Of a stretch of DNA of 64,000 nt, positions 1 through 64,000 are shown piece after piece. A program made the translations under genes and the position numbers. Numbering within the stretch: position 1 is the first letter of the stretch; every line of letters begins with the position of its first letter. The notes beneath the pieces are model-generated. The model did not search any database. It had not been told where the DNA came from and saw nothing but the letters and a program-made list of their open reading frames with translations. Source of the DNA: Dichotomocladium elegans (lineage: Eukaryota; Mucoromycota; Mucoromycetes; Mucorales; Lichtheimiaceae); assembly GCA_025716815.1 (NCBI GenBank), contig JAIXMN010000018.1, positions 620,001 to 684,000 on the forward strand, written 5' to 3'.

Positions 1-1366
1 CCGGCGCATTACTGAGAGAATCTCGTCCGGGATCCAGCATCGATTCTTCTTGCCAGACGCGCGCCATTTGCGGCTGCTTCTCCATGAAGTTAACGGCTCG
101 GATGGTTCCCAAATTTTGCTTCTCCGTTGTCCAAAAAGGCATGTTATCTGAAGCGCTTGATCCCAATGACCAGAAGCACACCCGTTGATCCGTGTCTGCC
201 AGCGCAAGGATTCTTGCACTGCTATTAACATCAAATGCAAATCGTTGTTTGGCAACAGATTCGTCGTGACCACGCAACCGTCGGAGTGGCTGTTGCAGTT
301 TCTTCTTCCATGGATAACGTCGCTGCACGTAACGCACATCCCATATGTTCACCGACTTCTGCACATCTACTGAAATTAGGTGGTCATTCTGCAGAGTTGC
401 TAAGCGTGCAGTCGCGAACTCCGACGCCGCGATGATCATGTCTGGTTTCGGGCTTCGTTCATCCATCAACAGTAAGTGGCCGTCTCGACACCCTAGCCAA
501 GCCTTATGCCTTCCGGTGTATTTTATTGCCAGCACATCGCTCTTGGTTTGATACACAGATCGTGTGTTGAAGTCATCTGATAACAGGTATGCTCCCTTTT
601 CACCACCCAGTGCAATTCCGCCGTGTTCAATACTGCAGTCCACAGCATGGAAAGCCATCGTTTTCCGTAGGAATTGGTACTGAAGGAAGATGCGGTCGCC
701 AGTCGGAACGGAGTACATCACATTCCGTGTCGATCCGGCGGAGCGAATGGCCTTCGCCGTCTGTTCGTCTTGAATCTCGGGAATCGCGCTCACTGAGAAC
801 CGCGAAAGTTCACCGCCAGAAATATCACGTCCTGAATGGTTGCTGATAAAGACAAATTGTCGTGCGCGCTGGCCCTCAACCTCGTGTTCGTATCCGGCTT
901 TGAGCGCAGCAATATGTCCGCATGTCTCCCACATCATTGACGTTTCCCACATCTGAAAAAACGGATTACACTGATATCCGTAACGAAGCACCATCCTAGA
1001 ACCGTAGCTAACAAAAGCCTCCCCTTCACAGAATTCTACAAGGCCGTCGCACCGGTAGCTCTGTCGTATATCGAGCTCTCGGGTCGGCCGCATTTGTCGG
1101 AAGAGTGCGCGGTGACACGCATCAATTCGTTTACGGCTGTTCCCCCCTCGACTTCCCTGCAGTTGCCGATCATAAAGATAATGTACGACATTGCGATCTC
1201 GTAGATATTGGAGCGGATTTCGGCTGAGAGTCGCCTGCTCTTTTTCAAGTCGGGCTATACGTTGCGCGGATCGGACAGCTTCGCGACTATGAGGTCCGTT
1301 CGCTTGAATTCGAAAGTAACGATTCTTTTCGGGATCAAAATAATATCCTGGTATTTCGAGTGACAT
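1..1366 (-). CDS. DCAF4: DCAF4 (WDR21)-like WD40 protein, 3' part outside window
   Basis: An uninterrupted reading frame of about 455 codons runs on the minus strand from ATG at 1366 to the window edge, so the C-terminus is missing. The protein opens with MSLEIPGYYFDPEKNRYFRI, which matches the IPGYYxDPEKxRYF signature of DCAF4/WDR21, followed by a charged helix (RIARLEKEQ). The rest has WD-repeat-like strands, for example SVNIWDVRYV and RVCFWSLGS. DCAF4 proteins act as substrate receptors on DDB1-CUL4 ubiquitin ligases; the role here is inferred from that family. No intron is visible in the part present. The gene is head to head with MDN1, with 250 bp between the two start codons. The N-terminal signature makes the family call fairly secure; the substrate is unknown. 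Confidence 0.8.
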   Translation of the reverse strand, partial: MSLEIPGYYFDPEKNRYFRIQANGPHSREAVRSAQRIARLEKEQATLSRNPLQYLRDRNVVHYLYDRQLQGSRGGNSRKRIDACHRALFRQMRPTRELDIRQSYRCDGLVEFCEGEAFVSYGSRMVLRYGYQCNPFFQMWETSMMWETCGHIAALKAGYEHEVEGQRARQFVFISNHSGRDISGGELSRFSVSAIPEIQDEQTAKAIRSAGSTRNVMYSVPTGDRIFLQYQFLRKTMAFHAVDCSIEHGGIALGGEKGAYLLSDDFNTRSVYQTKSDVLAIKYTGRHKAWLGCRDGHLLLMDERSPKPDMIIAASEFATARLATLQNDHLISVDVQKSVNIWDVRYVQRRYPWKKKLQQPLRRLRGHDESVAKQRFAFDVNSSARILALADTDQRVCFWSLGSSASDNMPFWTTEKQNLGTIRAVNFMEKQPQMARVWQEESMLDPGRDSLSNAP

Positions 1367-1616
1367 GGCATGTAAAAATTAGGCCAGAATCGGAACTAAC
1401 AGATCTAGCACAATTCAACGTTGGTAATGTGTTCTGGATCCTGTTAAAAAAAAACGAGAGAGATAATACAAACTACCTTGCAGAAAATAAAAAAGTAGCT
1501 GTTTCCTTTTGGAGCATTAGCGTTGAAACGCCGCAAGCAAATTTTTTAAAATGGTGCCTCTCGAGATTTAGATCTTTGCTTGCAATCCAAACTCGATTAG
1601 CAGCGATCTGGACAAA
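1367..1616. promoter_or_regulatory. Divergent intergenic region between DCAF4 and MDN1
   Basis: These 250 bp separate two start codons pointing away from each other, so the promoters of both genes must lie here or overlap the 5' UTRs. The stretch is A/T-rich with an A-run near 1446-1454. I could not assign a TATA box or a factor site. Confidence 0.5.
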
Positions 1617-4600
1617 ATGGCAGACGAAGACACTATCATGGCATCCGTAGTGGATTCACCATCCGACGCTTTATACAACCCACTAGCAATTGACCTCCAA
1701 TGTGCTGTCCGACAGTTCCAAACGACCTGCTGTATCGAGCCTTTGCCTGTGCCAACTTATGCTGCTGCAATCGACCTTCGCGTGCTGCAACAGTATGCCA
1801 GCAACCCGGCTTCGGTCCCAACGTCGCGTGTTTTGGAAATTTTGTCACAATGTCTCCTCAATTCGGCTTGGACGCAGAGCATGGTCACCTTGTTTCGTCC
1901 GATCGTCATAGATCTCGTTGCACGTTGGGTCACCCCCGGATTCACCACTTTCCTCGAAATGGCAGACACAAAAAGCACAAAGCCTGCAGGCGCTGTAAAT
2001 AGGATAGAGGTGGTTGCGAAGGCCTTTAGCATTATCCTGCCGGTCGTTCCCCAAGTCAAAAGGTATATGGGAGTTTGAGGAGAGTTGTAGATATGGCGGC
2101 ATAACGATATTGATGATCCGGTTAAATTTTAGCTTGGCTGTATCATATTTCACCAAATCTCCATCATTATTTGAACGACTTAATCAATTACCGCATTTTG
2201 ATAGCATGAACGTAAGTAATGGAGGCGTAACGAGATAGACCATTATACAAGTGTAGGAGTTGAGATCCGCTTTTCCTTAGATTCCATCCGCCATGTCGAA
2301 CGACCTCCAAGATCTACTACTGACTACATACAGGCTTCTATACTTCTCAGCATCCACTTTTGTGCCTATCTGGAATTGGGGCTCTTTTGTCCAACTCCTT
2401 AGATACGATAACCCCAATCTCCGCTACCTGACCATCCTGTGCTTGAGCAAAGCATATCAGCTCAGTGATTCGCAAACCACGGGCTTACTCGAATCGGTCT
2501 CCAACGGAGATTTGAACAACAGTGAAGAACCATTAATGGCTATCGTTGACGGCAAGCGGATTGATCTTCGAATGCTTCGGTAAACTCAAGAGATTTATAA
2601 ATTTTTGCAATATCAAATGCTAATGCTGTGTGATCCTTCATCTAAAAAGATTATGGGAGGAGCAAAGATTGGCAGACGCTCAGATTTCATTTATACACAA
2701 CCACTACGATACTAATACCGACAACCAACACTCCATTATCACTGACAATGATCTCTGCCCACTCACCTCTAATTTATGTGGTGTACTTCTGCCAAAAACG
2801 GTCGAGGACAGACATACATCCGAGGCAACAAATCGGCCGACATATCGGCCGCAGCTCGTGCTTACAGACACAACAACTAGAAACCTGCATACCCTCAGCC
2901 TTGCTCTCTCTATCGGCGCACCCACATTGCTGGAAGGTGTTACGGGTGCAGGAAAAACAGCAATTGTGGAAGAACTCGCGAGCCGTACAGGTCGCGGTGA
3001 TCGTAAGTGAGAATTGATCTTGAGGTGCATCGATTCACCGGGGAAGATTGATTTTAACCCTTTTATCATTTAAAAAAGAACTTATCAAAATCCATCTGGG
3101 TGATCAAACGGATCCAAAGGTTCTGCTTGGCACATATGTTTCTACATCAACACCTGGCTCTTTCCGATGGCAATCTGGTGTCCTCACGACTGCTGTACAG
3201 GAGGGTCGCTGGGTCCTCATCGAAGATATCGACTTGGCGCCAGCAGAAGTTATATCTGTTCTTCTTCCGTTGCTTGAAACGCGTCAACTTTTCATCCCCT
3301 CCCGTGGCGAGAAAATCAAAGCAAAGGAAGGTTTTCAGCTTTTTGGCACACGCTCCTTTGTTCCTTCGCGGTCCGGCAAGAGCTTCAGTGCACGTGGCGG
3401 TGATATGGTGAGCGGCGCTAACTTATGGACCCGTGTGCACATCGACCCTCTTTCGATGGAGGAATTAGAGCTTGTTGTGCGCGAAAAATTCCCTCGTATT
3501 GGCAACTTCTCCATGCATGTCATGCGTCTATTCGAAGCGGTTGTCGGCATTTACGAAGACCCCAACTTTTCATCACTCTCCTCGTCGACCATGGGTCGGT
3601 TCATCTCGACACGTGATTTGATGAAATGGTGCCATCGTATCAACACATTGCTTGGAGAAAAGTTGAGCGGCGACCTTGGAACGGAAGCAGCACTCGACAT
3701 CACAATTCGACAAGATTTATTTAGTGAAGCCATCGATTCTTTTTGTGGCATGATTCCTGATTATCCTACCTGGGTAGTTGTCCTTGAGCGTGTTGGAGAA
3801 CCACTTCAGATATCTCCTGAAATGGTGCGAAACTATGTTGAACAGTATAAACCTTCGTTGCATCAATCAGAAACGGCTATTTCGATTGGTCGCGTTAATC
3901 TTTCGACGCTTGCAGCCTCGGGCCGCCAAAAGCAGAAGCAAAGTCTCGTCAAAAAGGGTCACCGTCGACCGTTTGCTACAACTGGACATGCGCTTCGACT
4001 TTTGGAAAAGATTTCAGTATGTGTGCACCTGAATGAACCGACTCTCCTGGTCGGCGAGACCGGTACTGGCAAGACGACCGTGGTGCAGCAACTGGCGGAC
4101 ATGCTGAATCAAAATCTCGTTGTCGTCAATTTATCGCAACAATCCGACAGCTCTGATTTGTTGGGCGGCTTTAAACCGGTGGAGGGCCGCATCTTGGCGA
4201 TGCCGCTCAAGGAATCCTTCGACATGCTCTTTGAGCGTACCTTTTCTATTAAGAAAAATGCAAAGTTTCTGGACACTGTCCGGAAGACTTATGTTCATCA
4301 ACGATGGAAGAATTTTGTCGCACTCCTTCAGCAGGCCGTCAAAATGGCCAACCAGAAATTTCAGGGCGAGCAAGAGGATGAATCCAAGAAGCAGTCCTCG
4401 CCTCAACTGCGGAACGCATGGAAGACTTTCGCTAAGCGGCTGGAAGAATTTGAGGTTCAGCAGGCGCAGGCACAGAACAAGTTCGTCTTCAACTTTATGG
4501 AAGGTTCCCTGGTGAAGGCGGTGCGACGAGGCGACTGGATTTTGCTGGATGAGATCAACCTGGCTACCACCGAGACTCTGGAGTGTTTGTCTGGTCTTCT

Positions 4601-7600
4601 TCAAGACGCACAAGGATCACTGTTACTTACAGAGAAGGGCGATGTGGAGCCCATTCAGCGCCATCCTAACTTCCGTCTGTTTGCTTGCATGAACCCCGCC
4701 ACGGATGTTGGCAAGCGTGATTTGCCACCTGGTTTGCGGAATCGCTTCACTGAGTTCTATGTCCATCCTCCAGATTCTCGTTACGAAGACCTTCTGCAGA
4801 TTGTGGAACGGTATTTGTCTGGCGTCTGCACAGGCGACGAACGTGCCTGTGATGATGTGGCGGAATTCTACCTCGAGGCCAAGAAGTTATCACAGGAGCA
4901 TAAGCTTGTAGATGGCGCTAACCAGCGGCCTCATTTCAGTATGCGTACTCTGTCCCGTGCCTTGACTTACGTTGTTCAGATTCAGCCCACGTATGGCCTA
5001 CGTCGATCACTATATGAAGGCTTCTCCATGACCTTCCTGACCCAGCTCAACAAAGAGAGTGAAGCATTGATGCGCCAACTGATCTATAAGACCATCTTGC
5101 GCGGCGTGAAGAATGCAGCCCATCTCACGACCCAGATTCCTCGCCAACCTAGCGATAACTTTATCCAATTTGGTTACTTTTGGCTGGAGCAAGGCCAGTA
5201 TGAGCCTCAAGATGATGGTCATTACATATTGACGCCGTCGGTGGAAACCAACTTGTACAACTTGGCTCGCGTCATCATGTCACGCAAGTTCCCTGTCTTG
5301 ATCCAGGGCCCTACTTCTGCCGGCAAGACGAGTATGATTGAGTACATGGCTAAAAAGACAGGACATCGCTTCGTACGCATCAACAATCACGAGCACACAG
5401 ACTTACAGGAATATCTGGGTACCTATGTGTCCAACAATGAAGGGAAGCTTGTGTTCCAGGAAGGTGTCTTGGTCGAAGCTCTACGAAATGGCTATTGGAT
5501 TGTTCTAGACGAATTGAATCTGGCGCCTTCTGATGTCCTTGAGGCGCTTAACCGTTTGCTGGATGACAATCGTGAGCTTTTGATACCCGAAACTCAAGAG
5601 ATCGTCAAGCCGCATCCCCACTTTATGCTTTTTGCCACTCAGAATCCCGCCGGTCTCTATGGCGGCCGAAAGGCGTTGTCAAGAGCATTCCGAAACCGTT
5701 TCTTGGAACTTCATTTTGACGATATACCTCAGGACGAGCTGGAAACTATCTTATCTAACAGATGCCGAATAGCACCATCGTACTGCAAAAAGTTAGTCCA
5801 AGTATACAAGTCGTTAATGGACCATCGCAATAGTTCACGCCTCTTTGAACAGAAGCACAGCTTTATTACATTGCGTGACCTCTTCCGCTGGGCTGGCCGT
5901 GACCCGAACGGTTATCAGGAGCTCGCCGAACATGGGTATATGCTTCTAGCCGAACGTTGTCGGAAAGAAGAGGAAAAGAAGGTCGTCAAGCAGGTTCTTG
6001 AGGAGACGATGAAGGTGAAGATCGACGAGGCTGTGATGTACGACTGCGAAAGGCTCGAGGAATTTGCCATCTACGACCGTATCTTGCGTGAGAAGAGCGG
6101 TGGTGAAGACACACGATTGGTGTGGACCAAGGCCATGCGGCGTCTGTTTAGCTTGGTAGCTCGCTGCTTACGCTATAAGGAACCGGTTTTGCTGGTCGGT
6201 GAGACAGGTTGTGGTAAGACCACAGTATGTCAGATGCTCGCAGAAACCTTTAATCGCGAGCTGCATATTGTCAACTGCCACCAAAATACCGAAACGGGTG
6301 ATCTATTGGGTGGCCAACGGCCTGTCCGCAACAGGGACGCGAATTCGGATCAATTATTTGAGTGGCACGATGGTCCACTTGTACAAGCTATGCGTGGCGG
6401 CCATTTGTTCTTGCTTGATGAAATTTCCTTAGCAGATGATTCAGTACTTGAACGTCTTAACTCTGTCCTCGAACCCAGCCGACTCCTGGTGTTGGCTGAA
6501 AAAGGTGGCAAACATGTTGAGGAACTGAATGGACAAGATGGCTTCCAGTTTCTAGCGACTATGAATCCTGGTGGCGATTATGGCAAAAAGGAGTTGTCAC
6601 CGGCTTTACGCAACCGTTTCACAGAGATTTGGGTGCCTTCCGTGACCGATAGAGATGACCTGACTATGATCATTGATGAGCAGTTAACGGCTCATCCTGA
6701 TCTCAAGGGTTACGGTCATCGTATGCTCGATTTTATTGCGTGGTTTACTCAAACCCTTGGTCAGACCCGTACTGTCGTCAGCTTGCGTGACATTTTGTCT
6801 TGGGTACGATTTATCAATGTTGGCGTTGATCATGGTCTACATCCAGACCTTGCCTTTATACACGGTGGTTGCCTAGTCCTACTCGATGGATTGGGCTCAC
6901 ATGGCACCTCAGGCTCGTTCCTGAGCGGACACACTCTTCAAGATTTTAGGCTCAAATGCCTCAGGCAGCTTGCCAATCGGCCCGATGCAATGCTTGAAAC
7001 AGAGATCATTGGCCAAGCCGATGGTCATGTGGAGCTTTCTGACGATCAATTTGCCATTAGCCATTTCCGTATTCCGCGCGGCCCACTGCAAAAGACGGAT
7101 ATCAAGTTCACACTTTTGGCTCCGACAACGTCTGACAATGCCATGCGCGTGATGCGTGCAATGCAGCTCAAGAAGCCGATTTTGCTCGAGGGCAGTCCTG
7201 GAGTGGGAAAGACAAGCCTGGTTTCAGCATTGGCTGCCGCCTCAGGTCATCATCTTGTCCGTATCAACTTGAGCGAGCAGACCGATCTCATGGACCTCTT
7301 TGGTTCAGATTTGCCTGTCGAAGGCGGTGATAGTGGTGAGTTCGCCTGGCGAGACGCCCCGTTTTTGCAGGCGATGAAAGCTGGCGATTGGGTCCTGCTG
7401 GATGAGTTGAATCTTGCATCCCAATCGGTGCTGGAAGGCTTAAACTCCTGCTTGGATCATCGTGGTGCAGTGTATATCCCTGAACTTGACCGCGAGTTCT
7501 TCTGTGCCTCTGGCTTCCGTGTCTTTGGTGCTCAGAATCCACTCCAACAGGGCGGTGGTCGCAAGGGCCTTCCTAAGTCGTTCGTCAACAGATTTACCCA

Positions 7601-10600
7601 GGTTTATGTTGAACATCTCTCAGCAGACGATCTCTTGTTCATCTGTGGTCACCTGTTCCCTCAATTTGATCAGACAACGTTGAAGCAAATGATCAAGTTC
7701 AACAGTGAAATGTACAATGAAACCATGGTGCGGTGCAGATTTGGCCGTAAAGGAAGTCCTTGGGAGTTCAACCTTCGCGACGTTTTCCGCTGGCTTGAGC
7801 TCATGCAACACGACAACGCTACAGATCCAGCCGAGTATCTCGGCACGATCTATCTTCAGCGCATGCGTATTCAGGAGGATCGAGAAAAGGTTATTGAGCT
7901 ATATGAAAACGTGTTTGGTAAGCCATTCATGCGGCCCGCTTTCCCTCCCTATCAAGTTTCGAAGGACAAATTATGCGTTGGACACTCGAGCTTGCCGCGG
8001 CTTGCTCAAAAATCGTATGCTGATCTGCTCGATTCTGAGCTCCATCTACTCCATTCCTTCCTCAGTCCGCTCGAGGCGCTCATTAAATGTGTCGAACTGA
8101 GCTGGATGGCCATCGTCACTGGTCCATCGGCTACGGGCAAAACATCATTAGTGCGTCTGCTGAGCAAGCTTACTGGTAACAAGCTCCAAGAATTTGCGAT
8201 GAACAATAGCGTGGATACGATGGAGCTTCTGGGCGGTTTTGAGCAGGTCGATATCAATCGGCATCGCCATGTCGTCATGGAGTCGCTCGAGTCGCTGACA
8301 AGTCGTATTACTCGTGCCTTGCTCGTGCACCATGTTAGCTCTGCTGTCGACATTGAACGTCAATCGGTGCTACAAGCAATTACAGACATTAATGATGCCT
8401 GGTTCACACTGAAGACAAAGCTGGATATGCAAGACCATGGTATTAAGGGTAGCAAGTTGGACTATACTCTGCTTGGCAACATGGTTGAGCATCTTAAACA
8501 AGCCGCCACCAAGGTTGATCCAGATGCGCTTGAAGATCTTGCTACGGCAGTACAAGCTGCAGAGACCCTCCAGAAACTGGAAACGTCGTCAGTGGCTGGT
8601 AAATTCGAATGGATAGATGGACTCTTAATCAATGCTTTAGAGCAAGGTCACTGGCTCTTGATTGATAATGCCAACATGTGCAACCCCTCTGTCCTGGATC
8701 GTCTCAATCCCCTGTTTGAAAATGATGGCGTTCTGATGGTCAATGAACGTGGCTTGGTTGATGGACATGTCAAGGTTATCAAGCCACACCCCAACTTCCG
8801 CATGTTCATGACCGTCGATCCAACCAACGGCGAGTTATCCCGGGCTATGCGTAACCGTGGCATCGAGATTTCACTGGTGGACGCTAACTGGAATGACAAC
8901 GTGGAGGACGTGACGAAATTGGCGAACGGTCTGGGCGTACGCGGTTCGAAGTTACCCTTGCTGCTCAATAGTCTTCAAAAGGATGCAATTGCTCAGAGCC
9001 GCCGCCGCCATCATTCAGTGCGCGAGTATCTGATGCTAGGTACCTATCTCGTTGAGCGTCTGCAACGTGGTCAATCATTCAAGAGTGCCCTCCGGGAATC
9101 GTTCTATCAAGTCTTTATCAATGTTGAGGAACCCCCGGAATCTCTCAAGGCTCTACTAGATGCCGATATGGAGCAAGATATCCTGCAGCATATCATGTCA
9201 CCTACCAATTGTCCTTATTTTGTTGGCGGGTCTCTATTCGATCAGGACTCTGCCTTGGCAACTGTTGCTTTGCAAGGCGCTTACCTCGTTTATCTTATCC
9301 AACAGGGAGAGGATGATCCGAAGGCGACTCAGCGGCTCGAGATAGCAATCGACTATTTCATGGAGGTTATCTCACCAACCGACATTGGATTGCGCGTTCG
9401 CTGGCTATCGTTCATGGCAGAACATGCCTTACTAAAAGATGCGGGCGCGCTTGAGCGCGTAATCTTTTTGCTCAAGGCAGTACGCAATCATCCAGTTTTT
9501 CTTGAAGATTCTATGTCAACAGAGCGTGATAATCAACAGGTAAAATATAGCAATATTTGTCTATTAGACATGTGTCTCACCCACAACTCTATATGATAGG
9601 TTTATCGCCTTTTGATACGCTTATGCAAGATGGACTATGATGATTCTACGATGCTGAAATCGACAATGCGACTCAAGGTCGGCAGTATGACTGCTCTACA
9701 GCAATCTTATTGCTTCCATGATAACCGACTGAGCGAGGCACAGCTTCTGCATCCTCTTGTGAAGAAAATTCTTCCAATCTTTGCTGCCATCCGTGCCGTG
9801 TACTCTGAATACATGAGCAATAGCGCGTGCAGACAAAGCGACAATGCAACGGTATAGTGCATGAGATGATGATGGATATACCATGAAATCTTGAGAACTC
9901 AATCATTTTGCTTAATATGACAGATGATACCGCTACTGAATGCAATCCTTGACGCCCGTGACTACGCCTGGCGTATTGCAAATTCTCTGACACTCAGTCT
10001 GGACAACTATCTCAATATTCTGCGCATGATTGAGCAGTTAATTCGAGACAACGGATTGGCTGGGTTCGAGCATGTATCTGCGTTGATTGCTGATGCCATG
10101 TCAGGTTTTGACTTTGAGACATCACGGTCGATGAAGGCACTCTGGAAACATTTTTGCCCAGCCACTTTGGCGTCCGAGTCGCTTTACAATATTGAAAGGG
10201 AGTTACATTCTCTTAGTTCATCTATGGACGTCTACAAGTCAGGCCATGGTAGGAAGAAGGATTTTATATGATTTACACCAAAAAGGAAAAAATACTCAAT
10301 CATATGCATCGATCTATAAAACAGAGGACGAGCTTACGTCGACCGATCTTGTGCTTCATGCAAAGCCGGAAACCAAGAAAACTTTGATTGAAGGTATTGC
10401 CACTTTGTATGCAGTAGACAACAACAACGACAAAGATGCCTCGAAGCTAGCAAAATCTTTGAAACACCTGCCGGAGGTACGCAATGCATGCAGCGGAGGA
10501 AACATTAAATATGTTAATGCTTATTCCTTTTCTTCAGCATGTGAAGGGACTTTTGGAGAAAGATATGGAGCCGATAGAGGCATTGGTCCCCAATACGTGG

Positions 10601-13600
10601 GACACTGCCTTAGTGCCTATCTATGACCATGCCAGCATCATAAGCGAAATGGAACTTGTGAGCTCCATTTACTTACTTGCGTCTATACCGCCTAACGAAG
10701 TATGAATGTTATTATATTTTCGAGAATATTAGCGATGTTGCTTACAGAAATTTATATTTTTCAATAGACACTGATAACTGAGCTCTTGGAAAAGATCAGA
10801 GCGTTTAGACGCTTTGTTCTCGAGCATACATCCCGCCCTCCTGTCGATCTTATCCCTTACCAGCGTATGCTCTGGTTCTTGGATTCTGATGGTAAGTTAG
10901 TTCGATACTCCCGTATGCAGTTACACAGATCTGACCGCTCTTCAACGATGATATAGAAGCTAGCAAGATCAATGTCGGTTTTCCAGGTATGGTTCACGAC
11001 ATGGCCCATGTGTGGCATCAACGCCTCTGGCGTCTTGGACTCTTCCATCAGAGCCTCTATCAACTTGAACCTACCTTCACTCCTGTGGTATGCAAACTTT
11101 AATGTTCTCAATGGTCATGGTACAGTACTAAAAAGCGTCAATTTCAGAAACTCGTTTTCTCTGAAGGATCAGGTAGTCTGTACCAAGGTGTTCAAACGAT
11201 GACATGTCTTAATCTGATGTAAGCGAGAGGCGTCTTCTACCACGCAAGAAACTGATTAAATATATGCTGTAACTTATAGCTCATTCGTCGACAAGATGTC
11301 CGCGTTTGCATATGAAAATGCGCTCGGGAAGTTGAAGTCTTTGAAAGAGCTCTTAGCCACTCAAGTTATGCTGAAGGAAAAGCGATCCATGGAATTAATG
11401 GCGGTGATTTCTACTGCATATCAGGTATATTGACTCTTCTCTTTGGCAAAGCAAACGTACTGAATTCGCTCCATAGATGCTCGTTGCGTCGGCTGAAGTT
11501 ATGGATCGAGATTTTTATACCTCGTTATCACGCAAGTTCGAACGGCTTTTGATTTTCGCGTATACACTCTCGCAAAAAGACATGTACTCTGTGGATGAAG
11601 TCAAGGGCGATTATGACGACATCATTTACACTATCAAAGACATCAATGCCATCATTCAATCGGGGTCACTCAACGCATTCTATATTTCAGCGATCTCTGC
11701 TCTTGATCAAGCTATCCAGCACCATCGCAGCAAGGACAAAGAGAGCTTCTATATCGCCATTGGGAATTCACGTGCCCTTCTCGGTCTCGCATTTATTGCG
11801 GCATACATTCCAGACTACCCGGTCGACCCTACTGCCGAAGCACGTTTACGTGTAAATCTCCTTAACCACAAGCACGAATTCTATACTCAGAGCGTCAGCG
11901 TGCGCAAAAACATTGAACGGCTGGCCACAGGAAATGACACAAACTCTATGGTTCGCGAAGAGCAAGCCAATTTGGACCGTATCGACCGGGAACTTGCAGC
12001 ATCGGTTACCATCTTCTCACTTCGTCCTGCAAAGTCGCAACTCGACGATATTTTTGTGGACTTGACATACCTCCAAAAGAATCTTCTTGCTAACAATGCC
12101 GCATCGCTCATCAAGATTCTTATGACACCGGGTGCTGGTGATGATTCTACGATAATGCAGCGTGAAGCCCTCATCCAGGGTAATGCACTGCAGTTCATTG
12201 ACCGTATCCAGGTGAAATATCCCATGTACCGTGACATACTCCAGCCTTTGCTCCTAGCCGTCGATGACGTAAAATACGGCATGCGTCTTGTTGCACTCCA
12301 TTGCAAGAAAGACAGGACGGATGAATTTATTGCAGATGTTGTTGAGTTGTTTATCCGCAGCCCTGGTGCAGCTCGATTTGTAGACCTCGACTGGCGTTCT
12401 CTCGCTGAGCCGTCGCAACTTGCTAGGATCAAGTCTGTTATGTTTGAACGGGCACCTGCTACCCGCAAATGGGCCCACTATTTGGGTATTCTAGTCGTGA
12501 TTCTCCAGCGCCTGGTAATGATCGTTGACTCGCGCGGTCATATCAGCCTCGACGACCTTGTGGCTCTCAATGGCATCTTTGCAAACATTGTTGACATCTG
12601 GAAGGCTGCACAAGAGTTCAAGGAGAAAAAGAAAGCTGAAGAGGAACAAATGTACAAGACACGCGCGAAGAAATATGAACCAATGACGGAAGAAGAGCAG
12701 AATGAGGCCGATATGAAGAAGACATTTGCCGATTTCAATGAGGTGTTTGCCGATTTGCACGAGACGCCGGATGGCGAGGATCTTCCTCCTGCTCCTGCAT
12801 CCTCTGAAAAGGTTGAAGAAGAATCCGTCCTCGATGATGCAGATGTATGCTTGATTGGCAAACTCCATCGTTCCATCTTCGATTCGTTCCGTATCGACAC
12901 GCTTAACCGCTCCAAGAAATCATATGATGTAGAAATCTTGCGCTCTTACCGGGCAGCGGGTCAGCTTGCTTCGATGACCGAGTCTGCGTTTACTGATTCG
13001 ATCGATATGATGTGTGGTGCTGGCCATTTGCGCGCCACTCATTTGACTATCCAACGTCTTGTGGCTGAAGATTCGTTCAGCAAGGTCAGCGATTCCCTCT
13101 ATGACTTTTATGCATCTGAGAATGTCGCGGAAGCTAAGCGTGTTGAGCCCATCATCAACCGCTTCAAAGCGCGTGTCAAGGAAATCCAGCTCGAATGGCC
13201 GGAGCATGAGATCCTTCAGCAGCTGATCGATATCAGCGACCGCCTGCTGAGCTTCTCTATAACATCTCCTGTGGCCAAGTTCTTAACGGGTGTCGAATTT
13301 CTCCTTCAGAAGTCCGAGGATTGGGAAGCATATGCGGCTAAGCACGTATCACTTCGTGTACAACGAGAGGAGCTGACTGCGCTTATCATCAGTTGGCGCC
13401 AACTTGAACTTAATTGCTGGCCGAAGTTACTAGCGGCCCAGGAGCAAAACAGCCAGAACGCTGCATTTGAATGGTGGTTCCATCTTTACGATACGGTACA
13501 CAATACAACATTTGATAGCGACTCAGACAAGGACCAAAGAATTCGCGACTTGCTCATGACACTCGACCAATTTTTCCAATCTTGCTCGATTGTTGAGTAT

Positions 13601-16600
13601 GAGCCACGCCTAAAGATGCTCGATAGCTTCTACCGCCAGGCGCGTGTACAGGCCGAACTCACTGGCGAGTCCGATCAGTGGACGATTGCAACGCTCCTGC
13701 GTAATGTATACAATTATTACTGTCAATTTGGTGACCATGTGCAAACGATGCTCGCCCAGCTGCGTAAGCCTATTGAGAAGGACCTTAAGGACTTTGTCAA
13801 GATCGCTAGCTGGAAAGACGTCAATATCTATGCGCTTCGCCAGAGTGCGCAGAAGACGCATAAACAGTTACACAAATGCATCCGCAAGTACCGTGAGATA
13901 CTCGGCATGTCGATGCTCACTGTGATTGCCAATTACAACCAGGAACATGCCATGTTCCAGTATGGCGATGACAAAAAGTACAATGATATCAATGTACACT
14001 TTGTTGATCAGCTCGGACGCGCTGAGGTGTGGACACGGGAGACGGATGTCCCGCAAGCTGAATTTAGCTGGCAAAAGGATACTGAGCCTGTCAAACGCCA
14101 TCTGGCCGATCTTCAGGGCACGTTGATCAAAATGCGCCGCTACTGCCGCAGCGATTTGATTGTGCCTGTCTCGCAAGACGAAGACGCGGTACCTCTCGAG
14201 TCATTCATGACCGAGGTCATCCAGCAAATCAAGACGTTCCAGAAAGAAACACCCGCGGTGATGACTGAAGAGAACAAGTCGTTCGTCAAGAATCAAAAAT
14301 TGCTCAAGAAGAAGGCTCTTGTTGATTTCTTAAAGACTCTCAGACATCTTGGACTAAAGGCTCGACCGGGCACGATGGCCGAGCAAAACGGTGACACGGC
14401 GCGCCTGTTTAGCCAGCATGTAGCCGTTCTAGATAATGGACGCAATCCGATGATTTACAAGCACAGCACGCTGACAGAGGACATGGTGCAGCTGTGGGAT
14501 AAGGCAAACGCGTACTATTACCGTAGCATTGCACGCCTGACGCATCTGCGCAAGATTGCTACCACTGAGGTTTCCAGGGACCTATCTATGCTCGAAGTAG
14601 AGCGCAGCATGAGTGCAACAGAGCACATGTTCAGTATGGTGACGAAAGAGCGCCATGTAGCAACTCGTTTTGAGGAGCGACTCCAGGTTTTGCAGGGAAT
14701 TGCGGTTCAGCTTGCCTCACTTTCGTCTGCGACGAGAGTTCCGGTAGAGAATGTGTTAGGCCAGAAGTTGACTGCGCATAAGGGCCTTGTAGACAATCTT
14801 GTACAGATGGTTACGGAAGCAGCAGCAACTCTCTCCATCCAGGCGGAATACAAGGCAACACAAGCCCAGAGCGTTAAAGGCCTTCTGGATAATGTTCACC
14901 AGCAGCTACATGAAATTCAACGCCATGTTGATCGGTTGTTTATCGATCGCTATTTGTCAGCCTACAAATCTAAGGCACTTCTGACCGCGGACGTACGGGA
15001 AATGATTGATAGTCAAGCCACGACAATCGTGACAGGTGTCCGGGGTAGCCTGGTTGAAGTGATGGAAACGGTGCCGCAAATGACACACGTGATTCGTTCC
15101 ATTCTGGACAAGATTGACGCGCCACTCCCAACTTTCAAGGAAGACGAAAAGATGAAGGAGGACATCACTGGGCCCTCGGATCTTCGCGACAAGCTCTATG
15201 GCGTGATTGACGCAATACTTGTCTCTGTCCAGGACCTGAGGAAGGCCAAGAGCAAGGCACCGCCGGCCGACGCCGAAAGTGTTGAAGACGAAAGGGAAAA
15301 CACCGAGTTGGCAGAAAACTACATTGTCGACCAGCACGCCAGCCAATTCACCACTGTCGGCGCATTACACATGGACGTGGTGGCTAAGCGATCGATGGAA
15401 GCGATTGAACTGGCTCAGCAGTTGTTGTCGACATCTTGGGCTGAGGATGCCATGGTACTACTTCAGCAGACATATCCGTTCTTGCAGCAGTATATTTTGA
15501 TGGTTGAGCATGCTCTTGGCGAGTACTTGATCCACCACAAGGCGATGGCCAAGATGACATATGGTCTTGTCAATTCGTTTACGATCATCATCAGTAAGGG
15601 CTTTTGTATGCCTGCCGGCGCTGAAGATGATGGCGAAGAGGGCGACGCAGACGGTTTGACTGCCGGCACCGGTATTGGCGAAGGTGAAGGCACCAAGGAC
15701 GTGAGCGAAGAAATTGAGGATGAGGAACAAGTCCTTGGCACGCAGAACGAAGAGCCCCACAAGCCTGAAAATGGAAATTCGAAGGAAGAAAAGAAGGGCA
15801 TTGAGATGGAGAATGATTTTGAAGGTGAAATGGAAGATATTGAGAAAGATGAGGAAGATGAGAAGAAGGAAGAGAGTGACGAAGAAGAAGATGAAGAAGA
15901 CGATATCGACGAGCAGATTGGAGATGTTGATGATATGGATCCTGATGCGGTGGACGACAAGATGTGGGGTGATGAAGATGCGCCCGAAGACCGCAAGGAC
16001 TCGGACAAGACTGTTGACCAGCAGGGCCAGTCTGAACAGCAAGAATCTGATATTGTAGCGAAGGAAGAAGAAGGCGGACCTGAACCTCAACGTGATCAAG
16101 AATCGAAGGGCGAACAGCCCGACGAGGAAAACGCCGAAAAACAAGGTGACGAGCAAGGCGACGAGGAGATGGAGGATGGTGACGAACATGAAGATGAGGA
16201 AGGCGCGGATGAGCAACGTGCAGGCGAGCCGATGAACGTCGATATTCCGGAGGCTGAAACACTTGAGCTTCCTGATGATCTTAATATGGATGGTGAAGAG
16301 AATGAAGACGGCGATCAACAGCAAGAAGATCAGTTTAACGATCCGATGGACATGGATGATGGAAAGCAGCAATTGGGAGGCGAAGATGAGGATGAGCAGA
16401 TGGGTGAAGAGGAAGAAGGAGAGCAGTTCCAGGATCCTTTGGATCAAGTGGGACAAGGCGAGAAGCTGGAGGAAGAGGAGCTACCGCAGGAAGAAGAAGA
16501 AATGGCGGAAGCAACGGCGCGTGTCGAAGATGAGAAGAACGAAGAAGAGGCTGAAGAAGAGCAACAGCAGCAACCAGACCATACCGGCGACCCTGAGAAA

Positions 16601-18301
16601 GAGAAGGGTGGCAATATTGACGAAGATGAGGAACAATCTGATGAACAGAAAGGCGCGCAGAACCGAGAACAGCCGAGTATGGAAGAGCAATCGGCCGAAA
16701 ATCAGTTTGGCGTCCAGGGACAAACCGGTAAGATAAGTGCCGAGTCCAAGGGCGCTCAGCAGGGCGAGGATGCCCAGGCTGATTCTGCGGATGCCGACCA
16801 AGAGAAGCCTGAAAACAAAGAGAGCAAGGGCATGGCCGAGCAGGGATCGAATGAAGTGAACGAGGATGCTACCCGAGATGAGGCGGAAGCGGACATGAAT
16901 GAGAAGAAGACAAATCCTCAGCGCAGTCTAGGCGATGCGCTCGAAGACTGGCGCCGTCGTCTGGGTGATGTTGCAGATGCTGAGGACGATAGTGAAGAAG
17001 AAGAAGCTGAACATCATCAGGAATCTGACGAAGCTCGTGTGAATGAAGAGCATGCGTTTGAATATATCAAGAACGACGACGACGCACATGATATGCAGAC
17101 GATGGGCAATGCTGCACCTGACCAGGTTCAGGACCTGAAGCTTGGTGCAATAGACGAGACTACCCACGACGAGGAGCACCATGCGGGTGAGGTCGATATG
17201 GATGAAGAAATGCCGGATGTCGACACGATGCCTCTTCCTGAGGAGCGCATGCAAGCTGAGGGCGACCGAGAAACGCAAGGTGCAATTGTCAGTAAGCGTC
17301 TCGGTGAGCAGCAAGCGGGAGGAGAAGGAGAAGGATTGACGGTGGATGAGTCCCTGATCGCCCATGAGCCTTTGGATCCCGAACAAATTGAGAGGATGCG
17401 CCAAGAACTTGAGGCGACTGTGTCCGAATGGCGCGAAGAAGGTCGTGATGCGCACCAAGCGCGTGATTTGTGGCAGCAATACGAGAACCTGACTCACGAC
17501 CTAGCCATGGGTCTCTGTGAGCAACTGCGTCTGATCCTGGAGCCCACGCTTGCGACAAAGCTCAAGGGCGATTACCGCACTGGCAAGCGACTTAACATGA
17601 AGAAAATCATTCCTTATATTGCCAGTCAGTTTAAGAAGGACAAGATCTGGCTTCGCCGCACCAAGCCTAGCAAGCGACAGTACCAGGTCATGATCTCTGT
17701 CGATGACTCGAAGTCGATGTCCGAGTCCCACTCTGTCCAGCTGGCGTATGAGACCTTGGCTCTCATTTCAAAGGCGCTCTCGCAACTCGAGGTCGGTGAC
17801 ATTTCGATCACGTCCTTTGGCGAGCGTGTCCGTCTTTTGCATCCGTTTGACCAGCCGTTCACGTCCGAATCGGGTGCCAATGTGCTGCAGCAATTTACAT
17901 TTGTGCAGCAAAAGACACATGTCAAGGAACTTATCGAGTCGACGCTGTCCCTCTTTGAAAATGCAAAGACCTCCACTAATTCGGAACTCTGGCAGCTGCA
18001 ACTTATTATTTCTGATGGCATTTGCGAGGATCATGAAACTCTCAAGCAGCTTGTCCGCCGCGCCATGGACGAGCATATCATGGTGATCTTTATCGTCGTT
18101 GACAATAAGCCCGAGAAGGACTCCATCCTGAAAATGACCAACGTAAAATACGCGACCGTGAACGGCAAGCTTTCTCTTCAGATGCGGCCTTACCTCGAGA
18201 CATTCCCCTTCCAATACTTTATGGTTCTCCGTGACATCAATGCACTCCCTGAAGCGCTCTCGGATGCTCTCCGTCAATATTTTTCGTTTGTAGCTGCCTG
18301 A
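1617..18301 (+). CDS. MDN1: Midasin / Rea1, AAA+ ribosome-maturation ATPase
   Basis: Fourteen exons: 1617-2062, 2133-2211, 2281-2579, 2650-3002, 3079-9539, 9600-9851, 9924-10248, 10286-10476, 10538-10699, 10768-10891, 10957-11087, 11148-11218, 11280-11424, 11477-18301. They sum to 15864 nt, exactly 5287 codons plus stop, within the usual midasin size (about 4900-5600 aa). Six AAA+ modules show Walker A motifs near residues 370 (GVTGAGKT), 717 (GETGTGKT), 1135 (GPTSAGKT), 1432 (GETGCGKT), 1763 (GSPGVGKT) and 2073 (GPSATGKT). Walker B is intact in modules 2-5 (LLDEIN, VLDELN, LLDEIS, LLDELN) but altered in 1 (LIEDID) and 6 (LIDNAN). A long linker follows, then an Asp/Glu-rich region (about 4390-4970) and a C-terminal MIDAS domain with DDSKSMS (DxSxS) near 5087. 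Known role of the family: removal of assembly factors (Rsa4, Ytm1) from pre-60S particles in the nucleus. All introns are GT-AG. Confidence 0.97.
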
Positions 18302-18687
18302 CCATAGATAGACATTCATATATTTATAAATAATAGTATTATTGTTATGATGCATCTACTCTATCCGGTTTGCTATGTCCTGATAAATCAAAGAAAAAGG
18401 GGTAGGTACGAACGAGATTTAGGCTCAGCATGGACGGGGTAGCGCCCCAGTCCCGCTTACTTGTGGATAGATGGTCTTGGCTCGTTCGTTCTTCTTCTGC
18501 GCGCTTTCGCCCAGGACGCACAAAGACGCATTCCTGTGTATGTGGCTAAGCAAACTAATGTCCCCACCCCACACGATGCAAGAGTATTTGATCGGACGCT
18601 GTGTCACTGAAACCGAATCTCAGCTGAGAAAACGGTAAGCGACAAAACGATTTGACCACGGCCCACTCGGAATGAATAGAAGACTGA
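18302..18687 (+). other. Gap upstream of the poly(A) polymerase, with a possible relic of its N-terminus
   Basis: Between MDN1 and the first usable ATG of the next gene, the + strand at about 18598-18645 reads VTETESQLRKR and ends in a donor (CG|GTAAGC). After an acceptor at 18679 the same frame reads RLNALV. This resembles the TEAD-L-L segment at the start of canonical poly(A) polymerases. It runs into TGA at 18702-18704 and is one frame off the downstream coding frame. An ATG at 18430 (MDGVAPQS) loosely resembles the GVTPPIS start of that family. No complete gene can be drawn from these pieces. Confidence 0.35.
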
Positions 18688-20786
18688 ATGCGCTTGTTTG
18701 CTGAACGGGAAAGTGATATGGTCCTTAATTTTCTTCGCGTTCTGATTCAACGCCTAACGGCCGAAGTTTCGCGGGAGCATAATATCAAACACAGCGATTT
18801 CACCTGTCAACTGGTGCCATTTGGATCTTGGGGGCTGCGAGCGCATTTGGCCCAGGACGACATGGATCTCGCGTTTCTCGGAGCGAAACATGTCCGGCGT
18901 CGCGATTTTTTCCATTTCTTCCCAAAGTTATTGAAAGAGCAGGCAACGGTGATGAATGTAGAGGTAGACAATGGTGTGCGTGTAAGCACGCCTGTCTGTG
19001 CGTGCTTTGATTTGTTACTGTCACGATTGTCGACATTTTTTACTGAGGCATAAAGGGGGTGGGAGAGGCCACTCTCGAATGGATATGATAGGTTATTGAC
19101 AGTGCCAGAGTACCCATCATCCGATGCACGGTTGACAGTATTCCGGTTAGGTTGCACTCCCCTCCCAGACGTGCCATGCATTTTTACCCTGCTGCTAACT
19201 GACTTGTTAACAACGTTTCCCAGGTTGATATATCTTTTGTCCGGCTCCGAATTCAAAGCATCCCGCAAGATATCGACTTATCAAACAATGGGCTCCTCAC
19301 GGGCCTCGATGACGCGTGCATGGCGTCTCTGGATGGCAAGTCTTTTCTTTTCTTTCTCCTTCTCCTCCTCGTGCGTCTCTAAACAATCGGCTCCCTCTTA
19401 TGGCTTCCTTAGGTCCTCGCGTACATCAGTTCATTCTGCAGCATATCAGCGAGTCCGATCTACCTACATTCCGCATAGCACTTCAATCCATCAAATATTG
19501 GGCGCAACAGCGCGCGATTTATGATAAGCAGATGGGGTATCTTGGAGGACACGCCTGGGCCCTTCTCTTGCTCAAAACGTATATGGCAAACACCAAATCT
19601 GCATCGACAACCCAGCTATCCGCAAACAGCAACCCAATCTCTCTGCTGCGCACCTTCTTCCAGATGTGGTCAGCGTGGCCATGGCCTACGCCAGTCATTC
19701 TGACTGACTTTATACCGAACCATGATGGCACTCCTCTCGAATATCGCTCGCTGGTAAAGTTCGAACCTTCGCCGCATTGGCGATAAAGAGTTATTTACCC
19801 TTCATTGCATTTATCTGTGTCTCCTAGGCCCTGTTTGAAGGAACTATTATGCCCATTGTATCGCCTTGTTACCCCGTATCTAATGTCGCAAATACTGTCA
19901 CGAAATCCACTCTTAAGGTGCTGATGCATGAATTCAGCCGAGGTGCGTACACTAAAAAAATGTGTAGTGTGTGTGTTTGGATGGATGGAAAATACAATTT
20001 GATGTCAGTCTAACACATGTAATGATCGCCCAATAAAAAAGCGCATCAGATCCTTTCCCTGCTCACACAGCCAGACGATACCGTCTTCAACAAGCTCTTC
20101 AAACCTCTTAACATGATCATAAAGTACAAGCATTTTCTCAAAATCATCGTGAGCACAGATACATACAACACCCATGAAGCATGGTAAAACACGCAGCGGT
20201 GATTGGAGAAAGAACCGAGGCTGACTTCCTCTCTCTCTATAGGCTTGGCAAGATGCCATCCGCAATTCCACGATTTGTTGAGTTTCTGGAAACGGTACCT
20301 GAGATACGGGAAATCCGGCCGTACATCGACCCGTTTATACGAATATCTATCAACTTCCGCACGAAATATGAGAAAACTGCGCTTCAAAATGGAGATAACG
20401 TGAATGGATTGGATTACAAGATGCTGGATCTTGATCCTGGCACCATCAATCGCACTTGCTATCTCATCGGCCTCGAAGTAATATCGCCGTCTCCTGGATG
20501 TAAGCCATCATTCGGACAAACGTTTTCAAAAAAAAAATAACTTTCTATCTTTTAGCAAACTACACTCTTGATATCAGCAACAAAGTGGCCTCATTTCGTC
20601 GAATCATTGATTCCAGACGAGCAGGCTCTAAAGAGAGTGATCTTGTTGTGAATGTCGTTTCATGCAAAAGGTACATATATATATATAAAGAAAGAAGGCA
20701 GACATGACAGCAGCACCTCTCTAAATATATACGCTGATGCGAACAGGAAAGACGTGATGCAGCTTATCGAAGAGCATCAACCGTAA
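18688..20786 (+). CDS. PAP1: Poly(A) polymerase, short divergent form
   Basis: Nine exons: 18688-18963, 19092-19145, 19224-19335, 19413-19753, 19828-19942, 20042-20183, 20243-20499, 20556-20670, 20747-20786 (1452 nt, 483 aa). The order of motifs is that of canonical nuclear poly(A) polymerase: a nucleotidyltransferase motif with FGSWGLRAH and the DxD pair DMD near residue 60; the third Asp in VDISFVRL near 112; the central domain with FRIALQSIKYWAQQRAIY, GYLGGHAWALL and WPWPTPVIL; then MPIVSPCYPVSN and an RNA-binding domain. The family adds poly(A) tails to mRNA 3' ends. Intron 3 has a GC donor (G|GCAAGT at 19336), and the frame only works with it. At 483 aa it lacks the Ser/Lys-rich tail of typical forms and the first N-terminal helix (see 18302-18687). 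Alternative last exon: splicing at 20783 instead of reading TAA. Confidence 0.85.
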
Positions 20787-21145
20787 GTACTGCGATTGAA
20801 ACGTTGAACGTCATAGCTAGGTGGCAGCATCCTTTTCTGGAGAAACAAATGGGCATTCGCACATCTGACATACTTGACGGTTGATACCGCACGCTTTATG
20901 AGCATCTGAAGATATCCTGTATAATCTCATTAAAACGAAAGCTTAATTGCTCTTTGGCTATACATACTCTTGCTCCAATGTCCAACGTCGCAAAGGTCAC
21001 AACATTGTTGAAGTGAGTTTGTCTTCTTCAAAAGCCCATGTCTTCTTTTAAACAGCTCTTCCTTTTTTTTGGTTCCCTTTCGTTCGTGGCAATAAAATAA
21101 TTTTTCCTTCTCTTATTCTCTTTACTATTGTTTGCTGCATTTGCA
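20787..21145. other. Intergenic, poly(A) polymerase to METTL15
   Basis: These 359 bp hold the 3' end of the poly(A) polymerase and the promoter of the methyltransferase. A pyrimidine-rich stretch (21050-21125) precedes the downstream start. I see no further gene. Confidence 0.5.
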
Positions 21146-22771
21146 ATGTTAGGACTAGCAGCAGCAACAGCAAGAGTGCAATGGAATTCATCACGGTGGC
21201 AATGGCGCGCGGCCTTCAGCACTATGCCGTACAATGTCATTCATAAGCCTGTGTTGCTTGAGCAAGTGCTAGAGCAACTTGCTCCCAAGGCGGGCGGCAC
21301 GTATTGTGACTTGACGTTTGGCGACGGAGGTTATACAAAAGCCATCCTTGGTAAAGCAGCCGTGAATTATTCTTTTGCAAAAGGCTAAGGTTGCGTTCTG
21401 GGCGCGTGTCTACAGATCGATATGACTGCAAGGTCGTGGCAGTGGATCAGGACCCCATCGCCTATGAAAAGGCGCTTCAGATGGCGTCGATGGAAACATA
21501 CCGGTAGGAGGAGGGGGCGAGGTTTTTTGTTCTTTGGGAAACTGAAGGCTATAGTAAGCGGGCGACTCTTTCCGTGGCTAGGTCGGTTTGGACAGATCCA
21601 TAGCTTAGTTAAAAAACATAAGCCGGATTGGAGGTAGTCGATGACGAGAGACAAGTAATTTATGTGAGATACTGACGTATGTATGGAACCGGCCCAGCGT
21701 CCCTTGTTTTGACGGTATCGTCATGGATATTGGCGTATCCAGTGGCCAGGTAAGAAGAATGCGGATCCCCATCCCGTCCTGGCCCACGCACATTGCATAA
21801 ACAAACAAACAAATAGCTAGAAACAGCCTCACGGGGATTCTCTTATAAGCTTGATGGACCTCTGGATATGCGGATGTTCTCGCGGGGTCGTGACGCCGGA
21901 CCCAATCCGGAGCATCAGACTGCGGAGGCAGAGCTCCTAGAACGATCCATCTCGGCCTATGAGGTAGTCAACTACTTTTCGCGAGATCAGATCGCAGACA
22001 TCATTTATCAGGTAACCGACCTGGCGGATGAAAGGTGCGCGAAGCGAAAACTAAAATACTTTTTCAGTACGGTGGCGATCGCGTGTCACGCAAAATTGCC
22101 AGCGCTATCGTGGACGCGCGTCAACACGCGCCGATCAATTCAACTGCCGAGTTAGCTGCCATCGTCAATAAGGCATGTCCGCAACCGCGTTGGCAACGCG
22201 GCGACGATGATATGGTCCGTAACTCAGCCGCGCGTACATTCCAGGCTATTCGGATTTTTGTCAATGATGAGGTGTGTGTGTGCAAATGATAAGCTTCATT
22301 CCTCCGTTCTCACAGACGAAAGAAAACCAGCTAGGTGAACTACGATCGGCTTTGAGAGCCACCGAATACCTTTTAAAGCCTCAAGGCCGGCTTGCAGTGG
22401 TGACATTCCACTCGCTCGAGGATAAGATAGTCAAGACCTTCATGCAGCATGGTGCAGGACGCCGGTCTGTGCAGGACGCTGCTGTCAATCAGTTTCATAT
22501 TAAACGGGCTGTCCATCGTCAGCAGCTGAAGTCAGGCCGTCGTCGAGGCCAGGTCGATGAGATGCTTCACCAGCAACAGCAGCCTGTCATCGGCGAACCG
22601 TCCTTTACGCTGTGCACAAAACATGTCATTCAACCCTCGCTCGAGGAACGCGAGGAAAACTCGCGGAGCCGGTCGGCTAAACTTCGTGCCGTCGAGCGAA
22701 CAGCCGCTCCTCCGCTGGAGCCGTTTGGTGCTTTGTCCACAGACAAAATCGAACCAAGGCGCGCGTTCTAA
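21146..22771 (+). CDS. METTL15: rRNA m4C methyltransferase, mitochondrial RsmH/METTL15 type
   Basis: Seven exons: 21146-21350, 21416-21503, 21559-21633, 21698-21749, 21817-22011, 22068-22271, 22316-22771 (1275 nt, 424 aa). Family landmarks appear in order: HKPVLLEQVLEQL near residue 35, SAM motif I DLTFGDGGYTKAIL, VVAVDQDP, FDGIVMDIGVSS, DGPLDMRM, YGGDRVSRKIASAIVDAR and VVTFHSLEDKIVK. RsmH/METTL15 N4-methylates a conserved cytidine of small-subunit rRNA. The first 30 residues are rich in Ala, Arg and Trp without acidic residues and look like a mitochondrial presequence, so the target is probably mitochondrial small rRNA (inference). The exon 3 acceptor at 21558 is chosen because it keeps GRLFPWLGRFGQIHSL in frame. 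The start is the first ATG giving this leader. Confidence 0.92.
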
Positions 22772-23118
22772 GCATCTTGATTCCCATATGATCAAATGCT
22801 TCATCTCGTCTTTAGCATCCACATCATCTGTGAAAGAACTCTATAATATAATACTTCATGTATTTTTTTTTTTTTCCTTCGTCGTCTTTAAGCCACCCTT
22901 TACGGATACTTTAGAAAATATCCCCGCGGGTGGATGGGGGGAGCAAAAAAAAAAAAAAAGTGACTCGCGCAAGCGGGAAATGTGTACTTTTTGGCACTCC
23001 GTTTTTGTGTCTATAAAAATTCAAATTGTTTGGATAAAGATATACCACTCTTCTTTCCTTCCCTTCTTTTTTCATTGATCACAGTAAGTACAACGTTTTC
23101 GCTTTATCATATCAAAGG

Positions 23119-23230
23119 GAGAGAAAGGTTGCATAAAGGATGACTAGAATAAATGGGAATCTCTCCGAAAATACCGGTGTGGAAAACATACAGAAATGTA
23201 TATATAAACTGAAATAGCAACCTTTCTCTC
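23119..23230. repeat. 14-bp perfect inverted repeat
   Basis: GAGAGAAAGGTTGC at 23119-23132 is matched by its exact reverse complement at 23217-23230, 84 bp apart. The space between contains a small ATACA...TGTAT palindrome. No coding potential. Confidence 0.7.
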
Positions 23231-23373
23231 GCTTTTTTGTGATGGAATGGCGAAAGGGCGCTTTTAAAGGACAACCGTCTAACATTATTCTCAGTATCTA
23301 TCTTAGGTTTTCATTCAGTAATAAAAAGTCCCCATGATCGGGTTTTTGATTTGGTAAGTACGCTTTTCCCAAT

Positions 23374-23546
23374 GTCTTCTTCCCAGTTGAAGCCGATGGC
23401 TGCAAAGGAGCAGAAGAGGCGGTAATGAAAGACACTGCAAGGATGAGAATAAGTCATGCACCACTCATAAGGGTTTTGATGAGAACAGTACTGTAAAGTT
23501 TAAACTGATGCAGTGTCTTTCATGGTCTTCTGAATGGGAAGAAGAC
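23374..23546. repeat. Nested imperfect palindrome (MITE-like or structured RNA)
   Basis: The outer arms GTCTTCTTCCCA (23374-23385) and TGGGAAGAAGAC (23535-23546) are perfect complements. The inner arms ATGAAAGACACTGCA (23425-23439) and TGCAGTGTCTTTCAT (23509-23523) are a 15-bp perfect match. The left side has about 39 extra bases between the two stems and the right side 11, so folding would leave a large bulge. No clear target-site duplication was seen. Confidence 0.65.
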
Positions 23547-24090
23547 TTGCTACATTGTGATAGCTTGGTTACTAATAGCTTTTAAAAAGAGTTTTGTAGG
23601 TAGGACTGAAGTTTTTCTTCCATTATGTTAAATAAACATTGTTTTGTGATAAAATTTTTTTTGGTTATGTGTCCCCCTGGTACCGCTTGTACATCAAAAG
23701 GTGTACGCATGCTGTGTGAACGGGTTCTGCAGACATTCGTGAAGTTTTTTGTTCGGTGGAGCCTTCATCTCTTTGTGCCTCACTATAGCGTTTGCTTATG
23801 ACAGTGTATATGCTTAACAAGCTCGGCAAGATGATGAGATCAAGTACTCGGAGAACATGGTCCGATAGAGGAAGCAACCAACCTACCTTATGCGAAATGG
23901 TCTTTGCGCGGATGGGATACATTCATAAAGTATATAGCGTGGTCTAAGTGGTACCTCGAAGCCAAACGTTTGGTTTGATGGCTGGAGTGCCCGCCCCAAC
24001 CCCCATATCCGGAAATTTCATGACCCGCCTATTCAGCGTGCATGCAAGTGGGGGCAAAGGACTTATGATTCATACACCATCTCGTCCCTT

Positions 24091-25038
24091 ATGGAAAATA
24101 TCGCGCAACTCATCAACAGCAAGGATTACCTTCGTCTGGTCGAGGCATGTGAAGATTTTGAACTTCAGGTAAGCGGCGCATAGTCGAATGGCCCCATTCC
24201 TTTGGCTTGCTTGCTTACAAGAATCGAGACTTTTCCCGTTACAACTGCAAGATCGCCAATGATTCGGCAGCGCAGGAACATGTTGAAGAATTCTATACCA
24301 TTTTGTTCATTGCCTATGCACTTGTCAATGATCTGTATGTGTTTATCTGAACCAGTCAGGAAGCGCGTAACGATAGCCTTGTAGGCTCACCCGTTTCACG
24401 ATGGGTGGGTGGGGAACGTTAGGAACGCGGCTCGTTTCCTTCGCAAACGCCTTCTGGCCAGAAACACGATGCCTCACAACGCTCAGATCGATGCAGCCTG
24501 GCGCATTTGCGTGGTGCTTTGGCAACGTCGATATCCTGATTTTTATGAAGCGCTTGATGCGTTTCAATGGTGTCCTCTGGTTTTAGCGCTTATCGAAGAT
24601 CTTCGAGGTGAGAGTTAACTCAAGTGACCCGGCGTATTTTATTGTCGGTTTGATATTCTGATCGATGTTCCTCAGAGTCCGTACGTGCGAAATTGACCGA
24701 ATTGTTTCAAAAATCGTATACCCTCATCGACGTTCCAACCGCCGTCAAATACTTTGGCCTTCCCGAGACAGATTTGATTCCAGGCAAGTTATATATATAA
24801 AAAAAAAAAAAGAAATGATGTGTGTGTGTGTGTGATTTATGCTTATCAACGGGGATCCTCATTGGATCATGAACTATGTGAAGCGCTGACTGCCAAAGGA
24901 TGGATATACGACCCGCAATCCAATACGTTAACGCCCGCCAAAAACAACGACGCCCTCACGGCCACTGGACGAGACCGAGCAGATCTCAGCCAGATCGCGC
25001 GATTCACCAATGTATTGCTCAATCTCGAGCAATTCTAA
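24091..25038 (+). CDS. CSN8: COP9 signalosome subunit 8
   Basis: Exons 24091-24168, 24222-24334, 24423-24607 and 24676-24783 are supported, plus a final coding block ending at TAA 25036-25038. The protein has the CSN8/eIF3K/PSMD8 helical repeat signature: YALVND joined to LNAARFLRKRL, then AWRICVVLWQRRYPDFY, LVLALIEDLR, a region ending FGLPETDLIP, and a winged-helix-like end (LCEALTAKGWIYDPQ, ARFTNVLLNLEQF). The COP9 signalosome removes Nedd8 from cullins. This pairs loosely with the cullin-adaptor DCAF4 in the same window, probably by chance. The last intron is not resolved: the donor looks like G|GCAAGT at 24784, but no AG lies in a usable frame before the final block. The stretch holds A(13) and (GT)8 microsatellites. 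Upstream of the ATG the frame is open, so a longer 5' end is possible. Confidence 0.82.
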
Positions 25039-25412
25039 GCACGTCGCTCGGAAATCTTACAATAAACCAGAAAAAGGGACGGAAGGATAAGCTTCATCAT
25101 AAGTAGCCAGCAGTCATCAAGTGCAGTGATGAACCCCCACTATCCCTTTGAGGCGCATGCATTTCATTCATGTCACCCTTCGTCTACGTATGATGCAAAT
25201 CAATGAGGGATCTGCAAGGAGAGCTTTTCCATTATCTATTACTCTATCCGCATTGAGGGACCATCGTACGCGGGAAAACGTGATCAAAAAGTTCCAATGC
25301 TTCTTTCTGTTGTATCTTAAACGCAAATCAATGCACAGAATTCCAGCTAAAGAACGATGATGGATATCTACAAGCATTGTATATAGAAAGAAACACTTCC
25401 ACCTATTTACTT
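25039..25412. other. 3'-to-3' intergenic region, CSN8 / HSD17B10
   Basis: The two flanking genes converge here. Only short ORFs are present. AATAAA at about 25060 could serve CSN8 as a polyadenylation signal. Nothing else is recognised. Confidence 0.45.
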
Positions 25413-26140
25413 TTACAATTTACCAAGACGACTAGCACCATCGATGCGGACCACCTCGCCGCTCATCATAGTGTTTTCTACCAAGTGGCAGGCCATCATG
25501 GCAAACTCGTGGGGCTGGCCCATTCGTTCTGGGAAGATGGCATCCTTGATTATCTTTTGTTTCGCCTTGGGTGGCAATGCGGCAGTCATATTGGTTTCTA
25601 CGCGCGCGACACGTGCTTAGCGCATCAGCATCGTCTAGCTTGAGTTAATATTTTTGACTTTGGCTTACCAAAGATACCCGGAGCAATGGTCATGACGCGG
25701 ATTCCGGCGGGAGCTAGGTCACGAGCCATGGGGAGGGTCATAGAAGCCACGCCGCCTTTAGAAGCAGAATAGGCGACCTGGCCGGCCTGGCCGTCCTGGT
25801 ATGCCACAGAGGCGGTGTTAATGATGACACCCCGTTCGCCATCTTCGGTGAAGGGATCGTCCTGGTTGGCCATCAGCTGAGCCACCTGGCGACACACATT
25901 GAAGGTCCCGAGCAAATTGACACGGACAATGAAATCAAAGAGATCCATTGTGAGTGTGTGAGCTGAACTACCGCGGCGGGCAATCTACAGGTGCAAACCG
26001 GTATATAAGTGCAATAGCCGCTTTTTGCTTTCTTTCTCTGCTTACTTTGGCTGCACCTCCTACGCCACCGCAGTTGATGACACCCGCAACCTTGCCAAAC
26101 TGGTTAACAGTCTTCTCGATTGCGGCACGAACGTCTTGCT

Positions 26141-26173
<33 letters not shown>

Positions 26174-26699
26174 AAGCACGGTCGGTTCTGCAACGCGTGT
26201 GTCTGCATAAGAACCAGCCCCATCTATCCTCGCTCTGCTCCATTCTCTCTCCCTCTCTCTCGTGGTACCTCTGATGTTACATCGACCTTTCCAGCAGCAA
26301 AAGCTTGCTTGCCCAATGACTGAGCTAGCTCTTGACTAAGAACCATGCACGGGGGTTATTATTAAAACCCGAGGAGAGTGCGGGGGATAGAAAAAGCGAG
26401 TAAATGCTCGAGTCCACCCCCTTGTATGCACATACTTACGCTCCCTCTTCGTTCAGATCAAAAATCTATGTAAACATTGATTCTCTTAAGAAAACATATC
26501 CAGTCTGCCTTTACCCATTTAGAATCGTACTTACAGCGACATTACCACCGCGTTTGACCAGCTCCCTGACTGTCGCTTCACCGAGTCCGCTAGCACTATG
26601 GACGAAATGAGCAAAGCTTGGCGCAGAATGCAAAAAAACGTTGATTCCATTTGAGGTTTACCCGCCAGTGACGATAAAGGTGTTGTTCTTGATTTGCAT
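25413..26699 (-). CDS. HSD17B10: 3-hydroxyacyl-CoA dehydrogenase type 2 (SDR, HSD17B10-like)
   Basis: Seven exons in transcription order: 26662-26699, 26535-26595, 26440-26465, 26269-26335, 26046-26138, 25669-25984, 25413-25597 (786 nt, 261 aa, the same length as animal HSD17B10). It shows the Rossmann motif [20 protein letters not shown] near the N-terminus, IFDLNEEG (Asp for NAD specificity), [18 protein letters not shown], and the catalytic Ser and YxxxK in NTASVAYQ and AYSASKGG (about 155, 168, 172). PIARDLAP- and APGIF-like segments follow (here [20 protein letters not shown]), then GEVVRIDGA. The enzyme oxidises 2-methyl-3-hydroxyacyl-CoA in isoleucine and fatty-acid breakdown; in animals it is also part of mitochondrial RNase P. 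Mitochondrial location is inferred; the N-terminus ([13 protein letters not shown]) carries no obvious presequence. Exon 3 is only 26 nt. All introns are GT-AG. Confidence 0.95.
26141..26167. repeat. (AG)n microsatellite in an intron of the HSD17B10 gene
   Basis: An uninterrupted AG dinucleotide repeat of 27 bases lies directly beside the acceptor of the fifth exon. On the coding strand it forms the polypyrimidine tract. Confidence 0.9.
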
Positions 26700-27779
26700 G
26701 GGGTATCGAATGGAAGAGTGTGGAAGAGAGAGAAAAAAAGAAGGGGACAGTGTTCCCTCCCGTAATAGGCAATGTACTATGCGGGAAGGCAAAAAGTCAG
26801 AACCTTTGCTGCTGACACATCTCCATTCATGAACCGACGCACATGAATTTTTTCTTTGCCGCCGTTGTCTGGCTTATCGAGCTACGTGCTCGGTGTAATC
26901 GTGTTAAGAAGTAGGACCAGCTTTTGATGTGGCCGCTATCAGAGTAAGTTTGCCTCTCTGGTTTATGTATCGTATACATCCTTTTGAAACAGCCATATAT
27001 ACACACTAAAGAGAGGGCAGTGGTTGTTTCTTTGCTAATTAAACGTACATACGTACACAAAAACATCAGCTCTCCGTCCGATATCCGCCACAGCCACGGC
27101 CAACAGGCATCTTTATCAAGTATGTCTGCTAATATTTATTTTCTTGCCCTGGAGATCATCCAAGCGGTACAATAAGAGAAACCAAGAAATAAAGATATGC
27201 TTTATTTTCTTTTCTCTAAAGGTTGCGGTTGCTTCCATGCGATTCGTGCATTAAACCAAGTTACCTGCACCGGCCTAAAGGCTCTGTCAGGCCGTAACAC
27301 TCACATTTGGTGCGCCTTGGCAGATCACCGGGGGCGAGATAGAATGTCGGCGGCCTTGTTTACGTTTGTGCGCGAGGGGACCGCGTTTATGGGCGCCTTG
27401 CGCTCGCTTCAAATTACGTATGTACGGATTCTTGATGGGCCTTACGTATTCTCCAAGCATTCAGTTGAAGTGCGGTGGTAGCCATCGGATCAGGAATAAT
27501 ATAGGTGCGGTTCGGATATACACACGAACAAATGTCACACGAAAAAAAGCTTGACAAATCCATCTCACTCTTATGACTCTTTCTCTTTACTACACTTTTA
27601 CATTCTGAGATGAGCAGTCTTTTTTTGGGGGGGGTGTCCTGAACCTATGGACTATGTCATTGATGAGGAAATGTACTCATTTCAATACGTTTATTCTCAC
27701 ACTGAATATTTGCGTAGCATATCGTGCAAAGATAACCCTGAGCTTACTGCCATGCACTTCCCAAGCGAAAGGATACATA
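26700..27779. other. Intergenic between the HSD17B10 gene and the mariner relic
   Basis: About 1.1 kb with only short ORFs. The longest (27197-27481, +, 94 codons) has no recognised domain. The motif CCTGCACCGGCCT near 27269 recurs near 36921 in another gene-poor stretch. The first few hundred bases must hold the HSD17B10 promoter. Confidence 0.4.
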
Positions 27780-28690
27780 CATTCGGATGAAAGAAGCGGG
27801 GATCAAGCGCAGTTACACAGCATACACTGACCAAGACAAGGTCAGATTTTCAAACGGATGTTTGAGAAGATCTTGGAGTGCATCAGCTGCTGCAAAACAG
27901 CTAGGAATCCATGTTCGTTCGGTCCAACAATGGACGTTACGACACTAATGCGAGGGGTCATTCGCATTATTCTCAATGAAGAGCACTAGAGCGTTATTCT
28001 AGAATGCGTGGATGAGAATCCATACATTGTCCTAGTGCAGCTGTTGGAGCAATTGCTCCAAAGAATTGAGGGTCTCAAAATATCTAAAACGATGCTCCAT
28101 CGATTTATGGAAAACGAATGCAGCTTGTCATTGAAAATGGCTCAGGTTCAGCCTGTAGACAGGAATAGTACTGCGAAGATCCGAGAGCGCTTTGACTGGG
28201 TGCGCAAATGGGACCGGACCGACATCGACTTTAGGAAAACTGCGATATTTCTTGATGAGTCTGGATTCCATATTAATCTGAAACGCAGCATGACATGGTC
28301 CAAGAAAGGGACTCGTGTAGTGGCCCACAATACCAAAGACAACCACAATCTTGGGAGTAATCTCAACATCAGGCAACATTAATCGTAGCTTGAGACGCCC
28401 GCAGCTACAGATCAAGATAAGAAAGAGGGAAGGTCGATCTGGAGTTACAAGCAGAGGAACTGTAACTGGACATTATCTCACTTCCTTAAGGCAACAATGG
28501 ACGAGATGGGTAAGTACGTACATATGAAGGGCCATTATTTGGTAGTGGATAATGCACCTATCATAAGACTGGGGATATCGATGAGCTTATCTTCCGCCCT
28601 ACTCGCCTGAACTCAATCCGATTGAGCAGTTTTCGTCAATTGTCAAGAGCAAAGTAAAAGGCAATAGGTTACCCTTGTTACATTCTGCAA
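27780..28690 (+). mobile_element. Decayed Tc1/mariner-superfamily transposase (relic 1)
   Basis: Pieces of one transposase appear in order but in shifting frames with stops. An N-terminal helix-turn-helix region comes first (SYTAYTDQDKVRF, AAKQLGIHVRSVQQW, 27800-27935). A middle block follows (SKTMLHRFMENECSLSLKMAQ) with the first catalytic Asp in IFLDESGFHINLKR and with TWSKKGTRVV (28080-28320). Then come the second Asp in YLVVDNAPI (about 28535-28561) and the catalytic Glu in YSPELNPIEQF (28593-28633). The DDE triad is therefore recognisable but not joined in one frame. The SxDESGF and WSKKGT segments match the mariner-type family common in Mucorales. Terminal inverted repeats were not found. 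Confidence 0.85.
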
Positions 28691-29466
28691 TCTTCTAATA
28701 TTCTGGGATCCTCTGTAGATAGCGATGTCAGCGTAACTCAAGTGCCTCGAGAGGAGAGGATATGGGACCGTGGTTTAGCTGCATCCGCGCAGGTCTCCCA
28801 CCACGGCTTCATCGAGATGCTTTTGCCTTCGTCTGCTTCCTCCGTTGCTTCTGCTGCCGGTGTTGTCGTTGGTCCGTCGCCGTCTCTTCTCGTTCCTTCC
28901 TCCAACCCTTTCGCCACCGCATCCGCCTTCAATGCTCAACAGCTCCGGCTCCTTCCTTTCTTCCCTCTTCCGCCATTGTTACGGCAATGGCACACCTAAC
29001 TACCTTCGGGGAAAGTTAATGAGAAAGAAGGTGGCTGATATTTTCTGTTGATCAACGGATATGTCTCCGGCCTCCTTTATCCATGCGACAAATTTTATAT
29101 TTTTGATACCACCGGCCCAATATTGGTCAAGCCAAGCTATCTTTGGTGCTCTTTTGCCCAATTTTTTTTATCTGGATGGCTACGTCTTTTTTTTGGGGGG
29201 GAGTATGGGTAACAATAAGCTCATAATTATCCCTGCAAGGCGTATGGCACATGTAGTCTATGGAAGAATAAAACGACTGCAGAGCGCAGAGTTCCTTCGT
29301 AAGTGGTGTGTCCCTACTCAACTTTCGAGAGGAAATACCAAATAGACAAGAGACGGAATCGGCTAAAGTCCCCATCACGTGCTGTAAAAAAAATAAATTT
29401 GTCTCCGACTGCGCTGCTGCGGCATAGACTGATACTCACACTTCTTTCTTTCTCCCCAATCAAGAC
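28691..29466. other. Intergenic, mariner relic to KH/2H gene
   Basis: Contains a Ser/Ala/Pro-rich open stretch on + (28742-28999) and an antisense ORF over the same bases. Neither resembles a known protein. The last 100 bp, pyrimidine-rich (29430-29460), precede the downstream start codon. Confidence 0.35.
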
Positions 29467-31287
29467 ATGCTTCAAGATTTCTTAACAGTCCTCAGGGAGA
29501 AGACACAAAAATGGCTCAATCAAGACAAATCTTCCAGTGCTCTAGTACTGAGAGATGCGCCTGTATGGCCCAATGCAACTGTGGTGGTGGGCAATCCTTT
29601 CACTAGCGGAGCTTCCGCTCTCCGCAATGGGAACGGGTTGTCCGGCACAAGGAGAGAACTTTATGACCGCGAGATTCCCAATCTTGTGCGGCATACTGTT
29701 GCTCCCCTTGGCGAACCACCCAGTTGCCTTAGTCTTTGTACAGATGCGCAATATAGCCTTCCTGATGCTTCGCAATCGGCTCTCAGTGTTCTTGATTCAA
29801 GGCAAACAGATGCCATGACTATCCGCAGTATTTATGATGATACGTTAGGGCTTTCGTTTGCATCTCGGCAAAACCAGCAAGCTGTACCACTGCCATCAAG
29901 AAGTGCAGTTTGCGACGAGAATGACGTCATCTCTATCTCTTCACAAGCAACAGAGGAGTCTGTTGACGTGAACCGCTTGGAGCACTACCTGCGTGATTTG
30001 CCGTGGCATATATTGTCATCTTTAGTAGAGGACGATGAAACGACGTCAAATATGAAAACCGCGAGTATCAAGTGCAACAAAGAGCTGTTTGATGTAGTTT
30101 TAGGTGAGTATACAAGAGTATGGGAAGGACGGGATTGGTACTTTAGGGAATGAAGCGTCACTTGTAGGAAAGGTATAGGCGCGCGGGTTGGTGCTAACGA
30201 GGAGATTTTCCCATGCACATGGCGACTGGATTGGTCATTGAACCTGGATGCCTAGATGACCTATCTCTTGCAGTAGATAGTGATTATAGCTTCATATGGT
30301 GTTGGCATGGATTGAAACGTTATTTTTATGGGGGGAATCTGTGGAATGGCTAGAACATGTTTGCTGATATTATGGGTTAGGACCTCGAGGACACCGGCTT
30401 CGGTTGATTCAGCGACGCTCCCGTGTTCTAATAACAGCTTATCGATCTGAGCTGTGTTTTAAGCTGCACGGCCATCCGAGGAACATTGCGAAGGTGAAAG
30501 ATTTCGTGGATGTACTTGTAAGTGTCAAACCTCGTCAACGTATAGTATCTTTCATTCCGATAAAATATATTGGTAGCTGGTGCGTTTGCAAGTTACCGAC
30601 AGACCCTATGTGATCGTGAACTTGGAAGGACCGTCCGTTCGCCCCGGACTGGAAGCCTTATCATCGGCATTTGCCGGGCTGGGGAACGTCGTTGAAGAAC
30701 ATGAGCTCCATTTCACTGTCACTAGGTTTTCCAGGACAATTACGATAAAAGAGATGCATGCAGCATGCAATGCTATTGAGGCGATTCTTCCAGACATACA
30801 AGCATTGGTTACACCAGTTGTCTTACATGAGGTGGCATATAAACATGAAAACGCAAACTGTAAGGAGACGGACATTGTTTCTGTATTATATGTTGATGCT
30901 CATACCGCCCTTGTAGTCGTCTTAGGTGTTAAACCTCGTTGTGGAAGCCCATTCCATCGAATCTATGGTAGGAAAATAAGCGCATAGCAAATAGCAAATA
31001 ACAGAAATTCACAGAACATTTGGATCATAGACTTGATCCATGATGCTCTCAACGATGCCGGTATCCCCCACAAGCACGGTTCGAAACTACATGTCACATT
31101 GGTGAAGAAGAAACACCGGATAAGCGAGGGCGAGAAAATAGCACTACGGAATGTTCTTTTTCGTTCTATGAACGTGGAGGAGATTGTTGGTCCAGTTGTT
31201 CCCGTGTCAGTTCATATATCGCAAAAACGAAGCAAAGATTGTTTCGGCAGCCGGAATCATATTGCTTGGGCTACGCTTCGCTTGTGA
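29467..31287 (+). CDS. KH-domain plus 2H-phosphoesterase protein (ASCC1/AKAP7-like)
   Basis: Four exons: 29467-30103, 30381-30517, 30577-30967, 31031-31287 (1422 nt, 473 aa). Residues 1-200 are Ser/Thr-rich and probably disordered. A KH-like segment spans the first splice junction: LFDVVLGPRGHRLRLIQRRS, then a strand-helix ending GHPRNIAKVKDFVDVL (about 205-258). The rest looks like a 2H phosphoesterase, with two HxT-h motifs about 105 residues apart: HFTV near residue 302 and KLHVTLVKK near 407. ASCC1 has this order (K-homology followed by a 2H fold) and belongs to a complex acting in alkylation repair and ribosome quality control; AKAP7-type 2H enzymes cleave 2'-5' or cyclic phosphodiesters. 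The match is by architecture only, so partner and substrate are unknown. Intron 1 is long for this window (277 nt). Confidence 0.65.
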
Positions 31288-33437
31288 ATAAATGAATAGC
31301 ATCTGTATAAGTATTGCAGAGGCATATCTGGCATAACGCTATTGTGAGGGTTAGGTTAGTCTTATGGACTAAGCGAACTAAACGGATAGAGTGCTGTGAT
31401 CATTTTTTCTATATATCAATATTTGTATCAACAGATGCAACTTGATCGTCTGCTGGCCGGCAGAAGAGAAACGGGATGGACGGGAAAGTAGGGAAGAAAG
31501 AGGGAGCTCCTTTTATAGTTAGATTCGGCTTTACAGTTATCTGTTGACAAAGTCTACGTAAGGTATGGAAGGTCCTGTAGCAGATGAAGGGTGCGAGAGA
31601 GAGACACACACCAGGGACATCCTCAGGCCGGGGCGTGAAAGACCAAAGGTGTTTGATGCTGCGGAGCAGGTCTCTTGCAAGTACAGTACTTGATTGGGAA
31701 GAGATCATCACATACACACGGTCCTGACAGACCCTTTTAAGGCATATGCTTTGAGCCACAGAGGACCTGAGGGGGAGGGAGAGAAAGATGTCTTTGGACA
31801 GACAGTGTGTGGATATATTGTCAAAAAGCCACTTGGACCAATGGTGGGGCATCGCAAAGGAGACGTAAGGCAGGCTATGCACGATGCTGACTTTGGTCCA
31901 TTGGGAGGGGTCGGGTATGATTTATAAATACGGTCTATAGTTGACGGACGGCGAGCGAATACCTATAGCATCGGAACGGACACCCGTGCAAAATGCATGG
32001 AACCCTACGTACCAGTCAAAAGAGTAAGGTAGATCGACGTGGCCGACAACAGGAGCTACTACGGCTATTTCTAGACGACTTTTTATATTGTTTCTTGAGA
32101 TCTACATATTTGCAAGGTGTCAAACCATAAACCCAAAGTTTGTTCAACCCTACATCCTTGTCCTGGGAGAATTGGTTTAATGTTCGCATTTGACAGGGTA
32201 ATTACATCGATCGTCACCTCCTGAACACAAGAAAGGAAAGCGGCTTGTCATTCATTGATCAACAAGATATGGCATCCGCTAATGAAAACAACTGCGCATG
32301 ATTAGAATGCCTATTTCTAACTGCCCAAGTCGGGGTCAAGTCATTTATCTCTCTCTCTCTTGGCTGTAATCCTATTGAGGATAGTCGACCAACTGATTCC
32401 GGTCAATGGGCAACTGTCTCCTTCCCCCTAAATCCTATTATGGAAGTCGAACCAAATCCATATTGTACCACAGCAGCAAAACCCCTACCCTTCCCCCCCC
32501 CAATTGATTCGGATGCAGGCGGCCGCATCAACACAAAGAACATGATGTAAACAATTCTAGCCGTAGATAATCTCTTGTGGCTCTTTTTTTTTTCTATCAT
32601 GGAACATCGAGGCTGAATACAGAACGGTCTAGTCCTGTTATTGCTACTTCGCCAGCGTTTGTCTTGTGATTCCATTGGTTACATCTTACAGTGAGTTACT
32701 TTGACAATGTTTTTTCGTATCAACCAGAAATAAGAAAACCAAAGATCGATAAATAGATGTTTACATGTGTTGATTAGATGAGTCTACAAAGTTGCAACGC
32801 AATGACCATAGAGAAAACGAGAGAGGCGCCATGACACAGCAATTTCTTGAGAAACTTGAATATGGCGCTGGAGGACACATAAAACCGAGAAAGCGGCTTT
32901 ATCATTGTGGTTGGATATTCCCTTATTTGTTGGATGCATACATACTTTAACGTGCATAGATGTACATTCGATACATGAAAATAAAGTATTACACGTATCA
33001 TACAGTCTTCGCACAAACCCAGCCGAGAGTCCCTGTTCCTCCTTATCAATCACCCTGTGGTAACAAACAACTCCTTCGATGTAATTTTCGTGTTGGAATA
33101 CTAGACCGAAAGAGGACGACTTCTATGTAGTTGCCCTTTTTCTTTCCGCTTACTTTACTTTTTTTTTTGGGTGTGAGTGTGAGTGTGAGTGTGAGTATGT
33201 GAGTATGTGTGTGTTCTGGATAGAAAGCGGGTCGAGGAGAAGGTAGGGGATATAGAAGGAGGGGGAGGTATATTAGGAAACTAAAATAGAAGGGAGGGAA
33301 AAATGGGAACTATCTACAAACAGCTCATTTCTTTTTAATAAGAAAAAGAAAGCATTGTGGTGTATAAATGTGTGATGTGCTTTTCCAAATTGCAGAATGA
33401 AGAAATATGCTGTTGTTGTTTTATGTGTATTTTTTTT
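31288..33437. other. 2.1 kb gene-poor region
   Basis: The longest ORF is on the minus strand (31409-31882, 157 codons), without a recognised domain. Its 5' half is compositionally protein-like and is followed by a possible donor before a (CT)-rich stretch. The rest is low-complexity (C-run at 32500-32510, T-run at 32586). No RNA gene was recognised. Confidence 0.35.
33172..33213. repeat. (GTGTGA)n minisatellite
   Basis: About four GTGTGA units followed by degenerate GTATGTGA units and a GT run. It lies 3' of the IQ-domain gene, which is on the minus strand. Confidence 0.85.
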
Positions 33438-35883
33438 TCAGGCTCGCCGTCGCTGGGTTGTAAGTGTAGTCCGAAGGGAAGAAGCAGAGGATCGATCTAA
33501 GATGGAAGCAGCTGGTGTCCGAGTATGGCGACGCGCTCCCGTACGGACCGACGACGATGACAGCAGGAGGGATGAGGAAGGGGTTGACGATCTCTGCTGC
33601 TGTTCCCCAGGTATTGACTTTTTGAGTTGTTGGAGTGCCAAGTCTAGTTTTTTCTGAAGCTCACGCGTATGTTCTGCCTCCTCGTTGGCCCGACGCTGCT
33701 GTTGGTGCTGCATATCCTGCATCTCAAGGAGGACCCGGTTCATGGATTCTTCGAGTGCCAATCGCTTTTGACTCTCAGCAGCAATTCTTTGGTCGCAATC
33801 AATTTGTATTTGTTCTATTCGGTTGTAAAGCATCGTCTGCTGCTTGTCGATGAGGATCGTCATCTCTTCCATAGCCTTCTCGAAACCGATTCGCATCGCC
33901 CGCTCCTCGTCAATACGCCGTTGGAGTGTTTCTAGGCGTTGAGTCATGCGCGTCATTTGGCGGTGATGCAGGCGAGTGCAGATGGATGCCAGTCCGGACA
34001 CGAGTCCGACGAAACCCTTCTTTTGCTGCTTGCGTGCCCAGTAGCCGCGCCAACATGCCTGGATCGTTCGGGCAGCCGTATTTCGAAGCATCTCGTTTCG
34101 TTCAGCCATCCCGGCAAGCTCTTCAATCGTAAGCGGCAGAAACACAGACACGGACTCGAGCTCATTGTCGTCGTCTTCGTCGTCATCCTCTTCATCGTCA
34201 TCCTTAGCTGTAGCCTCATCGTTATATCCTTCATCATCCTGGCACCAAGCCGGTGTCGCCGAAACCCGGCAACGGGGGAACAGATGGGAATTGGCGTCAG
34301 CAGTGACAATGCTGCTTCTGCTGCTGCTACTTCCGCTCTTGATACCCTCGTATGCTATTACGGGTCCTTGGTGCAGCACGGATGCCTTTTTGCTGAGGCG
34401 AATCAGCACAGTGGGAGGATGATGAACATGCGATCCGTACAAGTCTGTATCATCGTACTCGTCGCCATCGACATAACTAATTTCATCGTCATCCAATACG
34501 GGTACCGACTCGCTCATGAATATAGGCAAATCTAAAGAACCGCTAGAAGACAAAAGGGATACTATGCAGAGGTGTGTAAGTTGATGTGTGTATGTGTATA
34601 TTTGTCATGTCAATCACCCAGCATGAACCCTAAATCATCCCCCCTCATTCTCCCTTCCTTTTTCTCTCCCCCACTTTTGCACACAACGCTAAACTACTTA
34701 CACCGGTCCCAGTGATGATCGACATCATCGGGATGTATATCGCTGTCATCGTTATCATCCTCTTGACAAAGGAAAAAGGAGGGATGGACCGGACGTGGGA
34801 GGTGATTCTGCATCTCCTTGCCGGTCTGATCCATTGACCGCTGTCGATGCTGCAAGACAGTGTCATGGTCATCATCGCGTGGTGGCAGCTGAAGTGGAGA
34901 GAGTCGACTGTCGTCGACTAGGCTCCAACGACTACTTGTGCTGCTGGAGCTGAGGATTACAGACGGGCTATGATGGCGTCGTTGCTTCTGCTGAATCGAC
35001 GAGACTATGGATCCAACATACTCGTCAAAGGCATCATCGTCGTCATTATCACCCATTGTGGTAAATGATGTCTCGTCGAACATAGTGTCGTCTTTGGCAT
35101 GGGTATCCAGCACCGCAGCCAATTCGACGAGAAGGGCTCTCGAGGGAAACTCATATTCCTTTTGCTCGGGTTCGAGATGCTGTTCAACAAGGATGGTGTC
35201 GTCCTCGTCCTCCTCACTGCAGCTGTCAGCAAGATAATGCGTCTGCATGATTTGGAAAGAATGCGAAGAAAAAAAGAAGTGAAAGAGAAAGAGAAGCAAG
35301 AAACAAGGAGAGATGCAAATGAAAATGTGTCAAACGCACATTTACAAATGCGAGGATAGCACCGATTGAATCCGGAAAGTGTTGGAAAGAGCGTTGGAGA
35401 GATCCGATGTAGCATTATATGTAGCAGATGCAGGCAGAGGCGCGTATGTGTGTCGACCGAATAAATATAGAAGAAGAAAAAACCATTGATTAGTTCATCG
35501 CGCCATAGCAATCTTTGTTTCATACACCTTTCAAATCAAAAAAATTGACATCTCTTCCACGTCCCCCCTTTCTCTTCCGAGCCCTTCACAACCAACTCCC
35601 CTCTGCAACCCCCCTCCGCAAAAAAAGAAAACTATCCCTTTGGATCTATTCCTCTTCCCCCCCCACACACACACACACTCATGCTCACACTTAAACCCCG
35701 CTTTCTTTTTCTTTTACCCAGCCATCCCCTATTAGTACGCACCTGGTCATAGACAGTCAGCGTCCTGTCATCGCCTGATACTGCAGCCAGTAACTGATGC
35801 TGTTCTATCATCCATTTGTCATCGTTTATCTTCATATGATTAAAACGGTCGGTATTAAGGTCGACGGCTGTTGCGGCTGTCAT
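33438..35883 (-). CDS. Acidic IQ-motif / coiled-coil protein of unknown function
   Basis: Three exons: 35743-35883, 34702-35242, 33438-34531 (1776 nt, 591 aa); both junctions keep frame with GT-AG sites. Long Asp/Glu runs (EEDEDD, DDEEDDDEDDD) fill the first two thirds. One clear IQ motif follows, ARTIQACWRGYWARKQQKK near residue 390, which is the expected form of a calmodulin or light-chain binding site (IQxxxRGxxxR). Behind it runs a long coiled coil (about 415-530, with QRRIDEERAMR and EESMNRVLLEMQDM), then a basic Ser/Arg/Thr-rich tail. I do not recognise the family. The layout suggests a calcium- or cytoskeleton-linked scaffold, which is inference. An upstream non-coding exon is possible. 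Confidence 0.7.
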
Positions 35884-38800
35884 TATTTTTTGTTGGTCTT
35901 GATATAATTTTAGTCCACACGAAGGGGGTTTGAGGAGGAGGAGGTGATGGTGTGTTGAGTATATATATATTATATTTCTATACTCAAGACAAGGTGTATT
36001 TGGAAACGCGAAACGGCAAAAAAAAAAGCTGCGTTCTTAGGCGTATCTGTTATTCTACAGCTCGCGTACTCGTCAAATCAAGAGGAGACAGCTTCTCTTT
36101 TGCTTTGCGCCTTGCTGCTTGTTGTGAATAGGCTCGGGTGGTGCGTCGACAGGTTGCTTATCTGCGGATATGCGAAGATTGCAGTATTAGATGCGTCGAC
36201 GCGCGTTGCAAAAAGCAAGAGAGGAAAACGAAGGGACGGGGCGGAACGGAAGAGGTGACGGAATGGAAAAGGAAGAGAAAAAGAGAGAAAAGAGGGAAAT
36301 TTTGTGGCCAATACCAATTTATATAATTGCTGTCAAGCAAAAGAACGTGCTACTGTGTGTATGTGCACAGTATCCGCAAAAAAAGTGTGGGAAAAGTGAT
36401 TGCTTTTAGATGCCTTCACGCGAAACCAGGTAGAAAAAACGAAGAGTGAGAGAAAGAAAAGAGAATGAAAAATGGTAGGTCGTGCTTGTATATATTACTT
36501 GCTGTAAATGACGGATTTAATAGCTGGTGTAGCGACCGACTGCCGTTTCTGCTTCTTCTGCCGATCGTAGGTATTACATGATTGGTGTGCTTAGGGGTGC
36601 TGATTTGGGAACAATAGATCATCCCCAATATAAGCCTTCTCAGGACCATGTCTTTTGACTATGATATGCGGTTATAGCTCTTACTTTAAAGAGGAGAGTA
36701 TTATGTCTTCCAGTCACCCTGACGGATCTAGTGATGGATAGTCGTTAAAGAAGATGGAATTGTGCCTCTGAATATATGCCATATAACACAACACATGGCC
36801 GAAACAAGAGAGATCTTCCTTTCTATCTTCACTCCATCTCATGATGCCCGCATGCAGATTCTTGCACACACACATTCCGTTTTCGAACGCATTGTATTAA
36901 TTGTCTCGCAACTCCAATTCGCCTGCACCGGCCTGCGTGCAGCCTGAAGGCTATCTGAGTTGGCAGTGCTGCACCTCGATTAGACATGTCAGATCGCGTA
37001 CGCTAATGGGCTTTTTACTCTTCTCCTCAACGACGATAGCAGACTCCTTCCTAATCTTGGAGTCATCATCGATGTATCTGCAACAATTATGACAGCTACC
37101 ATCAGCGCATAAGGTACCGTTTCGTGCTCTTTTGCTCCCTTCTCTTTAAAAGGGGATTCAGCATTGAATCTTGCCTAGTTTCCTAACTTCATTTCTTATC
37201 TACCTCATTTGGCCTCTTGTCTCCGCCCCATTTCCTATCTCCTCTTCATCTATCGCTCCCTATTTTTTTCGTATATCACGTACATACGCACTAGCAAAAT
37301 TATTTTTCAGGGCCCATTCTGAACAATAGACCGCACGACCCCGCAGCTACTTATAGCGTTTATTCATACACCTACATCTACGATAGACTCTCCGGCATTT
37401 AAGGCTATATGCGCCTCCAGCATGATGTCTTTAAATCGTAGACAGAAGTGTTATGTACGTTTACTCCCCACATCACGCGAGATACATTCACACTGAGCAT
37501 ACCGCTCCACTGGCTTTTTTTTTTGCTTGCTGACGACTGCGACACCCCTCAGGCATTCTACCCGATTCATTCTGTTATAGTACATTGGATACAACGAACT
37601 GAGTCTTGTGTAGAACATACCTTTAGATATTTCTAAGAAAAATATCTTTATACGCCATCTTGGAAAAAAATAAACGCTAGTGACAATTCTGGTTTTCCTT
37701 TTCTTGTGGTATCAAGATGGCGCTGTCGACTCGGTTTTTTCAAGCATCCTCACTTTCATGATAATTATTTTATTTTGGGGATTGTTGTATTAAGGAACAA
37801 TTGAGAGAGAAAAAGAAAAAGAGAAAGAGAAAGAGAAAGAGGGATGGAGAGAATGTGTCGTGCGCGTACAATTGCAAAAATGACACAATCGGGGAAAAAG
37901 GCGGGCGGTGGTCGGGTGATTATGTGGCTATTTTAGTATTGCGGCTTGTTGAACTTCCAAGCCGGGATGCATCAGCCTCTTGGCGCATATTCCTACTTGT
38001 GTATTTGTTGCGAACTCTTTCCTTTAGAAAAATATGTGCTGCTCCTGCTGCTGCTTTGCGAGTTACTACATATTGCCGCCGTGCGTAGCAACAAAAAAAA
38101 AGAGAGGGAAACGGAGAGCAGGCGCGGTGTCTGCTTGTTTAGGTTGCTGAGCAACTACGAGATTTTTATCCATTTCGCACTTTTGCTACAACACCATCTA
38201 GATCCTAGAAGATAGCGAAGTTCGACCTGATAGGAAGTGGCGTATCTGTCACTTGGCGCTGCAACTTCGCTGCTGATTGTGTTGTTACTACACTGCGTGG
38301 TAATGCTGTTCTTTGTTGTCAGCGTCATAATGTGCATATAAAAAAGCCATTGAATGCATGCTATTTGTTCCTGCCTACTTATTGACTTCATAGGAGAAAG
38401 AGAATAATCTGAACCAAAACCAACGTTGCTCAATGGCGTCAAATGGAATACATAGTGTAACCGGACTTGCTCCTTTCTGGCCCTTACGACATAACAACAA
38501 ACAAAAACAATCTATGATCTTGAAAAGGACACAGCAAAAACAATCGTACTCGGAACAATCACAGGCCACCAAAGAGCAACCGTCGCGCCTCCTTCTCTCC
38601 CCTTGGTCTGGTCCTTTCTCTTGCTTCTCCTCTTTGTATTATTATTCTTTCCGTCATTCACGGTACTGAAGAGCCTCTTTTGGACAAGCAGCAGGCTAAC
38701 CCTTTCTTTTTTTATATATCGGTTCCCTTTTTTTAAAAATCCCCTTCCTCTCGCTTCTTTTTTTTTCGTATCCCCATCCTTTCCCCTTTATCCCACCCCC

Positions 38801-39043
38801 CTTCGAGTAACTTATTTAATCCGCCACCACTCTGTTGTGAGAGAGTGTGCGTGTGTGTTTATTAACTGTCCATATAAAACAACGAGGAACAACTCGCCTT
38901 GTGTATGTATGGGCGTTTTTGTGTATACCCGCGCGCAAGCAACAGACCAACCAACGAAACCGAAAGAAACAATCGGGGAAAGATCGAGAACAATAGCAAC
39001 AACGACGACTATACGCGTGTACTCGAAACGCCAACAGTATTGA
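35884..39043. other. 3.2 kb gene-poor region
   Basis: Holds the promoter of the minus-strand IQ gene, AT-rich runs (35960-35975), purine-rich simple sequence (36230-36295, 37801-37845) and the promoter of the poly-Q gene with long T/C runs (38700-38815). A minus-strand snippet at 36079-36171 reads like a small-GTPase tail (KQKRSCLLLI), but no G-domain is upstream of it. One retroelement-like fragment is listed separately. No complete gene is seen. Confidence 0.4.
36951..37077 (-). mobile_element. Possible retroelement (reverse transcriptase) fragment
   Basis: After a plausible acceptor, the minus strand reads KIRKESAIVVEEKS and PISVRDLTCLI before TAG at 36951. This resembles the linker after the reverse-transcriptase fingers in DIRS-like retrotransposons of Mucorales (K-IRKEA...SVRDLARLIG). 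Only about 40 residues survive and no catalytic YxDD is present, so the call is weak. Confidence 0.3.
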
Positions 39044-40631
39044 ATGAGCGTCGAATCATCGAGCCAGCAAGACCAACTCTACCAAGAACTCAACGACCTT
39101 CTACACGCCCTGCTCTCGGACGAACAAATTCAATTCTGTATCGATCATCGTGTAGCCGGCGTGCTGGAAATGCAGCGTTTCCGCGAGACGCTGAGCCAGG
39201 TCCGACGTTTTATGGGCGTCATTGGGCTTGCAGGCTCCTCAAACAGTGACAGTCTTCGTCAGACCTTTTTACGCACCCTCTTTGACTTTTCTGAACTCGT
39301 CAAGCGCAATTGTCGACATCGTCGGATCCGCGCTATGACGAAGCCGATTGTGGCCGAACTTGAGGTGCAATGGGAGCAACTCAGTAATGCCTACGATGAC
39401 AAAACCAAGGAGCATGCGGTCCTCACTCGGCTCATTGCGGATGCGCAGCTACTCAAAAAGGCTTGGCGCCACTCAAGCCAGGTCGAGAGTGTCCTAGCCT
39501 CGATCCTCGCCTCATCATCGTCTTTATCTAACAGTGCACATGGCAGCCAACCGCATTCCTATTACGTCGCGGCCATTGACCGCCGCAACTACGCGCAGCT
39601 CGGTCTTCATCGCAAATCGCTTGGCAGTCGGCAGATCGTCTTTGAATGTGCCCGTGTCACACGGCAGGAACAGATATCCGCTATCGTTGACATTTGCAAC
39701 CGCTTTCAGACGATCTTTATGCAGAATGCACAGCATAATCTCGTCGGGATACAAAGCCAGCTGGACCTCGCGCGGCCTTCGCAACTTGCCCGCCAACTCA
39801 AGCAGCTCTACGATCGTGTCTTTTACCAGCCTGGCGATAATGTCGATGGGGAGAAAGCCGAAGAAGAATCCGAGGAAGAGTGGTGGGCCCGCCAGCAACA
39901 GCAGCAGAAGCGACGCCAACGTGCGTTGAGCTACCAGGGTACGGTCGCGACGGCCCGCAAGACAACCACCCCCTTCCGCTTGACACTTCCGATGACGACT
40001 CCGTCCTTTGTCTGGTACCCGCGTGACCAAGGTGATGGCGAGGATGACTTTCCGATTACTGCTTTGCCGGCACCCTCCTTTGTGCCCGCTCCCTGGCAGT
40101 GGGCAGACCTCATCCGGTCAAGGACACCGTATCATGCCTTGTTTTTTGGTCTCATCCGCAAACGAAAATCGCCCTTGTACCGCGGCTGGGCAAGGGGTCG
40201 GAGGCGGCAACAGCAACAACAGCAGCAGCAACGATCGTCTTCTAGGATCATATCGACACAAAGGCCTTCCATGACAGCTGGTTCTGGCACCGAAGGAGAG
40301 ACGAGCGAGAGTCGGATTGAAGAAGCGGAAGACCTGGGAGGGGAACAAAGCCATCAACTGAGCGACACGATCCCGAACGATACCATTTTGGCCTGTGAAC
40401 AAGGCGAGTTTGCAACCGTCTCTGTGGAGGAGCTGTCAAAGCATTTTAGTCGCGTTGGGCACCAGTTTTATGAGGACGTGGCAAACAATGCAAAGCTTGG
40501 GTATCGCCAGGATTCTCGAATCATCGAGGGCATTGGCCAAGACCTGATCGAGATCTACACAAGTTTGCAGCTGGAGACCTTGCGGCTTGACTTGAACAGA
40601 CTCATGGCTTTGGGTCAAGAGATTGCTAATT

Positions 40632-40665
<34 letters not shown>

Positions 40666-40768
40666 ACAGATAGAACAAGGCGATCGCATAGGTTATGCTC
40701 AATCCGCATCTGCAGCAGTCATCTCAACACACGAAGGTGACCCTAGACCTTCGGTTGCATCCATGTAA
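39044..40768 (+). CDS. Intronless poly-Gln protein of unknown function
   Basis: A single open frame of 574 codons. The ATG follows directly on an in-frame TGA, so the start is firm if there is no upstream exon. The N-terminal 250 residues are mostly helical and free of low complexity (for example VRRFMGVIGLAG, FSELVKRNCRHRR, QLARQLKQLYDRVF). The middle has an acidic patch (EKAEEESEEEWW) followed by poly-Gln, then a Pro/Thr-rich segment. The C-terminal third is helical again (ELSKHFSRVGHQFYEDVANN) and ends with a tract of 12 Gln near residue 535. The CAG/CAA mix shows the tracts are translated sequence. No known domain was recognised. The lack of introns is unusual here and could mean a retrocopy or a recent gene, but there is no poly(A) trace beyond an A-run just after the stop (40768-40780). 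Confidence 0.7.
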
Positions 40769-41644
40769 AAAAAAAAAAACTCTGTATGTGTGCCTATCTA
40801 CTTTGTCTCTTGCATCATTTCCGCACCCCCTCCTTTCATTTCTCGTCCTCCTCCCCCTATATATTATTGTATAACACCTACCCTATTATCATATCATCCT
40901 ATTTGATACCCCCGCACCCTCCCAAATCCTAATAAGTATCCTGTCTTTTTATCTACTGCTGCTATCACTAATTGCGGTTGCCATTTTATTTTACGGAGCT
41001 GAGTTATGGAATAAGAAGCTCTCCTCTTTTTCTGGGTGTGCGTGTTTGGGGGGGGCGGAAATTAAGTTAGGAGAAACTGAAATGGAGGGGAGTTACAATG
41101 ATAAAAATCGACATGGTTCTGTGAAATTCACTGCTGTTGCCGTCGTGGCTACCCGCCGCAATGCGGCAAAGAGGGCTAGCCGAGAGAAAAGGAAATACCT
41201 GACGTGAGGTTGAACATCCAGCACATACCAAATGATATACGTATTCCGGGGTTAACGATGGCCACAGCAGTAACACCAAAGAAACACACCTATATATCCA
41301 TTCAACACCACATTTCCTCAACCCCACAGAAAAAAGGTGCCATCCGTAAAAATCTGCCCATGCGTTTTTAATATAGAAAAAAAAACTTAATTTATCAAAT
41401 TACTGGAAGCAAAAACATAGCAGTAGCAGATGAGTGCGGAAACATATCGACAAGGAATGCTATGGTTGCATTTGCGATGGCAATAGTGCCGTGGAAACGC
41501 TAAAGATGTTTAAGCAAATGATGCGTTCTTTCCCTCGGATAGCATAATAAACTTATCGATAAAATTCAGGAGCAGCCGAAACGCAGAATGAACTTTAATA
41601 GACAAGAGCCATCCGTAGAGGACCAAGACTGCATTACATAAATA
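40769..41644. other. Intergenic, poly-Q gene to Fanzor-like relic
   Basis: Begins with an A(13) run directly after the stop codon, then C/T-rich sequence and a G-run at 41049-41055. Only short ORFs are present. The expected RuvC and zinc-ribbon half of the Fanzor-like element was looked for here and not found. Confidence 0.4.
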
Positions 41645-42686
41645 TCAAGGTCCAGGTCCCGAGGTGATATCAATCCAGGCTTTCTCGAGGGGAAATCCAG
41701 GACTCGGATTATCAATAGGATTATATATATACGAGGTGATGGACGTCCACATCAATTTTTTCTTTTTTCGCCATATGATTTTTGCGTCAATCATTATGTA
41801 TGACGGAGACCATGACCGACGAAGATGGAAACAGGCAAATGCAGGCAACTGAAGTCCCTCGAAAGGGAGAGTGAGCCGATAAAAGGCTGCCATATGTTGG
41901 ATTGGATGAACCTTTGCATCGTAGTAGATGCTATCATTGTCAAAGGCATGGGTACGGGTGTAGGCAGCGAAAGTCGGCCGGATGGCGTCGAAAGCTTCCT
42001 GAAGATAAGCTGGATCTTTGGGGACATCGTCTCTGAATACATTTCGACCAGCTACAATCTGTTTGAATATTATTGCGGGTGCAATGATAGTCTCTCGGAT
42101 GCGTTGACTGATTTGTGTCGCGTCCAGACCTTGACCAACCAGCTGCTCTTCAAGTTCCTCTTTCCGCTGTCGCATATTCAGCAAGACATTGATAGCCCGC
42201 CAAAAACGTTGGCCGAATCGCATTCGAATGGTATTGGTGTAAGCAATAACCTTCTTGTGCCTTTGTAATTTGCACATTGCTGGGAGTATGAAAAGGATAG
42301 TCGTTCATAATTTGTATATACGATGTACGGAGTCGATTATTCATCAATCAGATCCCGGTATCGAGTTGTTTCCTCGCCACAGCCACGTCGTTTGTAATCG
42401 ATCAATGCTAGCCAGACTTCAGCAAAGAATCTTTCGTTGATAAGAATCATGATGTCAAAATTTTCATTGGCTTGGAACTCGTGGAGATAAATGTGTGCTT
42501 TGATAGTGCGTATGCATGCATTCTCATTATATTCACAAGATCGACGAAATGGTCCAACTTTTCGCGGTTCTCTTGCCTCCAGCCTATGCCGTCAATGAAT
42601 GCTTTCACAACCATGGTACGATCGCGATTTTCAGGTCGATGAACGTTCATACTTGGAAGGATTGTTTTAGTACGGTAGGTTGTCAA
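41645..42686 (-). mobile_element. Decayed Fanzor/TnpB-like transposon ORF, N-terminal half only
   Basis: Three blocks in order on the minus strand, separated by frameshifts: (1) 42686-42470, with VKAFIDGI, REKLDHFVDLVNIMRMHAYALSK; (2) 42475-42345 in another frame, with NERFFAEVWLALIDYKRRG and RYRDLIDE then TAA; (3) 42277-41750, with VIAYTNTIRMRFGQRFWRAI, a charged helix (NMRQRKEELEEQL), FDNDSIYYDAK, HMAAFYRL and RRSWSPSYIMIDAKIIW. From memory these blocks match a large repetitive protein family in Mucorales whose full-length members end in an OrfB-type zinc ribbon, i.e. Fanzor-like relatives of TnpB. That C-terminal half is absent here, so no nuclease activity is possible. Family assignment rests on recall and needs a profile search. 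Confidence 0.55.
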
Positions 42687-43869
42687 TGAAATGAGAGTAT
42701 CAAAGGAAAAGAAAGAGTGAGAGTAAACAGGCGGTTTTCTTCGCGGAAGTACATATTATCTATTCTTTGTTATTTGACTATTCTCATACAAGCATTCAGA
42801 TGGTAGGATTTACGGGCAATCAATTACAATGGCTGCCCCTCATAGTGATAGTCGTTATAATGATAAATCATTATAGCGATACACTTTATACAGAACAAAA
42901 TTACCAGGTAGGGCTTATTCCAATTCGGTATAGTGATGCGAGGGTATCACTAAAACGGGCAGCCACTATACCATGAATGCACATGCAATTCTTATCAAAC
43001 CGACCCTGAATACGCCCAATACAATCCCATTTCTAACAGCATCACGGACGCCATGTCGATTGCTAAAATACACTATGCGAGCGGCCTAGGGCTAAAGACA
43101 CCAAAATAAACAGTATCAGTAAATGATGAGAATCGTCGATGAAAAGAGCATGTGGGCCGCCGCTGTATTTACTCCAGCATCGTTTATCGCAAAGAAATTT
43201 CTTCTGCTCCTTGATTTCCTATAGGTGATGGACAGCCGAGAAATCCCCTTTCTCCATCAACTTCATCCCGACCCTCTCTTCCATGGTCTTATCCAATATG
43301 ATCGCTATAATACCAAATTATTTTATTGCAACATCCATTGTTTTTTATAGATTAGCCAATCGTATCCGTACTTGACGAGCCATGGAAAAGAGGAGTTCCT
43401 GAACACCCTTCCGCTCCTTTCCTTCGCCGCCGCCATTCCCTCGTCTGGCGCCCTGGCAGCAGAAGCCAGTCTAATTCTGGTGTGCTGGCTCTCTCTTCCT
43501 GTCTCTCCATCCCGGTTATTGCCGGGACTACCCAGGATAACTCCTGGGTCCTTCGGAGCTCGAGTGTGTAAGTTGAAGCATATGGGGGAATACTGTTTTC
43601 TGTCGACTAACAGGTTTTAACCCATGGATGCGAAATATTTTTACTTAATGATACGACAACTTTATACAATTCTAAGCGACAATTTTCTTTTTGCATTTTG
43701 TATGACATTGTTTTAGCTTGTTTACGACATTTGTTTTTGAAAATAAAGTATAGAGAATCATGCGCGTGAGCTTAGCCACTATTTTTACCAATTCTATTGG
43801 TTAAGTCGCTTCGTCGGGTCATTCCCCCTTTATTTCTTTTTTCTCCCAAACCCGTCAACTACTACAACA
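42687..43869. other. Intergenic, Fanzor-like relic to Alb1-like gene
   Basis: No convincing gene. A near-perfect 12-bp palindrome (CGTTATAATGAT / ATCATTATAGCG) lies at 42853-42878. A GC-richer island (43400-43570) carries two small tandem hairpins, listed separately. Confidence 0.4.
43510..43549. repeat. Two tandem short hairpins
   Basis: TCCCGG-TTATTG-CCGGGA (43510-43527) is followed two bases later by ACCCAGG-ATAACT-CCTGGGT (43530-43549). The stems are 6 and 7 bp and both loops are six bases. They sit in a GC-rich island without a clear ORF, so they could belong to a structured RNA. Confidence 0.6.
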
Positions 43870-44424
43870 ATGGGCAAAGTCAAGCCATCATGTAATCTGA
43901 TAACAGAACTGTTAATCTTGAAGAATCATCGCTGACTTATCAATGCGTTCATGTTTGAAAACATATATAATGTGTGTGTGTGGTGTGCAAATGATTCACA
44001 AGTTAAAGGCAATCCAAACAATGTCTCACGCCATGCGAAGAGTAATGACGGATCGGCCGAACCCAGCAATGGTAAAACTCTTTCTTAGGCGGGACGAAAA
44101 GATCCTGCAATGTATCTTTGCTTTAAGAAAGAATCAGTTTTATAATCTCGACAAAGATTAGCCAAAGAACGCATCGAGCAAGAATTACAATTGCTTCATG
44201 CCCGAAAACAGGCAATCGATATGACAGCGGCGGGACCTACACCAAGAGCAGGCGCACATAAAGTCGGAAAGAAGAAGTCAGCGGTCATGAAAAAGGGTGC
44301 CAATGCACGCCAGCAAAAGAAATTGGCCAGAGCGTTACTGGTGGCTGAAAAGAGTGAGGCTCGGGTCGAAAAATTGCAGGCCAAGGCCGAGAAACGGAAG
44401 GCCAGAAAGGCGGTTTGGACATGA
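43870..44424 (+). CDS. Small basic protein, Alb1-like ribosome-biogenesis candidate
   Basis: Three exons: 43870-43891, 44003-44071, 44162-44424 (354 nt, 117 aa), all GT-AG and in frame. The protein starts MGKVKPSF, has a polar linker (NVSRHAKSNDG), then an acidic-basic helix (AKERIEQELQLLHARKQ). It ends in a Lys/Arg/Ala-rich region (KKSAVMKKGANARQQKKLARAL, then EARVEKLQAKAEKRKARK) closed by AVWT. The C-terminal pattern of a basic block, a single long helix rich in A/K/E and a Trp near the end is like fungal Alb1, which escorts pre-60S particles together with Arx1. Sequence similarity is loose; any small nucleolar basic protein remains possible. Confidence 0.5.
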
Positions 44425-45225
44425 TTGAACTAGACCCCCTCCCTTCCATCACGCCCGTCTCCCATCGTTTTAGAAACCGCATCCATAAGTCACCATATTC
44501 TAAGCAGAGAAAATATTCATTATTTAAAAAAAAATGAGAAGGATGGATTTTTCCTGGCCATTCAATCAGTCGAACTATTTTGTTCGCGAGATATGAAATC
44601 GCGCAATATCCACAGATGTCTATTTGATCTTATGGGAAATGAACTGCATGTAGTTCTCATCTCAATGCCTCACCATCATGGTTGCCTGCTACAAATTCGC
44701 TGTTGGTTTTGTCATAGCTATCCTAGCATCACAATCGAACTCGTCGAAAGAGGCATCGAAATCATTGGACGGCTCAATACACATCATTATCAGCAGCGAG
44801 GGCAATATTTCCTTGTGTTTCAATGACCTTTCCAATGCAGTTTTATGGGGGGGGACCTGAAGAACAACGCCCTTAAAGGATGATATTATGTGCTTTGTGG
44901 ATAGCATACCAATAACCCTATTAGTAGAACGGCGTTGGAAGCGGCTCTTTCTGTTAAGCCGGTATGAAATCAGACCCTGAACACCTCAATATCTCTGATT
45001 TATCAACCATGTTCATCACCAAGCGAATTGAATTCGCGTCATTTAATTTGTTATCTTACGCAAAGATTTCTTGTCGCCCTGCGACTTGAGGTTTCGAAAA
45101 ATAAAATAAAAAGGTATAATAAGGGAATTGGTCTAGACGTAGACAGTAAGTCAGTAAGAAGCTATTGAAGAGTGATAATACCCAATAAGAAAAAAAATGA
45201 GAGAGAAGGGCGGTGCAGAAGTCAT
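44425..45225. other. 3'-to-3' intergenic region, Alb1-like / methyltransferase
   Basis: The flanking genes converge. AATAAA-like sequences occur on the minus strand near 45100-45110. A 77-codon + ORF (44593-44826) has no recognised domain. Confidence 0.4.
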
Positions 45226-46790
45226 TCAGCCAACTAGGACTGCAGGATCTGTCAATACGGGCTTCTGGGCAATGTTTATCACAATGTCCCACTCTCCCCC
45301 TGGAGGCTTTTGGCATTCTGTGTGAAATTCCTTTAAGAACTGTGGAAATTTCTCTGGTGGGACACCCAGGGCCTCTGTGAGGAACGGCTGAGCGCCCTTA
45401 ACAATGTTGCAAATGTCCCACAAGAACTCCTTATTCAGGGGATCGGGCCGATCTGAAGTAGGCAATTCAATATTAAAAAAATCGTGCTGGAAATAGGTAA
45501 GTCCATAGATGGGGTATCAAGAGAACTTACGCAAGTATGCCACGCGTTCAATGAGCTCAAGCGGCTTAAGCCCGGCTTGCTCAAATAGTGGACCCATTTT
45601 GTAACACATGTATGGCTCCTGGCCACGTTCTCGCATGACATTTGTAACTAAATAGATGCAGAGATGAATAAGCCGCTATGCATTCCAATGATCAAACGAT
45701 AAAAAAAAGAAGACGCACAGACTTCGCCCACCCATTTGGTAAATGGACTCCCTCGGTCCTAGTAAAATGAATAGGGAAAAATTCGCGTCTGAGATTGATA
45801 AAGAAAAAAGATCATGGCCCGACATTTTTTGTATACTAAACGTACCAACATGCTCGATTCCAGTTCTTGGACACATCCACCAGGCTTGAGCACCCGGAAC
45901 ACCTCGCGGAAAGCGACGAGCCAATCCTCTTTACGAAAAGCAAGCATCAAAAACCGAAGATTGACAAAGTCAAATGTATTATCGTCGAACGGTAATCGCT
46001 CGAGCACGTTGCCAACGATAAACTGGACGTTGGCAGGGCGGATGTCACTCGGGAAAACGTGACACATGTCAACACCTACTAATTCGCAATCGGGGTATTC
46101 AGTAGCGACGTCCTACGTAACCATGCGAAAAAAAGTGTATCCAATCGGTTATCGAGACTACACACGCATCGATAAATATTGTGGGGGCTAACCATCAGCC
46201 AAGTGCCTGGACCACAGCCGATATCAAGTATCTTGGCACCCTTTTCCAAATCAATATATGAGAATATCTGCTTGACGATATTTCTATTGCAAGATGAACT
46301 TACTAACAAAGATCTCTTGCGGCAATTCATTTTTTATACTTTTTATCCTTACCCTTCGAACAAAGCCTTGAGTGCAAAGTGTTGCTATTTTATGAAAATT
46401 AAATGAGTTGAACATAATCTCTAGAAAATGAAGACCGATGGGCTCTCTCTCCCAAGTTACCCCTGTGAGCCGGTCCATTTCTTCATCGTCGCTGGGAAGC
46501 CAGTAAATCGAATCCATCACATTATGAAATTTACGTCCGTTTCGTAAGACAGCTTCAGGCGCCGACCCGCAGCTCGATGCTGAAGAGACAGTGTGTGAGT
46601 TCGATGGAGCAGGTGTAGGTGGCTCATCAGGAACGATGTGACTATCCCATGTCGATGTGGTCGGCGAATGGAGGCTCTTGGCCTTTTTACTGCTGCCGTG
46701 GTGGGTATGTTTATGGAATAGTCGACTACTCGAAACAAAAAGCCTCCTCGTTTTCTGTGACGACGGCAACGTCGAATGATTATTGCCCAT
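45226..46790 (-). CDS. SAM-dependent methyltransferase, possibly N-myristoylated
   Basis: Seven exons: 46461-46790, 46353-46384, 46193-46283, 45846-46112, 45719-45758, 45531-45647, 45226-45452 (1104 nt, 367 aa), all GT-AG. The N-terminus MGNNHST fits the N-myristoylation pattern (Gly2, small residue at 6) and is followed by a Ser/His/Lys-rich region. Then comes YWLPSDDEEMDRL joined to QHFALKALFEG, a segment typical of a fungal methyltransferase family. The class I SAM core follows: KILDIGCGPGTW (motif I, about 140-151), VGVDMCHVFP, VQFIVGNVLERLPFDDNTFDFV (motif II region) and FREVFRVLKPGGCVQELES (motif III region). The C-terminus (GEWDIVINIAQKP) is conserved in form. The substrate is unknown; relatives include LaeA-like and secondary-metabolism enzymes. 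Membrane association is inferred from the myristoylation pattern only. Confidence 0.8.
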
Positions 46791-47339
46791 AGTATGGATA
46801 AAGTAGGAAAAGAAGAGGAAGTAAGGTAATCTGAAAGAAAAGAAAAGAAAAAAATAAAGCAAAAGGCTGGGTTGCAAATATCACGGAGAAAGAGGTAATC
46901 GACTAAAATGAAAAGGATCAAGTGGACAATATAAGAAAGGAGCGAGGGGTGGCGGAGAAGGATAAGACCTTCTGCCTGTTCCTTTGCTAGCACCTTTCAT
47001 TCTTTTGACGTTTACTATTTGAGGGACCTAGGAAGCCTCATGTGTTCTCTAACTAATTCAGTTTGCTACACAAGCCATTTTAGGTGGATGGCACAGGTCC
47101 TTTGTCACACCAATTTGGGAAAGACGCATGTTATTTACAAATTTTTAAAATGAAATGACGCGGCGAAATAGCTATTGTTTTTCTACTTGCTTTCAAAACT
47201 AAATGTCGTACAAGATACAAAAAAAAAATGTCACAACAAATTGTATAGCTTTAGGTGTCAGTAAGTTAAAAGATTTAGGCATCGATGAATCAAATTCTTT
47301 AGTCTACTTTTCTTCCGGTTTGACTCCAGAGAGTATCCA
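46791..47339. other. Intergenic upstream of the methyltransferase
   Basis: Holds the promoter of the minus-strand methyltransferase. An ORF at 47203-47397 (+) includes LGIDESNSLVYFSSGLTPES, which looks protein-like but has no recognised family and no splice partners. Confidence 0.35.
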
Positions 47340-47735
47340 GACAATCGTCATGGCGGATCAATTACCAAGTAATGGCTCTTCCTACATCCATATTTAATCG
47401 TCTCACCCATTATAGCCGTAAGGAAGTTGAGACGTTTTTCAGTTACCGTACATCTGCATGCAACTTCGGATTGACCCTGTTTGCGTAGTGTCTGCGGGCG
47501 TCTATAGCTACATGTAATGTTATCTGATGATGAAATAGCGCTCAATGTTGTTGCGGTCCTTGCCCTGACTTTTGGTAGCCTTGTCGCTGTATAACTCTCT
47601 TTTCTTCGACCACGACATGCTACATTTGATATGCAATTGCGGTTCATCAAGTGAAACGCAGTTTTTTTTCTTGAAGTAAAAAAGAAGAAATAGATAACGA
47701 TCTTCGACATGCCCTGTTGGCCACCCAGTCTTCAA
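47340..47735 (-). mobile_element. Decayed mariner-type transposase (relic 2)
   Basis: The minus strand reads NCVSLDEPQLHIKCSMSWSKK at 47660-47600. After a frame change it gives RRPQTL, CRCTVTEKRLNFLTAIMGE and SHYLVID (47515-47350). These are the same segments as in the relic at 27780-28690: the first Asp block with MxWSKK, the GTVT block, and the YLV-D block with the second Asp. The region carrying the catalytic Glu is missing. The two copies are independent decayed members of one family. Confidence 0.7.
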
Positions 47736-48045
47736 TCCTTATTCCTATCTAAACAATAGCGATGCTACATCTGTCTTACATAAATTGATGGAAAGGTGCT
47801 TTTGACACCTCGAATCTCTCGAAACTCGGAACCAGTTGCTCCTGGGTTACCTTAGGCCAAATGACCTATTTAACTTGGCCGGTACCCTTCATTGGGAGTA
47901 CGCGAAGAGCTTCTGGTTCTACGGTCCGTGAGCATGCATCAGGATTACTTTTTTCGTACTGAAACATCCCCTCCCTCATTGCTGCAGCTCATTTATTGGA
48001 TGCACTCTTCAACATCAACTTGAAGTATCTAATAATATACACCAG

Positions 48046-48424
48046 TTATCCAAGATTGAAGTCGCGCCTTAGCAGTTTTTGAAGCCGCAGGATCACAAAA
48101 ATCGAAGTTGGGTTCTGCCCAGAAACCATTACGCATGGTGACAAAGCAAATGTCGTATGCATGGAGAAAGTCAAGTAATCATGGTCTGTGTACATTGTGC
48201 GATCATACCCCTGCTCTTTTTTTAGCGTTATAACAAGCTCAAGGTTTCCCCTGGACAATATACCACGTAGTTATCTCCTGGGTGTGAGCAAGTGGCTTGA
48301 AGAGAGCATACTTCCTCATCAATACCATACATCTGTCCATCTTCATAGCAGACGGTTTATTCAAAATGCAACATGTGTAGAGGAAAGAAGATATTATTTC
48401 TTTTTCTAAAGACGAACTTGCCAA
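48046..48424 (-). pseudogene. Frameshifted ORF pair, probably a mobile-element relic
   Basis: The upstream frame (48424-48239) ends KYALFKPLAHTQEITTWYIV. The next frame (48258-48046) continues NLELVITLKKEQGYDRTMYT and SGQNPTSIFVILRLQKLLRR. The overlap of a few codons and the smooth continuation suggest one protein broken by a single frameshift. I do not recognise a catalytic domain. The position beside a mariner relic and the decay point to a transposon-derived or captured gene. Confidence 0.4.
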
Positions 48425-48665
48425 AAGATTATCGTGCGACTGTTTTTTTCGGTCTACATGACATTTAATTTGGGCAAAAAAGCACGGCTTCCATTGTGTG
48501 ACCCTTCAGGCCCAAACCTGAGAGGGGTTCGATTTTGATAGGAGGGGAAAGAGTGTATTGAGATGAGCGCTTGAGTTCTAATGGAACGGCGTGTAGGTAT
48601 ATGCCACTGTCGTCAGCCAACTCCTATAATTACCGTCGGCCTATGAGTAATTTTCCCGGGATTTC

Positions 48666-50308
48666 CTAGATGCTTTGCACTAACCAGACGGTGTCCGACC
48701 TTGAAGACAACAGCGCGAGTGTTGCTACCCCAGCACTTAGCAAGACCATCGACCACAAGGTTGGATCGCGGAGATAAGTCGCGCGCAGTCGCTCGAGAAC
48801 CCGCTGGGCTTGTGTATGGGAAAGCGTCCGACCATCTGCATGGGCTGCGAGGTCGAGCGGAGTCCGTTTGTCAACTGTCATAGCAAGAACTCGGCAGGCC
48901 TCTGCCCTTGATAAGCTCATATCACTCGTCGCAAGCCAGAGACGGTCAAACATATTTATGGCCGATACCTCGTCCAATGCAATCCCACTTTCGATCTGCA
49001 AGGTCAGGGGAGGATAGGCCGTTTCTAACCTAAGCGCAGTTTCAATCAGTTGCTCGAGCACATCAACGTGATGGTGTTGCTGCTCTTTGGATGCGTTAGT
49101 CAGCAAAGTGTGTAGCAGTGACATGTCACTTTCTTCCGCTAGAATCCGCTTGCGCTGAGCGAGGACGATGGCGGCTGACATATACAATGGCATCAAGGGG
49201 GCCGAACTTAGGAATAGGTCAAATAGCCTAAGGATCTTTTGAAGGTCATTGAGATCGTGGCTGAACCAGGTAATGACCCAGCTGAGACAGTAGTAAGGAA
49301 GCACTCCCGCGCTTGTGTATCAAAATGAGTCAGCCTTAGCATTTTTCCTTCTCTGCTGTATTCGCTAACCTGGTAATGTGATCATGGAGTTTTGGGTCTT
49401 CTTTTTGGATAAGTGTGTCGAGCATGGTAAGTTGTCGTAGAATAGGTTCCAAGGAGTCCAACATGGCATCCGTAAACGGATTCTTGGTTAAGAATATGAA
49501 CATGGAAGAAAAAACAAATAGCGCAGATCCTCTAATTATTTCTCGCGAAAAAAGGATATCTGATGTAGAACAAAGCGACATGCTCCATCAAGATACTTGC
49601 ATCTCGCTCATTAAAGACTAGCGTAAACACAGAGCAAATATCATGGAAGCCCTACCAATATACATTATTATAAGAATCTGACTCTTCGATAGCTACAAAC
49701 CTGATAATAATGCAGTCTTGGATGTGTACGAAGCACATGGGTAATGACCTTTGTCAGTTTGATGCGTAACTTTTCTCTCGTGGGTGGGCTGATGGCTAAT
49801 CATAGATGGTTATTCGGCATCGGTTAGGTAAACTAGACAATTTCCTTTCAGGTTTTTTCACCTTTTGGATAAGCGTTGAAGGATCTCGCTACATCAAGAG
49901 CAACTTGGTCCTCGTCCTTATGTTTCTCTGGCAATGGCATGAGAAAAAACTATTTATGCCGACAAACCAGCCAGCACCGCAGAGCAAATATGAATTTTAC
50001 CTGTTGACCTTACTTCTTTGGAGATCTCGTCGTGACGAAGCAAAAGCGACCTAACATAGTCAATTTTTCTTTAAGTATATTAAAGCTCTTGTTTTACCTT
50101 TTACTTTTTTCCATTGTTATTACCAAGCCTGTTTCCTCAAGCTGTTGTTGAGGAACCCACCTGCGGTCCGACCGAGATGTCGAAGCCCCTTAATGTTCCT
50201 TTCTCGGATGGCAGTTTCGATCTGAACTTTTTTTATAGATTGGGTATTAGGTCCATGTCTATGATGCGATCGCGTTTTGGTTGATCGGACGAGATGTTTT
50301 TTGGGCAT
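48666..50308 (-). CDS. TBC1D20: TBC1D20/Gyp8-type Rab GTPase-activating protein
   Basis: Seven exons: 50124-50308, 50001-50050, 49862-49927, 49701-49795, 49560-49651, 49370-49471, 48666-49311 (1236 nt, 411 aa). The TBC domain holds both catalytic fingers: Arg in DQVALDVARSF (IxxDxxR form) and Gln in HPRLHYYQGFHD (YxQ). It continues with YIRDAMLDSLEP, EDPKLHDHI, LPYYCLSWVITWFSH and APLMPLYMSAAIVL, the order seen in TBC1D20. A C-terminal hydrophobic segment (WSMVLLSAGVATLALL) fits the ER/Golgi membrane anchor of that subfamily, which acts on Rab1 and Rab18. The N-terminus (ERNIKGLRHLGRTAGGFLNN) matches the subfamily start. Intron 5 is a U12-type AT-AC intron; the others are GT-AG. Confidence 0.93.
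49472..49559 (-). other. U12-type AT-AC intron in TBC1D20
   Basis: On the coding strand the 88-nt intron starts ATATCCTTTTTT, an exact U12 donor, and ends TTTAC. A branch-point match TTCTTAAC lies with its adenosine about 15 nt from the end. Joining AG|G restores YIRDAMLDSLEP, which aligns with the LRDFMDP segment of TBC1D20 proteins. No GT or GC donor in exon 5 gives this frame. Confidence 0.9.
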
Positions 50309-50820
50309 CCTGACTCTATAGGCCCTTTGGGTAAAAAGGCACTCTGATAGGCTTCAGTGATTGATAAAGGATATCCAATCATTGTTTGAAACTACGACGC
50401 CCTGAACATGCGATTTTTTCCATGCCACCACATCGTCCGAGAAACAAAATTTTTTGATCCCGTCTTGTCATTTCCTTTCTGCTTATCCGTACACGATGAA
50501 CGGTGACAATAGTCCTTTGTCCAATAACACGTCCCATGCGTATCTATGGGTCACATTCACTCAACTGTGTTTCGCAATGTCCATGGGCTTGGTTCGAATA
50601 TCAGTGGAGTGAGTAGCCACGAAGGTAAGCTCGACCCAGTAGTTCCTTCCTCCATCACTCTTTATACATCAAGGCACATATCACAATTGAACATCTATTT
50701 TCTGTCTCCGTCTGCTCGTGTTCATTCATCAGCATGAGAGGAGGAGGATGGCTTGCTCTTCAAGTTAACTAACTGTACAGAAATATATTATAGGCGTTTC
50801 TTTTTGCTCATATCTGCTTT
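50309..50820. other. Intergenic, TBC1D20 promoter side
   Basis: About 510 bp between the TBC1D20 start and the 3' end of the Asterix-like gene, both minus. A short + ORF (50546-50737) has no recognised features. Confidence 0.4.
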
Positions 50821-51392
50821 TCAGGCTCCCATCTCGGCGTTCTCTTGTTGCATCAGCTGACGCTTGTTCAGCATGTAAAGGTTAAAGTAAAAGGTGAACA
50901 AAGAGACAATACCGAGCCTAGATCGACGACCGCCTTCGTTGTCAGACACACCCACATACTGATGCCCTCATTCCTTCTCACAAATGCTTACACAGCGCCA
51001 CTGAGGCCCATCGAGTCCTCCTTTTTGCTCTTGCGTGTATTGAGCATCGACAAGACACCAAAGAGCGCGGCTATCCAGGGAAGTGGTTTAAGCCCGTTCT
51101 ACGTATAAAGAAGTTTGTTTCAAACGTGAATATGTTACCAGCAAAATATTTTGGTGCTAATCCACTTACGCGAACCATCATGCCGGCCATGCCTATCAAA
51201 GCAATTATAATAATATGAATGTCAGTGTCAGCGAGTATGTTTGCATGTATATGCACAGACCGCCATTGATTTACACGTACCGATAGCAAGCGCAATATTG
51301 CCTGCATACTCGATTTGACCGTGGGACTTAACAGGCAAGTGATATGGGACAATGGTGTCCGGTGTGCGGGGATCAGCTTTGGATGAGGACAT
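50821..51392 (-). CDS. WDR83OS: Asterix (WDR83OS / PAT-complex subunit)-like small membrane protein
   Basis: Four exons: 51281-51392, 51170-51192, 50992-51098, 50821-50917 (339 nt, 112 aa), GT-AG throughout. Exon 2 is only 23 nt. The N-terminus DPRTPDTIVPYHLP corresponds to the DPRRPNKxxRYKPP start of Asterix proteins. Three hydrophobic segments follow (IALAIGMAGMMV, WIAALFGVLSML, VLGIVSLFTFYFNLYML), with the charged loop NTRKSKKEDSMGLSGA between the second and third. Asterix and CCDC47 form the PAT chaperone at the ER translocon, which shields polar transmembrane segments; the role here is inferred from that family. The C-terminus (LMQQENAEMGA) is divergent. Confidence 0.8.
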
Positions 51393-51784
51393 TCTCCGTT
51401 TGTTCGTTGCGTGCGTGCGTGTCGCGGGAGTAAGAACCAAAGTGGGTTTCCCGTGGTGGGCAAAGCCCAACCGCTTCTGGATCCCCGCATTATAGTAACC
51501 AATCATTATCTGCCATTCGGATTTAAGCTTTTTTTCTATCGAGCATTTCCCCCCAAAGTATCGGCGGACCCATATAAATTACGCCATATAGCTATCTATT
51601 TTTTTACGAGGGTGGACAGGGAAATGTTGTTTATGAGCATGGCTACACCTGAGCCTATGGAGTGTATATCTTTGAAGAGAAAGTGTGCGCTCTTCAATCT
51701 ATTTGTTTCCCATTCCGTATCCCCGCGTAATCTACGGTATCATGTTAACAGCCGACACAAAGGTTATCCGCATGAAGGGTGAGA
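51393..51784. other. Intergenic, Asterix-like gene to Tc1-like relic
   Basis: Promoter region of the Asterix-like gene. An open + frame (51411-51782) has no recognised domain and runs into the transposon debris, so it may be part of it. Confidence 0.35.
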
Positions 51785-52080
51785 TGCTTCATCCCGCCCA
51801 TAATCTGCCTACTTTCAAGTTTGGCAAAGGCGCGGTTATCGTTTAGGGATGCTTTTTGGCAGACGGATTGGACCCATTGGTGACACTGAAAGTTTCTCAG
51901 CAGCAACTTTCTTACATGGATCCAGCGATTGACAGAGAAGCATAGAAAAGAGTTTACCTTGCAAGAGGATGGCGCGCCCAAATTCCAGAACTTGAACCCC
52001 ATAGAGAACCTTTGCAATATCTTGGGCAATTATGATGGGAAAGCTGCACCGATGAGGAAGAAGCAAGTAATTGGTAAAAT
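51785..52080 (+). mobile_element. Internally deleted Tc1-like transposase relic
   Basis: In frame 1 the sequence reads GKGAVIV, stop, GCFLADGLDPLVTL, matching the VWGCFSxxGxGPLV core of Tc1 transposases. Further on, in another frame, FTLQEDGAP passes directly into KFQNLNPIENLCNILGNY. This joins the QQDNAP (second Asp) and DLNPIENxW (catalytic Glu) blocks with the segment between them missing. The element is therefore shortened and non-functional. Its core differs from the two mariner relics and represents another family. Confidence 0.7.
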
Positions 52081-52086
52081 TAAATT

Positions 52087-52982
52087 TTAGCAATACGTTT
52101 TGAGAGGAGTGTATCGTCCGCAGCCATTTCTTGTTCTCGAAGCTCCAGCATCACGCCTTCCCTTGAGCCAGCACTCTCCAATATCAACGACTGACTCATG
52201 CAAATTTGGCATGTGTACACTGATCCATCTCCAGTATGATGGGCAAGAACTATGACAGCTGAAATATTGGTCAGCTGCCATTATGAGACGAGCACGGACG
52301 CGGATCACCAGACCATCATCGCATGTCACGTCCTGTCCTACGGTTTCCAGGTACTTGAGCTCCTGAATTACAGAAAAAGAAAGGAATCTAAGTTTCCTTC
52401 TCCTGGAAGCAGATGGAATAATTGCCAGTTGAAGCATATAATTGCTCTTGATCTAAGAAATGATAAAAAAAGAAGTGAGAAAAAATATATGTATTCTTAT
52501 ATATTTATTTGTATACATTTCATCTAGTGGAAGATCCTTATGACGACATGTACCAATGTCAGGTCTGTCGTGCTCTAAGCAACCGGCATAAAGTCATCAA
52601 CAGGCACGTGTCCGTGGATACAGGTGTTGTGCACATGATTTCGCCGTCCCAAATGCCTCGTCATGTCTGTTCGGACTTTAGACTATCTCGTCAAATCGCT
52701 TGTCTCTGAATGGGACTTAAATGCTATTAGCTGCTGCTCCAGAGGAAGATATCTAATTGCTGAATATGTCTTGCTAGTCTGGCAGTTTAGCCGATCCTTG
52801 CTGCATATGATATACTTGTCAATCTCAGAGGATAAGAAGAGGTCACAGCCATCGCAACAAACGTCATACACATTCGGCTTCCACTGGGTAATGTGAGAGG
52901 AACAGCTTCTTTGTGGTAGGGCAAAAAGACCGATAAACGAGCTTGAAGTAAGATAACCAGCGAGAATGATGAATTTCTCCAT
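52087..52982. other. Unassigned decayed sequence, probably transposon debris
   Basis: The minus strand (52437-52087) is open for 116 codons (LKYLETVGQDVTCDDG, VRARLIMAADQYF) and the + strand (52530-52709) reads MYQCQVCRALSNRHKVINRH, a CxxC...HxxxxxH-like pattern that could be a single zinc finger. Neither has a recognised family. They sit directly after the Tc1-like relic. Confidence 0.3.
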
Positions 52983-53585
52983 AGTGTGTCATACTATACC
53001 GTCATCGCTTCAGTTAGCCATAATTCATTAATTAATAAAACCGACGATCGAATGATATCCTGCCTCTGCAATAGCAGATAGTTAACAGAGGCATTGAAGC
53101 AAGCGATATCATCGGAATGACCTCATTGTTAGATCCGGAATGCCTGTCTTTCTCTCTTTCTCGTCTATCTGTCTGGAATGAATGCATGCTAGGGATTCCA
53201 GCGCTTGGACACGGACACGGATCTCTGGATCTGACGCCACAGAGGTTTCGAGTTCTTCAACTATTAGAACACGTTCGCCGACGATTTCCTTCTTCTCGTG
53301 TTCTACTCGTTACATGAAAAGTAGCGTAGTATTCAACATCCCTCTGGTGTTTCGATTGATATTCTGAAAGCAGTGCTATTTTATGACCGCTGTCTACAAT
53401 TACGCCATTTACCTGCTAGACAGCAGTTGTCCACCAGCGGAGAGGAACTTGGGGATGGGGGGTGGGTGATGAAAGGACAGTCACTCAACCGTCTTAAATT
53501 GGGGGCGGGTGAATGGCGCGGCTAAGCAGTGCCGCGCGAGAAAGAACATTTTCCCTCACTCCTAGTCCTAACTCTTTTCAATCCA
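52983..53585. other. Intergenic, promoter side of PABPN1
   Basis: Low-information sequence with C/T-rich runs (53150-53175) and a G-rich stretch (53449-53516) just before the gene. No gene recognised. Confidence 0.4.
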
Positions 53586-54659
53586 ATGAGCGAAGCTGAA
53601 TCCAAAATCGAAACCACAGTTGAGTCGACTACCCTCCATGAGGAAGAAAAGCCTGTCGTTGAGGAGGGCGATGCTACTACTGAAGTTGACAAGGCAAGAA
53701 AAAAGAAATTATTTCGAATTGAATGAATGGATGGATTGATGGTGTGGCATATCACATTCTATTAGGAATTGGAAGAGATGAAAGCTCGCGTCAAGGAAAT
53801 GGAAAATGAGGCTGCTAAACTGCGTGAGATGCAAGCAGAAGTGGAGAAATCCATGAGCGCGGAAGAAGGTTAGTTTTGCAAAAGATGAAAAAAAGCAAAA
53901 AGGAAACAAGAAAAAATGACGAACGGATGCGTATAAAAAATACACAAAAAAAAACAGATAAAGAGGCGGTTGACGCACGTTCTGTCTATGTTGGCAATGT
54001 ACATCAACGAGTGGAAATAGGTTCCCTCTTACAGATCACGAAAGATTAATCGTCAGGCTTGCATACGCTCTCTCTCTTGCATTATAGGTTGATTATGGCG
54101 CTTCCCCCGAAGAGCTCCAAGCCCATTTCCAGTCTTGCGGCACCATCAATCGAGTGACCATTCTCTGCGATAAATTCACCGGTCATCCTAAGGGGTAATT
54201 TTCAAAGCGGATCAATGCTGCGTATCCGTGTATCCATATGTGTTTGCGTGCTAACCTGGACACTACAGTTTTGCATATATCGAGTTCGCTGAACCGCAAT
54301 TTGTCGACGCAGCCGTCGCGCTAAACGAGAGCCTGTTCCGTAACCGTTCGCTTAAGGTGAGTGAGCTCGTCGCTGATGGTGATGGGCAAATTGCGCTGAT
54401 GACTAAAAAAATATTTAGGTCTCGGCAAAGCGAACTAATGTTCCAGGCTTTGCCGCACGGGGTCGGGGAAGAGGCTTCCGTGGCGGCTTCCGTGGAGGCA
54501 TGATGCCTTACTATGGCCATTCGCCTATGTATGGCTATCGTGGACGTGGAAGGTGAGTTATGACTCGGGTGTTTTGGGAAAGATGACCATGTTTCTGACC
54601 TTTTTGTTGGTGATCTTTACAGAGCCCGTGGCCGAGGAGGTTACTATGCACCTTATTAG
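53586..54659 (+). CDS. PABPN1: Nuclear poly(A)-binding protein 2 (PABPN1/Pab2)
   Basis: Seven exons: 53586-53693, 53766-53868, 53958-53998, 54088-54194, 54269-54356, 54419-54552, 54623-54659 (618 nt, 205 aa). The acidic N-terminus ([22 protein letters not shown]) is followed by the coiled coil [19 protein letters not shown], typical of PABPN1. One RRM follows (about 73-155) with RNP2 SVYVGNVDY and RNP1 KGFAYIEF, then an Arg/Gly tail ([25 protein letters not shown]) that is normally arginine-methylated. The family binds growing poly(A) tails in the nucleus, stimulates poly(A) polymerase and feeds RNA decay. The first intron appears to use a GC donor (AAG|GCAAGA); a GT donor six bases earlier is a weaker, frame-neutral alternative. 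AAATAAAT at about 54761 may be the polyadenylation signal. Confidence 0.95.
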
Positions 54660-54892
54660 ATGTACATCTCATTCAGACTTTTCCCATCCCGTCCCTCAAA
54701 TTGCAATGCTTGTTTTTCTTCGCTTTCTATTCTTTCATTGCTTATAAGCAATCACTACAGTAAAATAAATCGACAATGGTTGTAACTAACCGTAAAGAGC
54801 CAATTTTCGTGTCGTAAAAATTAAATCGCGTCGACTATTCGCAGCGCGTGTGTCTCGCGTTCGTTCTATATATCTTTTCCCCGAGATCATCG

Positions 54893-57800
54893 ATGAGGAA
54901 TAATTATGCATCTAATCTTTCTCGATTCGAACGTGGAATCCTCCCCTTCATTAAAACACAGTACACTCGAAGCTACCTTTCCCATCCTGCTGATGAAGCG
55001 TTTAGATCTCTAGACCACGTTCCTGAAGAAATTCGCAAGTGACAAAAGTTACCGTTTTGAACTTGAGGTCTCTATACTAATCACAACGACGTTGTATAAC
55101 TCATTAGCTGCCGACACAAATCACGTCTCCCAAAAGAAACGTCGCCAGTTCGATGCTGAAAATGAGAGTGTCATTGATCTGACTTCTCCGAAGAATCCCA
55201 CTCTCAGTCTGAAGAAAACAAAAACAAGCAATCCACCAAACCGTCTTGAGGGCCAATATCAGGCTACTACTGAGGTCGCGCCCTATTCACCCCTACCTAC
55301 GATACCAGCGAACACGGCACATGATGATCTGATATCCGCAACCATCTCTTCCGGAACCGCACCCATGGTCACTGATAATGACGATGACTTTGATATGTTT
55401 GACGGCGACGACGAAGAAGCAATATATGCCATTGCCGACAATCCTATACCCCAACAACCGGTAAACTATAGAATAGTCATACAGTGATATATATTAATAG
55501 ATAAATGTAGAACCATGACGATGAAAACGACTGGGATGAAATCATGGACGATGCAATGATGCAGTACTACGAAACGGTTGAAAACTCATACACTCAAAAT
55601 GAAACATCCAACCGGCCCCAAAATGGCGTAAACCGTCAGGAGGTGCAAACGACCCAGCGTTCTGTTGCAGATCTCGAGGACGAGCTGCGGACGCTAAAGG
55701 AAAAAGAGAACGAACTCAATCGCGATATTGTTTCAGCGATGATCGAGCAAGTCAGTGTAGAAGAAAGGGATCGCTTACTGAACGAATGGTACTGTATCGA
55801 GATAAGTTAAGGGAGCGAAGACAGATAGCGATACTGAAGGTTTTTTCATCAGCACCCAAGTGCGAAATCGGATCAAGGAGGTTGAATTGGCCATATCCAC
55901 CCAAATGAGTGCGGATGACACACCAGCAACGGAAGATTGCGCAGTTGTTATACTCGACGACGATCCTGAGCCAGCAACAACACCGTTTATTGTCTCCAAT
56001 CATCATTGTCCATCGACTCCTCCGCGTCCAGCAACGATACCCATCACACCAACCAATTCTACCACATCTGTTCAAGTCACGGATGTATCCTCTGTCCGCG
56101 GTCCACAAGACAAATACCCTTGGTCTCGTGATGTGCGCAAGGCATTGACACGAAACTTCAAGCTTACCGACTTTCGGAAAAATCAGTTGGAAGCGATCAA
56201 CACCACAATCAAAGGCGACGATGTGTTTGTACTTATGCCGACGGGTGGTGGTAAATCTCTTTGTTACCAGTTACCTGCGATCATCCAAGGACGCGAACGA
56301 CGCGGTGTCACAATTGTTGTGTCACCTCTTCTTTCGTTAATGCAGGATCAGGTAGACCAGCTTGTGAACGGACGAGGGATTGCGGCAGCATTGATGAATG
56401 GGCAGCTGAGTGCGTCAGATCGCAAGTGGGTGTTTGGCGAGCTGCAAAAAGATCCGCCAGGGATGCAACTGCTCTACATTACGCCTGAAATGATCCAGCG
56501 ATCCACGGCTTTTGATAATATCCTTCGGCAGCTCCACCGTCGGAATAACATCGCCCGCTTTGTGATTGACGAGGCTCACTGTGTGTCCCAGTGGGGTCAT
56601 GATTTTCGACCGGATTACAAACTCTTGGGAGGGCTAAAACTCAAGTTTTCAGATGTCCCGATCATGGCATTGACCGCTACTGCGAACGAACGAGTCCAGC
56701 AAGATGTAATCCACAACCTTCACATTGTCGGCTGCAAAGTCCTCAAGCAGAGTTTCAATCGCTCAAACCTTATGCAAGTTGGAGGGGGCCGGAGATAGGA
56801 TTTGGAGAGATAATCTGCTTTGCTTACCAGACCCAAAATAGATACGACGTTGTGAAAAAGACACCAAAGACCATGCTGGATGATATCAGCCAATTCATTA
56901 GACAACATCCTGGGCAGTCTGGGATCATTTACTGCATCTCACGACGGCAATGCGAGGATGTGGCCCAAAAGCTAAGTTCGAATTATCGGATAAGTTGCTA
57001 CCACTACCATGCAGCGCTCGAATCGGAAGAGAGGATACGGATTCAAAAGCAATGGCAACGGGGAGAAATCAAAGTGATTGTGGCAACGATTGCGTTTGGC
57101 ATGGGAATTGACAAGCCAGACGTGCGATTTGTCATCCACTATTCGCTGCCTTCGTCCGTGGAGGGCTACTATCAGGAGACTGGTCGCGCGGGTCGCGACG
57201 GGCTTCCGGCATCCTGCAGACTTTACTATAGCTTTGTCGACACACGGACCCACCAAATGCTGATCCAGAATGGCGATGGCGACTTGCAACAAAAGCAGCG
57301 TCTACAAGAGAATTTGAACCAAATGATCCGCTATTGTGAAAACAAGGCAGATTGCCGACGAAAGCAGGTGCTTAGTTATTTTGGTGAGAATTTTGATCCA
57401 AGGCTATGCAAGCGAACATGCGATAATTGTCGAAACAATGAGCATCTTCATACATACGAGAAGGATATGACAGGCGACGCGAAGTGCGCGCTTCAGCTCA
57501 TTGGCGAGCTGACGGGCGAAAAGGTTACGCTAGCCCAGTTGGTCGATATTCTGCGCGGATCGCGAGGCAAGCGCATTGTAGACAGCGGCTTCACGTCACT
57601 TGGAAACTTTGGATCGCTCAAGCATCTTAATCGAACGGATGCCGATCGACTGCTGAAGCAGTTGGTATTTGAAAAGGCGATGGTTGAGCGGTCAGAGACA
57701 AATGCAATGGGATTCACGACAAGCTACATCTTTGTAAGTTAACATGAACCTATCCAGAAGAGATCCAGACTCAGTGTTATTGTTACTATAGCCGGGTCCA

Positions 57801-58461
57801 AAGTATGGCGATGTACTAACAGGAAGATTGACCATCTCTTTAAGCTTTACATCGGTACGATTATTTTTGTTTGTCTGTTATGGTCGTACGACAATGCCTG
57901 ATTAACAATATACTATTTTAGACCGATGCGCCAATGTCAAGGAGTAAAACGCGCGCCGCGCCTCCGGCGCCCTCATCGTCTGTACTATCGTCACCATCGC
58001 CAAGAACACTTCCTGCAGCAAGAGCAGCCGTTGTTGAAATGGACCCTGAGCGGCAAAGAATCATGGAAAAATGTGTGAAAGAGTTGAAAGAAGCTCGACA
58101 TCAGGCAAGTTTGCGAATCATGCGCTTGTTATTGGATCACAAAAAGTGCATGCATAAAGCTCATGTTACTCCTTCTTCTACCCACCCACCCCCTGATTCA
58201 TTGTTTAGCTGGCGAAGGAATATGATATTAGACGTCCAGCCGATACCATTCTCAATGACAAAGATTGCATCAAGTTGGTGGGTGTCTTTGGTGAACGTAT
58301 TTTTGTGTATATAAGCTTTTGTTCACACGGAGTTTATCTTATTACAGGCAGGCGCTCTTCCCAAGACACTCCTGGATCTTCGGAAGGTTGTACTTATGAC
58401 CGATATACAGGTGGAGCGGTACGGAAGGCGGTTCCTAGAAATATGCAAGAAGTACGGGTAA
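54893..58461 (+). CDS. SGS1: RecQ helicase, BLM/Sgs1 type
   Basis: Nine exons: 54893-55034, 55108-55460, 55511-55788, 55853-56773, 56842-57733, 57792-57854, 57922-58104, 58209-58277, 58348-58461 (3015 nt, 1004 aa). The divergent N-terminal 300 residues have acidic patches (DDDFDMFDGDDEEA) and a helix (DLEDELRTLKEKENEL). The helicase core has the Q-motif region FRKNQLEAI, Walker A PTGGGKSLCYQLPA (about 385), the DEAH box VIDEAHCVSQWGHDF (about 493), motif V IAFGMGIDKPDVRFV and motif VI QETGRAGRDG. The zinc-binding RQC region carries four Cys (CENKADCRRK, LCKRTCDNC; about 730-760), then a winged helix. A C-terminal HRDC domain (DPERQRIMEKCVKELKEARH to LPKTLLDLRK, YGRRFLEICKKYG) ends the protein. 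The role is dissolution of recombination intermediates with Top3/Rmi1, inferred from the family. Introns 1, 4 and 7 start with GCAAGT; frame requires it. Confidence 0.95.
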
Positions 58462-58597
58462 CCATTGTCTGTAGACTTATGCACGTCAGAAGGTGGATAG
58501 ACATGCGCTGTTGGTTTCATCAGCTGCTTACTTTATCTGAGTTGCTAATGACGAATAAACTCAATCTGTCCCTCTTTCTGCTCCTCACCGCTCTCTG

Positions 58598-58628
<31 letters not shown>

Positions 58629-58847
58629 TGGTGCTGCTCATTTTTATTTATTTTCCCATAGGCGAGCCCTGCTTACATTCTCTCTTCCTCTTTCTTTTTT
58701 CTTTTCTTCTTTTTATTTATTTTTCTCTCACCCCTTTACTTTCTTTATTTCATTTTTTCATTCCTTCATACCAAGTTGCCATCGTAGAGAGGCTTACACG
58801 ACTCATACCACCGTCCTTACTTTTCTATTTGATACCACTTGCACATC
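58462..58847. other. Intergenic, RecQ to R3HCC1-like gene
   Basis: Contains a short CAG/AGC run (58601-58632) and then a long T/C-rich tract (58680-58770), likely the promoter of the downstream gene. No ORF of interest. Confidence 0.45.
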
Positions 58848-59752
58848 ATGGATGAGACCCGAATCTACACCCATCATCGTCGTACAAGCAGCATCTCGCA
58901 GCTTGAGGATGACAGGCGCCAGAGCCTTTTGTCCCTGGAGGACGCATACGGCATTGCCGATTCGAGGCGATCGTCTCGCAACCGGCGTAGTCTAATGCTC
59001 GAGCAAGATGAGCAGCAGGATTGGGAGGAACTTCTCCGACAGTATGATCGCTACGACTCGGGCGATGTGGCTGCTGTTGCGGCTGCGTCTGTTGTGAATG
59101 ACAAGCGAAGAAGCAAGCGGGCGAGCCGTATCATTGACCCATTCTCAGAACCACCTGGTAAACTATACACACATAGGGTGGGGAGGGGGGAAGAGAGAGA
59201 GAGAGAGAAAGAGCGGAAACTCACGATACAGTCCAGCCGAGATGCCTCGCGCTGAAGATCCCACCGTCGTGCTGGACTGCTACGATTTCCCGTCTGCATT
59301 CAAGACACACCATCTTCATGACATCTTCCGCGAGTATGAGAATATGCGAGGTGGCTACAGGATCAAGTGGATGGACGACACCCGGGCCCTCATCATCTTT
59401 GAGCACCCGACTACAGGTACCGAACTGGAAAGAGTGAGAGAGGGTGGGGGATGAACTGCTTGGCTCAGCTCTTTTTTTTTTTTCCTTCTTTTGACCATAG
59501 CCAAAAAGGCGTATATTGACAATGTGTCGAACCCGCTGGCCAAGATTCGCCCCTATAGCGGACCCACCGATTTTTTGAAATGTAAGTGTAGTTATTCTTT
59601 TGATACTTGGCGGCACACTGAGTTCTGCATTAGCGTCGATGCCAACAACACCTCGCCGTCCTACTTCTATTGATCTGAAGCGTGCAAGCTTTAATGGCGC
59701 TGGAGGATTTGGACTTAAGTCGCCCGTTCGCCCGACGAGCATCCGAGGCTAA
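58848..59752 (+). CDS. R3HCC1-like protein (RRM-like C-terminal domain)
   Basis: Four exons: 58848-59157, 59237-59416, 59501-59581, 59634-59752 (690 nt, 229 aa), GT-AG throughout. The N-terminal 105 residues are Arg/Ser/Asp-rich and probably disordered (RRQSLLSLEDAYG, RRSSRNRRSLM). Residues about 110-190 hold the RRM-like fold of R3HCC1/R3HCC1L: VVLDCYDFPSAFKTHHLHDI, IKWMDDTRALIIF and PLAKIRPYSG. No R3H motif is visible, so only the second half of that family is present. The C-terminus repeats Pro-Thr-Ser-Ile (RRPTSIDLKR, RPTSIRG). Function unknown; RNA-linked binding is plausible. TAA overlaps AATAAA (59751-59756), so the 3' UTR may be very short. Confidence 0.75.
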
Positions 59753-59975
59753 TAAAGAAGCAGGTTTAATCCATGTCTTGAATGTGCACATGCGCGTATC
59801 ACTCAGTCTTTGGCGATTCCTCTCGCTCTCTTTCTTTTCTTATTAAACTGTCACACTTCGCTACCCAGCAGATCAATTTTTTTTTGTCTACACCCATTTT
59901 TTTTTATTACTGAGAGGAAGGGCGATGCAAGAATGTCTATGCGGAAAGTGCGGTTTGAAAAAGTCGAGGATGGAC

Positions 59976-60536
59976 TTAGGCAGTAGCCTCCTATAGAATG
60001 GGAGAGGGAAAAAAGCCACCGACGGTTAGTATTATGACATTCTCTGCTTCCTGTCTATATCTTTGAATCTTTACCTTCAAGTAGGCAACGACATCAGCAC
60101 GGTCCTTGGGCTTCTTGAAACCAGCGAAGGCCATCTTGGTACCGGGGATGTACTTCTTGGGGTTCTCAAGGTACTAGATGAAGATGCAAGTAAGGGAAGA
60201 TTAGGATGCATATCATTCGTTCGAAGCTATAGAAATAACGTACGTCGAACATGGACTGGTCATCCCAGAGGACACCCTTGTTCTTGTTGGCATCGGTGTA
60301 GGAGTAGCCGGCAGCCTGGCCAGACTTGCGGCCAAAGATGCCGTTGAGGTTAGGGCCGACCTTGTGGGGACCGTTCTGTGTAATAGATAAGCAGTTTGTT
60401 TGTTAGCGTCAGAGGATGCAGGAACGAGAGGAAAAAGAGGGCACAGATTACATACAGCCTCGACGGTGTGGCATTGAGCGCAACGGGTCTTGAAGAGCTT
60501 GGCACCAGCAGCAGCGTTACCTTCGGGAATAGCCAT
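59976..60536 (-). CDS. CYCS: Cytochrome c
   Basis: Four exons: 60456-60536, 60244-60375, 60075-60173, 59976-59990 (327 nt, 108 aa). Haem attachment motif CAQCH near residue 19-23, [20 protein letters not shown], the axial Met in [15 protein letters not shown] near 84, and DVVAYLK near the end. It carries electrons from complex III to complex IV in the mitochondrial intermembrane space. The last coding exon is only 15 nt and encodes EATA plus stop. Introns are GT-AG. Confidence 0.97.
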
Positions 60537-61546
60537 TTGGATTGAGTGGGGGGGGGTTAAAGAATTTGGATAGTGAGGTAAAGAAGAAAAAAGAAACAAA
60601 AAGTAATTCGGGTTGTTGATATTTTTAAACAAAAAAAAAAGTGACGGGCCAGGTCCGATTTTAACCAAGCCAGGGGGGTTGTTTGCTGCCTAAAAAACAT
60701 GGATTGCCCTGGCTTTTCTCCATTTCTGTCATATCAATAAAAAAAGACTCGCGTCCCTCGAGTACGCAAGAGCCATTGTATTCGGATGAGTTTTGCTTCC
60801 ATCGAAGGACTTGTCGACATTGTACATGCGAAGAACGTCGCTACGGAATAAAAAAGAAGAAAAAAAACATTTTTCCGCTCTGGAACATCGAAGCAAACGA
60901 CTTTTCCATCTTTTCATGCTTTCAGAGAAAAGAAAAAAAGGTAGTTTATTTGCACTGATTCCCTTCCCCCCCCCCCAAAAAAAACAGGACACACACCGTA
61001 CAAAATGGTGAAGGAAAAAAAAAGACTCACCGCGATGAAATACCAATGATGTCAACATTGCCCGCCCACAAACAACATTCACCCCCCAGCACGCCCGGAA
61101 ACAAACACAGAAATAGACGCCGATCCGGTCATTCTGTCAGTGCGTTTGTCCACTATGCCGCATCAACCCAACCTCTTGCTTTGTCTCCTACGTCTATCTG
61201 ATCTCTCCACCTCTAGAACTCTCTCTCTCCCCACCAGCAGTCGAAGACATAAACACACACGCACATGCACACTCCTCCCCCTCCCCCTCCCCCTCGCCAT
61301 TATTGACATCATGGTTTTTTTTCATCGCGTCGCAGGCATTATCCTGATCCGCTAATGAGGGTATTTCTCAGCCAGCTCTCTCTTCTTTGTGATCAGAAAG
61401 AAAGAGCAGCACCCCTTGAAAAAAAAGCCAGAACGTCACACCCATCATCGCCGCCCACCAGCACACCCAAGCCTCGAGTTGCACAGGAAACGTGCAAAAA
61501 CCTTTGGCGAGGGCGCGCACAGTGGGCTGGCGTAGTCAAAATTTAT
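60537..61546. other. Intergenic, cytochrome c promoter side / transporter 3' side
   Basis: About 1 kb with C-run (60966-60977), A-runs and CT/CCCT repeats (61271-61295). Short ORFs on both strands have no recognised features. It must hold the cytochrome c promoter; no Hap-type CCAAT site was confirmed. Confidence 0.45.
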
Positions 61547-63273
61547 TTACTTTCCAGATACACTCGATGACGGCGTCCGGAAGACGCTGTCCATCTCCTC
61601 GAGCGTTCTGCCCTTGGTCTCCGGTAAGAAAAAGACACCGCCCATAGTGACGATGCAGCAGGCGCCAAAGAAAAAGTAGACGCCCGAAACGGTCCGGAGC
61701 AAGAAAAGCGGGACGCAGTATGAGATAAGGATGGTGAATCCCCAATTGAGGCCGTATGCGAAGGCGAGTCCCTTTGCGCGGACGCGCATGTTGAAGACCT
61801 CGGCGGGGTAAACGTACGTGGCAATGCCCCACGTGAAGGAATAGATTGCGCAGAAGATGTAGACAAAGGCTACGATTGTGTTGCGGGCAGGGACATTGTG
61901 AATCGTGACGTTGCCTGTCTCGGCATCGACTTCGGTGTACGTCTGAAAGAGGCCACCGATAATGAACATGCTGATGCCCATCCCGGCCGCGCCAAACAAA
62001 AAGAGCTTCTTCCGCCCGAGCTGGTCAATTGCCCACTGGAGGGACAGCGCACTCATGACGAGCGAGAGGAGGCCCGAGCCACCCGTGGTGGCAATCGATA
62101 CAGAGGTGTCCGATAGGCCGGCTGACTGGATCATCATCGGCGCATAGTACCAGATCGAGACGATGCCTGTAAAAGCCGTCGCAACCGCAATGAACGACGC
62201 CGACACGAGCTGTTTGCGGTTCTGCGCCTCGAACAATTCGCGATACGTCCGCTTGCCTAACGAGCGTTCAAAGTCAATCTCGTCCACAATCGCCTGGAGT
62301 TCGTCCGCCACAATTGGGTGATTCGCCGGCACGCCGCGCAGAAGCACGAGGGACGACCTGGCTTCCTCGGTCCGGCCATGATCGACGAGCCAGCGAGGTG
62401 AAAACGGCATCGGCACCAGGCACACGCCAAAGACAGACGCCATCAGACATTGCATCACATAGGGCGCGCGCCAAGACCAGTTAGAGGTCAGATATGATGT
62501 CCCAAAGGTCACAAAGTAGCCCGACACCTGGCCAAACGCACCCATCAGCGTGAAGAAACTGATCAGTCGCCCGCGGATGTCAGGAGGCGCAATCTCAGAG
62601 TGGTACAAGGGAATGCCGCTAATAATAAACATCAGCCATTGTTGAGTCATCCCCCACCCCCAGACCCGCCCAACCGCGCCCCCCCCCCAACCCCCGCGCG
62701 GCATGCATCCACCCGCCCTCGGAGATTGGAAAGGAAAACAAAAGCCCTGTTTGTTTTTTCTTACCTAGTCATCAGACCCGCTCCAAACCCGGCAACGAGA
62801 CGGCCTGTCAGGAAAAGCCCAAAGTTATGACCAATGGCTAGGAATAGATTGCCAATGCAGAAGATTCCAGTCGCCAGCATGATGGCGTATTTGCGACTGA
62901 GTCGATCTATCGATCAACAATTATGAGATGGCATGGCACAGAAACAAAGCATCAGCAAGAAACAAAACATACCGCAAATGATACCAGATAGAAACGAGGC
63001 GATGGCAGCAGTCATCAAAAATAACGCCAGCAGCAAACCTTCGAGATACTCAATGTTTCCCTCGGTAAAAAAGTAGCTTGTGAACGGTTGCATGGTGAGC
63101 ACACCGCTCGTTGCGCCCGTATCAAAGCCAGAAAGGTATCCACCGATAGCAGCCACGACCGCCGAGAGATAGACACCCTTGCGGACACCCCGACTTGTGC
63201 CTTGGTACAAGTCTTCCTGTATGATAACGCTGCTCGCTTCCTCCGTAAAACTCGGGGTGTGCTTGATGGACAT
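61547..63273 (-). CDS. MFS sugar-porter family transporter
   Basis: Three exons: 62973-63273, 62765-62906, 61547-62618 (1515 nt, 504 aa), GT-AG. Signature elements of the sugar-porter family: GGYLSGFDTGATSGVL in TM1, DRLSRKYA after TM2, GRLVAGFGAGLMT then SGIPLYHSEIAP (TM4-5), a charged central loop (RLGxR-like region around the FERSLGKRTYRELF segment), DQLGRKKLFLFG (second-half GRR/K motif) and PETKGRTLEEMD at the end. Twelve hydrophobic segments can be counted. Proton-coupled uptake of a hexose or related polyol is expected from the family; the substrate cannot be read from the sequence. An upstream in-frame ATG at 63303 (MRICFTQAYI) would add ten residues. Confidence 0.93.
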
Positions 63274-64000
63274 GATGTATGCCTGAGTGAAACAGATGCG
63301 CAATGGGATATCGCTGAAGAAACAGTCGTATTATAATTTTTTGGGGGGGCGGTTACTTGGTTTGCTGTAATAGTAGAGATGGTGGCTTGTTCATTACGAA
63401 AATTTCCGCAGATCTCATCGGTTTTCAAGATGCTCGCGCAACACCGCTCTGGGTCCCGCGCGCGCGCACCCCACCCCATTTTAGTAGATGCTTCAAGGCT
63501 TCCAATTTTATACCCTTGCTGAAGACGGTAAAGCGTGTTCAAGATAGGACCTGCAGAATTTATGATAAACTTGCAGATTCTCTCACGCCTATAAATATTT
63601 GTAGGCGAGTGTTCAACTTCTGTTAGCTCTTTTTTGGATTACATACCGCTGTAACCAACGCTTGTATTCCTAGGACCATCTGTCGTACCAGCTCCGGTCT
63701 TCGGTCAGAATATGACGCTGCTTATAGGGTTTGGCCGCTGTTCTGCATTCATCACCTGTCTGCAGAGTCCCAAGTTGATGCTTGGAACAGGACGGCAATG
63801 AGCAAGATGCTGGATACTAAATTCAGCCCTTCCCCTCTACAACCCTAAATCAGATCTCCACTGGTGTATACGAACAGATAAGCAATGATTCAGAATGCTG
63901 GGCATGGACCATGTCCATCTTTGGGGTAAGTTTCAGATAGGAGATCATTTGCGGGCATATCAGCCTTTGAGATGTACATGAACAAATAAGGAATTGTCTA
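63274..64000. other. Promoter side of the MFS transporter to window end
   Basis: Includes a G-run at 63342-63348 and only short ORFs. No gene or repeat recognised up to the window edge. Confidence 0.45.

Follow-up and report, generated by a model that had tools for sequence, protein, structure and literature searches.

Is the 88-nt segment that interrupts a TBC1D20-type gene of Dichotomocladium elegans, a mould of Lichtheimiaceae in Mucorales, a true minor (U12-type) AT-AC intron, and does the genome hold what would be needed to remove it? The window, i.e. the whole 64,000-nt stretch of DNA that was analysed, carries this segment at 49472..49559 on the minus strand. The earlier note, made from the sequence alone, had called it a textbook U12-type AT-AC intron; this identification is now backed by its motifs, by reading frame and homology, by a deposited annotation made independently, by a paralogue in which an AT-AC intron interrupts the same codon, and by read-through traces in proteins of related fungi. 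We propose, with a probability of roughly 0.96, that the D. elegans TBC1D20 Rab-GAP gene contains a genuine U12-type AT-AC intron that is removed by the minor spliceosome, and that has been inherited, kept in a paralogue and apparently also across Mucoromycota. The sequence and its frame, the deposited protein, the snRNA genes, the paralogue and the protein footprints were observed directly; the splicing events themselves are inferred.

The intron lies in phase 2 between exon 5 (49560..49651, minus strand), encoding GFHDICSVFTLVFNERDASILMEHVALFYI(R), and exon 6 (49370..49471, minus strand), encoding (R)DAMLDSLEPILRQLTMLDTLIQKEDPKLHDHIT. Exon 5 ends with ...TACATCAG at 49560 and exon 6 begins with GGATGCC at 49471, so that the junction reads TAC ATC AG|G GAT GCC, i.e. 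Y-I-R-D-A. The intron begins with ATATCCTTTTTT, the 5' splice site at 49548..49559, and ends with CATATTCTTAACCAAGAATCCGTTTAC (...TTTAC), the AC of the 3' splice site occupying 49472..49473. These boundaries are unable to slide, since exon 6 opens with G where the intron opens with A, and the intron closes with C where exon 5 closes with G. Its terminal dinucleotides, AT-AC, are allowed for U12-type introns, and the eight bases ATATCCTT at 49559-49552 match the minor-type donor consensus RTATCCTT exactly. The branch site TTCTTAAC (49487..49494, minus strand) has a single mismatch to the consensus TCCTTAAC, and the mismatched base would form a G-U pair with U12. The exon and intron sequences, the exact donor and the branch motif one base off consensus had thus been read correctly, with the minus strand of the gene left unstated; the branch-to-end distance of about 15 nt holds when counted after TTCTTAAC, but the branch adenosines themselves are located 17-18 nt from the intron 3' end. 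If the intron is retained, the frame stops after nine codons, the junction codon included, and the full-length TBC1D20 protein therefore requires splicing.

The coding span of the gene covers 48578..50308 on the minus strand and comprises eight exons (50308-50124, 50050-50001, 49927-49862, 49795-49701, 49651-49560, 49471-49370, 49311-48685 and 48623-48578), separated by six GT-AG introns and the one AT-AC intron. Translation of this model yields exactly the deposited 420-aa D. elegans protein P0001, and hence the deposited annotation already removes the AT-AC intron. With an earlier 403-aa model as query, which differed from the final one in exon 2, exon 3 and the C-terminus, the Pfam RabGAP-TBC domain (PF00566) was matched with 91.5 bits (cut-off 25.2), the human TBC1D20 structure 4hl4 with an E-value of 5.8e-44, and the Lichtheimia corymbifera tbc1 domain family member 20 with 57% identity; P0001 itself was the top database match of that model, with 98% identity over 99% of its length. 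To compare junctions, donor-acceptor pairs of the GT-AG, GC-AG and AT-AC types that keep the frame, 86 in all with the AT-AC pair included, were scored over the two exons against four homologues. The AT-AC pair 49559-49472 obtained the best mean score, 204.25, in agreement with the earlier claim that splicing gives AGG GAT GCC (R-D-A) in frame and restores the conserved TBC1D20 block. That no GT or GC donor does so is correct insofar as none restores the block as well; frame-keeping pairs of both types do exist, a GC-AG pair as runner-up (186.75, with an eight-residue insert) and a best GT-AG pair at 167.75, and the in-frame GC-AG and GT-AG alternatives add or remove residues inside the conserved block. 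An eight-base donor at the precise spot where the protein needs a junction, in a model that equals the deposited protein, is more than chance.

A locus was found in the same assembly for each of the four minor spliceosomal snRNAs that the earlier note had proposed to look for, using Rfam covariance-model searches. U11 (C57:376575-376728; 74.0 bits, cut-off 39) and U6atac (C29:379900-380035; 46.1 bits, cut-off 33) exceed their Rfam cut-offs, whereas U4atac (C35:1091392-1091514; 41.5 bits, cut-off 53) and U12 (C13:442388-442537; 32.0 bits, cut-off 53) fall below theirs. At the default Rfam threshold U12 gave no match in the assembly, with the controls equally silent, and it was recovered only at a looser threshold, at which the U11, U12, U4atac and U6atac searches taken together also matched control genomes, in 11, 7, 11 and 3 cases out of 14, without once exceeding the cut-off. 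The U12 gene is full length, with UAAUGAGUAAGGA, the hairpin ACCGGGUAACACCGGU and the Sm-like AAUUUUUU all present, and the U4atac gene is likewise full length with the 3' end CAAUUUUUGGAA. The 5' part of U4atac is predicted to form 19 base pairs with U6atac around one bulge at -33.7 kcal/mol, compared to a mean of -17.1 kcal/mol (sd 3.8) for shuffled controls, none of which (0/500) was as stable. Taken together, the case that all four minor snRNAs are encoded in D. elegans is convincing, with two of the four below the curated score. Several candidates were set aside: a second U12 locus (L081, 20.6 bits), and, from the 14 matches of the U6atac search of which one exceeded the cut-off, L003 and L005, which are ordinary U6, and L002 (22.4 bits), which is without the conserved box. 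A search with a 20-base motif of human U12 returned 10 matches versus 14 for the reversed pattern and was useless. Among proteins, CENATAC is of interest since the AT-AN subtype depends on it in human cells, as described in part of PMC8280824; a search of the genome with Pfam CENATAC (PF14968) gave 0 matches, as it did in the control genomes. With human U11-35K as query, the named proteins among the 120 matches listed of 1896 were vertebrate, which made this search uninformative on fungi.

From established knowledge of minor splicing, removal of the intron would proceed as follows. U11 would recognise the 5' site ATATCCTTTTTT through its own 5' end AAAAAGGG, and the GUAAGGA of U12 would pair with TTCTTAAC, leaving the branch adenosine bulged. 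U4atac would then bring in U6atac and be unwound, allowing the U6atac GAAAGGA to take the place of U11 on the donor, and joining at the AC end would restore the R-D-A codons. All three contacts can be drawn with the RNAs of this genome, including seven paired positions (one G-U) between the branch site and U12 if one adenosine is bulged. The pairings are not significantly above shuffles, which were at least as stable in 54/500 cases for the branch site with U12, 65/500 for the donor with U11 and 45/500 for the donor with U6atac (9-13%); short helices seldom are. The earlier conclusion that the genome keeps a working minor spliceosome is supported by the four snRNA genes, the U4atac/U6atac helix and further AT-AC introns in conserved genes, 'working' being the part that goes beyond these observations.

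The intron position is also occupied in a second gene. A TBC1D20 paralogue (L028, C68:1352414) contains a ATATCCTTTTTT...TCCTTAAC...AC intron at the same codon, with FYL|RDAMMDS around the junction compared to FYI|RDAMLDS in the window gene, and the deposited paralogue protein P0188 is spliced at this AT-AC junction. The two introns, 74 nt in the paralogue and 88 nt in the window gene, are, judged by eye, little alike beyond the motifs. Footprints were then surveyed in 166 different deposited homologous proteins (60,211 residues), taking the conserved GFHD as the origin for offsets. An R at offset 31 precedes D in 94/166, while R with YPF or YPL after it sits exactly at the junction in 7/166, six entries plus a truncated one ending in RYPF (Absidia glauca). 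RYPF is the translation of an unremoved AG|ATATCCTTT, R-YPF/L in general corresponds to read-through of AG|ATATCCTT, and the D. elegans intron, if translated, would give RYPFF; away from the junction RYP[FL] occurs four times in the 60,211 residues. The species concerned are Mucor saturninus, Helicostylum pulchrum, Choanephora cucurbitarum, Absidia cylindrospora, Absidia glauca, Jimgerdemannia flammicorona and Entrophospora sp., which we take to span Mucorales, Endogonales and Glomeromycotina. The other 66/166 comprise 18 that lack a GFHD-type motif, 42 with no R at offset 31 (several of which still read RDAM, shifted by one residue), 3 with other R|Y continuations, 1 other, and 2 too short, among them the truncated Absidia glauca entry. 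In the Helicostylum protein P0020 the whole intron is seemingly translated, R|YPFFLYINSSYFFFFNISLNFFFFFST|DEM, with traces of the donor as YPF, of TCCTTAAY as SLN and of the 3' end as ST|D. In P0015, P0016, P0043 and P0231 a T precedes the D, as expected of ...AC|GAT read through from an earlier AG. The footprints thus seem to be traces of the same minor intron in relatives, and, given the paralogue and the seven R-YPF/L homologues, the TBC1D20 intron looks like an old, conserved one. This suggests that one intron of a vesicle-traffic gene has apparently remained of the AT-AC type in both paralogues and across Mucoromycota. The survey is of practical use as well: a translated piece of this intron seems to be present in seven deposited fungal proteins, indicating that gene predictors miss AT-AC introns and that such protein footprints can be used for finding them.

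Two other ways of removing the intron are conceivable, both of them very improbable. The intron may be real and yet be excised by the major (U2) spliceosome, as with rare AT-AC introns; AT-AC ends by themselves are no proof of minor splicing, and major AT-AC introns are described for human SYCP2 and TAF2 in part of PMC8280824. The full-length donor ATATCCTTT and a branch motif with its adenosines 17-18 nt from the end are, however, of the minor type, the paralogue retains the same motifs, and the genome has a locus for all four minor snRNAs. Alternatively, a different junction may be used, GC-AG 49546-49483 or GT-AG 49579-49483; the protein made from it would differ slightly and might be an alternative isoform. 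Both pairs keep the frame, but the former inserts eight residues and the latter replaces or removes conserved ones, at the cost in score given above; the deposited protein uses the AT-AC pair, and R-D stands at exactly this place in more than half of the homologues surveyed.

A regulatory role, in which slow removal of the minor intron limits TBC1D20 and retention acts as a switch, would add to minor splicing of the AT-AC intron rather than replace it, and we regard it as improbable. The early stop upon retention is compatible with such a switch, as is the finding that genes with minor introns in Rhizophagus are enriched for vesicle-mediated transport. The same source (PMC10639083, in part) reports no regulation tied to proliferation in Rhizophagus and prefers an explanation by neutral processes, and no pointer to regulation is present in the sequence at hand.

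Additional minor introns were sought in the genome using motif patterns. The strict pattern TATCCTTN{25,55}TCCTTAAC gave 14 matches versus 2 when reversed, with an A preceding 13/14. A long-gap pattern gave 14 versus 12 in the control. The loose pattern TATCCTTN{20,50}CTTAACN{4,20}AS returned 58 rows versus 87 for the control, and since it is this noisy, its matches were judged by coding context alone. An A-only pattern with TTCTTAAC gave 7 matches, four of them one repeat, versus 1 in the control, and none was kept. In total 50 motif places (37 + 13) were examined, the base before TATCCTT being A in 38, G in 5, C in 2 and T in 5; L010, among the 38, came from the A-only pattern alone. Of these A places, 21 were kept by eye for an AC acceptor with open, protein-like frames on both sides, and together with the window intron, which none of the patterns matches, they make 22 AT-AC candidates. 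Eleven A places were dropped because they offer no AC junction with 20 open residues to either side (L009, L014, L020, L025, L026, L060, L076, L077 twice, L096 and L100), and six with such a junction were judged unlikely (L010, L011, L045, L068, L072 and L073), L011, L045 and L073 lying in frames open straight through. L056 and L062 are open straight through in one frame, yet were kept, L056 as a weak case and L062 on account of a VPS11 match across its junction.

Eight AT-AC cases are firm: the window TBC1D20 gene, its paralogue L028, an Alg9-like mannosyltransferase (L021), a prefoldin subunit (L029), an RNB-domain nuclease (L094), DCP2 (L102), CBF/NF-YB (L104) and VPS11 (L062). The junction lies inside a Pfam match in 7/21 fragments scanned and in the window gene, L028 reaching only E 0.0013, below the Pfam cut-off. 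Left out of the firm count are L023 (END3, E 0.016, below cut-off) and L024 and L041, whose matches do not span the junction; the weak resemblance of the L041 ion-channel fragment to an enterotoxin family (E 0.038, below cut-off) is attributed to chance. Donor position +9, which is outside every pattern, is T in 22/22 kept and 9/17 dropped A places, a contrast that serves as a guide only, since the candidates were sorted by eye; +10 is T in 20/22 kept. No GT-AG minor intron passed among the 50 motif places examined, five of which have a G before TATCCTT. Three of these G places (L022, L040 and L044) have neither a junction with 20 open residues to either side nor a Pfam match. The other two are open straight through: L070 lies within a Helitron-like coding stretch, its motif recurring on C89 and C100, and L075 within a hydrolase-like stretch. 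A GT-AG class with different donor or branch motifs would escape these patterns. We note that L016 and L027 form an apparent paralogous pair with an AT-AC intron after RPSRL common to both, neither fragment having a Pfam match, and that L041 has an AT-AC intron shortly after an Ion_trans match in a cation-channel-like gene; cation-channel-type genes are a class for which minor introns have been reported.

Rhizopus and Phycomyces, which we presume to be of the same order as D. elegans, offer the closest comparison. Minor introns are reported in Rhizopus oryzae and Phycomyces blakesleeanus, at AT-AC:GT-AG ratios of 1:2 and 9:8, respectively, by one method, and of 8:8 for the EST-based Phycomyces count under a strict donor rule (PMC2846911, in part). 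These zygomycete fungi share with D. elegans the motifs, the AT-AC subtype and the presence of minor snRNAs, but mix AT-AC with GT-AG, whereas the motif search in D. elegans found AT-AC alone. One example is RPS13, whose intron is GT-AG in Rhizopus and of the U12 type in Phycomyces. Fisher tests against the Phycomyces 8:8 yield p 0.022 for 8:0, 0.00026 for 22:0 and 0.052 for 7:0, and are a guide only, comparing motif-based, eye-sorted counts with EST-based ones. A bias of D. elegans minor introns to AT-AC is hence possible and, with motif search and eye sorting as its basis, unproven. More tentatively, and with some doubt, the set may be essentially AT-AC only: a minor spliceosome that still runs would serve one subtype, its donor lengthened to ATATCCTTTT(T), which matches the A run at the U11 5' end, while GT-AG minor introns would have been lost or turned ordinary, leaving the AT-AC ones. 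If true, D. elegans would offer a natural way of learning what is required by the part of the minor spliceosome that is specific to AT-AC.

In a wider frame, genome-wide classification counts 205 minor introns in Rhizophagus irregularis and 249 in Basidiobolus meristosporus, and Rhizophagus has all four minor snRNAs and minor-intron positions in common with animals and plants (PMC10639083, in part). These are likewise fungi outside Ascomycota and Basidiomycota, compared to which the 22 candidates of our motif search are not a full count. The earlier statement that minor introns are missing from most fungi and kept in early lineages agrees with what PMC10639083 and PMC2846911 report in the relevant parts. 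No fungus with minor introns that look AT-AC only appears in those parts of the two papers; the nearest case is Blastocystis, with a similarly strong AT-AC excess (77% of its minor introns; PMC10639083, in part), but it is an unrelated non-fungal lineage with very short introns and a phase 0 excess. Within open-licence PMC, we found no paper on Dichotomocladium introns or Mucorales minor introns, and none with TBC1D20 among the minor-intron matches listed. As minor introns have already been reported in such fungi, the TBC1D20 intron belongs to a known kind and is a real, yet fairly ordinary example for its lineage; it adds a clean case in Lichtheimiaceae, in a genome where each of the four minor snRNAs has a locus.

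Some further observations were made along the way. An element, AAWGAAAAYGAAAWY, follows the 3' end of all six snRNA genes with inspected flanks, minor and major alike, at a distance of ~11 to 31 nt: U12 (L080), U6atac (L001), U4atac (L082), U11 (L083), U6 (L003) and U4 (L092). Its pattern was built from the first five, U4 then being found through it, and it may represent the 3' box of snRNA genes in D. elegans. Genome-wide it occurs 110 times versus 31 for the reversed pattern, and many of the 100 places listed are same-strand pairs ~160-215 bp apart. Six of ten fetched places (L084-L087, L090 and the L093 entry) lie in a dispersed repeat containing GGGGATACACAGCAGCCGGCC. One copy of the element weakly matches the CPEB3 ribozyme (22.1 bits, cut-off 35). 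Four contigs, C33, C36, C39 and C121 (L011, L012, L013 and L015), have an identical 62-base stretch, perhaps a subtelomeric repeat, at ~2 to 9 kb from their ends. Finally, the window contains a TPP riboswitch aptamer at 61308-61426 on the minus strand (55.4 bits, cut-off 54.3), positioned between two same-strand frames that we take to be sugar-transporter-like and cytochrome-c-like.
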